From a virus: a DNA stretch of 58,196 nt. Below, piece by piece: positions 1 through 58,196 of the stretch (positions within the stretch are counted from its first letter, which is position 1; each line of letters begins with the position of its first letter). Position numbers and translations under genes: made by a program. A model generated the notes under the pieces. It worked only from the letters and a program-made list of their open reading frames with translations. It had not been told where the DNA came from and made no database searches. Location: the IMG/VR virus record IMGVR_UViG_3300027973_000066, positions 1 through 58,196 of that record. The stretch is one strand, 5' to 3'.

Positions 1-58
1 CCATCTCGCCAATGTTGCTTGAGATGGTCTGCTGCGACTTACCAGGAACCAGGGGCAT
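1..58 (-). CDS. N-terminal end of phage structural-module protein (continues at 58196)
   Basis: ATG at 58 opens a frame beginning MPLVPGKSQQTISSNIGE that runs off the left edge. The window ends share CCAT, and collapsing this overlap continues the same frame into the minus-strand ORF that ends at 57648, giving one 200-aa protein. The opening (MPLVxGKS..ISxNI..M..GxPQ.QAIA.AL) is the usual start of a small protein found in many phage structural modules. The upstream gene stops at 60-62, two bases before this start, so they are probably co-transcribed. Function unknown. Confidence 0.8.
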   Translation of the reverse strand, partial: MPLVPGKSQQTISSNIGEM

Positions 59-59
59 C

Positions 60-422
60 TTAGCCTCCAACCGAATAGGTGACGTTGAGAGACTGGCCTG
101 TGCCAGCCACGATCACCAAGCCATTGGTGAAAAGCTGATTGACCGGGTGAACGCCAATCGTATTAGGCACCGTCACAAGGGCATTGGAGGCCGCCACAGC
201 GCCCGTAGAGGCTGAGTTGTACACGGTGCCTGGGGCGCTGCCCGCCACGGTCACAGACACGTTCACGAGCCTCCCAGAGCCTGTGATGACCTGCGTGGCC
301 GTTGTAGTGGTCGCCGTGGCAGAGGTGGTAGAGCCATACAGCCGAACTAGCGTCAGGTTTAGGGTGTTAACCCCAATGACGCCGTTCTTCTGGATTGTGG
401 CAATGTCATCAAGACTGGCCAT
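60..422 (-). CDS. small beta-rich virion protein, hypothetical
   Basis: A 120-aa protein, Thr/Val/Gly/Ala rich with alternating polar and apolar residues, which suggests an all-beta fold. It has no Cys and no signal peptide. The ATG at 422 overlaps the stop of the gp10-like gene as ATGA, so the two are translationally coupled. Its place between the tail-completion gene and the wrapped 200-aa gene suggests a head or tail decoration or fibre-anchor protein, but this is inferred from context only; I recognise no specific family. Confidence 0.75.
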   Translation of the reverse strand: MASLDDIATIQKNGVIGVNTLNLTLVRLYGSTTSATATTTTATQVITGSGRLVNVSVTVAGSAPGTVYNSASTGAVAASNALVTVPNTIGVHPVNQLFTNGLVIVAGTGQSLNVTYSVGG

Positions 423-2515
423 CAGAACTTCCCATCTGGCTGATACCGATACCGCATCGCGCCCATACGCCAGAACGAATTGAAGTCGTTGCTCTCCACC
501 TTAATGGATACCAGCCGCCCCCTAAAACGAGGCACAATATACTGCGTGGCCTGCGTGACCGTGTAAGGTCCGTATGTTGTCGGCGTGTCGCCAGGGTAGT
601 TCGTGACGTAGAACGTCAACTGAAGGTTGGCGTTGGTTGACCCGTTGAACGTGCCCCACTTTGCGTCGGGCCAGAACTGATCGATGTACGTCATCATGTC
701 GCCCTCAGACAGGGCGAAATACCCCGTCTGGAAGCTACTGTTCATGGCCTGATCGCCGGCATTATAAGAAGTTTCGTGCTGGTAAATAATGCCACCAGCC
801 GTGGTGCCGATCGGCGGCCCCAACACAGACTGGTTAATCCAGGCCGTGCGAGACAGGCTACCGAAGTCCCACTGGTTTAACCCAATGTTGTATTTCACGT
901 AGGCGTTGACCTCACCGCCATTGCTCATGGTCGGGTAGTACCACGTCACCTCATTGAACTGAGAGTTAGGCGCAACCCGGATCTTATGCAGATTGGTTTG
1001 GTCCAAATCCTGGAAGATCACGTCCCAGATCGGGCACAAGACGGGCTGCACGCCATTGCCGGCAAGCATGTAGAACTGAGATGGGCCCATCCAGAACACA
1101 GCACCACCTATGGAGGTGGCCGCCTTGGACGCTATCAGGCCGCAGCCGGTGCCAAGCTCATTGAACTGGTAGATGTATGGCTGGCCCACATACTGCATCG
1201 ACCAGACGGCAAGGTCAGTCCAGATAAGCCCCTGCTGCGGCCCCTGGATGGCACCAATAATCCTCGAGCCCTTGGGTATCCGGTAAGACCCGGCCTGATT
1301 GATAACCTGCCCGGCCCACACTTCATAATTTTCAACGTCGCACCAGCGGATCAGCAGAGGATCTTGAATGCCGTTAAACGTCGATCCCCAGGCGACAATC
1401 TGCCTCTGAGGCATGGCGACGAAGATGCCACCATTGCTTGAGGGGGCCTGAGCGATAGGCGTTGCAATCTGCTGGTTCAGCAGCGGCGACCAAGTGTAAA
1501 TGGCCCCACCGCTGGGAGAGGAAGGGTCAGTGGATGGCGATACGCTGGTAGGGCAGGCAATAAGGATCTCGCCCCAGTGATCCAGGGACCAGTCAGATGT
1601 TGTGATTGTCGTGCCTACTGCCGCAGTAGGCGTGACGCCAGTGCCGTAGCCACCAGCACCATACCCACCCGCACCATACCCAGTGCTTGTCGGAAGCGGC
1701 CCATCCCCGTAGTAGTACAGGTATCGAGAGTTGCCACTGTTAATGCTAACCGTGGTTGTCGATGTTGCATCGTTTTGCGCGTAAAATGTAAACGTGTTGG
1801 TTGTGACGCTCAAGACAACGTAATTGCCAGAAAGGGTAACGCCACCAACGGTAGTTGGCACGAGAACGGGGTAGGTGTTTCCAACCACATACCCGTGATT
1901 GGCCAATGTTACCGTTACTGTATTACTGCCATTTGTCGTCGCAAACGACGCAACAGTGCCACCAGAGGCAGTAGACGTTGCCGGCGCAGGATTACCCAAA
2001 ACATCAGTGGCATAAATTTGATATTGATTCGCAGACAAGAAAACGCAATCGTAAAACCCAAACAAAATCAAGCCGCCAATGCTGATATGTGTCTTAATAA
2101 ACACCGCATCAAAGGACGTAATGTTGCTTCCGGTGTCAGTGATGGTAACAACATTAGAGCCGCTTGTTGTACTCACCGCCACAGCCACATTGTGCGTGTC
2201 GCACTGAGGTGTGATGGGGTCCACAACTCCATTTGTCAAAACATATAGCGGAGCGCCAATAGTGGCATTGCCGGTGGTCTGGCAGCCGACTGCCAGCCGC
2301 TTCACATAATTCATGTCCTCCCAGGCCAGCAAAGCCCTTGGCGTGCCTATGACAGAACCGTACTGGGTCCACCCACCCAGCTTCTGCGGCAGGCCAATAC
2401 CCTGCCGATCGGGCACAAACCGGATCAGATTGCTGTAGGACAACGCCGCCTCATTCAGCGCCATCGTCCTATTTTCATCGACGCCAGGGATTAGCTTAAG
2501 AGTTGAATGCGGCAT
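422..2515 (-). CDS. P22 gp10-like tail hub / DNA-stabilisation protein
   Basis: A 697-aa protein with an N-terminus of the type RLIPGVDENRT...NLIRFVPDRQG.PQKLGGW, followed by long beta-rich segments. This is the pattern of packaged-DNA stabilisation or tail-needle hub proteins related to P22 gp10, which form a beta-propeller ring below the portal. It lies just downstream of the SU10-type adaptor gene and shares the genome with a gp4-like accessory factor, which fits a short-tail completion complex. ATG at 2515 follows a G-rich Shine-Dalgarno-like stretch. The family assignment rests on the N-terminal pattern and context, so it is moderate. A run of tandem GYGAGGYGAGGYG near residue 280 looks like a flexible loop. 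Confidence 0.6.
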   Translation of the reverse strand: MPHSTLKLIPGVDENRTMALNEAALSYSNLIRFVPDRQGIGLPQKLGGWTQYGSVIGTPRALLAWEDMNYVKRLAVGCQTTGNATIGAPLYVLTNGVVDPITPQCDTHNVAVAVSTTSGSNVVTITDTGSNITSFDAVFIKTHISIGGLILFGFYDCVFLSANQYQIYATDVLGNPAPATSTASGGTVASFATTNGSNTVTVTLANHGYVVGNTYPVLVPTTVGGVTLSGNYVVLSVTTNTFTFYAQNDATSTTTVSINSGNSRYLYYYGDGPLPTSTGYGAGGYGAGGYGTGVTPTAAVGTTITTSDWSLDHWGEILIACPTSVSPSTDPSSPSGGAIYTWSPLLNQQIATPIAQAPSSNGGIFVAMPQRQIVAWGSTFNGIQDPLLIRWCDVENYEVWAGQVINQAGSYRIPKGSRIIGAIQGPQQGLIWTDLAVWSMQYVGQPYIYQFNELGTGCGLIASKAATSIGGAVFWMGPSQFYMLAGNGVQPVLCPIWDVIFQDLDQTNLHKIRVAPNSQFNEVTWYYPTMSNGGEVNAYVKYNIGLNQWDFGSLSRTAWINQSVLGPPIGTTAGGIIYQHETSYNAGDQAMNSSFQTGYFALSEGDMMTYIDQFWPDAKWGTFNGSTNANLQLTFYVTNYPGDTPTTYGPYTVTQATQYIVPRFRGRLVSIKVESNDFNSFWRMGAMRYRYQPDGKF

Positions 2516-2518
2516 GGA

Positions 2519-3238
2519 TTACCCCCTGGTCGGCGATGCGACCACAGCAGGCGACATAGAAGTCCACCCGCTGGACTCAAACTTCTTCCGGTACTCCTCA
2601 ACCGTCGCGCTCTTCAGCAGCGTCTGGTACTGCGTCTCATACGTCACCGGCATCTGAGGATCGTTTGCCATGGCGGAACTGAAATTGCGCTGGAATGCCG
2701 CGATGTAGATCATCGATGCCATGATCATCAAATCAGGCAGGTAGGTCGAGATGAAGGTGGTGGTGTTTGCGGCAGACAGAGAGGCAGGCCTCACCGTGCC
2801 CACGATCTCCAGCGTATAAGCCCCATCAGACCAGGGCGCGAACAGCAGCGTGTTCTGTGTCTGCATGGCAAAGAAGTTCGGCACAGTCTTGTTGGTCGAA
2901 CTGCCATAGACCCGGTTCACCCACTCTTTCGTCACCGGCAGCAGCGCCACTCGCGTACCATTATCCGGCGTAGTCGTGCCGGCAGGGGTGATCACGTTCA
3001 CCTCCTGGATGGTGATGAAGGCATCTATGGCGAACGTCAAAGACCGGGTGCCGTTCGCCAGCGCGTAGCTACTATTGGTAGATACCGTGGTCAGCAGATC
3101 CAGATCACGATAAATGCGGTTTTCCGCATACGTGATCATCGACGGCAAAATAGCCACGAAATTGGGGTCAGTAGCCGGCACCACTGCCATTGTGGCAATC
3201 TGGTCCACATATGTCGCATATGTCAGTCCAGTGGTCAT
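2519..3238 (-). CDS. head-tail adaptor protein (SU10-type)
   Basis: A 239-aa protein with the adaptor signature near its N-terminus: an aromatic/helical start, then ..FVAILPSMITYAENRIYRDLDLL, followed by beta segments ending each with short turns. Proteins of this type (phage adaptor family named after phage SU10) sit under the portal ring in podoviruses. It is followed three bases later by the gp10-like gene, so the two tail-completion genes form a pair. ATG at 3238 is the only sensible start. No membrane segment is seen. Confidence 0.65.
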   Translation of the reverse strand: MTTGLTYATYVDQIATMAVVPATDPNFVAILPSMITYAENRIYRDLDLLTTVSTNSSYALANGTRSLTFAIDAFITIQEVNVITPAGTTTPDNGTRVALLPVTKEWVNRVYGSSTNKTVPNFFAMQTQNTLLFAPWSDGAYTLEIVGTVRPASLSAANTTTFISTYLPDLMIMASMIYIAAFQRNFSSAMANDPQMPVTYETQYQTLLKSATVEEYRKKFESSGWTSMSPAVVASPTRG

Positions 3239-3250
3239 CTACTCAGCCCC

Positions 3251-3646
3251 TTAGTTTCTTGACGAAATCGCCTTAGCAATAGACGGCGCAATCTTCTCTG
3301 CGCTACGGCCAATCACATAACCGCCAAGCCCAAGCTGGACTATATCCCACAGTTTTAATACTTCTGCATCAGAAATTCCAGGGGCCGACCAACCAAGCCA
3401 GCGAGCCACAATCAAGCCCCCGAAAGTCAGCATCAAAATAGGCCGCCAGCTTGCCGCCAGGAAATGCTCAGACTGAGCCTCGGCCTTGACGATATCACCC
3501 GCCGCCTGATCCATAGCCGACTGATTGGCCAGCAGGGCCATGGTAAGCTCCTGCTGGACCTTGGCCGCCTGCTCAGGGTCAGGGAAGAACCTCTTCAGCG
3601 TGTCGCCCAGGATCGGTAATAGTGCCGGTATCAGCGCTGCGAACAT
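3251..3646 (-). CDS. holin, three-TM gene-transfer-agent type
   Basis: A 131-aa protein that begins with a hydrophobic segment (FAALIPALLPILG), then an amphipathic Gln/Ala/Glu helix, then two further hydrophobic segments (around residues 70-90 and 108-120) with the WRP before the second. This is the layout of the GTA-type three-TM holins. ATG at 3646 is preferred over the in-frame GTG at 3649 because GGAG lies seven bases upstream. The start lies 68 bases inside the 3' end of the glycosyltransferase gene. It would form inner-membrane lesions at lysis; the matching endolysin is far away at 47243-47764. Confidence 0.8.
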   Translation of the reverse strand: MFAALIPALLPILGDTLKRFFPDPEQAAKVQQELTMALLANQSAMDQAAGDIVKAEAQSEHFLAASWRPILMLTFGGLIVARWLGWSAPGISDAEVLKLWDIVQLGLGGYVIGRSAEKIAPSIAKAISSRN

Positions 3647-5318
3647 CACTATTCTCCATAAATGCGAGATTAGCCCTCAAGCGCTCATCATTGGGCGCAT
3701 GATCCAATGCCAGCTTGGCCTGCTCCTTGGCAACATCTTTCAGCCCCAAGTTCCACGCCGCCACAGCCGCCAGATCATGCGCCCAGTAGCCCCACACAGC
3801 AGGGTCACCAGTGTAAACCAACGCACGATCCGTAATGGTCAACGCCCGGAACGAGTAGGCGTAGCACTCATGCCACCGGCTCTGCTGGTACATCAGCATG
3901 GCCAGATTGCACCAAGGCTCTCGAGTGTTTGGCCCCTCGCCGGCAGCCTGGAGGAACCACTTCTCTGCCGAAGCCTGATCGCCCATGGAGTTATACGTCT
4001 GCCCCAGCAGGCGCATGGCGTAGCAGCGCTCATTCTGGTTGCTGGCACCATTCATACCCAGATAGTGCGTCAGGGCATCACGAGCCTCTGGCCACCGCCG
4101 GTAGAAGGTCAACTCGCGGGCGTAGTAAAAATAGTGAGTAGGGTCGCTGGCATCTTCTTTCACTGCCGCCTCGAGGATTTCCATATATTGGCCACGGCTT
4201 TTGGTCGGGTCAGGATGGTGGGTCACCAGCAACGCATCAGTGCGTGCCACCACTTCCTGCATGCGGGGATCAATCCGAATCTCTTCATGGCACGGGTGGT
4301 GCCAGTGATAGCCGGCTCGGCTGTGGATCTTATGGTGGGGGAACCTAAGCCCGCTGCCCCAGTCAAACAGATACCAGAGGTTCGTGGTGTCAGGCTGCCA
4401 CACACGCTCAATCTCTTCGCGCCAGCCGGGTTCAAGAACCTCATCAAGATCGAGGCTGATGCAGACATCAATATCACGCGGAACTAGCGCCAGAACGGCA
4501 TTACGGGCCAGATCAAAGCGCCAGGGCTTGATGTGGATATCATGCACAATGGCTCCATGCCGGGCTGCCTCTTCGGCTGTTCCGTCCGTACTGCCGGTGT
4601 CGGCAATCACAATCACATCAGCATCCTTGGCTGACTTGCAAAACCTCTCAACAAAGTGAGCTTCGTTTTTGGCGATGGCGTAGATTGCAATTTTCAAGCG
4701 GGGCCTCTCAATCAAACCCCATTCCAATGCGTACTGGGGCCGGTTTTTGACAATCCATGGTCGCGCCTCATCAACATGGCGCTTCGTATCGTGACCTATG
4801 GTAGCCGACCCAACGTGAAAGACAAATGCGCGGGAGATAAAATGTTGATACCCCAGGGCGCGAAGATCCGCGCACTGCACATCATCTGAATACCAGTTGA
4901 TTGGCGGAAATGGCGCGGCCTCAAAGGCCTCCTTGCTGATCCAGGCCAGGATGGGAGAGATGGCATAAGCCTCAACCGGCTTCCATTGGCCTAGAGGGTC
5001 ACCCTTTTGGATATCCCTCACATTATCAGCCCTGGATGCCACCAGCCCCAGGCGAGGCACCATCCTCTTCAACGCCTTCACGTCATCCATCAATTTTCGG
5101 ATGGTGGATGGCGTCAGGGCGATGTCGTCATTGGCGATCAGGATCTCATCGTGGCACTCAAACACCTCGCGCATTGCGAGGTTATAATCGTCACCAAAAT
5201 TGCCCTGAGTGCCGTTAAAGACCCAGACTTCAACATCGTTTGGAGCATATTCATCCACCGTCTCCATCAGCCTGGAGAGGTGAGGGCCGCCCATCGTGCA
5301 TACGACAAACGGGATCAT
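3579..5318 (-). CDS. two-module glycosyltransferase with C-terminal TPR-like repeats
   Basis: Residues 1 to about 200 look like a GT-A fold glycosyltransferase (MIPFVVCTMGG at the start, NDD at 63-65). Residues 208 to about 400 are a second, clearer family-2 glycosyltransferase: KIAIYAIAKNEAHF, DTGSTDGT at 240-247, and DLDEVL at 290-295 as the metal/nucleotide-sugar site. The rest, to residue 579, is helical repeats of TPR type. The ATG at 5318 overlaps the methyltransferase stop as ATGA, so I trim the longer open frame, which starts at a GTG at 5402. Together with the upstream methyltransferase it may modify host surface glycans, virion proteins or DNA; the substrate cannot be told from sequence. 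Confidence 0.85.
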   Translation of the reverse strand: MIPFVVCTMGGPHLSRLMETVDEYAPNDVEVWVFNGTQGNFGDDYNLAMREVFECHDEILIANDDIALTPSTIRKLMDDVKALKRMVPRLGLVASRADNVRDIQKGDPLGQWKPVEAYAISPILAWISKEAFEAAPFPPINWYSDDVQCADLRALGYQHFISRAFVFHVGSATIGHDTKRHVDEARPWIVKNRPQYALEWGLIERPRLKIAIYAIAKNEAHFVERFCKSAKDADVIVIADTGSTDGTAEEAARHGAIVHDIHIKPWRFDLARNAVLALVPRDIDVCISLDLDEVLEPGWREEIERVWQPDTTNLWYLFDWGSGLRFPHHKIHSRAGYHWHHPCHEEIRIDPRMQEVVARTDALLVTHHPDPTKSRGQYMEILEAAVKEDASDPTHYFYYARELTFYRRWPEARDALTHYLGMNGASNQNERCYAMRLLGQTYNSMGDQASAEKWFLQAAGEGPNTREPWCNLAMLMYQQSRWHECYAYSFRALTITDRALVYTGDPAVWGYWAHDLAAVAAWNLGLKDVAKEQAKLALDHAPNDERLRANLAFMENSDVRSADTGTITDPGRHAEEVLP

Positions 5319-5848
5319 GCACGTTCCAGAACTGTCAGGCCGTTGTTGTTTGAGTAGTGAGCCTTGATCCGCCATTCGGGGAATGTCGTAAGAAACTCCC
5401 ACACAGCCAGAATCAAGCCGGGGCCACCATCATCACCCGTCTGGCCAAAGGTCACCGTGTCATGCAAAGCAATATATTTCAAAACGCTATTGTGAAACGT
5501 AAACAACTCATGCCGAAGCTGTTTGTACGTATGCAAAGTATCAATGAACAGCATGTCTGTTTCTGCGATGGAGCCTAGCTCTAAGGTGCTGGCTTTTATA
5601 AACTCGGCCTTCTTCCCCTCCTCAAAAGCCAGTTCAAACAGGTGCAGGGCGGCAGGATGCTGGAAGATGTCATAGCTCATAAGCTGCGCCTTGGAGGCCA
5701 GGAAAGCGGTTGTGCTTGAACCCCAGCGAACACCAAATTCAGTGACATGATCACATTCATTGGCCAGATCAAAAAGGGTCGGAAGGTGTTCGTTGATATC
5801 GCTGGGGGTGCTGGCCGCTGCTACGTATTGCGCCTGAATGGGGGTCAT
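5315..5848 (-). CDS. class I SAM-dependent methyltransferase
   Basis: A 177-aa protein with the Rossmann-fold motif I EFGVRWGSST at about residues 37-46, an acidic strand DMLFIDTLHTY near residue 98, and IALHDT near residue 126. This resembles the Methyltransf_24/cephalosporin-hydroxylase-like group often found beside glycosyltransferases. Both ends overlap neighbours as ATGA (5845-5848 upstream, 5315-5318 downstream), making a tight coupled cassette with the glycosyltransferase. The acceptor is unknown; a sugar or small molecule is more likely than DNA because no DNA-MTase target motifs (DPPY/NPPY) are seen. Confidence 0.8.
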   Translation of the reverse strand: MTPIQAQYVAAASTPSDINEHLPTLFDLANECDHVTEFGVRWGSSTTAFLASKAQLMSYDIFQHPAALHLFELAFEEGKKAEFIKASTLELGSIAETDMLFIDTLHTYKQLRHELFTFHNSVLKYIALHDTVTFGQTGDDGGPGLILAVWEFLTTFPEWRIKAHYSNNNGLTVLERA

Positions 5849-6078
5849 TTATCGGCTTTCTTATCCAGCTTCTCAAAGATCGCCTTCAGCATGTCCTTCA
5901 TCTCGGTGATGTCCTGGCGGTAATCCGCTTTGCTGACATACGAAGTGTGCATCTCGCGCTCTAGCTTGATAAGGTTTTCCTTCAGCGAACCAATGGCATC
6001 CCAGACTGTCTTGAGCAGCCAGCCGAAGCCGGCAACGCCTAGTGACATCATGGCGTTGAAGATATCTTGTTGGCTCAT
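5845..6078 (-). CDS. small membrane-anchored coiled-coil protein
   Basis: A 77-aa protein. Residues 5-28 are amphipathic to hydrophobic (GVAGFGWLLKTVW) and residues 30-77 are a charged heptad-like helix ending in KKADK. ATG at 6078 overlaps the upstream stop as ATGA and is preferred over a longer frame. The architecture (short hydrophobic segment plus coiled coil) resembles XhlA-like lysis accessory proteins. With the holin gene 2 kb downstream in the same operon, a lysis-associated role is possible but unproven. Confidence 0.7.
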   Translation of the reverse strand: MSQQDIFNAMMSLGVAGFGWLLKTVWDAIGSLKENLIKLEREMHTSYVSKADYRQDITEMKDMLKAIFEKLDKKADK

Positions 6079-6545
6079 CGCGGCACCTCTGGCCAAATTA
6101 CGTTGTAGGGAAAGCCGGGCTGGCTTGGCACATCTCGCAGAGCCTGCCGGTAAGCTGCAAGGTCAAAGTTAAGACCATTGCCATCCTCCAGCGCCTTGAT
6201 CACACGCCAGTCAGTGGCGGCGAGACGGGCATTCCGATCTGCGCGCACTGAGGATGCCTGCTGGGCATTGCGGGCGTCGATCTCATCCTGCGGGAGAGGC
6301 TCAATAGCCCACTGCTGAATCCAGGATTGCCCATCATAAACCGGGGCAATCTCAACCATGCGTTGCGTCAAAACATCAACCACCGGCTGATCCGAGTAAT
6401 GGACCGGGAACACGTTCCATTCGGCCAGACTGGCAGGCGACAGGATGCCATTCGGGAAACTTGTCGAAGGGGTGTCCCGCATCAGATCAGTCTGCGTGTA
6501 AGGATACGCAACAATCTGATTGTCGATGGCTTTGACGTAGAGCAT
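6075..6545 (-). CDS. tail-assembly-chaperone-like protein
   Basis: A 156-aa protein. The C-terminal 50 residues (ADRNARLAATDWRVIKALEDG...YRQALRDVPSQPGFP) match the pattern of the phage tail assembly chaperone family that follows fibre genes and helps them fold. AGGAG precedes the ATG at 6545. It lies just downstream of two large fibre-like genes, and such genes usually act on the neighbouring adhesin. The N-terminal 80 residues are less typical and may bind the fibre tip. Confidence 0.7.
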   Translation of the reverse strand: MLYVKAIDNQIVAYPYTQTDLMRDTPSTSFPNGILSPASLAEWNVFPVHYSDQPVVDVLTQRMVEIAPVYDGQSWIQQWAIEPLPQDEIDARNAQQASSVRADRNARLAATDWRVIKALEDGNGLNFDLAAYRQALRDVPSQPGFPYNVIWPEVPR

Positions 6546-6546
6546 C

Positions 6547-6816
6547 TTAGTCTCCTAGTTGCTGCTTCAGCACCGCCAGCATCACCTTGGCCTTCTTCTG
6601 CTCTAGCCGCTCAGAGGCGAGAAGGCCAGTCAACTGATCGACAAAGCCAGACAGTTCAGCGCGGTCAATGCTGTTCATGGCGGCGATGGTTGCCAGCGCC
6701 AGCGTGTAGTTGTCGATGTTGATCTGGTAATGCATCACCTCTTGCTCGCGGGCTTCAAAGTTGATGGCGAGGATTTCCTCACGGGTCTTCGGTGTTTCTT
6801 TGGTGGTATCTGTCAC
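6547..6816 (-). CDS. small helical protein, hypothetical
   Basis: An 89-aa charged, mostly helical protein that starts with GTG at 6816, eight bases after AGGAGAG. It sits between the propeller protein and the tail chaperone-like gene, with its stop one base before the latter's ATG. Similar short helical proteins accompany tail-fibre genes, so a fibre-assembly accessory role is possible. No motif is recognised. Confidence 0.65.
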   Translation of the reverse strand: MTDTTKETPKTREEILAINFEAREQEVMHYQINIDNYTLALATIAAMNSIDRAELSGFVDQLTGLLASERLEQKKAKVMLAVLKQQLGD

Positions 6817-6827
6817 TTATCTCTCTC

Positions 6828-8875
6828 CTAAGTGATTGTGTTGAAGGCTACGCCAAGGCCGCTGCCTATCGGCAAGGTGCTTGGGTTTGCATATTTCGTT
6901 CCAAAACCAGAACTAGACCAAGGGTATGCGGTTACATACGGGCTTGTGTTGTGGGCAAAAGCAATACTTGCTCCATCTAAACTAAAAGCAACGTCAAACG
7001 TAGTACCGGTAGGTGAAGTGGCTGGATCAGAATATTTAGTTCCAAATCCCGACCCTGACCAAGAATAAACCGAAACATATGGCGCAGTGCTAGATTGGGC
7101 AATAGCAATTGCAGAACTGCTTGGATTAAATGCTACGCCATCCCCTGTACCAGTCGGTAATGTGGCCGGATCAGAATACTTGGTTCCAAACCCAGAGCCG
7201 GACCATGGGTATGTTGATACAAATGGCGTTGATGAATGTGCTACAGCAATTGAAATCCCATCGGGACTAAACGCCACGTCATTTCCTTGGCCTGTTGGTA
7301 AAGTTGCTGGATTAGAGTATTTAGTCCCGAACCCAGAACCTGACCACGGATAGGCTGATATAAATGGTGTAGTGGCGTGAGCAACAGCAATTGCCGCGCT
7401 ACTAGGGCTAAACGCCACACCATATCCGGTGCTGGCAGGAAGGGTGGCGGGGTTAGAGTATTTGGTGCCAAAGCCGCTTGATGACCATGGATATGCTGTC
7501 ACATATGGCGATGTGACATGCGCCACAGCAACCGAAGCCCCATCTGGGCTGAACGCCACGCCATCTCCATTGCCTGTTGGTAAGGTGGCAGCGTTGGCGT
7601 ATTTGGTGCCAAAGCCGCTTGAAGACCACGGATATGCCGTCACAAATGGCGTTGTGGTATGGGAAACAGCAATTGCCGAGCCATTTGGGCTAAACGCTAC
7701 TCCGTTACCTTGGCCTGTCGGCACCGTCGCCGGATTGGTATATTTCGACCCAAACCCACTTGACGACCACTGATACGCCGAAACAAACGGTGTTGTAGTG
7801 TGAGCAACAGCAATCTGCTGAGCCGGATACCCGCCGGATGCGAAGGCGACGGCATAACCATCGCTGCTTACGGCAGTTGATGGATTGGCGTATTTCGCCC
7901 CGAAGCCGCTTGAGGACCACGCATAGACTGCAATGTTGGGGCTGGTACTATGCGCCACAGCAAGGGCTGTAGCGTCTCCGCTAAAAGCAACGCCGCGCCC
8001 CGTGCTGGTGGGAAGCGTGGATGGGTTTGCGTATTTGGTTCCAAAGCCGCTTGATGACCATGGATACGCATATATATATGGTGTTGCGTCTGTTGTCACA
8101 GCAATAGCGTCGTTGTTAGGGCTGAAAGCCACGCCATTTCCATTAAATCCACCCGGCAGAGTTGCAGGGTCAGAGTATTTAGTTCCAAACCCAGAACCAG
8201 ACCATGGGTATGCTGTTATGTAGGGGCTGGCATCGTGCGCGACAGCTATTGCGGCTCCAGAAGGACTGAATGCGACGCTCCTGCCAGTGTCTGTTGGCAA
8301 AGTTGCAGGGTCAGAGTATTTAGTTCCAAAACCAGAGCCTGACCATGGGTATGCTAGAATGAAGGGACTGGAACCATTTGCGACAGCTATTGCAGAGCCA
8401 TTTGGGCTAAATGCTACGCCATAGCTACTGTTTGTTGGCAAAGTTGCAGGATCGGAGTATTTAGTTCCAAAACCAGAACCTGACCATGGGTATACTGTTA
8501 TGTAGGGGCTGCTGATGTAGGCTACGGCAATTGCAGAGCCATCAGGACTAAATGCGACGCCCCGAACGTCGCCTACCGGCAACGTCGCTGGATTAAAATA
8601 TTTAACTCCATAACCATTACCTGACCACGGATACGCATGAATATAAGGGCTTGAGTCTGTACCCACAGCAATTGCCGATCCAGTCGGGCTGAAAGTTACA
8701 GAAAAATGAGTTCCAGCAGGAGAAGAGGCGGGATTAGTATACCTTGCTCCAAACCCACTGGCATTGGTCCACGGATACGCAAAAACGCCCGTCGTACTGC
8801 CACACACAGCAATCGCCCGAGACGCCACTAGATTTGGCGTGAAGCCTGCGACCTGAGTTGTATTCGCGCTAAACA

Positions 8876-8876
<1 letters not shown>
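6828..8876 (-). CDS. tail-associated protein made of 14 WD40-like propeller repeats
   Basis: A 682-aa protein built almost entirely of a 47-residue repeat with consensus VAFSPxGxAIAVAH..TPFVxAYPWSxSGFGTKYxNPATLPTG. I count 14 YPW/YxW blades. The first blade lacks its opening VAFS strand, while the C-terminus ends in an extra VAFNTIT strand. That is the velcro closure expected of beta-propellers, and 14 blades would make two seven-bladed propellers. The ATG at 8876 overlaps the stop of the collagen-like fibre gene as TAATG, so the two are coupled and probably part of one adhesin. A receptor-binding or carbohydrate-binding role is inferred. No signal peptide is present. Confidence 0.85.
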
Positions 8877-10840
<1,964 letters not shown>

Positions 10841-11341
10841 TTATAGCGGTCCCGTCTTCGGTACTTCCGTATTGTTGTATGGCAGACCTGGGTTGTTATT
10901 TCCAGGGGCATTTGGATCAGTGCCCGGCTGCTGGTTCTTACCGCCCGGCGGCTCACCAGTCTGCTGTGTCACACGGTTCTTGTTGTTCTGCGTAATACGG
11001 GTATTGCCGCCAGGAACAGGAATGCCAGTCTGAGCATTCACCGTGTTCTGCCCCGAGGTAACCCGAGTGCTTGTCTCAGCCGTCACAAAGTCCTGAATGC
11101 GAGGGTTAATGACGGGCATGGGATCAGCAGGGACAATGATAGCCCTCAACTGGTTTTGCGGGTCATCATAGCACACCCGACACACCAGGATCCGCTTGTT
11201 GATCATCGATGCGCCGGCCCAGTCGTATTGCCAGCTAAGATTGACGAGATTTTGCCGAAACCCGCACCTGTCGCAGATAGCATGCGCCTGGGGGCTGGTG
11301 GCGCTGGTTCTAGCCCGGCCAGATTGTGAGGCGTAAGCCAT
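10841..11341 (-). CDS. zinc-ribbon-bearing structural-module protein
   Basis: A 166-aa protein. Residues 15-70 carry two CxxC knuckles (CDRC near residue 23 and CRVC near 54), and the intervening FRQNLVNLSWQYDWAG is a common short phage motif. The C-terminal 80 residues are low-complexity Pro/Gly/Asn/Gln. It lies between the gp4-like tail gene and the collagen-like fibre, so it may link fibre to tail. The zinc ribbon is seen directly; its role is unknown. Confidence 0.75.
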   Translation of the reverse strand: MAYASQSGRARTSATSPQAHAICDRCGFRQNLVNLSWQYDWAGASMINKRILVCRVCYDDPQNQLRAIIVPADPMPVINPRIQDFVTAETSTRVTSGQNTVNAQTGIPVPGGNTRITQNNKNRVTQQTGEPPGGKNQQPGTDPNAPGNNNPGLPYNNTEVPKTGPL

Positions 11342-11353
11342 GCAAAGCCTCCA

Positions 11354-12049
11354 CTAGGGTCGGAAATAGCCAGATATCATCGGGCTGATGTACTGCGCCG
11401 CCGTCTCCACATTCTGTTCCGCAGCCACGTTGTAGCTTTCGTCAGCCACCGCCTTAAGCCCCTGAGCCATCTGTGGGGCCCAAACTTTTGAAAGGCGGTA
11501 CGCAAGCCCGTCAGCAAACGCCTCAAGCCAGAAATATGGGATTTCCACATTCTGGCCGCTCGTGAAATTAGAATCTTGAACTTGGCGCGTCTTATAATAC
11601 ACCAGATACTGAGCGCTGTAGCCATCCGGAACAGGCCAGAGTTTAACACTGCCGTTGATGAGGCGATCCTGCCAGTAAACTGTCGGAAAGCCCTGCTGCT
11701 CCTTGTTCGGATAGCTCGCATACTCCGTGCGGCTGATCGGCAGGATGATGCGATCAATCGGGTTAGAATTGCCATTGTCGATCCTGATGTAGGTGTCCAG
11801 CATAACCACGGTGTTGGGATCAATCGTGTATGTCGATTGCCCCGCCACCAGCGGCACAGAAATCCTCTCAACGGTCCAGAGGTTCACACCATTGTTGGAC
11901 CAGTTGGCCAGCATCATGTTGGCGGCAATACGCGCCGACTCCATATGCTCCTGGGTCAGCGAGGTGTTGCGGATGCCGATCAGATTGTAGGCATACAGAA
12001 CCAGTTCGCCCAGCGACGGATCAAAATTGTATGTGCCGCTAGTGGTCAT
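11354..12049 (-). CDS. P22 gp4-like tail accessory factor
   Basis: A 231-aa protein with the family N-terminus LGELVLYAYNLIGI..TSLTQEHMESARIAANMMLANWSNNGVNLW, then beta strands and a C-terminal helical part. Proteins of this family bind below the portal as the first ring of short tails; P22 gp4 also has cell-wall hydrolase activity, but I see no catalytic signature here. ATG at 12049 follows the stop of the upstream gene by nine bases. Together with the gp10-like and adaptor proteins it argues for a podovirus-type tail. Confidence 0.8.
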   Translation of the reverse strand: MTTSGTYNFDPSLGELVLYAYNLIGIRNTSLTQEHMESARIAANMMLANWSNNGVNLWTVERISVPLVAGQSTYTIDPNTVVMLDTYIRIDNGNSNPIDRIILPISRTEYASYPNKEQQGFPTVYWQDRLINGSVKLWPVPDGYSAQYLVYYKTRQVQDSNFTSGQNVEIPYFWLEAFADGLAYRLSKVWAPQMAQGLKAVADESYNVAAEQNVETAAQYISPMISGYFRP

Positions 12050-12058
12050 GGTTTACCC

Positions 12059-12850
12059 CTAAGCGTTGGCGTCGTTTTGGATGTAGATCACATGGAACTC
12101 GCCGGTGACAGCACTGCCGGCGGTGCTTGATGTCGCCCGCATTTCAATGTCTGTTTTTTCTGGCACCATAATTGGAGTATCAAAATGGCGATCAAAAGAA
12201 TTTCCAGCGGTCATTTTACACGTTGATTCTACCACAAACACAGAGCCCAATTTCCTTAAATTAAGAGAGCCAGTAATTATGACATTGGCCGTTGTGTTTC
12301 CAGAAGTCCAAGCACAAGAAGTGATGTAGGCCGTGTACCCAGCCGGCACCGTCCAAAATGCCTGCTCAGACACGTTGTACCCAACAGAAACATACCCATA
12401 GATCGTCGCAGGTACACCAGACGTAACCGTGCCAACGCCAGCATACAAAATGCCAGCAGCCGTGCCGCCAGAACCTGCCGTCAAAACTTCCATGTAGTGA
12501 AACCGAAGGTAGCTGTTCACAGTGTTAACAGCCGTCTGCCCGTTCAACGTCACGGTTTCAGAGATTTCGTTGTAATCGGCATCAAGCCCATTAACCAAAA
12601 CCGTCCTGGCACCAGTGCCGGCAGCAGCGTCACTTGCGCTGGCGCTGGAGATCTTCAGGACAGTGGCCGCAGATGGGTATGCGTAAAGCGTGCCGCCACC
12701 CGGCCACAAGGTCGAGAGGGCCGTTCCCACGCTTGTGTTTGTGCCAAACTGGAACAGCCGCTCATGCCAGGAGATCTGGCCTCGAGCCACCTGAAGCTCA
12801 AAAGGCTCAAAACGACCACTTTGGGTAATCGACCAAGCTGTAGTGGGCAT
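12059..12850 (-). CDS. beta-rich virion structural protein, hypothetical
   Basis: A 263-aa protein, rich in Gly/Ala/Thr/Ser with alternating strands and a C-terminal segment VPEKTDIEMRATSS..GEFHVIYI. Proteins of this shape occur next to gp4-like genes in environmental podoviruses and are likely tail or head-vertex decoration. The upstream 57-aa gene's stop overlaps this ATG as TAATG. No enzymatic motif seen. Confidence 0.7.
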   Translation of the reverse strand: MPTTAWSITQSGRFEPFELQVARGQISWHERLFQFGTNTSVGTALSTLWPGGGTLYAYPSAATVLKISSASASDAAAGTGARTVLVNGLDADYNEISETVTLNGQTAVNTVNSYLRFHYMEVLTAGSGGTAAGILYAGVGTVTSGVPATIYGYVSVGYNVSEQAFWTVPAGYTAYITSCAWTSGNTTANVIITGSLNLRKLGSVFVVESTCKMTAGNSFDRHFDTPIMVPEKTDIEMRATSSTAGSAVTGEFHVIYIQNDANA

Positions 12851-13023
12851 TATGCTTTATCCTTCTTACGTCCAGCGCGCATCGCAGTGACGTTATCTAC
12901 CAAATTCGGCCAGGGCCTGCCAGCAGCACGAGCGCTAGCCTTGGCCGAAGTAACCTGCTTCCGGCTCATGTGCTTATCACCAGAGTCCTTCGGAGCATCT
13001 TTTTCCCAGAAAGCCTTTTTCAT
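12850..13023 (-). CDS. small basic protein, hypothetical
   Basis: A 57-aa Lys/Arg-rich protein with SRKQVTSAKASARAAGRPWPNLVDN, a pattern seen in small phage proteins of unknown role. The start at 13023 overlaps the previous stop as TGATG, so I reject the longer frame that begins at 13038. Its basic character suggests nucleic-acid or capsid contact. Confidence 0.7.
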   Translation of the reverse strand: MKKAFWEKDAPKDSGDKHMSRKQVTSAKASARAAGRPWPNLVDNVTAMRAGRKKDKA

Positions 13024-13289
13024 CAATTGCAATCCCACTTGCGAAGAGCCTTGTTGATCCTGCTATTTGGATCATTTGCCGTCTTAGCGCCAGTCAAATG
13101 CTTACGCATCCCCTCCATCCGCGAACAGAAGTTGTCCCGGCGAGATGCAGCTACTTTGCTATGCTTCGCCGTTTCACGTGAAACAGGCGGCTTTATGTCG
13201 TGACCTTCAGCACGCAACGAGGCTCGGCCCTTTGCATTCAATCCACCAGAAGGGTTTTTACCTTCTTTACGTGTCCATGCACCAGCCAT
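13023..13289 (-). CDS. DUF6321-like small basic protein
   Basis: An 88-aa protein with WTRKEGKNPSGGLNAKGRAS and a C-terminal RINKALRKWDC, the hallmark ends of the DUF6321 family common in phages. Function is unknown. ATG at 13289 has AGGGGG nine bases upstream; the in-frame GTG one codon earlier is less likely. It directly follows the hairpin terminator at 13315-13330 and so may have its own promoter. Confidence 0.8.
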   Translation of the reverse strand: MAGAWTRKEGKNPSGGLNAKGRASLRAEGHDIKPPVSRETAKHSKVAASRRDNFCSRMEGMRKHLTGAKTANDPNSRINKALRKWDCN

Positions 13290-13314
13290 CACATAACCCC
13301 CTCTAAGAAAAGAT

Positions 13315-13330
13315 GGGGGCCGAAGCCCCC
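13315..13330 (-). terminator. rho-independent terminator after the 102-aa gene
   Basis: On the minus strand GGGGGC-TTCG-GCCCCC forms a six-pair stem with a UUCG tetraloop, followed by ATCTTTTCTT. It lies seven bases after the stop of the gene at 13337. Confidence 0.8.
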
Positions 13331-13336
13331 ACCTGA

Positions 13337-13645
13337 TTAGTCGATAGAGACGGTATGCCGACCCTTGGCCGGCGTGCCGCTGTGGGCGCTAGAGAGGGGG
13401 CTGCTGTCAGCACCCACGCGGCCACCGGCCTTGCGGGGCTTGCGGCCCATGTGAGCCTTAGCAGCCATGCCAGCCACCTTGCCCATAGCCTTGCCACCAC
13501 GCTTGCGCTCTTCAGCAGCCTTGGTGATCTTGGGGGCATTCACGCGGCTCTCAGGAGCCTCACGAATGTCCTGCTCATACTCACGAGTGCCCATGCTGGG
13601 GGAGTCCATCCCACCACCAGAAGCGCGATTTTTACGACCCTTCAT
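13337..13645 (-). CDS. small basic GGR-motif protein
   Basis: A 102-aa protein, strongly basic, with KGRKNRASGGGMDSPSMG at the N-terminus and GRKPRKAGGRVGADSSPLSS near the C-terminus. The RKAGGR element recurs in the 572-aa and other large proteins of this phage. It lies between the decoration protein and a terminator in the capsid operon, so a DNA-binding or capsid-internal role is plausible but unproven. Confidence 0.75.
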   Translation of the reverse strand: MKGRKNRASGGGMDSPSMGTREYEQDIREAPESRVNAPKITKAAEERKRGGKAMGKVAGMAAKAHMGRKPRKAGGRVGADSSPLSSAHSGTPAKGRHTVSID

Positions 13646-13656
13646 GAGGTGTCTCC

Positions 13657-14109
13657 TTATTGCTGAGCGTAGATGATCGTCACTTCCACATAGCCGGCGC
13701 TGGTAGCGCCAACCGGAGTGACGGTAACAACAACCGGCGCTGACGTTGCAGCAGCAGCACCGAGAACAGTCACACCGCTCATCGCCGCAAGCTGCGCGGC
13801 GCTGAAGGTGATAGAAGCGCGGCCAGCAGTCTTAGCGTTTACGCTGCCAACATACTGCGTACCAGCAGCGGCAGTGCCAATGCTCAGAGTTGCAGACGTG
13901 GCAGAGTTGAACGCCGTCAGAACGTCAATGTTGAAGTCGATGATCTGCGAGCCAGCCGGAATGTAGATGGTAGACGAAACGGCAGTGGTGCTGTTTTGAG
14001 TGATCGTCGTAGTTTGGATGAGGGTCACATAGCCCTGGTTGGGGCCGTTAGTCTCGCCAGACTGAAGATCACCAGACAGAACCGGGCCGCTAAAGTGGGT
14101 AGCCGCCAT
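13657..14109 (-). CDS. capsid decoration-type protein
   Basis: A 150-aa Ala/Thr/Ser/Val-rich protein with an N-terminus MAATHFSGPVLSGD and a central IYIPAGSQIIDFNIDV. This profile is typical of small head-decoration proteins encoded next to the major capsid gene. The homing endonuclease gene has been inserted between it and the capsid gene. Assignment is by composition and position. Confidence 0.6.
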   Translation of the reverse strand: MAATHFSGPVLSGDLQSGETNGPNQGYVTLIQTTTITQNSTTAVSSTIYIPAGSQIIDFNIDVLTAFNSATSATLSIGTAAAGTQYVGSVNAKTAGRASITFSAAQLAAMSGVTVLGAAAATSAPVVVTVTPVGATSAGYVEVTIIYAQQ

Positions 14110-14110
14110 T

Positions 14111-14812
14111 TTAGTGGTTCCTTTCTGTTGAAGAGGTGGAGAGCGTCACGTTCGGGTTACCCTCACTATGCAGCTTCAGATACTCAACTGCGTTCATGAG
14201 GATCTCCGTGCTATCTTTCAGCTTACCAATCCCGGTGTTGCAGTCTGAACACAACAGCCCCCGGATTGCTCCAGTGATGTGGCTGTGATCCACAGACAGA
14301 GCTTTCAGCTTCCCACCACGCTTTTGCGTTTCGGGTTGAAGGCAAATAGCACACTTGCCTCCTTGAGCATCAAGCATCTTGTTGTAATCTTCCAACGAAA
14401 GGTTAAAGCGCCTTTGAAGGTGCGTCTTGCGCCAAAACACAGGGTTTTGTTCGCGATGCGCCTTCATGTAATCGGCACGGGTATCAAATTCCGACACGTT
14501 GCCAGTGCCTTGTGACACCTGCAAATTGTCAAAACGGCAATCTTTTTTATCACCATTTTTAAATCTAATACGCCGATCCGGCCATTCTCCAGTCATGTAA
14601 AACCAAGCAAGCCGCCCATCGGTCACTTCTTCGCCTTCAAGACGAATATAGCGATACCCATCGGTATCGCCAGAACCACCAGCACGACTGCCCGCCCTCA
14701 CATTTTTGGCGGGGCTAATTTTCCACACAAACGCGCCAGTGGCTGGATTGTAATCCAGCGCCTGCCGCACTTGCTCGTGTGAAAAACTAGGCACCTTTGC
14801 TTTACCCTTCAT
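14111..14812 (-). CDS. HNH homing endonuclease with two HNH-type modules
   Basis: A 234-aa free-standing endonuclease. Residues 10-100 resemble an HNH_3 module (DGRLAWFYMTGEWP...NGDKKDCRFDNLQ), but the usual histidines before RLAW and in the DHxNGD position are Gly and Arg-Phe, so it is probably inactive and may bind DNA. Residues 142-200 form an intact endonuclease-VII-type module with Cys 154/157 and 188/191 around VDHSH (174-178). ATG at 14812 follows GAGAGGG; a longer frame to 14938 overlaps the capsid gene and is rejected. It sits between the capsid and decoration genes, the kind of site used by mobile phage endonucleases. Its RBS is locked in a hairpin (separate entry). Confidence 0.9.
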   Translation of the reverse strand: MKGKAKVPSFSHEQVRQALDYNPATGAFVWKISPAKNVRAGSRAGGSGDTDGYRYIRLEGEEVTDGRLAWFYMTGEWPDRRIRFKNGDKKDCRFDNLQVSQGTGNVSEFDTRADYMKAHREQNPVFWRKTHLQRRFNLSLEDYNKMLDAQGGKCAICLQPETQKRGGKLKALSVDHSHITGAIRGLLCSDCNTGIGKLKDSTEILMNAVEYLKLHSEGNPNVTLSTSSTERNH

Positions 14813-14817
14813 TTTTT

Positions 14818-14859
14818 CCCTCTCTGGTTCACTATGTTTGAACCGTAAACCAGAGAGGG
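14818..14859 (-). promoter_or_regulatory. hairpin sequestering the endonuclease Shine-Dalgarno
   Basis: A perfect 12-pair stem (CCCTCTCTGGTT with AACCAGAGAGGG, 18-base loop). In the minus-strand mRNA the 3' arm contains GAGAGGG, the SD of the endonuclease, six bases before its ATG. An alternative inner hairpin (14826-14844, GGTTCA/TGAACC) would be mutually exclusive and leave the SD free. Confidence 0.75.
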
Positions 14860-14909
14860 GGAAGATTGTCAACTCCAGGATGGAGCTTTCCAAAAACCCT
14901 TTTAGATCA

Positions 14910-15821
14910 TTAGGTTGGAAAGCTACCATAGATTGCACGGAAGTTATAATATCCGAAGCTGTACCTCTCGTAGCCTTTCACCAGGAGGTTATCCGTGACG
15001 AAGTCGACTTGCATATCCGTCTCAAACTTGATGCGCTCCATGTAGGAGAGGCCATCAATGTTCGTGAGCAGGAACCAAGCGCGGCTCGACGTGAGGAAGT
15101 CGTTCACCATGTACGACTCTGGCAGGCCGCCAGCGGTCATCATGATTGCATTGACATCGTTGTCGGCAGTGCCAGGACGCAGTTCGGTCTTGGTCAGGCG
15201 GATAGCAACCGGCTCAAGCTGGGGCGGAACCACCAGCTTGCGAGCGCGGGCGAAGACCTTCAGGCCGGCCTGATCCTTGAAGTTCGTACGAACGGCGATC
15301 ATGCCGTTCAGCAGCGTGGCTTCATTCAGGTCAACGTCAGTCGTCGGGCGGTTCGCAACCGTGCCACCGTCAATCGGGTGGTCGGTGGCGCACAGAGCCT
15401 TGCCGTCACCACCAATCGACGCATTGTAGGTCGTGGCGGTGTTCAGCACGTTCGCGCCGTAGATTTCCTTGGTCTGCTGGAAGGACTCGATCAGACCGAG
15501 GTTCGACGGGTGGAACTGCGTCTTGTACAGGTTGTCGTCGATCGCCTTGCGGGTGATAGCATACCCCAGGGCGATTTCGGTGTGTTCCTGGTTGTACACA
15601 AAACGCTCACCAGCGCCCGAGTCAAATGCAGTCTGACCACCTTCGGTCTTCAACTGCGCAAGGCCCAGGTACCGCATTTCAGCAGTACGCTCGAGGGCCA
15701 TCTTCGAGTCGTGCTTGGTGAACACCTTGTCGTACTGCGACGGGATCATCTCATACTTGCCTTCGACACCGCGAAGGCCGGGCAGGAGAAGATCCTTAAT
15801 GGCACTAAGATTAACAGCCAT
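14910..15821 (-). CDS. major capsid protein, Mu gpT-like
   Basis: A 303-aa protein with the gpT-family layout: an N-terminal helix leading to FTKHDSKMALERTAEMRYLG, the segment YAITRKAIDDNLY near residue 86, LCATDHPIDGG near 138, and a C-terminal KFETDMQVDFVTDNLL..YG. This family has the HK97 fold. Length is typical. ATG at 15821 follows a GGAGC-type SD. It is flanked by putative decoration genes and followed by the inserted endonuclease. No N-terminal delta domain is visible; the separate scaffold gene at 17293 probably replaces it. Confidence 0.88.
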   Translation of the reverse strand: MAVNLSAIKDLLLPGLRGVEGKYEMIPSQYDKVFTKHDSKMALERTAEMRYLGLAQLKTEGGQTAFDSGAGERFVYNQEHTEIALGYAITRKAIDDNLYKTQFHPSNLGLIESFQQTKEIYGANVLNTATTYNASIGGDGKALCATDHPIDGGTVANRPTTDVDLNEATLLNGMIAVRTNFKDQAGLKVFARARKLVVPPQLEPVAIRLTKTELRPGTADNDVNAIMMTAGGLPESYMVNDFLTSSRAWFLLTNIDGLSYMERIKFETDMQVDFVTDNLLVKGYERYSFGYYNFRAIYGSFPT

Positions 15822-15833
15822 GGTTCTTGCTCC

Positions 15834-16463
15834 TTACGAGATGCCGGTGGGGCCAGCGCCATTAGAGCGCAGCCACTCATTGTTGAAGCCAACAACCACC
15901 CAGTTAGAGGCGGAGTTCACATCAGTGCCAGGACCACCGGGCGGCTGCGTGATCAGATCGACCACAACAAACGGGAAGGTGACCGTGGTGCCCAGGCTGT
16001 TCAGGTACGCACCCGAAATGCCGGTGGAGGTGTTGCCCGTGCCAATGGCAAACTGAGCATACTGACCAACAGGGCTGCTGGTGAAGGTGCTGAGAGTGCC
16101 GCTGATGTTGAACGTGGTGCTGTTGCCCTGCACCACAAAGCGGGTGTTGGGGTCATCAATCACATACGCTTCAACGTCACCAGTTGCATCAGAACCGGGC
16201 CAGTAGTTGCTGAACACGGGGCGCTTCTGCGACGTGGACAGATACTTGCAACCCACGAAGATGCCGGCCAGCGTGGTCGTGCCGGGCGAGGCCTGCGTGA
16301 TGTAGCCGTTGGCGGTGCTGACGACCGGCATAACCGGGTCGCCATAATAGATGGCCGTGGTGTTGCCAGCGGCAATTCGGCGGGCAGTCTGAGCGAAGGT
16401 CGGTGCGCCACCAGCCCCACCCTGATACTGCCGGAAACCAAACGGTGCATTGGTATTTGGCAC
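15834..16463 (-). CDS. head protein upstream of capsid, decoration-type
   Basis: A 209-aa protein that begins with GTG at 16463 (AAGGA nine bases upstream). It starts MPNTNAPFGFRQYQGGAGG and has ITQASPGTTTLAGIFVG and NTRFVVQG in the middle, a conserved pattern in phage head-module proteins encoded just upstream of gpT-like capsids. It is probably a capsid decoration or stabilising protein. There is no transmembrane segment. Confidence 0.7.
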   Translation of the reverse strand: MPNTNAPFGFRQYQGGAGGAPTFAQTARRIAAGNTTAIYYGDPVMPVVSTANGYITQASPGTTTLAGIFVGCKYLSTSQKRPVFSNYWPGSDATGDVEAYVIDDPNTRFVVQGNSTTFNISGTLSTFTSSPVGQYAQFAIGTGNTSTGISGAYLNSLGTTVTFPFVVVDLITQPPGGPGTDVNSASNWVVVGFNNEWLRSNGAGPTGIS

Positions 16464-16607
16464 TGTTTGTGATCCTTATACTAAGCGCATCATCGCACGC
16501 CGGGGCGATTCAGGGCTGGGACATCGTTTTACCCTTCCGCCGGGGAAGGACATATTGGCCTTATAAGACCAAGCGAATAATGATTGCCAGCATTTTTTGT
16601 AAAAGAA

Positions 16608-16637
16608 AAGGGCAAACCGCTTACACGATTTGCCCTT
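16608..16637 (-). terminator. intergenic terminator hairpin before head genes
   Basis: AAGGGCAAA and TTTGCCCTT form a nine-pair stem with a 12-base loop, followed on the minus strand by TTCTTTT. A second AT-rich hairpin (16643-16661, AAGAAAA/TTTTCTT) sits just before it. The 203-base gap 16464-16666 holds no gene. The downstream head genes may have their own promoter, but I cannot place one. Confidence 0.7.
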
Positions 16638-16666
16638 ATGTAAAGAAAATTCGGTTTTCTTAACAA

Positions 16667-17278
16667 TCAGTCCTGCGGAATTGGCATGGGCTCATAACCA
16701 CGGCTGATTTTCGGCTTTACCTGGGCGTGGTCACGCCCAAATTGACCTTCAGGCGCTGAACCAAGCTGCGCCTCCTTGTGCTTCACCTGCTCCTTGGCAT
16801 TGCGCTGGTCAATGTTGCGGAATTGCTCGGTGATCACCTTGGGCCGCATCATAAGCTGCATGCCCTTACGCTCGATGGTGTGATAATTGCCGTTGGCCGG
16901 CATCATCTCAGGGTGACGGCTGGCAGGGACAGTCTCCCAGCCCGCGCGTGCCAGTTGGACCTGATACGCAGGGTCTTCCTGATTGTAGATGGTCTTGCGC
17001 TTCCACTCATAGCTCCAACCATCAGGGATCTTGTGGGGCTCGATGTAGAAGTCGTCAGTGCCCTCATCCAGGCCGCCCAGGTGCTGCATAATCTCAGCAG
17101 CGCGGCGAGCAGCAGCCGCACGAGGGTCTTCCTCACGCATAGCTGGGCGCATGGCCGGGCGAGAGACAGCAGCCTCCTGCTCAGGCGCTACAGCCTGCTC
17201 AAGAACTTCGCCTTCAGCGGCATCAACGGGGAGAATGCGACGGGGGCGGCCACGCCGGCCACGAATAGGAGCTTCCAT
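16667..17278 (-). CDS. conserved phage head-module protein, hypothetical
   Basis: A 203-aa protein. The N-terminus is basic (RGRRGRPRRIL) and the central part DGWSYEWKRKTIYNQEDPAYQ..ARAGWETVPASRHPEMMP is a conserved pattern of phage proteins near scaffold genes. The C-terminal third is charged and helical. It follows the scaffold gene in the same operon and ends at the 16608 terminator. Role unknown, perhaps assembly-related. Confidence 0.75.
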   Translation of the reverse strand: MEAPIRGRRGRPRRILPVDAAEGEVLEQAVAPEQEAAVSRPAMRPAMREEDPRAAAARRAAEIMQHLGGLDEGTDDFYIEPHKIPDGWSYEWKRKTIYNQEDPAYQVQLARAGWETVPASRHPEMMPANGNYHTIERKGMQLMMRPKVITEQFRNIDQRNAKEQVKHKEAQLGSAPEGQFGRDHAQVKPKISRGYEPMPIPQD

Positions 17279-17292
17279 GTTCTATTTCCTTC

Positions 17293-18168
17293 TCAGTGCA
17301 ACTTGCCTTCGCGCTTCAAGGCGATCTTGTTGCGCGCGTAATCCTCGGGCGACATGCCCATCATGCTAGCCATCTCACGCTCTTCGGAACTGAGCCTCAC
17401 AACATTAGGCCGGGTGCCAGATGCCGTGCCAGAACGAGACACAGGAGCAGCAGCAGGGGCCGATCGACGTTGTGCCGGCGCGGAAGCAGAAGACAGGGCG
17501 GATTCCTGCTCAACCACTGGCGCGCCAATACCCAGAACCTTTTCGACCGAAGCAAAATACTCGGGCGTGTCGGATGCAATGCCGTCAGCGGTCACAAGAT
17601 TGTGCGCTGCAATCATCTTCTGGGTCAGGCGAGGCGTGCGGGCATACTCAGGATGGGCCCGAACCCACGCAGCAGAAGGCGCAGACAGTTGCGAAGCCAG
17701 TTGCTCAACCGGATCCGCATGCTGCACCTGCTGAACAGGCTGCCTTGACTGAGCCTCCATGGCAGACATGCCGTTTTCAAGCTGAAGCAGCTTGGCGCGG
17801 GCGTCAGCCATCGCCTCCTGGTACTCGGCGGCGCTATCATAGTCGCCAACAGCCATCGCCTGCTTGTAATTACCCTTCAGGATATCCCCTTCGCGCTTCA
17901 TCGTGTCGATGGCAGTGCGAACAAGCTGAAGGTTGGAGCTATCCACCTCGCTACGGGCCTGCTGGGCCTGCGAGGTAGCCTGATGAGCGCGATATTCCGC
18001 CTCTTCACGGCCCTTGCGCTCAACTTCTAGCCGGCGGCGCAGTTCTTCCACACCATCTTCGGCGGAAATGACCGGTTTTGCCTCAGTTTCAACAACAACA
18101 TCAGGCGTTTCGGCCACAGGCTCATCAACCTGAACCTCAATTTCTTCGGTTTCTTTGGCGTCAGACAT
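17293..18168 (-). CDS. capsid scaffolding protein (probable)
   Basis: A 291-aa protein. Residues 1-45 are acidic, 45-150 form a long charged coiled coil (EELRRRLEVERKGREEAEYRA), the middle is Pro/Ser/Ala rich, and the C-terminus ends SPEDYARNKIALKREGKLH, a short basic helix like the capsid-binding helix-turn-helix of scaffolds. Position between portal-side genes and capsid fits. No protease motif is visible, so scaffold removal may be without a maturation protease. Confidence 0.7.
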   Translation of the reverse strand: MSDAKETEEIEVQVDEPVAETPDVVVETEAKPVISAEDGVEELRRRLEVERKGREEAEYRAHQATSQAQQARSEVDSSNLQLVRTAIDTMKREGDILKGNYKQAMAVGDYDSAAEYQEAMADARAKLLQLENGMSAMEAQSRQPVQQVQHADPVEQLASQLSAPSAAWVRAHPEYARTPRLTQKMIAAHNLVTADGIASDTPEYFASVEKVLGIGAPVVEQESALSSASAPAQRRSAPAAAPVSRSGTASGTRPNVVRLSSEEREMASMMGMSPEDYARNKIALKREGKLH

Positions 18169-18180
18169 GAATTTTTCCCC

Positions 18181-18573
18181 TTACCAGACCTGATCGGGCG
18201 CAGTAATTTTGCCACGCACTGCCGTATCTTCCAAAATTCGGCACATCAGGTTGTTGATGGTGATACCCCAGCCGTCAGACGGGCGGAAAATCACCCAGTC
18301 GCCCTCATTCACCTCAATATCGGTGAACCACTGCTCGCTGGCATCGACAAAGGCCATCGGCCCCTTCTTCACCACGAGCCCAACCTTGCCCTGGATCTTA
18401 TCCTCGGCCACGGTGGCGTCAGGAAGGTAAATCCCGCTCTTGGTTTTTGTCGGGCGCACGTAAATTGCAACCAGAACCTGATTATTAAACAGTTCAATGG
18501 TCGAAAGATCGCCAATATCCTCCAGGATACCGGCCTTAGGATCATTGACATGATCCATGGTCATAAACGGCAT
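18181..18573 (-). CDS. GroES-like co-chaperonin
   Basis: A 130-aa protein with the Cpn10 core: NNQVLVAIYVRPTKTKSGIYLP near residues 29-50, then KIQGKVGLVVKKGP, GDWVIFRPSDGW and a C-terminal CRILEDTAVRG. Phage Cpn10 proteins (T4 gp31 type) replace host GroES to fold the capsid protein inside host GroEL. No GroEL is encoded here. ATG at 18573 with TAGGGG upstream is preferred over an extended frame that would overlap the 69-aa gene. It lies just upstream of the scaffold gene, which fits capsid folding. Confidence 0.85.
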   Translation of the reverse strand: MPFMTMDHVNDPKAGILEDIGDLSTIELFNNQVLVAIYVRPTKTKSGIYLPDATVAEDKIQGKVGLVVKKGPMAFVDASEQWFTDIEVNEGDWVIFRPSDGWGITINNLMCRILEDTAVRGKITAPDQVW

Positions 18574-18583
18574 TGTTTTTCCC

Positions 18584-18793
18584 CTACCGATTGCTCTGAC
18601 TAGACCGAATTTTCGCCTCTCCAATCAAGTCATCCATATTGCGAAGTGCCATTATTGCACCTTGCACATACGTTATACTACCATTTCCGGTTTGGTTAAT
18701 AGGTGTGCTTACAAGCAACTCCTTTAGCCTCTCGATCTCTTCGGAAATGAGTCGATTTATCTCTTTTTCAAACATTGCTGCGTTGGTCAGCAT
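18584..18793 (-). CDS. small helical protein, hypothetical
   Basis: A 69-aa protein starting at ATG 18793, nine bases after AGGAGAG. It is predicted helical, with EKEINRLISEEIERLKELL as an amphipathic segment and ITYVQGAIMALRNMDDLI in the second half. It is the first gene after the tandem hairpins at 18832-18906. No family recognised with confidence. Confidence 0.75.
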   Translation of the reverse strand: MLTNAAMFEKEINRLISEEIERLKELLVSTPINQTGNGSITYVQGAIMALRNMDDLIGEAKIRSSQSNR

Positions 18794-18831
18794 GTCCAGA
18801 TCTCTCCTTCTGGCCCCTCGCCATAGATGCC

Positions 18832-18869
18832 GGGCCGGGAAGGTGGGAGAGGAGACACCTTCCCGGCCC
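18832..18869 (-). other. 14-pair GC-rich intergenic hairpin
   Basis: GGGCCGGGAAGGTG pairs perfectly with CACCTTCCCGGCCC across a 10-base loop. No T-run follows on the minus strand, so it is a poor intrinsic terminator and may be a processing or stability element. Confidence 0.7.
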
Positions 18870-18871
18870 CA

Positions 18872-18906
18872 TTCGCGCGCCTCTGTGCGGAGGGTCAGCG
18901 CGCGAA
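18872..18906 (-). other. second intergenic hairpin, TTCGCGCGC/GCGCGCGAA
   Basis: A nine-pair stem with a 17-base loop that overlaps the start of the gap after the 572-aa gene (stop at 18911). It lies two bases from the preceding hairpin. Confidence 0.6.
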
Positions 18907-18910
18907 GGTC

Positions 18911-20629
18911 TTACTTACGGGGCGGCTTCAACCCGTAAGCATCAATCTTCTCCAAGCGGCCTTCACCGCCACCAGCACCAGCGTGCATCTTCGGGTAGAT
19001 GCGACCGCCAGCCTTGCGAGCAGGGGGCTTCAGGCCATAGGCGTCGATCTTCTCAAGCCGACCTTCGCCACCGCCGGCACCAGCGTGCATCTTCGGATAG
19101 ATGCGGCCACCAGCCTTACGACCAATGGGAGGCATCATGCCGTCTGGGCCACCAGGAGGGGGCGGCATAGGCATGGGGGGCATGCCACCACCACCAGGAG
19201 GCGGCATGGGCATCGGCATCGGAGGCATGCCACCAGGAGGGCCACCAGGGCCGCCAGGAGGCATGGGAGGAGGAACAGGGATAGGAAGGCCCTGGGGCGG
19301 GCGGGGCGGCATAGCGCCCGGCTGCTGGCCACCAGCGTTGATGCTGATAACGATGTTTGTCTTGCCCTTGCCGCCCTTGGCAGGCTTCTTCTTGGTGCTG
19401 CCAAACAGGCCACCACCATAGGCGCGGGCTTCACGGCCACCAGTCGGGCGAGTGCCGCCAGTGTAGTTGATCTCGCCGCCGTGAGCTTTGGCCGTCTTCT
19501 TGGCTTTGCCGCCGCGCTTCATGCCCTCAAGGCCGGCCTCACGAGCAAGCTGCCCGCGCCGGTTCATGATATTATTCATTATGTCCCCTTGAGAACCCGG
19601 GGATTGGTCCATGGTGGAAACAAAGCGGCCACCATGCTTGTTTGTCTCTTGATAAAGCCTATTCAATTCATCAGCCGACATTTCGCGCGATGCCGGAGCA
19701 GTAGCACGAGGGCGGGAAGGCGCACGTGGCGCAGAAGCGGCAGGGCGGGAAGGCGGCGGGGGAGCGGGACGTGCAGCAGCGGCAGAAGGAGCGGCGGCAG
19801 CATCAAGAACACCCTGTTCGCCAGCAAATCCGCGAGGCTTTGGCGCGAGTGGATTTTCTTCGCCGGCAAACATGCGTTCAGGGCGCGAAGGATCGGGGCG
19901 CGAAGCCATGGCGCGAGCCATATTTGCTTCGCGCATCCGCAAATCTTGAGCGACATCACCGCCGCCCATTTTATGAGCCCGGCCACCCTTCTTTAAGCCC
20001 TTAGCCGACTGCTGCCGGTCGTGCTTCTCATCCAGCTTGGACTTCTCCCAAGCCTCCATCTTCATGCCATGCTTCTTGGCCAGCTTCTTATCCTGCTCAA
20101 GGTCAGCCTTGGAGTGTTCCCACTCCATCTCGCTCACCTTCCCGCCCTTCTTCATCCCAACCATCTGGCCCACGCGGCTGCTGGTGGGCTGGAAGCCCAT
20201 GCGCGCAGTGGGCACCTTGGACTGAGCGTCCAGAACGCGAGGATCTGCATTGCCGCCGTCAGCGCGCTTCATACGCCCGCCGCGCTTCATTCCACCAACG
20301 TGAGGCTTGCCAAGCTCGGCATTGGCCTCCTTCACGTTGCGGTTGATCTTGGCGTCAACGTACTCCTTGACCGAACCACCAGCCTTGCGGGGCTTGCGGT
20401 CAGAACGAGGCGCAGAGCATGAGCCCTCGGCCATCATGCCCACCTTGCCGCCGTTCTTGAACTGCCGGCGAGACACAGGCCGCAGGCCTGTCTTCGCTTC
20501 GGTGTTCATCATCTCGGGCGGCGTCCAGGTGGAAGCATCCACCTTCTGCTTGGGGTCACCGGCAGAACCAAGGCGCTTGGCCTTGGCATCCCTGGCGGCC
20601 CGAACGGCCTTGGCGCTTGTGTCAGACAT
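18911..20629 (-). CDS. GGR-motif, Pro/Gly/Lys-rich virion-module protein
   Basis: A 572-aa, very basic, low-complexity protein. It carries many copies of a short element of the form (K/R)xGG(R/K): RKAGGSVKEY, MKRGGRMKR, MKKGGKVSEME, LKKGGRAHKMGG, MKRGGKAKK, RKAGGRIYPK. A Pro/Met/Gly-rich stretch lies around residues 430-500. The C-terminus holds two 34-residue units (RKAGGRIYPKMHAGAGGGEG, then RLEKIDAYGLKPP) that are identical in protein but differ at many synonymous sites. The same element is found in other large proteins of the phage. It lies between tailspike and head-assembly genes. Function unknown; DNA-binding or internal virion protein is a guess. Confidence 0.8.
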   Translation of the reverse strand: MSDTSAKAVRAARDAKAKRLGSAGDPKQKVDASTWTPPEMMNTEAKTGLRPVSRRQFKNGGKVGMMAEGSCSAPRSDRKPRKAGGSVKEYVDAKINRNVKEANAELGKPHVGGMKRGGRMKRADGGNADPRVLDAQSKVPTARMGFQPTSSRVGQMVGMKKGGKVSEMEWEHSKADLEQDKKLAKKHGMKMEAWEKSKLDEKHDRQQSAKGLKKGGRAHKMGGGDVAQDLRMREANMARAMASRPDPSRPERMFAGEENPLAPKPRGFAGEQGVLDAAAAPSAAAARPAPPPPSRPAASAPRAPSRPRATAPASREMSADELNRLYQETNKHGGRFVSTMDQSPGSQGDIMNNIMNRRGQLAREAGLEGMKRGGKAKKTAKAHGGEINYTGGTRPTGGREARAYGGGLFGSTKKKPAKGGKGKTNIVISINAGGQQPGAMPPRPPQGLPIPVPPPMPPGGPGGPPGGMPPMPMPMPPPGGGGMPPMPMPPPPGGPDGMMPPIGRKAGGRIYPKMHAGAGGGEGRLEKIDAYGLKPPARKAGGRIYPKMHAGAGGGEGRLEKIDAYGLKPPRK

Positions 20630-20675
20630 TGGCAGTCTCCATGGAGTTACGGGCGTCCCCGTTCTGGCATTGCCA

Positions 20676-20701
20676 GTCAGAAAGCAATAACGCTTTCTGA
20701 C
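20676..20701. other. 10-pair hairpin between tailspike and GGR protein genes
   Basis: GTCAGAAAGC-AATAAC-GCTTTCTGAC. A T-run (GTTTTAC) follows only on the plus strand, so it would terminate rightward (antisense) transcription better than the leftward operon. Confidence 0.65.
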
Positions 20702-20741
20702 GTTTTACAACAACAGTTTATTCACTCGTTGGGATTGCGGT

Positions 20742-23700
20742 CTAGTATGACACGTTGTTGGCGTTGATACTGTTCGCCCCAGCCAACGAAATCGTCCCAT
20801 TTGCCACGTTGCCTACGCAGGCAGTGTAATCTGCGCCAAAGGCTTCCAACACCGAAGGCGAAACCGCCACGCTATCAAAGATATTGCCGTTCACAGAAAC
20901 TTGTAGTGAACTCAGAAGATAAAGATCAACGTTGGTGTTGGCGACAAAATAGCAACCCATAAATGAATGTTTTGAACCAGATACCACTGCTCCAAAATAT
21001 GAGTTGCTAATCTGGCAGGATGAAAATGACACCCCAGAGCAAGAAGCATTAATTTGAACAGCCGGCTGAGCTGGGCTTGCCCCAGCGGTGGCAAACTCTG
21101 ACGCTGAAAATTTCCAGTTTGTCGATGACGCCATGATCAATGCGCCGCCTGGGCATGTGGTGAAGGAACACGCGGCAGCGTCTCCCCAATCCTGCCCATT
21201 GATATTAAGCCCAACATTTTGGCCGTTTGTTGAGCAAGATGATAGGCGCACACCCTCATCAAACGCCCCAGCGCCGCCATTTATATAAAACCCACTGCCG
21301 CTTCCATTTTGAACTTTACAAGAAACAATGTCTGTGTCGGCGCAATTGTCGATAAAAACACCGTTGACGACACTGGAGATGAACATGTTTGATATGTAAG
21401 TGTTGGCGCAATACCGTAAATATACGCCATTGTTAAATGCGCCTTCAATGTTCAAATCATTTATTCTAATCTGAGAACATCTGATTGCGGAGGAGGTGCC
21501 GTCAATAACTATGGCGTTGCAGTTTGTTTTTGAATTTACCAAAAGCTTCATTCCAGCAACGCCAAACCCTGTTTTTATGGAGGTGGCCGCTGCATAATAG
21601 AAGATTGACGTGTTGTTTGCCGCGCACAAAAGCAAGGTAGCTTGAGGCCCCGCACCGTACAAAATCAATCCTGCTTTAAGGGTCAATGAGTTTACTAGGT
21701 AAGACCCTGCTGGAAAGTAAAGCACTCCAGAAGCTGCATTGATGGCGTTTTGGATCGCGGTGGTGTCATTTGTGACGCCGTCACCAACAGCGCCAAAGTC
21801 TTTCACGCTAAAAGTGTCAGCAGCTTTAGATTGCCAAGTGCGGGTGGTCGCGCCAGATCCAGTCTGCAAAAAGCCCTGAAAGGTTGCAGCCACCGCCCCA
21901 TTGCCGGTGTAGGCGTAGCCTGTTGGGCCAGTAGGCAGGCTTGCAGACCCAGGAGCGCCAGTGGGGCCTGTAGGGCCAGTGGGGCCGCCAGCAGGACCAG
22001 TAGGCCCTGTAGGACCTGTTGGACCAGAACCAGTAGGGCCAGTAGGACCAGTAGGACCGCCAGACGGGCCTGTGGGGCCTGTAGGGCCTGTGGGGCCACT
22101 AGAGGTAATGCCCTGAACAAATTTGTTTGTGCCGGTGCCGCCATCGGAAATGTTAGCAATAATGTTGTTGTTAATGACGTTACCAACTATCTGATAATAA
22201 TCAGACGGGCCAGAATTAACAAAAACACCGTAGGCTTGAGTGGTTCCTACGCCAGTAAACGAAGTGTCATTGGTAATGTTGTTTCCTGTAATGGAAAATT
22301 TAGAAATGCCGGAACCAACACCAACTCCCGCGCAACCCGGAGTTACAGTAGAATTAAGGGTAATAATGTTGTTGTTTATGCCAGATCCAAAACCAGCATT
22401 TAACAAAATGCCAAATTGAGCATTTCCCCAAATGCGGGTATTGGTGACCAAAAGCTCGCTACGCCAACTGTTGTTTGTAACAATGCCATTTCCTGTAAAA
22501 CTAGAACCAACCCAGCTTGTGGTAAGGAAGCAGCCTTCACCGCCATAAAGGCGGATTGCGTCATTCCATTGGTGATCGCACTCTAAATCAAAAGCATGCA
22601 ACCATGTTGGGAACGAATAAGACTCAAGAGTGTATGGTGCCCCTACACTGTCTTGCATCAAGACAGCAGTGCCACCCCACAAAAACGCAGAAGCTTCAAC
22701 AATTAAGCTGTGGGCATAAGAATCGTAAATAAGATGTATAAAGCTGGTTGAGCCAATTGTTACTTCAGAATTGTCCATAACAACACGAGAAATGACGCCT
22801 CTAAAACTACCAAGCTCAACAGTTCCATAGTATTTAATGCCGTAGGTTCCGTAAAAGGCGCGTAACTCACAGTCAACTATCTGGTTTCCGGTGCCCCACA
22901 TGGAGATTCCGTTGCCCGTGCCGGTAATCTTGCATGTTCTTACTTCACAAAAGTATGCGTTGTTTTCAAAAACAACTGCGTGTCCGCTTGTTAAATTGCT
23001 TGAACCGGTTTTCCGCCGGATATTGATTGACTCAATGATGCAGTGCTGCAAACCCGAAATGGTAATGACGGCATTACCGCTCGTGCCATCCCACTCAATG
23101 ATCGTCAGCCAGCCAGCGCCGCTTTCGCCGTAGATCCTCTGGCCGTTGGACACCATCGTCAGGCCAGTAACCACCCGGTAGTTACCCGGTGGCAGATAGA
23201 CGTTCTTCCCCGTGTTCAGCGCAGCCTGGATGGCGGCTGAATCATTCGTAGTGCCATCACCAACCGCACCAAAATCCAACACTGAAACAAAATCAGCCGC
23301 CTTATTCTGCCAAGTGCGGGTGACTGCGCTTGTCCCAGGCTGCAAGAAACCCTGAAAGGTAGCGCCGGTGGCCCCATTCCCGGTATAGGCGTAGCCTGTT
23401 GGACCAGTGGGCAAATTAGCAGCGCCAGAAGGCCCTGTGGCACCAGTAGGACCAGTAGGCCCAGTGGGTCCAGTAGGGCCTGTAGGACCAGTGCCAGTAG
23501 GTCCAGTGGGCCCAGTAGGACCAGTAGGCCCAGTGGGTCCAGTAGGGCCTGTAGGACCAGTTCCAGTAGGCCCGGTGGGGCCAGTAGGCCCAGGAGGCCC
23601 TCCAGACGGTCCTGTGGGCCCCGTGGGGCCGGTAGCACCAGCGCCAGTAGGCCCAGTAGGGCCCGTTGGCCCAGTAGGTCCAGTGGCTCCAGTAGCACCA

Positions 23701-24095
23701 AACCCAGTAGGCCCCGTAGACCCAGTGGGGCCCGTTGGCCCAGTAGGTCCAGTGGCACCCGTAGGCCCGGCTGGCCCACCAGAGGGGCCTGTTGCTCCAG
23801 TAGGCCCTGTAGGCCCCGTAGGGCCAGTAGCGCCGGCTCCAGTAGGCCCAGTGGGCCCCGTAGGGCCAGGAGGGCCACCAGACGGCCCAGTGGGCCCCGT
23901 AGGCCCTGTAGCACCACCACCAGCAGCGCTAATCGTCACCCGCCCAGGCGTTGTGGTGCTATCAATCGTGACATTGGTGCCAGCAGTCAGGGTCGAGAGA
24001 GCAAACCCCGCCCCATTGCCAATAGGGATCTGCCCAGCAGCAGGGGTCTTAACAATCTCTAACTTGGGGCCGAAGACGCCAATGTCGTTAGCCAT
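20742..24095 (-). CDS. tailspike with two beta-helix domains on collagen-like stalks
   Basis: A 1117-aa protein. Residues 1-60 are a head-binding type domain, about 62-233 are GPT/GAT collagen triplets, and a beta-helix domain starts near 264 with the pectate-lyase-superfamily opening [21 protein letters not shown] second collagen stretch lies at about 663-727. A second beta-helix domain begins near 755 ([21 protein letters not shown]) and runs to the end. Both helices are preceded by the same [20 protein letters not shown] linker, so one arose by duplication. Each could be a trimeric capsule or LPS depolymerase; active-site residues cannot be assigned by eye. Confidence 0.88.
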
Positions 24096-24100
24096 ACTAG

Positions 24101-27100
24101 TTAACCCCTATGCCGCATTGAGGCTGTTAGCTGCAAAGCGCGAACCAGACCGGGATCTAGGCTGGCTTGTTTCGTTTGATGGCGCGCATTTGTTTGCCCA
24201 CCCCACCTGCGATAAACAGGCGGTGCGCCGGGACTTCCTTGTGAAACTCCCTGGCTTCCAGTTGAGTTTTCATCGCCCGCGCCGAAGCGCTGTCTATGCC
24301 ATTGTGCTTGACGGCCAACTGGTACATTTCCAGCAAGGTGTCTTTCATATTCATCCTCCATTGCTACTTGGGTGTCGTACTCAACATATTTAGCATGCGA
24401 TACGCCATCAAATTTTGTAATTTCGTCAATAGCCCGCAGCATATCTCGTTTAGCTTTTTCGGAGCCTCCAGGACTACCCCCTAGTTCAGGAATGTACTGA
24501 AGGCGCAATCCGACATATTGCCCGTGTGGTGCGCCGCCGGCAAGCCTGTCTTTTGCGCGAAAATCCGTCACAAAGGTAAAGCCGGCGTCTATGCCAAGCT
24601 CATTTATTACCTTTGTGAGCGACTCAGTCGCTTTATCATCGAGCTTCTTCGTGAAGTAAACTTCCATGCCTGGGTTGGCGTTTTCTACGGCACCAGGAGA
24701 AACAACCTCAGACAAAAAGACCGCCTGCTGGTTGCGGCGCTGGCCTTCGCCAACAATGGATTTCCATGTGTTTGCCGGATCAAAATTTTGTCTGGTGACA
24801 AACTCAAGATCGTAGGCTTTCTCATCATAGATGTTCCCAGTGGGGTCAATGTAGCGACCACGGCTCGGGGTAGCCTTGGACATTATGACGCCAGGGGTGG
24901 AATTGACCGCCTGCCCAATGGCCGACTGGCCTTCAGCAAAAACTTCTGGTGTGGCAGGGTTTTCTTCCCGGTCAGGTGACAGGCCGCCAACAAAACGCCG
25001 CGCAACAGCCTGCATATCGTTCAGTTGCTGCGTTGCTGACGTGCGTGTTTCTTGCGCCTTCTGCTCAAGCGCACCCAGTTTCTGTTCAGCAGCAGGATAC
25101 TTTTGGATTGTGCTGCCGGCGGCTTTGGCAGTGCCCAAAATGCTCTTTGCCAACTCAACCGCTTGGGTTCTGTCGGTTATACCCATCCGCTCCATAACAG
25201 CATCGCGCTGCTTTGCGGATGTGCCATGCTCAAGAATCCATTTGTTTTCATCATACGCTTTTTGGGCGGCTTCTAACGGAGCCTTGTCGCTCAAGAAATT
25301 TGAAATCTTCCGGCGATCAGTAGCGGTGGTGTCATTTTCAGATTGCTGCCGAAGCTCTTTTAGCTTTGCCCTATCAGGCACGCCGGCAAAATTAGCTTCT
25401 TGCTCAAAAGAACCGCCCTCGCCTGTCTTGTTGGTCCAATCATTCTTAGTCCAATGTTCCTTTTCTAGGAACCAAACGATAGCTTGCAGATCATCATCGC
25501 CCAGGCCGGCAAAACGCGGGTCTTTACGAAGCTCTTTAGCCGCGTTTTGGAACGCCTGCTGCCCAAAACCAAACTCTCCTCCAGTTTGGATGCCAGTCTT
25601 TAGAGGATCAGCCAGATAAGAGCCTGAAACGCCGCTTTCTGAGGCGGTAGGAACAGGTTTCATTCCAGTCATACGGCGAAGGAACCTAGCAGCCCACAAA
25701 TCAATCGTGGCTTTGTCGGAATATCCAATCAAATTGCCGGTAAAATTAGGGGTTTTGGGGCTATCGCCAGCTTTCCGTTCGCGAAATTTGTCCAAAAACG
25801 CCATCATAGTTGCGGGTGTATTGGCATTAAAAAGCGTTCTGCCATCAGCCTTTGTAATTAAAGGAAATTCGCCTTCTTGGGCTTTTTGAAATGCAATGTC
25901 TTTGGCACGCTTTTGAATTTGCTTTTCATTGGTCAAGCCTTCTGATCTTGCCTGCTCGGTTGCAGCAGGCAGTGCCGCCTTCAGGTCATTCAAATGGCCG
26001 TTGATGTACCCCTTGCCGGCGGCAACGGATGCGCTTCCCATTTCGCCGCCATTATCAACCCAATCTTGCAGCTTGCCCAAGGCGCGATCATAAGATCCGC
26101 GTGAAAATTCAGACAGCGCTTCGATGGTGTTATCCCAGTTTTGACGAACGCCTGTTTGCGCGCTGGTGGCACCAAGGGTGTCTGCCATGATGTCGGCAAA
26201 ACCGCCGTACTCCTGGCGCAGCCGGTCGCGCATAGCTCGGTACCAATTGCGAGCCTTCATGATCACCGAAGCGTTTTTATCTCCAGCATCTTCGCGATTA
26301 GCAACTTCTTTGACGGCCTTAACAATGTTTTTGGTCACACGGTTAAGATGGGCCGGGTCCCAATCCGTTGCGCCCGTGCGCTGGTCTTTAGTGTCTTTGG
26401 GTTTGTGGAAGTTATAGGCTTGCTCTTGAACTTTTAGTTCTGGATAACCTTCCGCATCTCGCACAACTTTTTTTTCATTATCTATTTGAGCGCCAACAAT
26501 GTTAAACGGGGCCCATTCTGATGTTGGAAAACGGTTTTTTAGTCTACGATAAGAATACTCCACCTCTTCGGGGGTCAGTTTATGCGTTTGTGCAATTTGA
26601 TTAATTATTTGCGTGTCTTCTGGCGCAAGCTTTGCTTTGACTTCTTTTCTTTTGCCACGGTTAATGTTGAAATTAAAGTCTTCGGTTGTTTGGGTTACAG
26701 GCTGGTCGGCAACTGCCTTTGGCATCAAATTAGCCTGCGGCGCAGGCTGCGCTTGCGGCAACACTTGCTGCGCCATCTGCACAGGGTTTGGCTGCGCCTG
26801 CTGGGTGAGGCCTAGAGCCTTCTGCACAACAGGATCATCTTCGCCGCCGCCAGTGCCGTATCCGATCCTGCCGCCCGAAGAGCGGCCATACTGCTTGTGG
26901 ATCTTCTCCATAACCTTCCGGTCTTCGGGGGTGATGAAGTCTTCCGCGCCTTCATGCGCCGTCCAGGCCGGCATGATGCCCACCTTTTGGGGTGCGAACA
27001 CCGTGTCTTCTGTGCTTGCGTTGCGGTTGTTTTCGCCGTGGGGGCCAAAGTTAAGCCAGCTATTCTGGCCTCGCGTCTCGCTGGTCAGGGCAAGGCGAGC

Positions 27101-28594
27101 TAAGGGCGAATACATTGAAGCATGAGAACGCCACGCATTTTCTTCACCATCACTTCGAAAGCCTGAACCTTCTTTGGCGTGGCCAAAGTAGTCATGCACG
27201 GCGCGGAAGACATCGTTTACGGTGACAGGAATGCCATTCCAATATTCTCCAGTGTGAGCAAGAAGAGGGTTTCTTTTTACATCTTCTGGAGAAATTTCTT
27301 TTGAACCAAACCCAAATTGCGTAGGAAACACATACATATGATGGTTTTCATTTATGTCTTTAATTACCAAACGCGGGGATGCTTCGTAGGGGTTTTTTTC
27401 TTTTTCAGGGTTCCAAAAACTAAGTTTTAACCCAGCGGCTTTTGCCGCCCGATACTGCGCCATAGTTTCCTTAACCATAGCATCGTAAGCTGCCTTCACC
27501 AGAGGATGGTTGGCATTGTCTTCCATCTGTTCGTATTCATTAGAAATACGCTTGCCGCGCGTTAGATCAACTTTGGCGTATTTCTTCGGTGGATTATACG
27601 GAAGGCCGGCATCCCGCATATATTGTTCGGCAACGGAACGAACCAAGTGGTTAGGCCCAGCCGTGATTACCTCACCCGTGGAGGGGATTTTTATGCGCGT
27701 GGGAAGACCTTCGAGAGGTGCTTGATGCTGTGAAGGAACGACTCCTTCGCCTCCTGGTAGGCTTCGTCCGAAGGGTAGTTCTCCCGCTTGGGAGCCAGCT
27801 TCGCTATGTGTGGGGGCATTTTGACCGACATATGTATCTCCATGGTTAAGCACTGATCCGACAGGCGGTAGCATGCTTCCCTGCGTCAGGTCGAGGGCCT
27901 GTGGTGCAATATGATCATCGCCACCACCGCCGGCATAGCCAATCCTACCACCCCCTGCCTTCCCAGGCACAGCCTTCGCCTGAACGCCCTTCGCCGTCAG
28001 GAGGGCGGCGCGGATCTTCTTATCGGGGCTGCCAATCCGCCCGCCACGGGCGTTGCCGGCGCTGCCGGTGTAGTCACCGTTGTAGCTTTCATTGCGAGCA
28101 GCACGCGCCTCACGCGCCGCAGTCTCATCAAGCTCCCGCTGGTGGTTCTCGGCCCACGTCTTGTCAGCAAGCTGCCTTGAGGGATCAGCGGCAGGGTTGA
28201 ACTGGTACGTGTTCCGCAACTGGAAGTCGTTCGCACTCTGCACCGGATTGTAGTTGCTAACCGGCGCGCCTCCCTGCTGGCCGAACAGGCCGGCGATGCT
28301 GCGGAGGAGGGAGGAATAGTCAGGCTGGCCATTCATATTGAACTGTTGCTGGCCGCCCATGTTCGGCTGTTGTTGAGGCTGAGGATAGTAGGCGTTGCTG
28401 GAAGGCATCTGCCTGATGCCTTGGCCCCCTTGGAACTGCTGCTGTTGCTGGAACTGCTGGAACGGGTTGCCACCGCCCCCCTGGTTCGCCATGCCACCAT
28501 ACTTGCCAGTGCCAGACTGAGGCATCACCTGCGTGCTGATGTCATTGCCGGCAGACTGTGGGGCCGCCTGAGCCCCTGGAACACCACCACCCAT
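24101..28594 (-). CDS. 1497-aa polyvalent-type internal protein
   Basis: The N-terminal 150 residues are Gln/Gly/Asn-rich. Around 180-220 lie two basic elements GGRIGS and GGRIGY followed by [14 protein letters not shown] conserved domain at about 290-580 contains [19 protein letters not shown] and a later AHEGAEDF, rich in His/Asp/Glu as in a metal site. After another [25 protein letters not shown] comes a helical region (about 660-1090) with [30 protein letters not shown] and [13 protein letters not shown], a pattern of large polyvalent proteins that phages carry in the virion and inject. A further alpha/beta region ends the protein. It follows the portal gene (TAATG). Enzymatic roles are not assignable by eye. 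Confidence 0.75.
24157..24348 (-). CDS. possible nested small gene inside the polyvalent gene
   Basis: In another frame inside the 3' end of the 1497-aa gene, ATG at 24348 is preceded at six bases by GGAGG and opens a 63-aa frame: [22 protein letters not shown]-like helical text ending RAIKRNKPA. Its composition looks protein-like, with an even charge pattern, while the overlapping stretch of the long frame is unusually Gly/Gln/Ser rich. It may be a real overlapping gene or chance; comparative data are needed. Confidence 0.45.
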   Translation of the reverse strand: MKDTLLEMYQLAVKHNGIDSASARAMKTQLEAREFHKEVPAHRLFIAGGVGKQMRAIKRNKPA

Positions 28595-30954
28595 TACCGT
28601 CCACCCTTCGCAATCTGTGCCAGCACCATCTTCGCCTGCTCAAGAGCAGCGTCATGGCGCTTCATATCAAATTCATGACTGCGCTGCTGACTTTCTCGTG
28701 CCTGCTGGCCTTCCAGCTTCATGGCCTCGATCTGCATCTTGGCCTTGCGGTCTTCCTCCTGGTTTCGGGCATCAGCAGCGGAGTTCATCAGGTTGTACTG
28801 GGTGTTCTCGGCCTTCTGCTGAAGCTCTGCCTTCTTCAGTTCCAGTTCTTCCGGCGACATACCCTTTGACCCTTCGGCCAGACCGCCGGCACCGAAAGAT
28901 TGCATGTCGAACTGAAGTTTCGCTTGGTCGAGTGCTGCGTCTGCTTGCAGTTTCTGAGTACGGGCTTGGGCTTCCATCTCCTTAATCCCAACCTCCTTTT
29001 GCTTAAGCTGGAACTCAGCGATCTTCTCCTGGATCTCAGGCGGCATCTTACCCTGCGCGCTGGGCGGTGCCATGAACTGCTCGGGGTTGTTCCAGCCAAT
29101 GGCCTGCAACGCCGCCTTGTCGATGGCAATTGGATCATACAGCCCAGGCTGCGCCGCCTGAAGCTGTTTTAGGGCCATGATCTTCATAATGCGCTGGGTG
29201 TGGGATGCCGTGTTCGGGTCGGCCTGGGGCACCAACTCGCAGTCGTTCAGGGCCGCCAGGAACGTCTGCTCGTCCCATGCGTAGGAGGGCTTGTTCTTCT
29301 TCTGCCAGAAGCTCTCAGGGTTTTCCTTGAAGCACCGCGCCAGCAGTTGAAACTCGGTGGCCTGGGCGGCGTGCATCCGCTTGTGGACACTGTTCATCAC
29401 CTTCTGGGCCTGCTCGATCATGGCGAGCGTGGTGCCCACTGGCGCATCAGCCCTGCCCTCACCAACAGCCTGCTCGCTCGTGCCGCCGATCCGCATGCCA
29501 GTCTGGGCCATGCTCTCAGTCAGGGCCATCAGGGCCTGGGAGGGCTCCTTGTAGGGTAGGGGCATCACGGCCTGACTGATAGGTAGGCCACCTGTCTTCA
29601 CCAGCGCTCCACCGCCAGGAGGAACGCGGAAGATGTTGGTGTTCTGGCGGGCACCAGTCTCAGCCATCAAGAAGCCGGGAAAGTTGGCGTACATGCCGGC
29701 ATCGAGGAGTTCGCGCCACGCTGCCGTGATGGCGTTGACGGTGTTGCCCAAGATGTGCAGCAGGCCAATGTCGTAGAAGCCAAAGCCGGGCACGAAGGTG
29801 TACTTGACGAAGTTCTGCCGCGCCTCGGGCAGTTCGCCATCCTCATCGTAGTTCCGCACGATGGAGAGGATCTTCTTGCTGCTGGCGTCGATGGTCACCC
29901 GGTAGGGGATCTCAAGGCCGGTGACCTTGCCTTTGAACTTGTGGTGGAAGCCCTGCACATCCAGTTCGCAGTAGCACTCATAGATCTCGCGGTCGCGGTC
30001 GTCAGGGTTGGTGACGGAGACGGCGATGCCCTCCTGGCTGCGCTTCTCAAGCTGCACGCTGTCAAGCTGCGCCATGTTGGGGGTGTGGAGGTCAATGTCC
30101 TTGTACACGCCCAGGATCTGCATGCGCCGCACCACGCTGGGGCGCATGTACACCCGGTGGGTGATGCGCTTGGCGTTGCTCAGGTCAGTGGCGGCATTGT
30201 TCACAATCAGATCTTCGGCATCCACCGTCTCACTCACCGGGCGGTTGCGAAGGGGGCAGAAAGTGATCTTCTTGAACGCAGTGCCGCCGAACCCCAGCAT
30301 CAGCAACATGCGGTCGGTGTCGGGGTAATACTCGGTGGCCACCGCCGTCAGGTAGTGGTTGAGATCTTTCTCGAGGGCGTTGGCCAGCTTGTCCTGCTCG
30401 AGGTTGGCGTTGTTGCTGTCGTTCCGCACCTTCACCGGCCCATCGGTGGGCAACAACTCGCTCCTGGCATTGGCCTGGAAGCGCAGCACAGCCTCAAGGA
30501 GCAGGGGGTGGCGAACTCGGCTCATACCCTCCACAGGAGCCCCGTCAGCGGCCCCCTGAAGGCCTGGGATCTCGATCTTGAGGCCAAGGAGGCGCAGGCC
30601 GGTAGCGCGGTCTTCCACCCAGTCCTGGCGGCTCTGCTGGTCGTCTGAGATGCCGCGCATCAGTTCATCGGAGATGCGGGATAGCTCGAGGTCATCAATC
30701 TTATCGACAAGGTTATCGAACCAGCCGGGCGGGTTTTCGTCGTCTTCAGCGTCGGCAACGGGGCTGCCGTTCAGGCTGACAGTGATGCTGCCGTCGGGGT
30801 GATCAATGCGAAGGATATTGCCCTTGTCATCCATCTCGGGCACGTCTTCGCCCTCATCAGCGTCGATGATCTCAATATCCGCCGCTTCGGGCAGGGGCGC
30901 TGCTGGCGCTGCTTCTTCACGAATATTGGCGCTAAGGCCAGGGACGAGGGGCAT
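28594..30954 (-). CDS. portal protein
   Basis: A 786-aa protein directly after the large terminase. An acidic N-terminal 80 residues precede the core: DDQQSRQDWVEDRATGLRLLG near residue 105, VRHPLLLEAVLRFQANARSELLP near 147, YLTAVATEYYPDTDRMLLMLGFGG near 205, and a long charged C-terminal coiled coil with Gln-rich helices. This is the pattern of large podovirus-type portals, where the C-terminal helices form a barrel inside the head. Its stop overlaps the next ATG as TAATG. ATG at 30954 is clear. Confidence 0.88.
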   Translation of the reverse strand: MPLVPGLSANIREEAAPAAPLPEAADIEIIDADEGEDVPEMDDKGNILRIDHPDGSITVSLNGSPVADAEDDENPPGWFDNLVDKIDDLELSRISDELMRGISDDQQSRQDWVEDRATGLRLLGLKIEIPGLQGAADGAPVEGMSRVRHPLLLEAVLRFQANARSELLPTDGPVKVRNDSNNANLEQDKLANALEKDLNHYLTAVATEYYPDTDRMLLMLGFGGTAFKKITFCPLRNRPVSETVDAEDLIVNNAATDLSNAKRITHRVYMRPSVVRRMQILGVYKDIDLHTPNMAQLDSVQLEKRSQEGIAVSVTNPDDRDREIYECYCELDVQGFHHKFKGKVTGLEIPYRVTIDASSKKILSIVRNYDEDGELPEARQNFVKYTFVPGFGFYDIGLLHILGNTVNAITAAWRELLDAGMYANFPGFLMAETGARQNTNIFRVPPGGGALVKTGGLPISQAVMPLPYKEPSQALMALTESMAQTGMRIGGTSEQAVGEGRADAPVGTTLAMIEQAQKVMNSVHKRMHAAQATEFQLLARCFKENPESFWQKKNKPSYAWDEQTFLAALNDCELVPQADPNTASHTQRIMKIMALKQLQAAQPGLYDPIAIDKAALQAIGWNNPEQFMAPPSAQGKMPPEIQEKIAEFQLKQKEVGIKEMEAQARTQKLQADAALDQAKLQFDMQSFGAGGLAEGSKGMSPEELELKKAELQQKAENTQYNLMNSAADARNQEEDRKAKMQIEAMKLEGQQARESQQRSHEFDMKRHDAALEQAKMVLAQIAKGGR

Positions 30955-31033
30955 GATTAACAGTCCTTGCTTTCCGGCAAAGTAACCACGGCGGCCTTAT
31001 CACACAACATCCAATAGCGTGGAAGGAAAATGG

Positions 31034-32677
31034 TTACGGAGCGCCGTACAGTGGCGCAGGGTCTTTGCCGATATGGCGCATGCTCTCCTGCACCTGGGCA
31101 GTCCACTCCTCGCCCCGCGTCAGCATGCCTAGCTCTCGCATGTGGCGAAGGGCTTGGGACACCGTGTCCACAAGGTCATCGTGCTTGCCACGGGGGAAGG
31201 AGCCCACCTGGGTAATGACCTTATCGGCCCAGGTGCGGTCAGGGCAAAACACCATGCCTTCAGCAAACAGGTGCTGGATGCTGTAGAGCCTGGATAGCTT
31301 GTCCTGGCTCTTCGGGTCGATCAGCATGACGGCCCAGTCCTCGTGGCCGAACAGCCGCCGGATCTCCTGCGCCACGCTGATGCCGGCGGCCTTGTTCTCG
31401 ATCAGGAGGCGATCAACCTTCATGGATTTGCAAGTGTCGGCGGCCTTCTTCACCAGTTCGTGTAGCTCGAGGCGTTCGGCCCAGGCGGTCATGAGCATGA
31501 CGCGCGGGTGCTGCTGGCTGTAGGCGCGCTCGACACCATCCTCGGTCTTGACGCTGCGGGCCATGACATCGCCGCTAAAGACACCCCAGACGGTCAGGGC
31601 GGAGTAATCCCCATCAGACTTGGTGGTGTAGGCGGTGTCCAGGCTGGCGATGATGAAGTCCATTGCCGGGTAGGCGTCGTGTTCCCACAACTGCCACCAC
31701 TCGCGCTTGATGATGCCGCCGCCTCGAGGCTCTGGCCGCTGCTGAAGCTGGCCGGCAACGGCGTAGGGGCCCATCACCGCCTTGTCGCGCTCGACCACAT
31801 CTTCCGGAAACCTTTCCGGAAAGAGCAGTTCGCCGTCTGTAGTGCGAGGATCTGCGAAGGGGACAGGCTCATCCTCCCACTCTGGCCACCACTCGACGGG
31901 GGTGGAGCAGGCGCGGTCTGCCTCAAACTCCATGGGCAGCATCAGGTGCGTGTAAGGCAGAGCCTTGTCGAGGATGGTGCCGCTTACATCCTCCTCGTGC
32001 AAGCGCTGCATGATCACGATGATTGCGGAATTTTTCGGGGAGTTCAGGCGGGTGGGCACCGCCTCGAGGAACCAATCGAGGGTGCTTTGCCGCTGCTGCT
32101 CTGATGCCGCGCTCTCGACGCTGTGAGGGTCATCGATGATAACGCGATCACCACGAGAGCCTGTAATCGTGCCGGCGGCCACGGCTTCGCGGAAGCCCAT
32201 GGATGTGTTCTCAAACTTCAGCTTGGCGTTCTGGTCCTTGGCCAGGGAGACATGAGGCCAGCAGGCCTGATACCACTCCGACACCACCAGCCGGCGCATG
32301 CGGACATTGTCGCGGATGGCGAGGTTCTGGCTGTGGCTGGCGCATAGGTAGCGCAGGTGGGGCATGCGCTGCGGCCCCCACTCCCACGCCGGCCAGAACA
32401 CGCCCACCAAAAGCGACTTCATCGTGCCTGGGGGGATGTTGATGAGGAGGCGGTTGAGCTTGACCCCATCGATCTCCTCTCCGGCTGTGACAGCCTCGAG
32501 GTGAGCGCACAGGGCGTCGATGTGCCAGCCATGAACATAGGCCTGCCCAGGCTCCACGATGTGCCAAGCGAGGCGCACAAAGGCCGCTAGGCTCTCCTCG
32601 CAATCGGCGCGATCAAGCTGGAGGAGAGCATCGCTGGGATCGACGGTCATGCCGTCGATCTTGATCAAGCGGGTCAC
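31034..32677 (-). CDS. terminase large subunit
   Basis: A 547-aa ATPase-nuclease that packages DNA through the portal. The N-terminal ATPase has a Walker A-like PPGTMKS at 82-88, VIIDDP (Walker B) at 179-184, and the coupling segment IIVIMQRLHEEDVSG near 225-240. The C-terminal RNase H-like nuclease begins with ASLDTAYTTKSDGDYSA near residue 350. GTG at 32677 overlaps the small subunit's stop as GTGA, so the pair is coupled; an ATG nine codons later is possible. Confidence 0.93.
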   Translation of the reverse strand: MTRLIKIDGMTVDPSDALLQLDRADCEESLAAFVRLAWHIVEPGQAYVHGWHIDALCAHLEAVTAGEEIDGVKLNRLLINIPPGTMKSLLVGVFWPAWEWGPQRMPHLRYLCASHSQNLAIRDNVRMRRLVVSEWYQACWPHVSLAKDQNAKLKFENTSMGFREAVAAGTITGSRGDRVIIDDPHSVESAASEQQRQSTLDWFLEAVPTRLNSPKNSAIIVIMQRLHEEDVSGTILDKALPYTHLMLPMEFEADRACSTPVEWWPEWEDEPVPFADPRTTDGELLFPERFPEDVVERDKAVMGPYAVAGQLQQRPEPRGGGIIKREWWQLWEHDAYPAMDFIIASLDTAYTTKSDGDYSALTVWGVFSGDVMARSVKTEDGVERAYSQQHPRVMLMTAWAERLELHELVKKAADTCKSMKVDRLLIENKAAGISVAQEIRRLFGHEDWAVMLIDPKSQDKLSRLYSIQHLFAEGMVFCPDRTWADKVITQVGSFPRGKHDDLVDTVSQALRHMRELGMLTRGEEWTAQVQESMRHIGKDPAPLYGAP

Positions 32678-33198
32678 TCGCTGGCCTTCGCCGCCTTCAG
32701 TGCGGCACGCAGGGCGGCTCGAGCCTCGGGATCTAGAGAGGTGGCGTCAATCGTGGTTTTGACCTCAGTCTGGATGGGAGCGCCATCAGCGCCTGTCACC
32801 TCAGTCTTGGTGATGTCGTGCCAGCCTTGGGCTGCTCGGCTTCGGTTCTTCAGTCCGAACAATGCGGCGGTAATGTTTCCAGGCGCACCATCTGCAATGT
32901 CACGCACGCGCCGCTCCCACCACGTAGTGCCGGCAACGCGCCCGTTCTTTACGGCATCAGAAAAACTGGGGTGTTCATGCTGCCAGCGGTACATGCTGTC
33001 ATGGCTCAGGCCAATCATGCCGGCAGCGCCATCGAGGCTGTAGCCCTGCGCCATCAGGTCAAACACCTGCTGGGCGATCTCGGGCGTGTACTTCGTAGGC
33101 CGGCCTCGCTTGGGTTGCTCAACAGCCTTCACCACCGCCGCAGGCGCGGCGGGCTTCGCTGGCTTTCCTTTGCGCTTGGGGGCAGGGGCGTTGGGCAT
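32674..33198 (-). CDS. terminase small subunit
   Basis: A 174-aa protein. The N-terminal 30 residues are Pro/Lys/Ala-rich, and residues 33-75 (GRPTKYTPEIAQQVFDLMA.. then a helix-turn-helix, SLDGAAGMIGLSHDSMYRW) form the DNA-recognition domain. The WERRVRDIADG..ALFGLKNR segment is typical of phage small terminases. ATG at 33198 has AGGAGA eight bases upstream; the longer frame to 33321 crosses the terminator and is rejected. It selects packaging sites for the adjacent large subunit. Confidence 0.88.
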   Translation of the reverse strand: MPNAPAPKRKGKPAKPAAPAAVVKAVEQPKRGRPTKYTPEIAQQVFDLMAQGYSLDGAAGMIGLSHDSMYRWQHEHPSFSDAVKNGRVAGTTWWERRVRDIADGAPGNITAALFGLKNRSRAAQGWHDITKTEVTGADGAPIQTEVKTTIDATSLDPEARAALRAALKAAKASE

Positions 33199-33226
33199 TT
33201 GATGATCTCCTGCCCCTGCATATACG

Positions 33227-33255
33227 AAAAACCCCCAGCTTTCGCCAGGGGTTTG
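33227..33255 (-). terminator. terminator before the terminase operon
   Basis: On the minus strand AAACCCC and GGGGGTTTTT form a stem followed by TCG, with an 11-12-base loop. It follows the stop of the 115-aa gene at 33260. Confidence 0.8.
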
Positions 33256-33259
33256 TTGG

Positions 33260-33607
33260 TCAAGATCTAAAACCGTGAAGAATGACCGGCGCATCAAAAT
33301 TGAAGAAACATATTGGCTCATCAGAAAACCTAAACCAGTAATTAAGCGGACTGTACCATTCTCCGTCTTTGCGCTTCCGAATGCGAATCACAGAATAATC
33401 TGGGTCACTCCTAACATCCCAGCCTTGGCCTTTCCAATTTTTCATATTGCTTCTGCATTCAGGTGGCACTGGCTTGGAAGCATCTCGAGAAATCCACATG
33501 CTGCGGATTTCCATTGTCTTATCGCTAATAAGGCGCACCACTTCATAAGGGTCAGCTTGAGTTAAAACATCATCGTCATTGAAGCTAAGTTTGATTGCGT
33601 ATTTCAT
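33260..33607 (-). CDS. hypothetical protein, alpha/beta
   Basis: A 115-aa protein, mixed alpha/beta with many aromatic residues (GWDVRSDPDYSVIRIRKRKDG, NYWFRFSDEP). ATG at 33607 follows AGGAACAGGAAC. It stands alone between two hairpin terminators. I recognise no family. Confidence 0.75.
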   Translation of the reverse strand: MKYAIKLSFNDDDVLTQADPYEVVRLISDKTMEIRSMWISRDASKPVPPECRSNMKNWKGQGWDVRSDPDYSVIRIRKRKDGEWYSPLNYWFRFSDEPICFFNFDAPVILHGFRS

Positions 33608-33641
33608 GTTCCTGTTCCTGTTCCAATGATGAAAGGGTGGT

Positions 33642-33657
33642 GGGGGCCGAAGCCCCC
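33642..33657 (-). terminator. UUCG-capped hairpin after the 109-aa gene
   Basis: GGGGGC-TTCG-GCCCCC on the minus strand, the same 16 bases as the terminator at 13315. Here no T-run follows (ACCACCC), so termination may be weak. Confidence 0.55.
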
Positions 33658-33669
33658 CTCTTTGGGTTG

Positions 33670-33999
33670 TTAAGCGGTTGCGAGCAGCGAGCGCGCCATT
33701 GCCATAATGGCGGTCTTGGCCTCGACCTCTTCGTCGGTCATGAACAGGTCAGTGAGGTAATCGCCAGTGACCGGGCGTGCGGGCGAAACGTCGACGATCT
33801 TGAAGCCGCGAGCATCGAGTGCCGCGATAACTTCAGCATCGGTCATTTCGCGCGTGGTTTCGATCATCGTGGGGTCAACGCCCGTGGCACCGCAACGGAA
33901 GCACTCACCGCCGTTACGGTGCTGGAAAGCTGCGATGCGGCCAGCGCCACTGCAGCGGCTGCAAGGGCGGGCTGTATATTCAGTGACGGTAGTGTTCAT
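33670..33999 (-). CDS. DnaJ-type zinc-finger small protein
   Basis: A 109-aa protein. Residues near the N-terminus hold CSRCSGAGR and CFRCGATG, the CxxCxGxG knuckle pair of DnaJ-like zinc fingers; the C-terminal 60 residues are acidic and helical (EMTDAEVIAALDARGF). AGGA lies nine bases before the ATG at 33999, so I choose it over ATG 34005. It is the first gene after promoter P4. A role in protein or nucleic-acid binding is likely, but no partner is evident. Confidence 0.8.
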   Translation of the reverse strand: MNTTVTEYTARPCSRCSGAGRIAAFQHRNGGECFRCGATGVDPTMIETTREMTDAEVIAALDARGFKIVDVSPARPVTGDYLTDLFMTDEEVEAKTAIMAMARSLLATA

Positions 34000-34038
34000 C
34001 TTCATAATCCTTCAAACCGGCACCAGCGCCGTGAGATC

Positions 34039-34067
34039 TTTATGGCACCATGCGAGGTAGGGCGCAA
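34039..34067 (-). promoter_or_regulatory. promoter P4 (TTGCGC-17-CATAAA)
   Basis: On the minus strand the -35 TTGCGC (34067-34062) and -10 CATAAA (34044-34039) are 17 bases apart. The -35 lies in an imperfect inverted repeat GCGAGATAGGG/CCCTACCTCGC (34052-34080). An A/T-rich stretch TAAAAATAATTTGC lies upstream. The same layout is found at P3. Confidence 0.6.
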
Positions 34068-34097
34068 CACCCTATCTCGCTTTTGTGCAAATTATTT

Positions 34098-34313
34098 TTA
34101 CGTCGGGTCAGGCATCAGCACATTCCCCACGGCGATGTAGAGCCCCATGGCTACGGAAGAGGATGCTGGCACGCTGGCGTAGCCCACTTGTTTATCCGTC
34201 TCATAAACAATCAGCAGCACAGACGGATCACGTGACAGAACCTCATCCAGGGCCTTGCGGGCGGATACGCCAATGGCGCAGTCGTTAGGGTCTATCTTCT
34301 CGCCCTTCTTCAT
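34098..34313 (-). CDS. small hypothetical protein
   Basis: A 71-aa protein. ATG at 34313 overlaps the phosphoesterase stop as ATGA, so it is coupled to it. It has VLLIVYETDKQVGYASVPAS, a beta-hairpin-like centre. A longer frame upstream is rejected. No family recognised. Confidence 0.7.
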   Translation of the reverse strand: MKKGEKIDPNDCAIGVSARKALDEVLSRDPSVLLIVYETDKQVGYASVPASSSVAMGLYIAVGNVLMPDPT

Positions 34314-35323
34314 GCCGATCGCCCCGCCTGGACACGAACACGGGGCTTGCCGGCAAGCTCCTGGCCCCGGAACCAAGCCACGCCATTGATGATCTCACAA
34401 AGCTCAGGCGGCATCAGCATTCCATTCCTCCATGTCAGCACCGCGAAGCCGGGGGTCCACAATCTAGTGTTACCTTGCGTGTACCCGAAGCACGGCCAGT
34501 GAGGATCCGCAAGCATGCCAGTCTGCACACCGTACCGCCGCCCTCGCATGTCCACCATGGGCTTTACTTCCAGGCTGTGCGTATCGCCACTGACAAATGA
34601 TACACCAGCTTTGACGGCATTGTTCCAGCCGGCGTGGATACCGCCGTGGTAACGGTGCATGATGACGGCATCATTCAGGTCCAGCCTGTGGCACATCTTC
34701 CAGTCAGGGAATTGACCGGCAAAGTCGAACCCGTCAACGCCCTCAAACATAGCGGCGTTGAGGGCGAGGTATTTGTCGAAGCGGTCATCATGGTTGCCCC
34801 TGACCCAGAACCGCAGGGCTTTTGGCGCTAGGCCCATAATGTCATCGAGGTGCTGCTTGGCGGCCTCAAGTTCGTCTTTGACCTTAATGCGCCTGTTCCA
34901 GCCAATCGGGTCATGCCTGCTGGGCTCGCCCATGTCCACCAGATCACCCACGCTCAAGAGGATGTCAGGCTGCACCAGGGGGATGGCGCGCAGGAGGGCC
35001 TCGTGGGCAAGGCTCCGGGGCTGGTGGAGGCTAGTCCAGTGGGCATCGCTGAATGCCACTACAGTGGCGTTAAGATGCGTGATTTTAAGTGTTAGTTCGC
35101 ATTCAGGCGGATTGTCGGGGTCATAAGCCACTGCTGCGGCCTTGTGGTGTTTCCTGATATCAGGCTTACCAAATCGACTTATCGCCGCCTCATAATGATT
35201 GGCGGCTGTTTTATTGCTTATCGGAGGATTGAATGCTCTTGCCGCTGCGGTGACATTGCCGTGTACTAAAACGGCATTATAAACTTCTTCGATGTCGGAC
35301 CATTTATATGAAGGTTGGGCCAT
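34310..35323 (-). CDS. calcineurin-like metallophosphoesterase with N-terminal HTH-like region
   Basis: A 337-aa protein. Residues 1-75 look like a HTH DNA-binding region (SDIEEVYNAVLVHGNVTAAARAF). The catalytic part has the metallophosphoesterase blocks in order: FSDAHW near 92, SVGDLVDMG near 123, VRGNHDDRF near 170, and SGDTHS near 243, which supply the metal-binding Asp, Asn and His residues. Phage members cut phosphodiesters in DNA, RNA or nucleotides; the exact substrate is not clear. It lies in the replication-to-packaging transition region. Confidence 0.85.
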   Translation of the reverse strand: MAQPSYKWSDIEEVYNAVLVHGNVTAAARAFNPPISNKTAANHYEAAISRFGKPDIRKHHKAAAVAYDPDNPPECELTLKITHLNATVVAFSDAHWTSLHQPRSLAHEALLRAIPLVQPDILLSVGDLVDMGEPSRHDPIGWNRRIKVKDELEAAKQHLDDIMGLAPKALRFWVRGNHDDRFDKYLALNAAMFEGVDGFDFAGQFPDWKMCHRLDLNDAVIMHRYHGGIHAGWNNAVKAGVSFVSGDTHSLEVKPMVDMRGRRYGVQTGMLADPHWPCFGYTQGNTRLWTPGFAVLTWRNGMLMPPELCEIINGVAWFRGQELAGKPRVRVQAGRSA

Positions 35324-35346
35324 TGGGGTATCGAACCTCTCTGGTC

Positions 35347-35375
35347 AAAAAAAAGGGGAGCCTGGATGGCTCCCC
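35347..35375 (-). terminator. strong rho-independent terminator
   Basis: GGGGAGCC-ATCCA-GGCTCCCC followed by eight Ts on the minus strand. It ends the small-gene cluster at 35381. Confidence 0.92.
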
Positions 35376-35380
35376 GCGCA

Positions 35381-35578
35381 TTAACTGCGAATTGGTCGAG
35401 ATGCTAGGTAATTCTTCATGTCAAGATCGGCGTTCTCAAATGCTTCACGAAGAGTGACCTTGTTGTGATCCAGCCATTTCTGGATTAGGTGCCGGGCTTC
35501 CCACCTCGGTTCTGCTCCAGCGCCGTGGCAGGCTTCCAGGTAGAGCCTGCGAAGATAGTCTCGCTCGAGTGCGTGCAT
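35381..35578 (-). CDS. small helical protein, hypothetical
   Basis: A 65-aa, Arg/Glu/Leu-rich, all-helical protein. ATG at 35578 has AGGAG nine bases upstream, so I reject the longer frame to 35602. It is the last gene before the terminator at 35347. No family recognised. Confidence 0.7.
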   Translation of the reverse strand: MHALERDYLRRLYLEACHGAGAEPRWEARHLIQKWLDHNKVTLREAFENADLDMKNYLASRPIRS

Positions 35579-35583
35579 GGCTG

Positions 35584-35781
35584 TCACTCCTGGCCTGCCC
35601 ATATGGATGGGCGAGAGATAACATGCAGAACCTTCCCATCAGGCCTTGTCACGTCAAATGGCGGCTGGGTCAGGCCGGCGCGCTGTAGGGGCAGCTTTGG
35701 CAACACAATGAACGTGCTGCCTTCGCCATTGAGCCAGTAGCCCCACTCGACGGTGGGATCATTCGTGTACGTTTCTTCCAT
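35584..35781 (-). CDS. small hypothetical protein
   Basis: A 65-aa protein. ATG at 35781 overlaps the HTH gene stop as TAATG. It has alternating aromatic/beta stretches (VEWGYWLNGEGSTFIVLPKL). No motif recognised. Confidence 0.7.
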   Translation of the reverse strand: MEETYTNDPTVEWGYWLNGEGSTFIVLPKLPLQRAGLTQPPFDVTRPDGKVLHVISRPSIWAGQE

Positions 35782-36038
35782 TATGCAGTTTCCTTCATGG
35801 CGGCGATCAACTTGTCTTTGTGCATGGCGGTGAGAAGTTTTCTCCTGACATCTTGATCCAACCAAACGCTATTAATCGTGAGGATCTCCAGCAGCAGCAT
35901 GACGCCTGGGTGGATGGGCACTTTGCCGGCAAGCCAGCGGTAGAGGGTAGACTGGTTGATGCCGCAAACCTTGGCGATGACGGCATCAGTCAAGCCGATC
36001 TCATCCAGGGTTTGGCGCAGGTGGGCGGGGGTGATCAT
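35781..36038 (-). CDS. HTH (XRE-like) transcriptional regulator
   Basis: An 85-aa protein. Residues 5-45 form a helix-turn-helix: LRQTLDEIGLTDAVIAKVCG then NQSTLYRWLAGKVPIHPG, the layout of Cro/XRE-type DNA readers. It lies in a run of ATGA-coupled genes downstream of P3 and may control phage promoters. Its operator is not identified; the inverted repeat at P3 is one candidate. Confidence 0.75.
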   Translation of the reverse strand: MITPAHLRQTLDEIGLTDAVIAKVCGINQSTLYRWLAGKVPIHPGVMLLLEILTINSVWLDQDVRRKLLTAMHKDKLIAAMKETA

Positions 36039-36262
36039 GACAACTCTCCTTCAAGATTAGCCAGCGCTTCATCCGTAGCCAGAGTGCTTTCTTCCAGCCG
36101 GTCAATAGCCTCCTCGATCTGCTGATATGCATCCTCCAGATCGTTGTCTTCGCTGACGATCTCTTGCGCCTGCTCAAGCAAGGGCTGCGCCTTGCTGAGC
36201 AAGGCCTGGGCCTTTTTGATCAAGCTGGCCGCGCGGTCAGCGGTTTTTTTGGCGTTGCTCAC
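36035..36262 (-). CDS. small coiled-coil protein, GTG start
   Basis: A 75-aa protein that is one long acidic amphipathic helix (KAQALLSKAQPLLEQAQEIV, then EDAYQQIEEAIDRLEEST). The GTG at 36262 overlaps the upstream stop as GTGA; a longer frame to 36301 is rejected. Function unknown. Confidence 0.7.
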   Translation of the reverse strand: MSNAKKTADRAASLIKKAQALLSKAQPLLEQAQEIVSEDNDLEDAYQQIEEAIDRLEESTLATDEALANLEGELS

Positions 36263-36456
36263 AGTGCATACTCCTCTGCATCGATCCAGTAAGCCTGACA
36301 AGCGTGATGCCAGCCATCACGGAAGGCGTCACGCAGGTGGCTCTGGAGGTACGGGTTAAGGTCATCAATGTCAGCGATGACTTTGCCGACATGCCGCTCG
36401 AAGGCGTGGAAGCCCAGGGTGTAGGCTGCGAGGTAGGCGTCCATATCGATGGTCAT
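36259..36456 (-). CDS. small hypothetical protein
   Basis: A 65-aa acidic, aromatic-rich protein (YTLGFHAFERHVGKVIADID, GWHHACQAYWIDAEEYAL). AAAGGAT lies upstream of ATG 36456. No family recognised. Confidence 0.7.
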   Translation of the reverse strand: MTIDMDAYLAAYTLGFHAFERHVGKVIADIDDLNPYLQSHLRDAFRDGWHHACQAYWIDAEEYAL

Positions 36457-36483
36457 GGTTTTGATCCTTTTGAGTGAAAGTAA

Positions 36484-36503
36484 CGGGGGCTGTGAAGCCC
36501 CCG
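36484..36503 (-). terminator. hairpin after the 91-aa gene
   Basis: CGGGGGCT-TCAC-AGCCCCCG on the minus strand, followed by TTACTTTC. The T-run is weak, so termination may be partial and read into the genes below. Confidence 0.6.
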
Positions 36504-36510
36504 CCTTGGA

Positions 36511-36786
36511 TTAGCAGGCCACTTTGGGCTTGGCCTTGAGGGTTTCGACCAGGGTCACTTTGGTGCAGGTGGCGATCTGGTCAGCGGTGAGGAACTGAGT
36601 GACCAGCTTAATGTCGAGGTTCTTGCGCTCGGAGAGAGTGACGGTCACGTCAGCCATCTCGCCCTCGACCAGGGAGAGGCCGGTGGCCTTGATCTCGGCC
36701 TTGGCGGCATCGAGGAGCTTGGTGATGCGGTCGGCTTCGGCCTTGAGGGCGGCGAAGCGGTCGGCGAGGGTGAGATTGTCAAACAT
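36511..36786 (-). CDS. small coiled-coil protein, hypothetical
   Basis: A 91-aa protein. Residues 1-35 are a charged helix (LADRFAALKAEADRITKLLD), and 36-91 are beta/alpha (EGEMADVTVTLSERKNLD). It has an SD-like AGGAT ahead of ATG 36786 and is the first gene after promoter P3. A longer frame to 36861 runs through the promoter and is rejected. Confidence 0.75.
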   Translation of the reverse strand: MFDNLTLADRFAALKAEADRITKLLDAAKAEIKATGLSLVEGEMADVTVTLSERKNLDIKLVTQFLTADQIATCTKVTLVETLKAKPKVAC

Positions 36787-36832
36787 GGTCTTGATCCTGA
36801 TTTTGAGTGCCGGCTCGCTGCCGGTGAACAAA

Positions 36833-36861
36833 CGTATAATTGCACTGTGCGAGGGGCGCAA
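36833..36861 (-). promoter_or_regulatory. promoter P3 (TTGCGC-17-TATACG)
   Basis: On the minus strand the -35 TTGCGC (36861-36856) and -10 TATACG (36838-36833) are 17 bases apart. An imperfect inverted repeat CGAGGGACGC/GCGCCCCTCG covers the -35. The string TGTTGCGCCC..CTCGCA..GTGC is shared with P4. Confidence 0.65.
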
Positions 36862-36899
36862 CAGGAAAATGCGTCCCTCGATGATTTTTTTATCGGGCC

Positions 36900-37169
36900 T
36901 TAAAACAGCCTAAGCTGGTTGGCTCTGCGCTTCGCCACCAGCCGCACAATCTCCTCGAGTTCCTCGCGCCAGCTTTCAGGGTAGACCGCGAAGCAGTGGC
37001 TGCCTGGGCCATTGGTTTTAGGCCTGAGCGCTTTGGGTGGAAGTTGGCCGGTGGTAGCCTCATACAGATCACGGGCGGCATTCCCTGCCGCCCAGGTATC
37101 CTCGGGGATGGGTTCCAGATCGAGATCGTGGAACACGTCAATTACCGTGATGCGCTTAGTCCCGTTCAC
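36900..37169 (-). CDS. hypothetical protein, GTG start
   Basis: An 89-aa protein. GTG at 37169 overlaps the stop of the 51-aa membrane gene as GTGA. It has WREELEEIVRLVAKRRANQLRLF at the C-terminus. A longer frame to 37217 overlaps the membrane gene and is rejected. Function unknown. Confidence 0.65.
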   Translation of the reverse strand: MNGTKRITVIDVFHDLDLEPIPEDTWAAGNAARDLYEATTGQLPPKALRPKTNGPGSHCFAVYPESWREELEEIVRLVAKRRANQLRLF

Positions 37170-37321
37170 GGAGCCACCCACATGGCGAAAATACTGAGTA
37201 GGATGGCGATCAGCCACAGCAGGAGTTCCACGTCCTTGTCCTTCCCCAGGTGGTATCCACCGGCGGCAGCAAGGAACAGGGCGGCGAAGTGCATGAAGAG
37301 GGCGATGAAGGAGTAGATCAT
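37166..37321 (-). CDS. 51-aa two-TM membrane protein
   Basis: This small gene is easily overlooked. ATG at 37321 starts a 51-aa frame: a hydrophobic segment at residues 3-20 (SFIALFMHFAALFLAAAGG), a short KDKD turn, and a second hydrophobic segment at 32-48. The start lies just after the stop of the 62-aa gene, and the stop overlaps the next GTG. Holin-like shape, but it lies in an early region, so a membrane accessory role is equally possible. Confidence 0.75.
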   Translation of the reverse strand: MIYSFIALFMHFAALFLAAAGGYHLGKDKDVELLLWLIAILLSIFAMWVAP

Positions 37322-37322
37322 C

Positions 37323-37511
37323 TCATTCCTCCAGCAGATCGGTCAGCACTGCGGCGGTAAACCGCACGGCTTCGGCTTGAGTGGCATATTCCTGGGCGGC
37401 ATCTTCATTGCCCAGGGACACCTCGGCACCGTAGAGCCTGTCACGCAACCTTGCCTGCTGCTCCAATACGCGGATTGCGTAGACGATCTTCTCGGCGGCT
37501 TCTTCGGTCAT
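37323..37511 (-). CDS. small acidic helical protein, hypothetical
   Basis: A 62-aa protein. ATG at 37511 overlaps the preceding stop as TAATG; a longer frame is rejected. Helical (MTEEAAEKIVYAIRVLEQQA). No family recognised. Confidence 0.7.
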   Translation of the reverse strand: MTEEAAEKIVYAIRVLEQQARLRDRLYGAEVSLGNEDAAQEYATQAEAVRFTAAVLTDLLEE

Positions 37512-37825
37512 TAGCCGTCCTTCCGCGCCAGGGAGAGGGTCGGCTTGCTCCTGGTGGGCGTCACAGTATGCACGGGCGGGGCATAGTGGGGCATCACTTT
37601 GCCGATCAGGCTGCAATTCAGGACTATGTCGCCTCGATCAATCCAGACGCGCTCGCCGGTTTGGCGGTCATCGTCAAAGTACAATTGACGCGCCAGGATA
37701 AATGGATCTTCGCACATTGCCGCGCAGAACTCTGAGCAGTCGACGCTGGGATGCTCAATGATAAGCTGGTGGACGTAGCCCTCGCCTCGGCTGTTGGGCA
37801 TATTCATCGTGACCATAAATCTCAT
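37511..37825 (-). CDS. hypothetical protein
   Basis: A 104-aa protein with SVDCSEFCAAMCEDPFILAR (three Cys) and a following GERVWIDRGDIVLNCSLIGKV; beta-rich at both ends. ATG at 37825 has AGGAATTG upstream. I do not recognise it. Confidence 0.7.
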   Translation of the reverse strand: MRFMVTMNMPNSRGEGYVHQLIIEHPSVDCSEFCAAMCEDPFILARQLYFDDDRQTGERVWIDRGDIVLNCSLIGKVMPHYAPPVHTVTPTRSKPTLSLARKDG

Positions 37826-37883
37826 TTTTCAATTCCTGTCTGATAGCGGAAGGGGGTTGGTGAAGCGGAAATTGCTTAGGGGG

Positions 37884-38003
37884 TCAATCCTCATCCTCCT
37901 TCCAATTTGTCTCACGCCACTGTGCCGCCAGACCAACTCCAGCGCAAAGGGCGGCAATCACGACGCCGCCGATCAACGCAATCCAAAAAAAATTGATACT
38001 CAT
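37884..38003 (-). CDS. 39-aa single-TM membrane protein
   Basis: A short gene: ATG at 38003 overlaps the stop of the 227-aa gene as ATGA and is preceded by AAGGA. The protein has an N-terminal hydrophobic segment of about 25 residues (INFFWIALIGGVVIAALCAG) and a charged tail ending KEDED. Function unknown. Confidence 0.75.
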   Translation of the reverse strand: MSINFFWIALIGGVVIAALCAGVGLAAQWRETNWKEDED

Positions 38004-38683
38004 TTGGCTGTTCCTTTTCTGCCACGTTTCGTCGGAGGGGGTGCGGCTGTAGAATGCCCCTGTAGCACCTCCTGTAAGGCCGCCTGATGCCCTCTGGCCT
38101 CAGTCTGGGGGGTAGGGTGCGGAGAAGCCTCTAAAGCCTCTAGCGCCCCCTCCATGAGTGTTTCATCACCATCAAAACTCGGCACGGGGTCGTCACCATC
38201 GAAAACTGGCTTAGGCCTATCTCTTTCGACAGTAGCGCCAGGGAATGCCACCTTGGTCGCGTTGATCACGGCACTGTTCGCCGCCATCACCACCCGCACC
38301 ACCTCCTCGAGGGTCCATGTCGCCACGGTGCGCCCATCGTGCTTTGCGCGGAGGATCTCGACCTGGGCGTGTTCGGTGTCGTGGCAGATGATGACGATGG
38401 TGCCGTCATCCGCCCTCTGCTCCCACAGGCCTGGGGGAAGAGGCTCCGCGCCGGCAGCAGTCGCCGCAGCGTCCATGCCGCGCCAAGCCCGCATCATCAT
38501 CTGGTCCTTGTGGGCCTGGGGTATCCATTCGCCCTGGCAAGCCTCGAGGGTAGCCACCCACCGGGCCTGAGCCTCAGGCGGCACAAGCCGGGTCAGCCGA
38601 TCGATGCCCCACTTGCGTTCCATGAAATTGGCAAGGTCATCAAGCTGGGTCAAAGAGGCTGGAGGAGGGGTAAGATAATCCAT
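38000..38683 (-). CDS. hypothetical protein downstream of the candidate origin
   Basis: A 227-aa protein. The N-terminal half is helical with RKWGIDRLTRLVPPEAQARW near residue 25 and a conserved CHDTEHAQVEILRAKHDG near 110; the C-terminal third is acidic then Ala/Pro/Lys-rich. It is the first gene past the GGAGAAG array on the minus strand. A longer frame to 38749 enters the array and is rejected. No enzymatic motif is recognised. Confidence 0.7.
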   Translation of the reverse strand: MDYLTPPPASLTQLDDLANFMERKWGIDRLTRLVPPEAQARWVATLEACQGEWIPQAHKDQMMMRAWRGMDAAATAAGAEPLPPGLWEQRADDGTIVIICHDTEHAQVEILRAKHDGRTVATWTLEEVVRVVMAANSAVINATKVAFPGATVERDRPKPVFDGDDPVPSFDGDETLMEGALEALEASPHPTPQTEARGHQAALQEVLQGHSTAAPPPTKRGRKGTAK

Positions 38684-38730
38684 GATTAAGAAGCCTTCCA
38701 AGTAGGTTCGCCATCCCTCCGGGGGCGACC

Positions 38731-38970
38731 TTCTCCAGAGGGGAGCCACCCCGGAGGGGGAGAAGCGGAGAAGCAGGCAAACCGGGCTTCTCCGTAATGT
38801 CTCTCAAACCAATTATGGAGAAGCTCCACCGGAGAAGCAAAAATGGCGGATTTCCGGGCTTCTCCGGGCTGGAGAAGCCCCCCAAAATAATTATGGAGAA
38901 GTGGCTTCTCCAGAAGTCGGAGAAGGGTTTTGGAGAAGCTCGGAGAAGCCCCTGGAGAAGGTTGGAGAAG
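38731..38970. repeat. array of 15 GGAGAAG/CTTCTCC heptamers, candidate replication origin
   Basis: Fifteen perfect copies in 240 bp, eleven reading GGAGAAG and four CTTCTCC on the plus strand. Spacing (8 to 30 bases) is not a multiple of three, so a coding repeat is unlikely. Inverted pairs can fold, e.g. GGGCTTCTCC-GGGCT-GGAGAAGCCC at 38857-38881 and TGGAGAAG-TGG-CTTCTCCA at 38894-38912. It lies right after the prim-pol/helicase gene, as iterons usually do. Confidence 0.75.
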
Positions 38971-38971
38971 G

Positions 38972-41068
38972 TCATTCGTCATCGTTCAAATCCTCAATAT
39001 GTATGAAAATTGGTGCCTTTTCGTGGTTGCCATCAATCTCCTTCCAAAGCATTTTTCGGGCATTTGGAAGTACCACTGCCCGCTGGCGGCCAATTGGAAT
39101 GAGCATGTGCAGGTCTTTTGTTTGACGCCCACGGGATAGCCCAAGGCCCTCTGCCACACGGCCTAACGGCAATTTGGTACTATTCCCCATGGCGATCATC
39201 ACGCGGGCCAGCCACTCCTCTGGAGGAGGTGCATCTGGGTCTACAGGCCGCCCTGGCTGGCCCGTTTTGTTGGGCTCATAGATCGGCACGAGGCTTGATC
39301 TACCAAAGCCTGGGTCGATCTGCTCCATCTTGAACATCATTGGAGGCGCCGGCTCACCGTCCTTCTGATCCTCATTGATCAACCTAACATGGTGGGGCCC
39401 GGCGGCCTTGATGGCATACGTGGCATCAACAGCACCGTGGATGGCGCTCGAGCCTCGCATGCCACGCTCGACATCCTTACCCGAGTGATGGATAGGCGCG
39501 ACCGTGCAGCCTAGTTCCTCTTTTATCTCATCGCACTGCGCCATGACAGAACCAACCTCCTGGGCGCTATTCTCATCCACTCCTGGCATAGCGCGAGCAA
39601 GGGTATCAATCACCACCATGGCGATAGCCATGCCTTCAGGCACCGTGGCCCTCACCACCTCGATCACTTCCGCCACTGCCGCAGGGTCGCGGAAATTGAC
39701 GGCGCGAGGGATTACGTAAAAAGGAATGTCGGCATTGATGCCATACTGGTGCCGCATCGCTTTGAGGCGGGTCGGAAAGCCCCCTAAGCCTTCGCCGGCC
39801 AGATACACCACCGCCCCCTGGACAACCGCCCTGTCGGCCCACGGGAGGCCTGCTGCGATGTGCAGGGACAGGGAAAGCCAGACAAAGGTCTTACCCACCT
39901 TAGGCGGCCCCCACGGGATCACCAGGGCGCGAGACGGCACCAGCCCCTCCACCAGCCACACTGCCGGCGGCATGGCCTCGACCTCGGCCAGGGTCATGAT
40001 CTTCAAGGCGCGGGATCGAGCCTGGGGCTGTGGCGTTGGTTTGACTGGCTCGATGATCTCACCAGTCTCTGGGTCATGCTCCAGGGTTGGAGCGCTAGCC
40101 ACTTCACGCCCGCGCCACGTGGGGGCCACGAAGAAGGGGCTGGAGGTTCTGGCGAGGTAGTAAAGAGAGCCAAACCCGATCTTGCGAGGAGGGCTCTTGT
40201 GGAAGCTCTGCCAGACCCTGAGGCACTCGTGATCCTGGTGCTTTTGAGACTTGCACGACCACCGCTGGAATGCCTCCAGGCCCTCGCCGGCACCGCCTGT
40301 GGCGGCGTATGTGGCAAGGCCAACACGTACCCAGTCGTCATACTCGACATCGTGGTTGGTGATGGCAGCTAGTGCCGCCACAACGTCCTGGAGAGGGGCG
40401 TGAGCCTCCTCACGGGTTTTGGCTGGGCCCTCGTGGGTCTTGATGGCAGTCTGCCTTCCTGCCTTCGCCAGGAGGTCCAGAACAGGGCCGCTGATGTCAC
40501 TCATAGCCGTAGCAGCACCGGGCAGGTGAATGCCGGTCACGGTCACATAGCGTGCAGCCCTGAAGAACACCTCGCCCTTGCCGCCACCGGGCAGCTTGTA
40601 GGGAGTGTGGATCGGGGCGTGGAGAAACCCGCCGTGAGTGCCAATGATCCTGATGCCACGGCCTGATGGCGTGATCTCGGTGTAGCTGTTGCAGGCCTCA
40701 ACTAGCTCAGAAGCCCACTCTGTTAGCTCACCAGTCTCAGGGTTACGGCAATCATCAAGGTCCAGATACACGTGCTGAGTATCATCCCGAAGAACATATC
40801 CAATTCCATCCAATTGACCGCCCGCGAGGGCGCGTTCTGCCGCGTCAAGATAGGCCCAGGTGTTGGGCTTCTGAGTGCTGGCGTGAAAATCTGGAAAGTT
40901 GACGCAATAAAGGGGCTTATCCCATCCGCCATTTGGCTTTAGCTGCCATCTCCAACCCACCCAGCGCGCATGATGGCGCAGCACCTGGAGGGCAGACGGC
41001 AGGCTGAATTGTGTGGTTACCCGGCCCTCTGGGCCTCGTGGAGATGGTGGGCTGGAATTATCGGTCAT
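38972..41068 (-). CDS. primase-polymerase / helicase fusion replication protein
   Basis: A 698-aa protein with three parts. Residues 1-200 are a primase-polymerase domain with the catalytic DxD in VYLDLDD (about 101-107) and SGRGIRI near 136. Residues 230-310 match the PriCT-2 helical domain (YDDWVRVGLATYAATGG...QRWSCKS). Residues 360-600 are a RecA-like AAA helicase with Walker A GPPKVGKT at 388-395, Walker B VVID near 486 and HHSGKD near 528. The order and length resemble the phage NrS-1 polymerase, which both primes and elongates DNA. No other DNA polymerase is in the window. ATG at 41068 is chosen over the preceding TTG. Confidence 0.88.
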   Translation of the reverse strand: MTDNSSPPSPRGPEGRVTTQFSLPSALQVLRHHARWVGWRWQLKPNGGWDKPLYCVNFPDFHASTQKPNTWAYLDAAERALAGGQLDGIGYVLRDDTQHVYLDLDDCRNPETGELTEWASELVEACNSYTEITPSGRGIRIIGTHGGFLHAPIHTPYKLPGGGKGEVFFRAARYVTVTGIHLPGAATAMSDISGPVLDLLAKAGRQTAIKTHEGPAKTREEAHAPLQDVVAALAAITNHDVEYDDWVRVGLATYAATGGAGEGLEAFQRWSCKSQKHQDHECLRVWQSFHKSPPRKIGFGSLYYLARTSSPFFVAPTWRGREVASAPTLEHDPETGEIIEPVKPTPQPQARSRALKIMTLAEVEAMPPAVWLVEGLVPSRALVIPWGPPKVGKTFVWLSLSLHIAAGLPWADRAVVQGAVVYLAGEGLGGFPTRLKAMRHQYGINADIPFYVIPRAVNFRDPAAVAEVIEVVRATVPEGMAIAMVVIDTLARAMPGVDENSAQEVGSVMAQCDEIKEELGCTVAPIHHSGKDVERGMRGSSAIHGAVDATYAIKAAGPHHVRLINEDQKDGEPAPPMMFKMEQIDPGFGRSSLVPIYEPNKTGQPGRPVDPDAPPPEEWLARVMIAMGNSTKLPLGRVAEGLGLSRGRQTKDLHMLIPIGRQRAVVLPNARKMLWKEIDGNHEKAPIFIHIEDLNDDE

Positions 41069-41099
41069 CAATTTTTAACGCCCCTGGTATGATCGTGGT

Positions 41100-41135
41100 A
41101 AAAAAACGGGCGCGCCCCGTGAAGGACGCGCCCGT
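41100..41135 (-). terminator. strong terminator between the 245-aa gene and the prim-pol gene
   Basis: ACGGGCGCG and CGCGCCCGT form a nine-pair stem with a 12-base loop, followed on the minus strand by seven Ts. The prim-pol gene below therefore depends on read-through or its own promoter. Confidence 0.92.
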
Positions 41136-41143
41136 GAGTTATA

Positions 41144-41881
41144 CTACCAGGGAGCGGCAGCAGTCGCCGCCACAGGGACCGGGGCAGCAGTCGCCGCCGA
41201 AGCCACAGGGGCCGGGGCGGGGACGTGGTTAGTGGGGGCAGGGGCCGCCACAGCAACGGGGGCAGGGGCTGCCACAGGGCGAGAAGCAGCCGGCACCGGC
41301 ACAACACGCTCGCCCAGGGAGGCGGGGCGCTCAATCCAGTTGGTGAAGGTGAACACCGGCACCTTGAACTTGCTCAGGCCCTGAGGGGTCTTCACTTCCA
41401 CCGTCCTGGTGCTGGTCTGCGCCACGGGGATCATGCCGGTGGCAGCCTCAGGGGACGCGGCGAAGGCATTCCAGGCCTCCTCCATCGCCGGCAGGCCGGT
41501 CTTGCTCGAGAGTAAGAAGTAGCGCGCTGCATCATCGCCAAACGTCTTGGGCGACATGACCTTAATGCGGGCGGCGGGGTTGAAGGCCTTCTTACCCTCG
41601 GGGGTCAGTTCCTGCGGGCACTGCGGAATGGCAGCGCCGTAGGGAACCATGAGGAATGAGGGGGGGCTGCTGATCTTGGCGTAACCAACCTCCAGGCTAC
41701 CGAAATCCATCAAAAATGACGGGTTCATGTAATCTTCTGATTCAGAATTAAAGTACCGGCCACCCTCTTCCATGCGAGTGACGTGCTTCCAAAGGCCCGA
41801 ACGGGCATCAAACTGAAGGCGACCAAGAAACTCGTTGCTGCCGCCGCCGCTGTTGTCGGAGCCTGCGATACCAAAAGCCAT
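41144..41881 (-). CDS. replication-module protein, possible ssDNA-binding protein
   Basis: A 245-aa protein. The N-terminal 180 residues are globular with many aromatics; the last 55 are Pro/Ala/Val repeats ending in a hydrophobic APW tip. A disordered tail with a hydrophobic end is typical of ssDNA-binding proteins, though here it is not acidic. It lies between the exonuclease and prim-pol genes. The assignment is from tail and position only. Confidence 0.5.
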   Translation of the reverse strand: MAFGIAGSDNSGGGSNEFLGRLQFDARSGLWKHVTRMEEGGRYFNSESEDYMNPSFLMDFGSLEVGYAKISSPPSFLMVPYGAAIPQCPQELTPEGKKAFNPAARIKVMSPKTFGDDAARYFLLSSKTGLPAMEEAWNAFAASPEAATGMIPVAQTSTRTVEVKTPQGLSKFKVPVFTFTNWIERPASLGERVVPVPAASRPVAAPAPVAVAAPAPTNHVPAPAPVASAATAAPVPVAATAAAPW

Positions 41882-41952
41882 TGTTTTAGTCCTCTCTTTC
41901 GTTTGCGGGCTGTTGAAAAGGCCGCCTCACTACGCCTACGTCTGGGTTGCCG

Positions 41953-42702
41953 TTAGGCAATCCCAAAGCATTCTTTTGCCAGCGCCCTTGTCTGGGGGTC
42001 ACTGAAATAGAACGAATCCAGGTCTGGCACCACCGTCGAGGCTAAGACCTTCGGGTCGGGTGACAGGCTCAGGAACGCCTCTAAACGCTGCGCGATGTTT
42101 GCGAGGTTGGCAAGATGGTCTTTTGCATTTTCCAACCGATAAACGCCGATTTTTTGCGGAGTGCAGTAAGCGATGCGGCCCTCATCGTTGGTTTCGTGAA
42201 TGTAAAGAGACACTTGGCGGGCGTGGCTGGTGGAGATCTCGGAGGAGAGGCGAAGCTGGCTTTTGATGTCGAGGGTGATGCCATGCTGCCCCCAGCGCAC
42301 GTCGATGAACCCCATGACGGGGATCGGCACGCCCTCGATACGTTTGTCCACTCGCACCTGGATGCCATCAGGCACGCCATATTTCCGAAGCTCAGGGATG
42401 GCCACGGCCACGATGCCAGGGATGGCATCACGCTCCTTCTGGCGCTTGGGGTCACCTGATAGCGCCGCCAGCTTATCAAACTCGGCCAGGGCCAGGGCTT
42501 GGCAAACTGAGATCTCGGCGGTGGGGTTGAGGAGGCCATGGACAATGCCGGCCTCTGCTGCCGTGCCGCGATGGGCGGCGCAGCCTACTGAGCCGCGCTT
42601 TTTGAGCAGCCTCTCCATGACCCAGAGGGCGGGTTGAGCCGCAAACAGGTTGAGGCTGGAGGGCGACAGGTGGGCGATGCCGTAGCGCTCAAAGGCGTTC
42701 AT
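41953..42702 (-). CDS. PD-(D/E)XK exonuclease, Cas4/RecB type
   Basis: A 249-aa nuclease. The active site is in the middle: VMGFIDVRWGQ gives the metal-binding Asp and ITLDIKSQLRLSS the D-x-K; a following HARQVSLYIHETN..AYCTPQKI matches the QxxxY motif of RecB-family nucleases. The N-terminal SPSSLNLFAAQPALW is the usual start of this group. ATG at 42702 overlaps the HTH gene stop as ATGA. It likely resects DNA ends for recombination-linked replication. No separate annealing protein is clear. Confidence 0.82.
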   Translation of the reverse strand: MNAFERYGIAHLSPSSLNLFAAQPALWVMERLLKKRGSVGCAAHRGTAAEAGIVHGLLNPTAEISVCQALALAEFDKLAALSGDPKRQKERDAIPGIVAVAIPELRKYGVPDGIQVRVDKRIEGVPIPVMGFIDVRWGQHGITLDIKSQLRLSSEISTSHARQVSLYIHETNDEGRIAYCTPQKIGVYRLENAKDHLANLANIAQRLEAFLSLSPDPKVLASTVVPDLDSFYFSDPQTRALAKECFGIA

Positions 42703-42911
42703 GCTTTCTCTCCTTGGGTAGCCCTGGCGGGCATGAAGTCATTGGCGGTGACGGAGCCACCAGTGGCCGCCTCGATCAGCAGCATAGAAGCCCAGGATGG
42801 GCGCTTCTTGCCGTTGATCCAATCGTGAACGGCAGGCACTGACACGCCTATTTCTGCGGCCAGAGCGGTGAGGCTTAGGCCTTTAAGTAGCTTATATTCT
42901 GCGAGTTTCAT
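42699..42911 (-). CDS. Cro/XRE-type HTH regulator
   Basis: A 70-aa protein. Residues 3-40 are a helix-turn-helix of the Cro/C1 kind: YKLLKGLSLTALAAEIGVS then VPAVHDWINGKKRPSW. It is the first gene of the leftward unit and faces the rightward operon across 150 bases. A protein of this size and place often represses one of the two divergent promoters. The inverted repeat at 42938-42952 is its likely operator. Confidence 0.85.
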   Translation of the reverse strand: MKLAEYKLLKGLSLTALAAEIGVSVPAVHDWINGKKRPSWASMLLIEAATGGSVTANDFMPARATQGEKA

Positions 42912-42937
42912 GAGGTGGTTATCCTCCAGCCGCCCGG

Positions 42938-42952
42938 TTCACACAACGTGAA
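42938..42952. promoter_or_regulatory. operator-like inverted repeat TTCAC-N5-GTGAA
   Basis: The 15-base palindrome TTCAC-ACAAC-GTGAA lies in the divergent region 27 bases upstream of the HTH gene start. Size and position fit a repressor dimer site; binding is inferred. Confidence 0.5.
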
Positions 42953-42999
42953 AAACCGCGCCCTCATAAAAATAATTTGCCAAAAGTGAAAATAGGTAC

Positions 43000-43027
43000 T
43001 TCCCACCGCTTTAGCCCCGTGCATAAT
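43000..43027 (+). promoter_or_regulatory. promoter P1 (-10 CATAAT)
   Basis: CATAAT (43022-43027) with TTCCCA 16 bases upstream, an A/T-rich TAAAAATAATTTGC further up, and the leader TCTCGTTGAAACC then GGAGATCACGATCATGA. The -10 and leader are shared with P2. Confidence 0.5.
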
Positions 43028-43061
43028 GCGTCTCGTTGAAACCTTCTTGGAGATCACGATC

Positions 43062-43358
43062 ATGAACATTCAGCCCACTTCCGAGTTCCCCGCCGCCATT
43101 CGCCGCAATCAGCAAATTGCCGAGCTTGCCGCATGGCGCTCCAGCATCATCCGCTCGTGGGACAACGCCTGCGACGTTATCGATGACAACAATGAGCGCG
43201 AGTGTGAGGCCATCCTGGCCCTCCAGCGCGCCTTTGACGCCCTGGCGCATTACGCTGACGTGCTGAACAGCGATTTCCTCTCTGGCCGCGATCTTCTCGC
43301 CCAGATCACTGACATGGCCAGCGACATGGCTGGCAGCATCATCAAGGAGGCTGAATAA
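43062..43358 (+). CDS. first gene of the rightward operon, helical protein
   Basis: A 98-aa helical protein (RNQQIAELAAWRSSIIRSWD and a C-terminal ITDMASDMAGSIIKEAE). ATG at 43062 has GGAG nine bases upstream, so a longer frame from 43026 is rejected. Its stop overlaps the next ATG as TAATG. It is expressed from P1, so it is probably an early host-takeover gene, but no family is recognised. Confidence 0.75.
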   Translation: MNIQPTSEFPAAIRRNQQIAELAAWRSSIIRSWDNACDVIDDNNERECEAILALQRAFDALAHYADVLNSDFLSGRDLLAQITDMASDMAGSIIKEAE

Positions 43359-43654
43359 TGGAAGATCTTGTGGGGTTGCCGGGATTTTTCCGGCGATGGC
43401 CTTTGGCTGCGCCAGAGTACGGCGAGATGAAGCAGAGGCGTAAAGACGCAAAAGCCGGTCAGGTCTTTGCCGTTTTGGTTTGGGATGATGAGGCGGGAGA
43501 GGGTGAAGTTTATCTGTCGCGCAACTTGACCAAACTTCATCCAAGTTCAGCCAAAGATGCCATTCAAGATTGGGCCGGGCTATTGGACCATGAGTATTCC
43601 AAATGGCACATATTCAATGGCCGTGAACCCGTAGAGAAAGATGACAAGCCATGA
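43358..43654 (+). CDS. hypothetical early protein
   Basis: A 98-aa charged, aromatic-rich protein (PEYGEMKQRRKDAKAGQVFA, QDWAGLLDHEYSKWHIF). TAATG overlap upstream and ATGA overlap downstream show translational coupling. Function unknown. Confidence 0.72.
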   Translation: MEDLVGLPGFFRRWPLAAPEYGEMKQRRKDAKAGQVFAVLVWDDEAGEGEVYLSRNLTKLHPSSAKDAIQDWAGLLDHEYSKWHIFNGREPVEKDDKP

Positions 43655-43755
43655 ACACCATAACCATCGCCCTCTCGGGCTTCATCCTTGGCGTCAGCGC
43701 GCCATACATCTTCAAAGCATCTTTGCAGGGCCTGCGGGCGTGGGGGTTGATGTGA
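43651..43755 (+). CDS. 34-aa hydrophobic small protein
   Basis: ATG at 43651 overlaps the previous stop as ATGA; the frame has a hydrophobic N-terminal half (TITIALSGFILGVSAPYIF) and ends at 43755. It bridges the two neighbouring genes, whose start and stop both overlap it, so it is likely real. A short membrane peptide of unknown role. Confidence 0.6.
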   Translation: MNTITIALSGFILGVSAPYIFKASLQGLRAWGLM

Positions 43756-44057
43756 GCGGCTGGCCTGATCCTGACAAACCCGGTTACCCGGTAGATCCTG
43801 AGACTGATGGCTGGCATTGGCTGGCCAACAGCAGGAATTTTCCATGCCCATGGATGTGGTTTGCGGAAACGTGCGAATGGGGGCATGCACAAGGAGATAT
43901 GGTATCTTTAGAAACTATGAGCAACGCCAAATACCTTGGCCCTGCCCTCACGCCGGCTGAAGTGGACGATGTGGTGCATATGATTGGCGAGGCGGCAGCG
44001 CATGCGGTGAATGAGCTTTTGGCTGCCACCCAGACAGATGGGGAGACAAAGCATTGA
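43752..44057 (+). CDS. SGWPDPDKPG-family protein 1, GTG start
   Basis: A 101-aa protein. Residues 1-60 share the unusual SGWPDPDKPG..P..PxxDGxHWL text with the gene at 44655; the C-terminal third is helical (TPAEVDDVVHMIGEAAAHAV). The start is GTG at 43752, inside the previous gene's stop region. Domain function unknown. Confidence 0.75.
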   Translation: MSGWPDPDKPGYPVDPETDGWHWLANSRNFPCPWMWFAETCEWGHAQGDMVSLETMSNAKYLGPALTPAEVDDVVHMIGEAAAHAVNELLAATQTDGETKH

Positions 44058-44437
44058 ACACCATGCGAACCATCCCCGATATGGTCACCGACCTGCGCGC
44101 TCTGGCGGGGCTGGAGGTGCTGCGCCACCATGCGGCTCTGCTGAACGACTCCGCAAATTACATCGAGGGTGCCACCGGCAGCCTGCGCGAGCATATGCAG
44201 ATGATCAGAGAGATGCGTGTGAGGCTGGAGAATGTGCGCCCTCTGATGGAGCAAGTAGTCAATAAATTAGAACAAGAAATTAATATATTGTATTACCACC
44301 GCAATGAATACCCTTATCACATGCGCCTTTACAATGCTGACATGGAACTACCGCGAGCAATCAAGTCCATGCTGCGCTGGTGGGAGCCGGGGACGGAAGA
44401 GCCTGCCAGCATCAGCCATTGGGGGATTGTGGAATGA
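44054..44437 (+). CDS. helical hypothetical protein
   Basis: A 127-aa protein, largely coiled-coil in the middle (REHMQMIREMRVRLENVRPL) with Tyr/Trp-rich C-terminal part. The start may be the TTG at 44054, overlapping the previous stop as TTGA, or the ATG at 44063. Function unknown. Confidence 0.7.
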   Translation: MNTMRTIPDMVTDLRALAGLEVLRHHAALLNDSANYIEGATGSLREHMQMIREMRVRLENVRPLMEQVVNKLEQEINILYYHRNEYPYHMRLYNADMELPRAIKSMLRWWEPGTEEPASISHWGIVE

Positions 44438-44658
44438 GCGACTGGCCATGTCCAAAATGCACTCTGCGCCCTGGCCAGACATGCTCGGATCAAGATTGCC
44501 CCGGCATTCAAAAACGACGCTCGATGTTCCAGCCCATCCACCCGGCCCTGCGCAGCATTAGCGGCGTCATGGGCTGCATCTGCCCACCCACCAGCGAACA
44601 GACGTGCCAGGGGGCGCTTTGCCCTCGCAGAAATCACATGAAGGATATGAAGCCATGA
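44434..44658 (+). CDS. Cys-rich zinc-finger-like small protein
   Basis: A 74-aa protein with eight Cys in pairs (CPKCTL, CSDQDC near the N-terminus; CICP, C, and C in the second half). It probably binds zinc. ATG at 44434 overlaps the previous stop as ATGA. Neighbouring genes are coupled. Function unknown. Confidence 0.7.
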   Translation: MSDWPCPKCTLRPGQTCSDQDCPGIQKRRSMFQPIHPALRSISGVMGCICPPTSEQTCQGALCPRRNHMKDMKP

Positions 44659-45044
44659 GCGGCTGGCCTGACCCCGACAAGCCCGGTGTGCCGCTGAACC
44701 CTGATAGGGACGGCATTCATTGGCTTTTTAACCCGGATAATGACAAGCCACATCCAGTGATATGGGTAGCAGACCTAGGCGCATGGGCGGTTGGAGATGC
44801 CTGGACGGCGCGGATGGTGGCCGAGATGGGACTTCATTATCAAGGCCCAGTCCTGATGCCAGCCGAGGCGGACGCCCTCCGCGCCGAGAACGCGAGGCTG
44901 CGGGGAGCGCTTGCGGACATGTATGCCGGTTATTCGCGCGACATTACAACACATCGCGCTGAAAAAATAGCGCACGAGCGCGTAAAGAAAAAACTGGAGC
45001 AGGCTGCTGAAGCCTGGGGCATCAACCTGGAGGAAAAACCATGA
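44655..45044 (+). CDS. SGWPDPDKPG-family protein 2
   Basis: A 129-aa protein. Residues 1-60 resemble the protein at 43752 (MSGWPDPDKPG..P, DGIHWLF); the rest is a coiled coil (ADALRAENARLRGALADM, ERVKKKLEQAAEAW). ATG at 44655 overlaps the previous stop as ATGA. The pair is a duplicated N-terminal domain with different C-terminal parts. Function unknown. Confidence 0.75.
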   Translation: MSGWPDPDKPGVPLNPDRDGIHWLFNPDNDKPHPVIWVADLGAWAVGDAWTARMVAEMGLHYQGPVLMPAEADALRAENARLRGALADMYAGYSRDITTHRAEKIAHERVKKKLEQAAEAWGINLEEKP

Positions 45045-45238
45045 TCACTCAACTCAACCCACCGATCCCCGTCGTCACGCCGCACGGCAAAGGCATGGCG
45101 CAAATGGTGATTGATTATGGGATCGAACATGATCTGATTTGGGTGGTGTTCGATGATGACGGACAATGCTGGGCCTGGGGCAATAAGGACATCCGCGCTC
45201 AGAACAACATCACGATTGGCCGGGACATCAAACCATGA
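45041..45238 (+). CDS. small hypothetical protein
   Basis: A 65-aa protein with HDLIWVVFDDDGQCWAWGNK, beta-rich, and flanked by ATGA overlaps. No family recognised. Confidence 0.72.
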   Translation: MITQLNPPIPVVTPHGKGMAQMVIDYGIEHDLIWVVFDDDGQCWAWGNKDIRAQNNITIGRDIKP

Positions 45239-45906
45239 AACCCAGCCGTCGCGCCCCCATCACGCAGGAGGAGCGTGAGGCTATGCGCCAGCGCAGGCTG
45301 GCGGGTAAATCTCTTGAGGAGATTGCGCTGGAATTTTCTTGTTCGCGCGCATCAGCGCAGAAGACCTGTGCCAACTTGGTCGAAAGGACGTTCCAAATTG
45401 GAAAGCCAATCAGTCAGGAGAAGATTGATCAGATCATAGCTTACCGGAAGGAGGGCCGCACTCAGCCTGACATCGCCAGGATGGTGGGCGTCAGTACGAA
45501 CGTGGTGACAAGGTATACACCGCCTGAATTGAAGATCTGCCGCCCTAGGGGCGGCGAGAAGCGCGAGCGTGTGCGCTGGTCGCCAGAAAGGCCGGTAGGG
45601 GCAATCGGTCAGGCCCGGTGGGATAAGGCCGAAACCAAGAAGCTGTGCGACATGATGAAAAAAGGCAGCGCGTTGCGTGAGATCGCAATCGAGTTAAAGC
45701 GGTCATACACCAGCGTGAAGGACAAGGTAGGCCGAATGGCTAAGACCACAAAGGTTCTGATCCCAGAAGTGCCAGAGGTTGAATTTGAGGAGAAATCAAG
45801 ATTTGCCATGGCAAAATGCCTAAAGTGCTTGAAGCAATTTGAAAGCTATGATCCACGTAAGAACCGTATCTGTGTCAGGTGCAAAAGCAGTGAAGGATGG
45901 TCTTAA
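45235..45906 (+). CDS. multi-HTH regulator with C-terminal zinc ribbon
   Basis: A 223-aa protein. Three HTH-like segments can be read: near residues 9-45 (QEEREAMRQRRLAGKSLEEI), 58-90 (RTQPDIARMVGVSTNVVTRY) and 128-165 (KKGSALREIAIELKRSYTSV). The C-terminus holds CLKCLKQFESYD..CVRC, a zinc ribbon. It is a DNA-binding protein that could switch on later promoters; its site is unknown. ATGA overlap upstream. Confidence 0.75.
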   Translation: MKPSRRAPITQEEREAMRQRRLAGKSLEEIALEFSCSRASAQKTCANLVERTFQIGKPISQEKIDQIIAYRKEGRTQPDIARMVGVSTNVVTRYTPPELKICRPRGGEKRERVRWSPERPVGAIGQARWDKAETKKLCDMMKKGSALREIAIELKRSYTSVKDKVGRMAKTTKVLIPEVPEVEFEEKSRFAMAKCLKCLKQFESYDPRKNRICVRCKSSEGWS

Positions 45907-46160
45907 TGGCTGATAATATTGGATTGAGCGCTGGCCCGGTGATCTCAACAAATGTGGAGGCGCATTCGCTGAATGAACTCAGCTTTTCGTGGAAGATCGT
46001 GGCCGTGTGTCACCGCAGGTACATGATATGGAAGTGGTTCATGGATGGGAATGAGGTGGTGAAGATCCGCCCTGCCGTGGATGATGGCAGCATCATCATG
46101 GTGCAGCGTCGGGATGCTGATGCCACTGTTCTGCTGGCCAAGTGGGCGAAGTTCCAGTGA
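45906..46160 (+). CDS. hypothetical protein
   Basis: An 84-aa protein; ATG at 45906 overlaps the previous stop as TAATG. Beta-rich with W/Y-rich middle (HRRYMIWKWFMDGNEVVKI). It ends where the RuvC gene begins (GTGA overlap). Function unknown. Confidence 0.7.
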   Translation: MADNIGLSAGPVISTNVEAHSLNELSFSWKIVAVCHRRYMIWKWFMDGNEVVKIRPAVDDGSIIMVQRRDADATVLLAKWAKFQ

Positions 46161-46615
46161 TCATCTGCGGCATTGACCCAGGCCTCAGTGGCGCTATCGC
46201 TTGGATCAGCAGCGAGGGGGACGCCCTGATCTGCATCGAGGATATGCCGGTCATCAACGTGAGCGGCAGGAACAAGGTTAATGCCTCTGCCCTGACCAAG
46301 CTCCTGAAGGACCGCTGGGCCGATCTGGTGGTGGTGGAGGAGGTGGGGGCGATGCCCGGCAACGGAGGGGTAAGCATGTTCAACTTTGGATACTCAGCAG
46401 GCATTCTGGAGGGCGTGTGCGCCGCTCTACAGGTGCCCTTGAGGATGGTGCGCCCAGCCGTCTGGAAGCGTCAGGCGGGCGTCCCTGCTGACAAGGGGGC
46501 ATGCCGCATGATGGCCCAGCGCTACTGGCCTGGGGCGAACTATTTTGGCCGGGCGAAGGATGACGGTAGGGCAGACGCAGCCCTCTTAGCGCGCTGGGGG
46601 ATCAATCATGTGTGA
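46157..46615 (+). CDS. RuvC-like Holliday junction resolvase
   Basis: A 152-aa RNase H-fold endonuclease. Catalytic acidic residues are in GIDPGLSGAIAW (first Asp), VVVEEVGAMPGNG (Glu) and KDDGRADAALLARWG (last Asp). It cuts four-way junctions in replicating or recombining DNA before packaging. The start is GTG at 46157, overlapping the upstream stop as GTGA. A decayed copy of its last 13 codons lies just after the stop (46614-46655). Confidence 0.88.
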   Translation: MIICGIDPGLSGAIAWISSEGDALICIEDMPVINVSGRNKVNASALTKLLKDRWADLVVVEEVGAMPGNGGVSMFNFGYSAGILEGVCAALQVPLRMVRPAVWKRQAGVPADKGACRMMAQRYWPGANYFGRAKDDGRADAALLARWGINHV

Positions 46616-46655
46616 TGCTGCCCTGCTGGCGAAATGGGGAATTAGCCACTCATAA
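46614..46655 (+). pseudogene. remnant of a second resolvase 3' end
   Basis: In the frame starting at 46614 the text reads DAALLAKWGISHS then TAA, closely matching the resolvase C-terminus DAALLARWGINHV. It lies one base after the functional stop begins, and no start precedes it, so it is an orphan tail left by recombination or duplication. Confidence 0.7.
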
Positions 46656-46672
46656 TTTTTTGAAAAAAGGTG

Positions 46673-46701
46673 TTGACGGACGTTGCACGGTGCCACAGTA
46701 T
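46673..46701 (+). promoter_or_regulatory. promoter P2 (TTGACG-17-CAGTAT)
   Basis: TTGACG (46673-46678) and CAGTAT (46696-46701) are 17 bases apart, with an A/T-rich stretch upstream. The following leader TCTCGTTAACACC and GGAGATCACGATCATGA match P1. Confidence 0.65.
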
Positions 46702-46735
46702 GCTCTCGTTAACACCATTTGAGGAGATCACGATC

Positions 46736-47023
46736 ATGACCGACCAGGAACGCGCCAAGAAGCTCTTCGGCAACGCCATTGGCTCCCACGGCGTCGATAG
46801 CTACGACTATCACTACCACCGCGATGAGCCCTTCGTGTTTGACCGCGAGATGGAAGAGCGCGGCAAAACTTGGCCCGGCGTCATTGAGGCTTCCGAAAGG
46901 CTGAACCAGCTTATTGATGAGTGCTCGTGGAAGCGGATCCCGAACAAGTGCATTCAGGATGAGATCCTGCGCGAAATGGACAGCCTGACCAAGTACATTG
47001 AACGGGCATACTACCTTGCGTAA
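46736..47023 (+). CDS. early acidic protein under P2, hypothetical
   Basis: A 95-aa protein with TDQERAKKLFGNAIGSHGV at the N-terminus and helical remainder (EASERLNQLIDECSWKRI). ATG at 46736 is preceded by GGAG and the conserved leader; a longer frame is rejected. Early host-takeover role inferred from promoter type only. Confidence 0.75.
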   Translation: MTDQERAKKLFGNAIGSHGVDSYDYHYHRDEPFVFDREMEERGKTWPGVIEASERLNQLIDECSWKRIPNKCIQDEILREMDSLTKYIERAYYLA

Positions 47024-47258
47024 GTCCGATTCATCCAAAGGGCATGCTGCCTTGCATAAGCCCCTTTTCACCCCAGGCTCTCAGGTGCCCTATGTGGCAC
47101 CTGAGTGGATTGACGCACACTGCTCGCCGGCAGTGTTGCGTGGCAGGCTCCAGGCCAATCTGGAAATCGCCCAGCAGGCAGGCCCTGACAGCCTAGAGCG
47201 CTTCAATTGCCTTAAGCGTGTCGCCCATTTGGAGAAGCTGCTTCAGACCAAAGTTTGA
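47016..47258 (+). CDS. last rightward gene, non-ATG start, hypothetical
   Basis: An open frame of about 80 codons ending at 47258 with protein-like text (PEWIDAHCSPAVLRGRLQAN, SLERFNCLKRVAHLEKLLQ). There is no in-frame ATG; TTG at 47016 overlapping the previous stop is the best start. Its 3' end overlaps the endolysin 3' end by 16 bases on the other strand. Function unknown. Confidence 0.55.
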   Translation: MRKSDSSKGHAALHKPLFTPGSQVPYVAPEWIDAHCSPAVLRGRLQANLEIAQQAGPDSLERFNCLKRVAHLEKLLQTKV

Positions 47259-47764
47259 GCAAACTTCTCCATCTCAATCACACGTTTAGTCCAGCCGTTG
47301 CCAAACACCTTGAAGGTCGGAAGATCTTCAAGGAAATCCATGCGCTCATTCTGGTACATGGCGATGCAAGTTTTAGGCCCGTAATAGCCCCACCAGCTTG
47401 CTACAGCGGCCAGGGTCTTGGGCCCCACATCACCATCAGGCTTGGCCCCCACAAGCTCCTGTAGCGCCCTCACAGCGCGCCCTGGGCCACTGTTCACGGC
47501 CCAGTCGAACACACAGACATCCAGGCCGCTGGGTAGGTCATCGCATTCGCATTTATCCCAGTAGTTCCGGCAGTAGATCGCCAGGAGATGCTCGTCAGGG
47601 ATGGCCTTAAGCTCCTCCACCGTGGCCTGCCGGCCAAGGTGGGCGCTGTAGGTCTTCAACGTCACGCCCTTCATGGTGGCCCCGCCAGGGTCGAGGGGGT
47701 GGTCAGAAAACCCGCCCTCCATGCTGACGGTCTTGCGGAAGGCCTTCTCGAAATTTTCGTTCAT
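47243..47764 (-). CDS. endolysin, GH108 N-acetylmuramidase type
   Basis: A 173-aa protein. Residues 14-35 read SMEGGFSDHPLDPGGATMKG, the signature of GH108 muramidases where the Glu of EGG is the catalytic acid. LDVCVFDWAVNSGPGRAVRAL and PDGDVGPKTLAAV in the second half match the usual helical and peptidoglycan-binding part. It has no signal peptide, so it depends on the holin. ATG at 47764 overlaps the tail-fibre stop as ATGA. It cleaves the host cell wall at lysis. Confidence 0.92.
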   Translation of the reverse strand: MNENFEKAFRKTVSMEGGFSDHPLDPGGATMKGVTLKTYSAHLGRQATVEELKAIPDEHLLAIYCRNYWDKCECDDLPSGLDVCVFDWAVNSGPGRAVRALQELVGAKPDGDVGPKTLAAVASWWGYYGPKTCIAMYQNERMDFLEDLPTFKVFGNGWTKRVIEMEKFAQTLV

Positions 47765-48906
47765 CAGCCTCGAGCCTCAAGAGCGTCCACCTTAGCCTTC
47801 AACTCGTTTACCGCATTCACCAGGAGGGCAACCACCGCATCATAGTTAAGCGCCATCAAGCCTGGGCCGTCAGGGTCGTTTGCCGGCGCTGGGCCAGAGA
47901 CACTTACGGCCTCAGGCAGCACGGCAGCAACATCCTGCGCCAGGAGGCCGGCGCTGATGATCGGCTCGCCATTCATCTGAGTGATGTCATTGCGGGTATA
48001 GGTCAGGCCGGTAAGCCGGGCGACCCTTCCGAGGGAGTTTTGGATCCGCTGCTGGTTGTCTTTAATCCTCTTGTCAGAAGCGACAATCCAGCCTGTGGTA
48101 GCAGTTGCGTTGCCGTCATTCCTGAATTGGTATTCAGCAGTAGAAGGATTTCCAACGACAAACCTCGCGCCAGCGTAGGTCGTTCCGTCATTGAAAAACT
48201 GCAAAATGCTTTGGAAGCCACCGGGCGTAGAAATCATGAAGTTGCTAAAATACGGAGGACCGCCGGCTTGCTGCCCATTTAGAACAATATTGCCGCTGGT
48301 TGTTATGGTTCCGGTCGCCGTGACGGCACCACTTGCCGTGATGGCAGCAGCGCTGGTGGCACCTGTCACAGTCAAAGAACCAGCAGTGGCGGCATTCGTG
48401 ACCGTCAGGGCGTTTGCCGTCAGCGTGGTGCCGTTAAAGGTCAGGTTGGCAGAACCAGCGAAGGAGTCGCTGCTGTTGTACTGCACCTGGGTGTTGGTGC
48501 CGCCTGGAGAAGGAGGGGTGGAGATGCTCAACCGCATGCCGGTGGCGCTGCCATCGCAGGAGACAATGGTGCGATAGCCCCTGGGGATGCGGACAGCAGA
48601 TCCGCCGGCAGCAGACACCATGTACACTGAGAAGGTGCTGGTGCCGTTATTCACCGTCCACTGGCCGCCCTTCCCTGAAGGGATGGAGTAGTACACGTCA
48701 GCAGATGGCGTGCCGCTCACATCGATAAAAGGCGGCCTGTACTGCGCTTCAGTCAGCGTGATGGTGCCGCTGGTGCCGGTGGCGTTGATCGATGTCACAC
48801 CGCCAAAGGCAGTGTCGATAAGCGTGAAGTCACTGTTGAGCGGGGTGTTCCAGCTAGCGCTGTTAAACGCGGGAAGCTCCAGGCCCTTGTTCGTGGTGTA
48901 TGACAT
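47764..48906 (-). CDS. tail fibre with C-terminal S74 chaperone domain
   Basis: A 380-aa protein. The N-terminus (TNKGLELPAFNSASWNTPLN) is a virion-attachment type start; residues 140-210 are repeated strand text (LTVTNAATAGSLTVTGAT); and from Ser277 (VASDKRIKDNQQRI) to the end is an intramolecular chaperone with LLAQDVAAVLPEAV. S74 domains trimerise the fibre and cleave themselves off at the Ser before the SDxRxK motif. It probably binds host surface. Next to the endolysin gene. Confidence 0.88.
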   Translation of the reverse strand: MSYTTNKGLELPAFNSASWNTPLNSDFTLIDTAFGGVTSINATGTSGTITLTEAQYRPPFIDVSGTPSADVYYSIPSGKGGQWTVNNGTSTFSVYMVSAAGGSAVRIPRGYRTIVSCDGSATGMRLSISTPPSPGGTNTQVQYNSSDSFAGSANLTFNGTTLTANALTVTNAATAGSLTVTGATSAAAITASGAVTATGTITTSGNIVLNGQQAGGPPYFSNFMISTPGGFQSILQFFNDGTTYAGARFVVGNPSTAEYQFRNDGNATATTGWIVASDKRIKDNQQRIQNSLGRVARLTGLTYTRNDITQMNGEPIISAGLLAQDVAAVLPEAVSVSGPAPANDPDGPGLMALNYDAVVALLVNAVNELKAKVDALEARG

Positions 48907-48917
48907 CTATCTCTCCG

Positions 48918-51900
48918 TTAGATCGCTTGATCAGCCAGAGACAGGGCCTTCGCCACCGTCTCGTCCGGCATATCCAGAATAGGCTTCGTGTTGCCGTTAT
49001 GAGCCTTCTTGGCCCGATCGGCAGCATTGATCAACGCCTGCGCCTTCGCCCTGTGGTGGCTTGTTATGCGGCCACCTGAGGCGCGGGTGGCTCTGACTTC
49101 ATATCCGCGCTCAGGTTCATTTGCTTCTGCACCAATGCCTGAATACACAGACATCCTTGCAAGAGCCCGGCTGAGATCAACGTCACTGCCGGTATTCGGG
49201 CGAATTGGGTTTCGCTGCAAAAGCGAGTTGGCCAAATCAGGATTAAGCATGGCTTCGCGGATCAAGCCGTGCATGCTTGTGATGCCAGCCTCTCGGGCAA
49301 GGGCAATCGGGTGATACAGTGCGCCTAATGTACCGCCAATGATACCACCCAACATTGGACTGCCTACTTGATACCCAAAGCCAAGACCTGTTCCAAACCC
49401 TGACAAAGCCCGCGCATGCAATGTTCTGAAAAACTCAAATTTACTGCGGTTGTTTGTATCTTGCCTGCTTTGGGCAAGCATATCTACAGCAGTGTTGGAT
49501 TGCCCAGGCATGCGAGTGGAATTAAGCGACATATCAGAGCGGCGAATATCCGCAGCAATATTGTTAATTGAGTTCAATTCATCTCGGCTAAACACATGAG
49601 ACAATGCTAATTGATTTTGACGTAAAAATCTTTGCAACCTAGCGCCATAAATTTGTGCAGAATTAAGGTTGTTGACATTATCTCCAAATGTTGGAGAAAC
49701 GTAAGTTTCTGTAATATGATCAGCTACGGCGCGGCGCAAACCATCGCGTGCTTCTGGGTTATTAGACACAGTAGACGCAAGTTCGCCTATAAGTTGGCCA
49801 GAATTTCTTTTATTAAGTATATTACCAACTTCTGCTGTTACATTAACGGCGTCAGGATTGTCTCTGTTTATAAATTGCGCCAAGCTATTCCTGGAATTTC
49901 TTTGTGCAACTTCAGCTTGGCGTGCAGCCATTTCAGCGGCGACATTTGACGCCTCTACGGCTCCGCTAAAACGCCGGGAAATTTCTGGAAAAGCGCGAAG
50001 GGCATCTTGGTGTTGGGTTGCCCATCGCTCAAATTTAGCCGGGTCAATAACACCATCTGCACCACGGGCAGCGCGGAGCATGGACATGGTGGCATAGTCC
50101 TGCATCACGCCAATAGCAGCCGCGTCATCTCCTACGGCATTACGAAATGCCATAGCCCGATCATATCCTTTCTGCCCACTTGTAAACATCGTAGTAGCAA
50201 CGGTGGGATCGGGGATTCGGTACTGACCACTAAATCCACCAGTGCGAAGAATTGCCCCAACTGGACCTTGTTGAAAAGTTTGAGCATAGGCGGCGTGAGC
50301 TTTTTTTGCTTCTTCCAAAGCCGCCGAGGCTTCGTCGGTCATATTGGGTATCAATGTCTGTGCGGGCGGCGGCTCTAGGCCCCAAACCTGCCGAAGCCGC
50401 TGTTCCATCGTGAGTTGAGAGCCGCCAGCACCAGGAGGCTGCGCCCTCTCATGTACAATTTGATTTTCAACTGCATTATCAATGGCCGATGCAACAGCCG
50501 TTTTAAGTTGAGAAAGGCGTCCCCAAGCAGTAGAGCGGCCATTTGTACGCATTTCATTAGACATTGCGTCTGTGATGTGGGTGTCTAAATCACGAAGATT
50601 TTGAAAAGATGTTACATCTTCTAGGTTTCTAGTCAATTCACGAATAGTATTCTCAGCGCCTTCAGGTTGTTGTGCCATAGGGCCAAGGTTGCCATAAATT
50701 TCATTGGCTCTAGTGCGTACTGAAGAAGAAACTACGTTTAAGTTTTTTTCTGGGTCTACTGCATCATAAAGATCCTTGCGATTTTCACGCGCTCTTTCTG
50801 CTGCGTTCTCAAGACTATTACGAATTGATGCGCCATAATCTTCTGGAGTTGATTCACCACCAACCCTAGATGCGCGATCAGCCGCTTCAGTACGGGCTCT
50901 TTCAACCGCAGCCATCTCTTGCTGGTCAATTTCATCAAATTGATTTCTGATGAATTTAGACACATCGCGCGGATCGCCAGTTGTTTGAATGTTATTCAAT
51001 GCCTCAACACGCGCTGCATTTTGCGCGCGGCGCACGGCTTCAAACGACTGGTCGCCCATAGCTAGGGCTTGCCCCGCCACAGAACGCTCAAATTGTAGCA
51101 GATTAGGATCTTGAACCACTTGAGGCATGGTCGGTTCCGACCCTGGCACAAGCTCTTGGCGCGGTTCAGCCAGACGCCGCCTTACAGCATTTGGGTCGCT
51201 TGAGTTTTCATAAATTGCTTGGGCAGCGCCGGCATCGCGGCCAGACCGAGTAAATGGGCGCAAATATTCACGGCCAGCTTGTGTTGTTGCGCGAGCGGCA
51301 TTCCAGCCGGCAGCGGTTGCGCCACCAGTAAGGATCTCAGTGGCCATACGCGCCAAAGGGGCCCACGATGCGCCGCCTTGCTCAGGGTTTTCATCTTCAG
51401 CCCTACGGATGGCGCGCTCGGTGATTTCACCGGCCCCAGTCGCGGGCGCAGACAATGCCACATTGGCGGCTGTGGTGCCTGGGGCCAAATTGCCAAATGC
51501 ACGCGAGGCGATGTTATAAGCCTGTGGCGCAAGCCTCTCCAGGCCAGCGCGGCCCAAGCCATACACTTGGCCAGCCATGGTCAGGGCAGAGCCGGCACCG
51601 CTTCCTGCGCCGCGAGCAAAGGCTTCAATATTATTTTCAGGTTGGATGTTTGATGGATTAAGGCCGGGGTCGATGCGGCCAAGCTGGGTTTTAATCCAAT
51701 CAGAACCGAGAGCAGGATTTTCAATCAAAGGGGCATCATACCCAGCAAGTCGAGCGGCACGAGACGGCAAATTCAAAATGCCAGTAGCTAAATCAACAGG
51801 CATTCCAACTGTGTTATACACAGCCTCATTAAATCCAGCAGGAAGCATGCCGGCAATTCGGCCAATCCGCTCAACTGTAGATCGCTCGTAAGGAACCTGG

Positions 51901-52022
51901 GGCTCATTTAGGGCCGCAACAAATGCCTCACGATTGGTTGGCCGATTTGGCCTTTGCTCTTCTTGAGGCTTCAAAGCCTCAATAATTGCGTTTGCGTTAG
52001 GGCGGAAAGGTTCTTCAGGCAT
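48918..52022 (-). CDS. 1034-aa internal (ejection) virion protein
   Basis: A largely alpha-helical protein rich in Ala/Arg/Asn/Glu. A Gly/Ala hydrophobic stretch near residues 890-915 (GFGTGLGFGYQVGSPMLGGI) may insert in membrane. The last 55 residues hold ASGGRITSHHRAKAQALINA and MPDETVAKALSLADQAI, a C-terminal motif I associate with alphaproteobacterial phage proteins. Its start overlaps the stop of the 1700-aa gene by one base (TAATG). Size and place suggest an internal protein ejected with DNA. Confidence 0.7.
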   Translation of the reverse strand: MPEEPFRPNANAIIEALKPQEEQRPNRPTNREAFVAALNEPQVPYERSTVERIGRIAGMLPAGFNEAVYNTVGMPVDLATGILNLPSRAARLAGYDAPLIENPALGSDWIKTQLGRIDPGLNPSNIQPENNIEAFARGAGSGAGSALTMAGQVYGLGRAGLERLAPQAYNIASRAFGNLAPGTTAANVALSAPATGAGEITERAIRRAEDENPEQGGASWAPLARMATEILTGGATAAGWNAARATTQAGREYLRPFTRSGRDAGAAQAIYENSSDPNAVRRRLAEPRQELVPGSEPTMPQVVQDPNLLQFERSVAGQALAMGDQSFEAVRRAQNAARVEALNNIQTTGDPRDVSKFIRNQFDEIDQQEMAAVERARTEAADRASRVGGESTPEDYGASIRNSLENAAERARENRKDLYDAVDPEKNLNVVSSSVRTRANEIYGNLGPMAQQPEGAENTIRELTRNLEDVTSFQNLRDLDTHITDAMSNEMRTNGRSTAWGRLSQLKTAVASAIDNAVENQIVHERAQPPGAGGSQLTMEQRLRQVWGLEPPPAQTLIPNMTDEASAALEEAKKAHAAYAQTFQQGPVGAILRTGGFSGQYRIPDPTVATTMFTSGQKGYDRAMAFRNAVGDDAAAIGVMQDYATMSMLRAARGADGVIDPAKFERWATQHQDALRAFPEISRRFSGAVEASNVAAEMAARQAEVAQRNSRNSLAQFINRDNPDAVNVTAEVGNILNKRNSGQLIGELASTVSNNPEARDGLRRAVADHITETYVSPTFGDNVNNLNSAQIYGARLQRFLRQNQLALSHVFSRDELNSINNIAADIRRSDMSLNSTRMPGQSNTAVDMLAQSRQDTNNRSKFEFFRTLHARALSGFGTGLGFGYQVGSPMLGGIIGGTLGALYHPIALAREAGITSMHGLIREAMLNPDLANSLLQRNPIRPNTGSDVDLSRALARMSVYSGIGAEANEPERGYEVRATRASGGRITSHHRAKAQALINAADRAKKAHNGNTKPILDMPDETVAKALSLADQAI

Positions 52023-55000
52023 TATTGTGTTCCTGTCGAATAGGCTTGTGCGCGATTCAGAACAGTATAAGGGGTTTCTGCATCTAGCCCATTAAAGCGG
52101 AAAACTTGCCCTGGCCGAACATTTGCAAATGCCCTCTGCACTGCCGGCGGAGCATTGTCAGGCATCACATAAGTTTGTCCTGGCACCCAATTGCGCTGGG
52201 CATCTTGTGGAAGTTGCATACCACGAATGTTGCCAACCCTACGCTCTGCTGCCGTTGTAAAGGCCTCGCTTGGGTTTGCCCGTGACCACGCATCATAAAA
52301 TGCAGACGGGCTATTCCAACCTTGCTGCTGCGCCGCTTGCCAATCAGTCTGGAACTGCCTCAAGCGATACAAAGAACTAAGCCCGTTGGTGAGCATTTGA
52401 TAATTTGCTTGAGGAGTATTGGTAATTGACGGCATGCCAGAAGACTGAACTCGGCTAAACTCAGCTTGAGTAAAACGAGAGTTAATAGCGGCTAATTGTT
52501 GAAGAGCAGCATTTAGACCTTCTTTTCCAAGCCATTGCTGGGCATCAACTTGACCTCTATTAATCGCATTGGCAATATCAGGCATACCCAAATCAGCCGC
52601 GTATGCAGCGACAAATCCCGTCATTTCGGAAGTGCGGCCAGATTGGAACAACTGTAGTGCGCGAGCCATAGAATGATAACGCTTAATGGCCTCGTCCATT
52701 ACGGGGCCACTTGTGAGGTAGCTGTTCATATCCGCATCGCGCTCAATTGCCTGTTGAGCAGGGCGGCTAAGCTCCCGAATTTGAGTACCCGGCGGAAGAT
52801 TTTGAGGAATAGGTGATCCGCCACCAGGAGGAGGTGCTGGAAGAGCCGTTGTTACAGCAGCGGTCGCTGGTGCCACCGTGGCAGTAGCAGGGCGCTGTTC
52901 ATTAGCCGCAGGAGAAGGAGCAGCGGCGGGTTGTTGAACAGCCCCTTGAGGCGCAGGCGCTGAACTACCAGAAGGCGGCGCACGGCGTCTTGTTGGCTGA
53001 ACCAAAGTCCCAGTTGCCGGGTCAATGTATGGCGCAAATTCATTTTCCGCTTCAGCGCGAGCGAGTGCCTCTTCCCTAGCACGTTGGGCATCACGCGCTA
53101 TTTGCCGTTGTACAAAAAAGTCATTCTCTGGCCCACCATTAGGGTCTGGAATGGGTGTTTTGCCAGTACGGTATTCCCGTAGTTCATTTCGCAAACGGTC
53201 ACGAGTCGATATTAAATCGGCAGGGATGTTACCTATGCCTAAATTATTGCCAGCAATTTCAATTTCATGCAAAGTGCGATTGAGATCAGCAACTATTGGC
53301 TCCAAGAACCTGTTTGCTTGTGCAAGCGCAGCAGCTTCTTGCGGATTGGCGGGAGGGGCAGCACTAACATCTGGCGTCCCCGTTGCCGCAGGAGGCGCAT
53401 TTGCACCCGCCGTGGGAGCAGCAGGGCGAGCAACAATAGGAGAAGCCCCAGAAGTAACCGCCGGTTGATTACCCCCCCCAGCAGGCGCTGCCTGAGGAGT
53501 GGTTCCACCAGCAGGCGCTGCCTGACCGGCAGCAGGAGCCGCAACGGTTCCTTCAGCGGTTGGGCGCGCTTGCGCGTCAGACATGGCCCTGGCGCTTCTG
53601 CTGCCTGTCATCAAAGCATTGAAGAGTGTAGCGCGCTGTTGGGCGTGCTGTTCAGCGGTAAGCGGCGCACCACCAGTTTGATCAATAAACGCGATGCTGC
53701 CGTCAGGCCTGACAATACGCCTGTAGCGTTGATCGAAATTGTTCAAAACTTGCAGCGCAGCCTGTTGAGAAGCCGTCTCTTCGCGCGTTGCAGCCGTGCG
53801 AGCTTGTTCCTGAGACACTTCAAGCTGGCCACGAGCAACCTGCTGCTCTTCAGCCTTGTTCTGCATTGCAGCGTATTGCTGCGCGCCACCAGCCACGCCC
53901 TGAAGCAGGGCAGAGCCAAGGTAACGGCTGGGCGAAGATGCCATGGCACCAAGGCCGCTTAGAATGGGAACGAACCAATCCTGGTTGCGCTGCAACCAGT
54001 TGCCTTCGCCGCGCTCCCTTGGATAAGTGAAGTTTACACCAGAGCGCTGTTGGCGTTCTGCAACGCGGTTAGAACTTCCGTCGCCACCATCTGCACTAAC
54101 ATTCTGCGCCACAGCAAGTCCAGCCGGTGGTGTAGTGGCAGCCTGAGCCGTTCCATCCAACCCAGCAGGCAGCCTTGCGTTGCGATAATTGTTATCAAAC
54201 TGCTCACGCAGTTGGGCTACAGTCATGTCGCGTAGTTCGGGATTGGCTCTAATAACCTTAGGCCCGACCACAGACGCAACGGATGCGTCAGGCGCAGCGC
54301 CAAGAAGAGAGCTTGCACCACTTCCGCCAAAACGATGCGCCAAGGCCAAAGTGCTGGGAGTTACCGCATAACCAGCAGTACGAAGCACGGGCGCATTTTG
54401 CCCTGCGTACCAGTCTGAGGCGCGGCGAGACATGGCCTCATCGTTTCGCGCTGCCGATACCTGCTCGGGCGTCATGCCTTGGAACAATGATGGGTGGGCC
54501 GCAGTGAAATCACCCCAGGTGGCATCAATAAATTGATGTGGACCACCTGCCGAGCTACGCGGGTTGCGCGCATTTGGCCTGCCGCCACTTTCGCGCTGCC
54601 TTACAATGTCGGAATAATCCCGTGCCTCCTGCGGGGTTAGGCCGCCGGGCGCTGCATTTGCATTAACGGCAGGGGCGTTTTGCTGCTGCGGAACAAGGCC
54701 AGCAGTCACCAGCCTGCGGTTCATGCGAGCATCAAGCTCTTCAGGAGGTATTACTAAACCATCAACAGGAGCCTCTGCCGCAGCCACCCCAGGTTCTTCC
54801 ACAACCGTACCAGCCGTCTGATACCCATGCCGCATGCCGGCAAGCCCGCCGCCGGCAAAGTGCCCACGGTCGGCGGCGTCTTCAGTGGCCTTGCGGTAAT
54901 CAACAGTACGGTATCCGCCGGCAAGGCCAACCGCGCCAGGGTGGTGCTTTTCAACGTCCTGAGCAATCAGGCCGATCTGGGTGGCAGGCTCGCCCTTGTA

Positions 55001-57124
55001 CCGATACCGAACAATATCCTGGCCGTCGAAGGTCTTGCCGATCTTCTCAATGTCGTCCTTCAGGCGGCGGTCGGAGAACGGCAGCATCGCCGCCAATGCG
55101 GCAATACCTTCGCCAGCCCCTGCGGCAGCAGAGCCAAGGGCTTCCGCGCCTTTAATGGCACCACCAATCTGGCCTAAAGTGCCCAGAAGGCCAGGGCCAG
55201 AGCCAGAACCAGACTGGCCAGCGCCAGCAGGCTTTGGCGTAAAGCTATCCATCGCCTTCTTGTTCTTCTCGGCATCGTCATCTTTCAGAACGGCGTCAGG
55301 GATGTAGCCGCCAACCTCAGAGAAGGGCAGGCCGCCCATGGCGTAATGGCCGCGCACGAGGCCGCCCGTGGCACTACCTGGGCCATTACCAAAATCATAA
55401 GAGATTACTTCTGAAAGCGGTTCTGCCCGAGTAACCGGAGCGGAAGTAGTGTTGGCATTGGTGGTTGCCGGCGGTGTCGTTGGCGTATTTTCCCCCCTAA
55501 GCCGGTTAACAGCATTTGCAACGCCACCCTGGCTGGGGTTGTACTCACCACCTCGGCCAATCAAGCCCCGGCCACCCTGTGGGTTTGCCGTAGTAGGTTC
55601 GGACCCAAACAAGGCATTGCTGCCTTCCGTGTATGCGCTACCAATCGAACGAGCGGTATTAAGCCCCTGCATGGCTTGGCCACCAGCCCCAGGCTGTTCA
55701 GCGGCGCGCACCAGTTCAGCACGCATCAGTCCCCGCGAGGGAAGCTGCATCTGTGAAGTGCCGTAAGCGCCGGCCCGACCACCAGACTGGCCATACAGGC
55801 CAGCCTTGCCATAGGGGTACATCCCCTGGTGGGAGTTCAGGATCTCGGCCATCATCGAATTGATGTCTGGCCCGCCACCTCGAGCATAGCCCAGTCCAGA
55901 CATTTCTGCCGCGCCACCAGCGGCAAAACCCATCCCTGCCATCTCTGGCATGACAGCGCCGCCTTCAGACGAATACCCACCAGCCAAACCACCGCCGGCA
56001 AAGTGCCCACGCTCGGCAGCATCGTCAGTGGCCTTGTCATAATCAACGGTGCGATAACCACCAGCCAAGCCCACGGCCTCAGGATGGTGCTTCTCAACAT
56101 CTTGCGCGATCAGACCAATCCGCGTGCCGGGTTCGCCCTTGTACTTGTACCGCACGATGTCCTGGCCATCGAACGTCTTACCGATCTTCTCGATGTCATC
56201 CTTCAGGCGGCGGTCGGAGAAGAACGACTGCGGCGATGTCGTAGAAGCATTGGTGGTCGAGCCAGACAGCGCGCCAGTGCCCATGGCAATGTTTGCCAGG
56301 AACTGCGCGACCTGGAACGGATAGCCCTGGCTTTGCAGGAACTGGTTGTAATCTGCCGTGTTCTTGGCCTGCTGCGTCTGCTGCTGGACAGTGCCAGCGC
56401 CAAGCTGCGCCTGAGCCCCCTGGAGAGCCGCCTGCTGGGCCTGAGTGCCCAGGCCTGCCATACCCTGCCCGTAGCCCTGCCCCATGCTGTACAGGCTCTG
56501 GCCGGCCCCAGCGAGGGCGGCACGGTTAGCCTGAGAGGCTGCAAGCTGCTGCGCCTGCTGCTGCTGGGCTGTTGTAAGGGCCTGCCCGTAGCCCTGGTTC
56601 ATCAAGCCGGCCACAGTCTGGCCGGTGGCCAGTTCCTGCTGCCGCGCGAGGTTGGCCTGGGCGATACGCCCTCGATCTCCACCGAAGGCCCCAGACTTAA
56701 TCTGGTCGCCCAGGATTTGAGACTGCTCCTGCCCCTGCTGCTGGCGCAGGTTGGCCATGGTGGTATCAACCACGCTGCCCAGATAAGGCGACATGTACTG
56801 GTTGATGTTTTGGCCGGTCAGGGCTTCGGGATTGACCGGCATGGCAGAGCCCAAAGCAAGGCCAGAGCCGGCCTGATAGCCGGTATTCATGGCCTGCCCG
56901 GCATTGTTGTAATATGGCGTAGCCATGCCCTGGGCTTGGTTGATGTTTGAAATGCCAGCCTGCTGAGTGCCAGTCAGGGGCGCAACAAACTCACCGCTAT
57001 ATGGCGTAAACGGCTGCTCTGCCGTCCTTTCAGCCCGCGCGTTTACCGAGTTGTATCGCGCCAGGACTTCGGGCGGGATCGACACACTGGATTGCTGTGT
57101 AGTTGTCCCGGTCTTACCACCCAT
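52022..57124 (-). CDS. 1700-aa internal protein: two S74 modules and a transglycosylase-like domain
   Basis: The N-terminal 290 residues are Gln/Ala/Gly-rich helices. An S74 chaperone module lies at about 303-372 (FFSDRRLKDDIEKIG..GLIAQDVEKHHPEAV) and a second, nearly identical one at 684-753. Between and after them are Gly-rich low-complexity parts with ARGGG and AMGGLP elements. Residues 835-985 resemble a lysozyme-like transglycosylase (IVRQRESGG, AGGPHQFIDATW, LALAHRFGGSG; Glu845 as the acid). The long Ala/Pro/Gln-rich rest ends in a helical segment. It is likely ejected into the cell and cuts peptidoglycan on the way. ATG at 57124. Confidence 0.78.
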   Translation of the reverse strand: MGGKTGTTTQQSSVSIPPEVLARYNSVNARAERTAEQPFTPYSGEFVAPLTGTQQAGISNINQAQGMATPYYNNAGQAMNTGYQAGSGLALGSAMPVNPEALTGQNINQYMSPYLGSVVDTTMANLRQQQGQEQSQILGDQIKSGAFGGDRGRIAQANLARQQELATGQTVAGLMNQGYGQALTTAQQQQAQQLAASQANRAALAGAGQSLYSMGQGYGQGMAGLGTQAQQAALQGAQAQLGAGTVQQQTQQAKNTADYNQFLQSQGYPFQVAQFLANIAMGTGALSGSTTNASTTSPQSFFSDRRLKDDIEKIGKTFDGQDIVRYKYKGEPGTRIGLIAQDVEKHHPEAVGLAGGYRTVDYDKATDDAAERGHFAGGGLAGGYSSEGGAVMPEMAGMGFAAGGAAEMSGLGYARGGGPDINSMMAEILNSHQGMYPYGKAGLYGQSGGRAGAYGTSQMQLPSRGLMRAELVRAAEQPGAGGQAMQGLNTARSIGSAYTEGSNALFGSEPTTANPQGGRGLIGRGGEYNPSQGGVANAVNRLRGENTPTTPPATTNANTTSAPVTRAEPLSEVISYDFGNGPGSATGGLVRGHYAMGGLPFSEVGGYIPDAVLKDDDAEKNKKAMDSFTPKPAGAGQSGSGSGPGLLGTLGQIGGAIKGAEALGSAAAGAGEGIAALAAMLPFSDRRLKDDIEKIGKTFDGQDIVRYRYKGEPATQIGLIAQDVEKHHPGAVGLAGGYRTVDYRKATEDAADRGHFAGGGLAGMRHGYQTAGTVVEEPGVAAAEAPVDGLVIPPEELDARMNRRLVTAGLVPQQQNAPAVNANAAPGGLTPQEARDYSDIVRQRESGGRPNARNPRSSAGGPHQFIDATWGDFTAAHPSLFQGMTPEQVSAARNDEAMSRRASDWYAGQNAPVLRTAGYAVTPSTLALAHRFGGSGASSLLGAAPDASVASVVGPKVIRANPELRDMTVAQLREQFDNNYRNARLPAGLDGTAQAATTPPAGLAVAQNVSADGGDGSSNRVAERQQRSGVNFTYPRERGEGNWLQRNQDWFVPILSGLGAMASSPSRYLGSALLQGVAGGAQQYAAMQNKAEEQQVARGQLEVSQEQARTAATREETASQQAALQVLNNFDQRYRRIVRPDGSIAFIDQTGGAPLTAEQHAQQRATLFNALMTGSRSARAMSDAQARPTAEGTVAAPAAGQAAPAGGTTPQAAPAGGGNQPAVTSGASPIVARPAAPTAGANAPPAATGTPDVSAAPPANPQEAAALAQANRFLEPIVADLNRTLHEIEIAGNNLGIGNIPADLISTRDRLRNELREYRTGKTPIPDPNGGPENDFFVQRQIARDAQRAREEALARAEAENEFAPYIDPATGTLVQPTRRRAPPSGSSAPAPQGAVQQPAAAPSPAANEQRPATATVAPATAAVTTALPAPPPGGGSPIPQNLPPGTQIRELSRPAQQAIERDADMNSYLTSGPVMDEAIKRYHSMARALQLFQSGRTSEMTGFVAAYAADLGMPDIANAINRGQVDAQQWLGKEGLNAALQQLAAINSRFTQAEFSRVQSSGMPSITNTPQANYQMLTNGLSSLYRLRQFQTDWQAAQQQGWNSPSAFYDAWSRANPSEAFTTAAERRVGNIRGMQLPQDAQRNWVPGQTYVMPDNAPPAVQRAFANVRPGQVFRFNGLDAETPYTVLNRAQAYSTGTQ
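54866..55075 (-). repeat. second internal S74 module, paralogous copy
   Basis: Encodes residues about 684-753 of the 1700-aa protein; nearly identical at protein level to the module at 56009-56218, with the same SDRRLKDDIEKIGKTFDG opening. Confidence 0.85.
56009..56218 (-). repeat. first internal S74 module, paralogous copy
   Basis: Encodes residues about 303-372 of the 1700-aa protein, including Ser303 of SDRRLK and GLIAQDVEKHHPEAVGLAGG. It is the partner of the copy at 54866-55075. Confidence 0.85.
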
Positions 57125-57136
57125 ATCTACATGTCC

Positions 57137-57637
57137 CTATGCCGTATTGGTTTCGTCGGCGGGCTTCCAGTCACCCGTCCTGGCATTATACAGAAAAAAC
57201 GCGCCAGAAGGATTGCCAAACTGCCGTTCGTAAAGTCGCACTTTCGCGTCTGTTCGTGTATTTGACAAGACGCCAATCATTAGCGGCAAATTCAGCTTAT
57301 CCGCAACACTTTTTGCGAACTCGCACAGCCTCGCCGCCCTTCCACCCTTTGCACTTCTGTACTTCGGATGGACAAAAATCGCCCGCTCTTCAATGATTTC
57401 TTGGTCAGAGTACCACATGACAGCGGTGCGTAGCAAAATGGCGGCCTCAACCGTACCATCTTCACCGTCAATCAGGCCCATGATCCCCTTATCAAGGTTC
57501 AGCGCCGGCCAAATCTCTTGCAGAAGGCGTTCAGCCTTCGGCCTAACAAACCCGTTTTCATCCACAGCCATCAGGGCAAGGTCCATGATATCGTGAACGT
57601 CAGCAGGAGTACCTATCCGCACAGTTACCCCAGTCAT
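57137..57637 (-). CDS. GNAT-family acetyltransferase
   Basis: A 166-aa protein with the GNAT core: VRIGTPADVHDIMDLAL at the N-terminus, then strands, then the acetyl-CoA loop region IFVHPKYRSAKGGRAARLCE near residue 86-105 (the R/Q-x-x-G-x-G/A loop as RSAKGGRA), and a final YERQFGNPSGAFFLY. GNAT genes of this size occur in phage structural modules, but the substrate is unknown. It lies between the wrapped 200-aa gene and the 1700-aa gene. Confidence 0.82.
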   Translation of the reverse strand: MTGVTVRIGTPADVHDIMDLALMAVDENGFVRPKAERLLQEIWPALNLDKGIMGLIDGEDGTVEAAILLRTAVMWYSDQEIIEERAIFVHPKYRSAKGGRAARLCEFAKSVADKLNLPLMIGVLSNTRTDAKVRLYERQFGNPSGAFFLYNARTGDWKPADETNTA

Positions 57638-57647
57638 CTCTCTCTCC

Positions 57648-58196
57648 TCAGTTGGTCTTAGGTCCAGGTAGACCCTTCAACGTCTTAATGGTCTTGGCCC
57701 GATACATTTTGACAAATTCATCCAATATCCGGTGCCCATCTTCCATAGACCCACCACCGATATTCTCTACCTCCGCAGGGGTCAATATGAACTCCCCGCC
57801 AGCAACAACAACAGGGACAGGCATTTCATCGCCGGCTGGGGCTGAACCACCTTCATTGGCGAAGATCATCTTCGCCACCCGAAACCCAGCAGCCGTATTA
57901 CCCTCGCCCATGGCCGAAATGATGTCAGCCGGGATGACGTAAGAACCAGACGCCACATGCACGGGAAGGTGGTCAGTGCGGCCAGCCACGGGGCTATCAA
58001 TGGCACCAGAGTGGATCTTACCGTCAGCCATGTTCTGCCGCTCATTAAGCCGAGGCATGCCGTCAGCCATCGTCTGCTTCTCGTCAGGAGGTGGCATCAT
58101 GCGCGGCATCATCTGAGAGCCACCCACGGCAGACTTGCGGGCAGTATCCAGCGCCGCCGCAATGGCCTGCTGCTGGGGGTGGCCAGCCTTCACCAT
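57648..58196 (-). CDS. main part of the wrapped structural-module protein
   Basis: The right-hand part of the 200-aa protein that starts at position 58 across the junction (182 codons here). It has two repeated PPPDEKQTMADG / NERQNMADG-like elements, then GRTDHLPVHVASGSYVIPADIIS, a conserved pattern in phage structural-module proteins, and VVVAGGEFILTPAEVE near the C-terminus. Role unknown; it stands upstream of the GNAT gene. Confidence 0.8.
   Translation of the reverse strand: MVKAGHPQQQAIAAALDTARKSAVGGSQMMPRMMPPPDEKQTMADGMPRLNERQNMADGKIHSGAIDSPVAGRTDHLPVHVASGSYVIPADIISAMGEGNTAAGFRVAKMIFANEGGSAPAGDEMPVPVVVAGGEFILTPAEVENIGGGSMEDGHRILDEFVKMYRAKTIKTLKGLPGPKTN

Follow-up and report, generated by a model that had tools for sequence, protein, structure and literature searches.

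The window, by which we mean the whole 58,196-bp stretch of viral DNA that was analysed, one entire IMG/VR virus record, carries a dense array of the heptamer GGAGAAG at the 3' end of a gene for a fused primase-polymerase/helicase (Table 1). This array is very probably the iteron-type replication origin of the window, bound and used by the adjoining helicase protein. The reading that we prefer, and hold with considerable confidence, is that of an initiator helicase that would load itself and bind iterons 3' of its gene through a C-terminal winged helix, as in the SaPI and PICI replicons. The original prediction of an iteron-type origin appears well supported by comparison, namely by the position of such arrays, by words that differ between lineages, by the joint exchange of helicase and array, and by covariation of word and protein.

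Table 1. Features of the window discussed in the text, with coordinates and strand
Feature	Coordinates	Strand	Remark
Iteron array, 15 perfect GGAGAAG/CTTCTCC	38730..38970	-	consensus about yGGAGAAGs
Moderately AT-rich spacer between opposed iterons	38795..38816		weak candidate melting site
Short AT patch AAAATAATTATG beside an iteron	38883..38894		second weak melting candidate
Exchange cassette: helicase, C-terminal domain and array	38651..40107	-	replaced in L001/L002
Fused primase-polymerase/helicase gene P0001, 699 aa	38972..41071	-	proposed initiator
Archaeo-eukaryotic primase-polymerase domain, aa 25-194	40490..40999	-	resembles solved PDB primase chains (6a9w etc.)
PriCT_2 domain, aa 233-307	40151..40375	-	E 7.9e-18
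AAA_25 / RepA-type RecA-fold helicase domain, aa 366-533	39473..39976	-	E 3.2e-39
C-terminal domain, about aa 590-699	38975..39304	-	proposed iteron-binding, inferred from family
Conserved downstream gene, 227 aa	38000..38683	-	73-92% identical in L005/L004; 3' flank of exchange

The array extends over 241 bp, with 11 copies of the heptamer on the plus strand and four on the minus strand. The fifteen perfect copies in both orientations that had been predicted are thus present, with the start at 38730 instead of 38731, and no copy with one mismatch is found inside 38730-38970. The start-to-start distances (29, 8, 20, 30, 14, 28, 12, 24, 10, 14, 13, 10, 12 and 10) are mostly not multiples of three, which, together with the two orientations, agrees with the earlier view that the irregular spacing does not belong to a protein repeat. 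A heptamer count over the whole window, one of the checks proposed with the prediction, gives 29 copies against 6.9 from dinucleotide shuffles (shuffle maximum 16), and relative to the rate outside the array the Poisson probability of at least 15 copies is about 2e-31. The claim that this density is unmatched elsewhere holds for non-coding DNA but not overall, because the word CCAGTAG occurs 12 times in 235 bp at 23443-23677 (14 times over 23443-23710). That repeat is coding: it consists of 13 in-frame copies of CCAGTAGG at 23443-23711 and specifies a collagen-like (Gly-Pro-Thr)n in the ORF at 20742-24095 on the minus strand. Around 9.3-10.7 kb, the window has further tail-fibre repeats of the collagen-like type.

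Inverted copies of the heptamer can pair into hairpins, as had been foreseen, and the array strand folds better than its shuffles (DNA fold z -5.84). A terminator-like site is present within the array, consisting of an inverted-iteron hairpin followed by TAATTATTTT (38894-38912, minus strand). The AT content reaches up to 60% per 30 nt, and no long AT-rich tract is found inside the array. In a comparison with Rfam, the sole match is below threshold and lies outside the array. A GC-skew check, which had also been suggested, finds no inflection at the array and is uninformative on the origin.

The array occupies the gap between two minus-strand genes, the 699-aa gene that ends at 38972 and the 227-aa gene that starts at 38683. 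The helicase gene adjoins the array as had been stated, with its stop codon at 38972-38974; a single base (38971), and not two, separates the stop from the last heptamer. The helicase domain is a RecA-fold domain of the RepA/AAA_25 family, and a model of aa 341-699 has RSF1010 RepA as its best structural match (1g8y/1olo; TMt 0.76 for 1g8y). For the C-terminal domain, a helix-helix-strand-strand order is predicted at low confidence (pLDDT about 42-59). This domain matches no Pfam family and has no near homologue (its best normalised score is 0.11), and a search for relatives of the helicase/C-terminal half gives only a chance match of 12 residues. Since the domain is without a close relative and poorly modelled, its pairing with GGAGAAG rests on the family. 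The window also encodes the virion genes of a phage (terminase, portal, head, tail and endolysin), and the DNA of 38000-42000 has no match to named phages. Between 43.0 and 47.0 kb, a block of plus-strand genes interrupts the otherwise minus-strand genome, with matches to a D5-like transcription regulator (45235-45906) and a RuvC-like resolvase (46142-46615).

Close relatives provide a natural exchange. Two of them (L001 and L002) share about 89-93% DNA identity with the window on either side of an exchanged block, as far as 40108 on the upstream side and again from about 38650 on the downstream side. Within the block they have another helicase domain, another C-terminal domain and another array, whose word is AGTCGGCGCA instead of GGAGAAG. 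In L001 and L005, the copies of AGTCGGCGCA occupy the same place in both orientations, partly with an 11-bp spacing. The original prediction had named, as a result that would speak against it, a lack of the heptamer array in close relatives in which the flanking genes are retained, and, taken literally, this is what we find in L001, L002 and L005. These relatives, however, carry another array together with another helicase and C-terminal domain, so the missing GGAGAAG supports the origin reading. The primase-polymerase half of the protein is nearly identical between the window and L001. This near-identity, combined with the boundaries of the exchanged block, indicates that the array moves together with the helicase/C-terminal part, and, because the array differs where the primase half is nearly unchanged, that the primase does not read it. 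The sequences suggest, therefore, that helicase and word have been exchanged together. In the same relatives (L001:7430-7930 and L005:1138-1638), a 166-aa ORF that is absent from the window begins within the ATGA by which it overlaps the helicase gene, and their array therefore sits in the first codons of this ORF.

The next question is whether such arrays accompany helicases of this type in general. Distant RepA-type helicases were gathered from phages, plasmids, viral contigs and bacterial genomes, giving 68 dereplicated loci; each was searched blindly for its densest 7-mer cluster, and the 300-nt segments 3' of the gene were compared with 832 other tiles of the same loci. For 47 of the 68 loci, against 4.4 expected, the densest cluster is close to the helicase stop, and at least five copies of one word are found in 62% of the 3' segments against 0.6% of the other tiles. 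Measured against dinucleotide shuffles, a significant, lineage-specific array of a 7-8-mer is present at the helicase stop in 48 of 68 loci; a significant 3' array is not found in the remaining 20. The words vary by lineage (CGGGACA, CGGACAA, GTCGGAAGC, TTGCGGAAGT, GCGTGACA, TGTATAAA, TGCCGCACTT and others); among cultured relatives, Rhizobium phage 16-3 (p101) has GCGTGACA and Roseobacter phage CRP-831 has TGTATAAA. Arrays are likewise present behind the helicases of L013 and L014, which lack a fused primase, and in L032, L100 and L156 all copies have one orientation and hence form no iteron hairpins. In the open-licence literature, we have not found a description of phage origins beside RepA-type helicases.

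Several loci depart from this arrangement or deserve separate mention. Arrays of 13 AGTCATC copies are shifted downstream, to +450 to +682 from the stop, in L034, L035, L037 and L045, and seven copies of TCCCCCA lie at +200 to +401 from the helicase stop in L164. In MW202711.1 (L008), seven copies of ACGTTCA are located at 2440-2545, inside the primase-helicase gene and not 3' of it. The 16,971-bp Klebsiella plasmid CP018459.1 (L014) is a small circular record that encodes a capsid protein and a primase-less RepA-type helicase with TGCCGCACTT iterons, and it looks like a capsid-encoding satellite.

Which part of the protein reads the word can be approached by comparing words and domains across the 48 loci with arrays. 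In a Mantel analysis based on ungapped motif comparison, in which one protein (L121, 583 aa) was entered with a wrong core/C-terminal boundary, word similarity correlates with similarity of the C-terminal domain, also after removal of the core effect (r=0.21, p=0.0005), whereas the core of the helicase shows no such correlation (r=0.02, p=0.37). The word thus appears to follow the C-terminal domain and not the core, in a correlation that is significant but small. The same picture emerges from the pair L136 and L176, whose cores are 95.7% identical, whose last parts of the C-terminal domain are 43% identical, and whose words differ.

One C-terminal family with the word GTGnGGnA allows a closer look, as it contains four word classes. 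The residue at alignment column 90 is K, S, N or H where the word is GTGGGGGA, GTGCGGCA, GTGAGGAA or GTGGGGAA, respectively, and this column alone among 122 separates all four classes; the distant L159 fits the H class, its two matching copies being GTGGGGAA and GTGGGGCA. In the predicted structure, a winged-helix fold, column 90 corresponds to residue 88, and the helix that starts right after it (89-98) is expected to be the recognition helix. The model of this C-terminal domain has a mean pLDDT of 68, and its fold matches, weak as they are, agree with such a fold (MarR/Crp-type, winged-helix; best E 0.025). Within the family, the agreement of residue and word is a correlation to which shared ancestry contributes. 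Taken together, the comparisons suggest that the helicase tail itself reads the word. As a separate observation on the GTGnGGnA iterons (L129/L136/L161 families), positions 4 and 7 hold the same base in three of the four classes (G..G, C..C and A..A), and the fourth has G..A.

Known replicons offer several parallels. In RSF1010, RepA is a separate protein and the origin iterons are bound by RepC; this RepA is the closest structure to the window helicase domain, whereas the origin-binding part in the window would be the C-terminal extension of the helicase itself. The alpha protein of P4 is a primase-helicase that also binds the origin repeats (ori-crr), so that its likeness to the window lies in the way of working, while its helicase family is different. 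The SaPI and other Gram-positive PICI Rep proteins, like the window protein in its proposed role, are initiator helicases with multiple short repeats directly 3' of the gene. SaPI Rep uses its C-terminal domain to recognise the iterons that follow immediately after its own gene (Ubeda et al. 2007, cited in PMC7581432), and the isolated C-terminal domain of Cch2 binds repeats 3' of its gene (PMC7581432). The helicases of the SaPI Reps, however, are DUF927-related or of the D5/Primase_Cterm type, whereas that of the window is a RecA-fold RepA-type helicase (AAA_25) fused to an AEP primase and encoded by a 58-kb phage. The pri-rep-ori module of the Gram-negative PICIs likewise has iterons and an origin immediately 3' of the replication gene, and in the E. 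coli PICI the rep-ori segment sustains a plasmid, its origin activity having been tested (PMC6092414). These PICIs are satellites with two iteron sets around an AT-rich region, a layout that is absent from the window, whose array has no distinct AT-rich centre. Though it may work like the SaPI/PICI replicons, we do not class the window element as a PICI, because it has virion genes of its own, a RecA-type helicase and an array without this layout.

A likeness by domain order is found with the PrimQH-type primases of mobile genetic elements with RepA helicases, which have the order AEP, PriCT, RecA-type helicase and winged helix (Kazlauskas 2018, PMC5862659). The same paper suggests origin recognition by the C-terminal winged helix for PolpTN2, which is related to the PrimQH type, and iterons are not mentioned in it (0 occurrences). 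In the PLE satellites of Vibrio cholerae, the origin varies in step with the DNA-binding domain of RepA, and the two are swapped as one module, with cognate specificity shown (PMC8263062). The PLE initiator is of the RepA_N type, not a helicase, and uses semi-palindromic iterons of about 30 bp, in contrast to the helicase and heptamers of the window.

Combining this information, a working model of the origin can be proposed. The C-terminal domains of several protein copies, each a winged helix in the family, would bind the heptamers as double-stranded DNA, and this binding would bring the RepA-type helicase rings together at the origin with no need of a dedicated loader. The DNA close to the bound iterons would then melt, the helicase would load on the single strands, and the fused primase-polymerase would prime synthesis. 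For the window we infer all of these events, from DNA binding and melting to helicase loading and the start of replication.

The heptamers could instead be template start sites for the primase-polymerase domain, a role in keeping with the resemblance of that domain to solved primase chains. The sequence-specific NrS-1 polymerase recognises an 8-nt sequence that is found twice in its genome and has been proposed to be an origin (PMC7102993), and CCPol-MP primes within the Cch2 iterons, so the two roles can coexist (PMC7581432). We regard this as very unlikely, because the primase halves of the window and L001 are nearly identical, yet their array words are wholly different, and because the primase-less helicases of L013 and L014 still have arrays. 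It is improbable, too, that the array is a parS-like partition site or the operator of another phage protein, its place beside the helicase then reflecting autoregulation or chance. The parS sites of mycobacteriophages are arrays of 8-bp repeats, and in Miko and Rachaly one such site closely follows repA (PMC7157519); the terminator-like hairpins inside the array could fit a regulatory site. However, the arrays of many lineages share the position at the helicase stop, and the words track the helicase's own C-terminal domain; moreover, 38000-39400 contains no promoter-like site, and no partition protein is seen among the ORFs scanned near the array, a subset of those in the window.

The fold of the array strand raises another explanation, in which the inverted copies act as a DNA stem-loop and the heptamer sequence is secondary, as at the origin of pRN1, which requires a stem-loop 3' of the replication gene (PMC4234260). 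The one-orientation arrays of L032, L100 and L156, together with the perfect conservation of the word while its spacing varies, make this highly improbable. That the array is simply coding sequence of the next gene is extremely unlikely. Open frames of 111 and 98 aa do run across it, and the 166-aa ORF of L001/L005 passes through their array, but neither window frame has a family match, the spacing is out of frame and the copies are on both strands. In other viral contigs, by comparison, the GGAGAAG arrays among the matches listed are one-strand and almost all in-frame coding repeats, and none of those matches comes with an AAA_25 helicase or a similar C-terminal domain.

Returning to the self-loading initiator helicase, what appears to be new here, on the best reading of the sequences, is the SaPI/PICI-like scheme of 3' iterons on a RecA-type RepA helicase, in full phages. 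We lean towards a wider proposal, in which RepA/RecA-type helicases, whether from phages, satellites or plasmids, make up one large class that recognises the origin and loads itself there. The C-terminal winged helix of such a protein would read iterons of 7-8 bp at the 3' end of the gene that encodes it, by a partly legible residue-to-base code. Helicase tail and origin would be exchanged frequently, and competition through origin targeting, as in PLE/Odn, may be what drives this exchange. The repeat of one metagenomic virus would thereby lead to a simple rule for elements with RepA-type helicases, by which the origin, the word in it and the domain that reads this word could be predicted, and this rule would cover many phages, satellites and plasmids, most of them without a known origin. 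The natural exchanges and the tracking of the word by one residue offer ready test pairs for the evolution of origin specificity. If the proposal is true, an arrangement described for PICIs as unique among known replicons would be common in ordinary phages.
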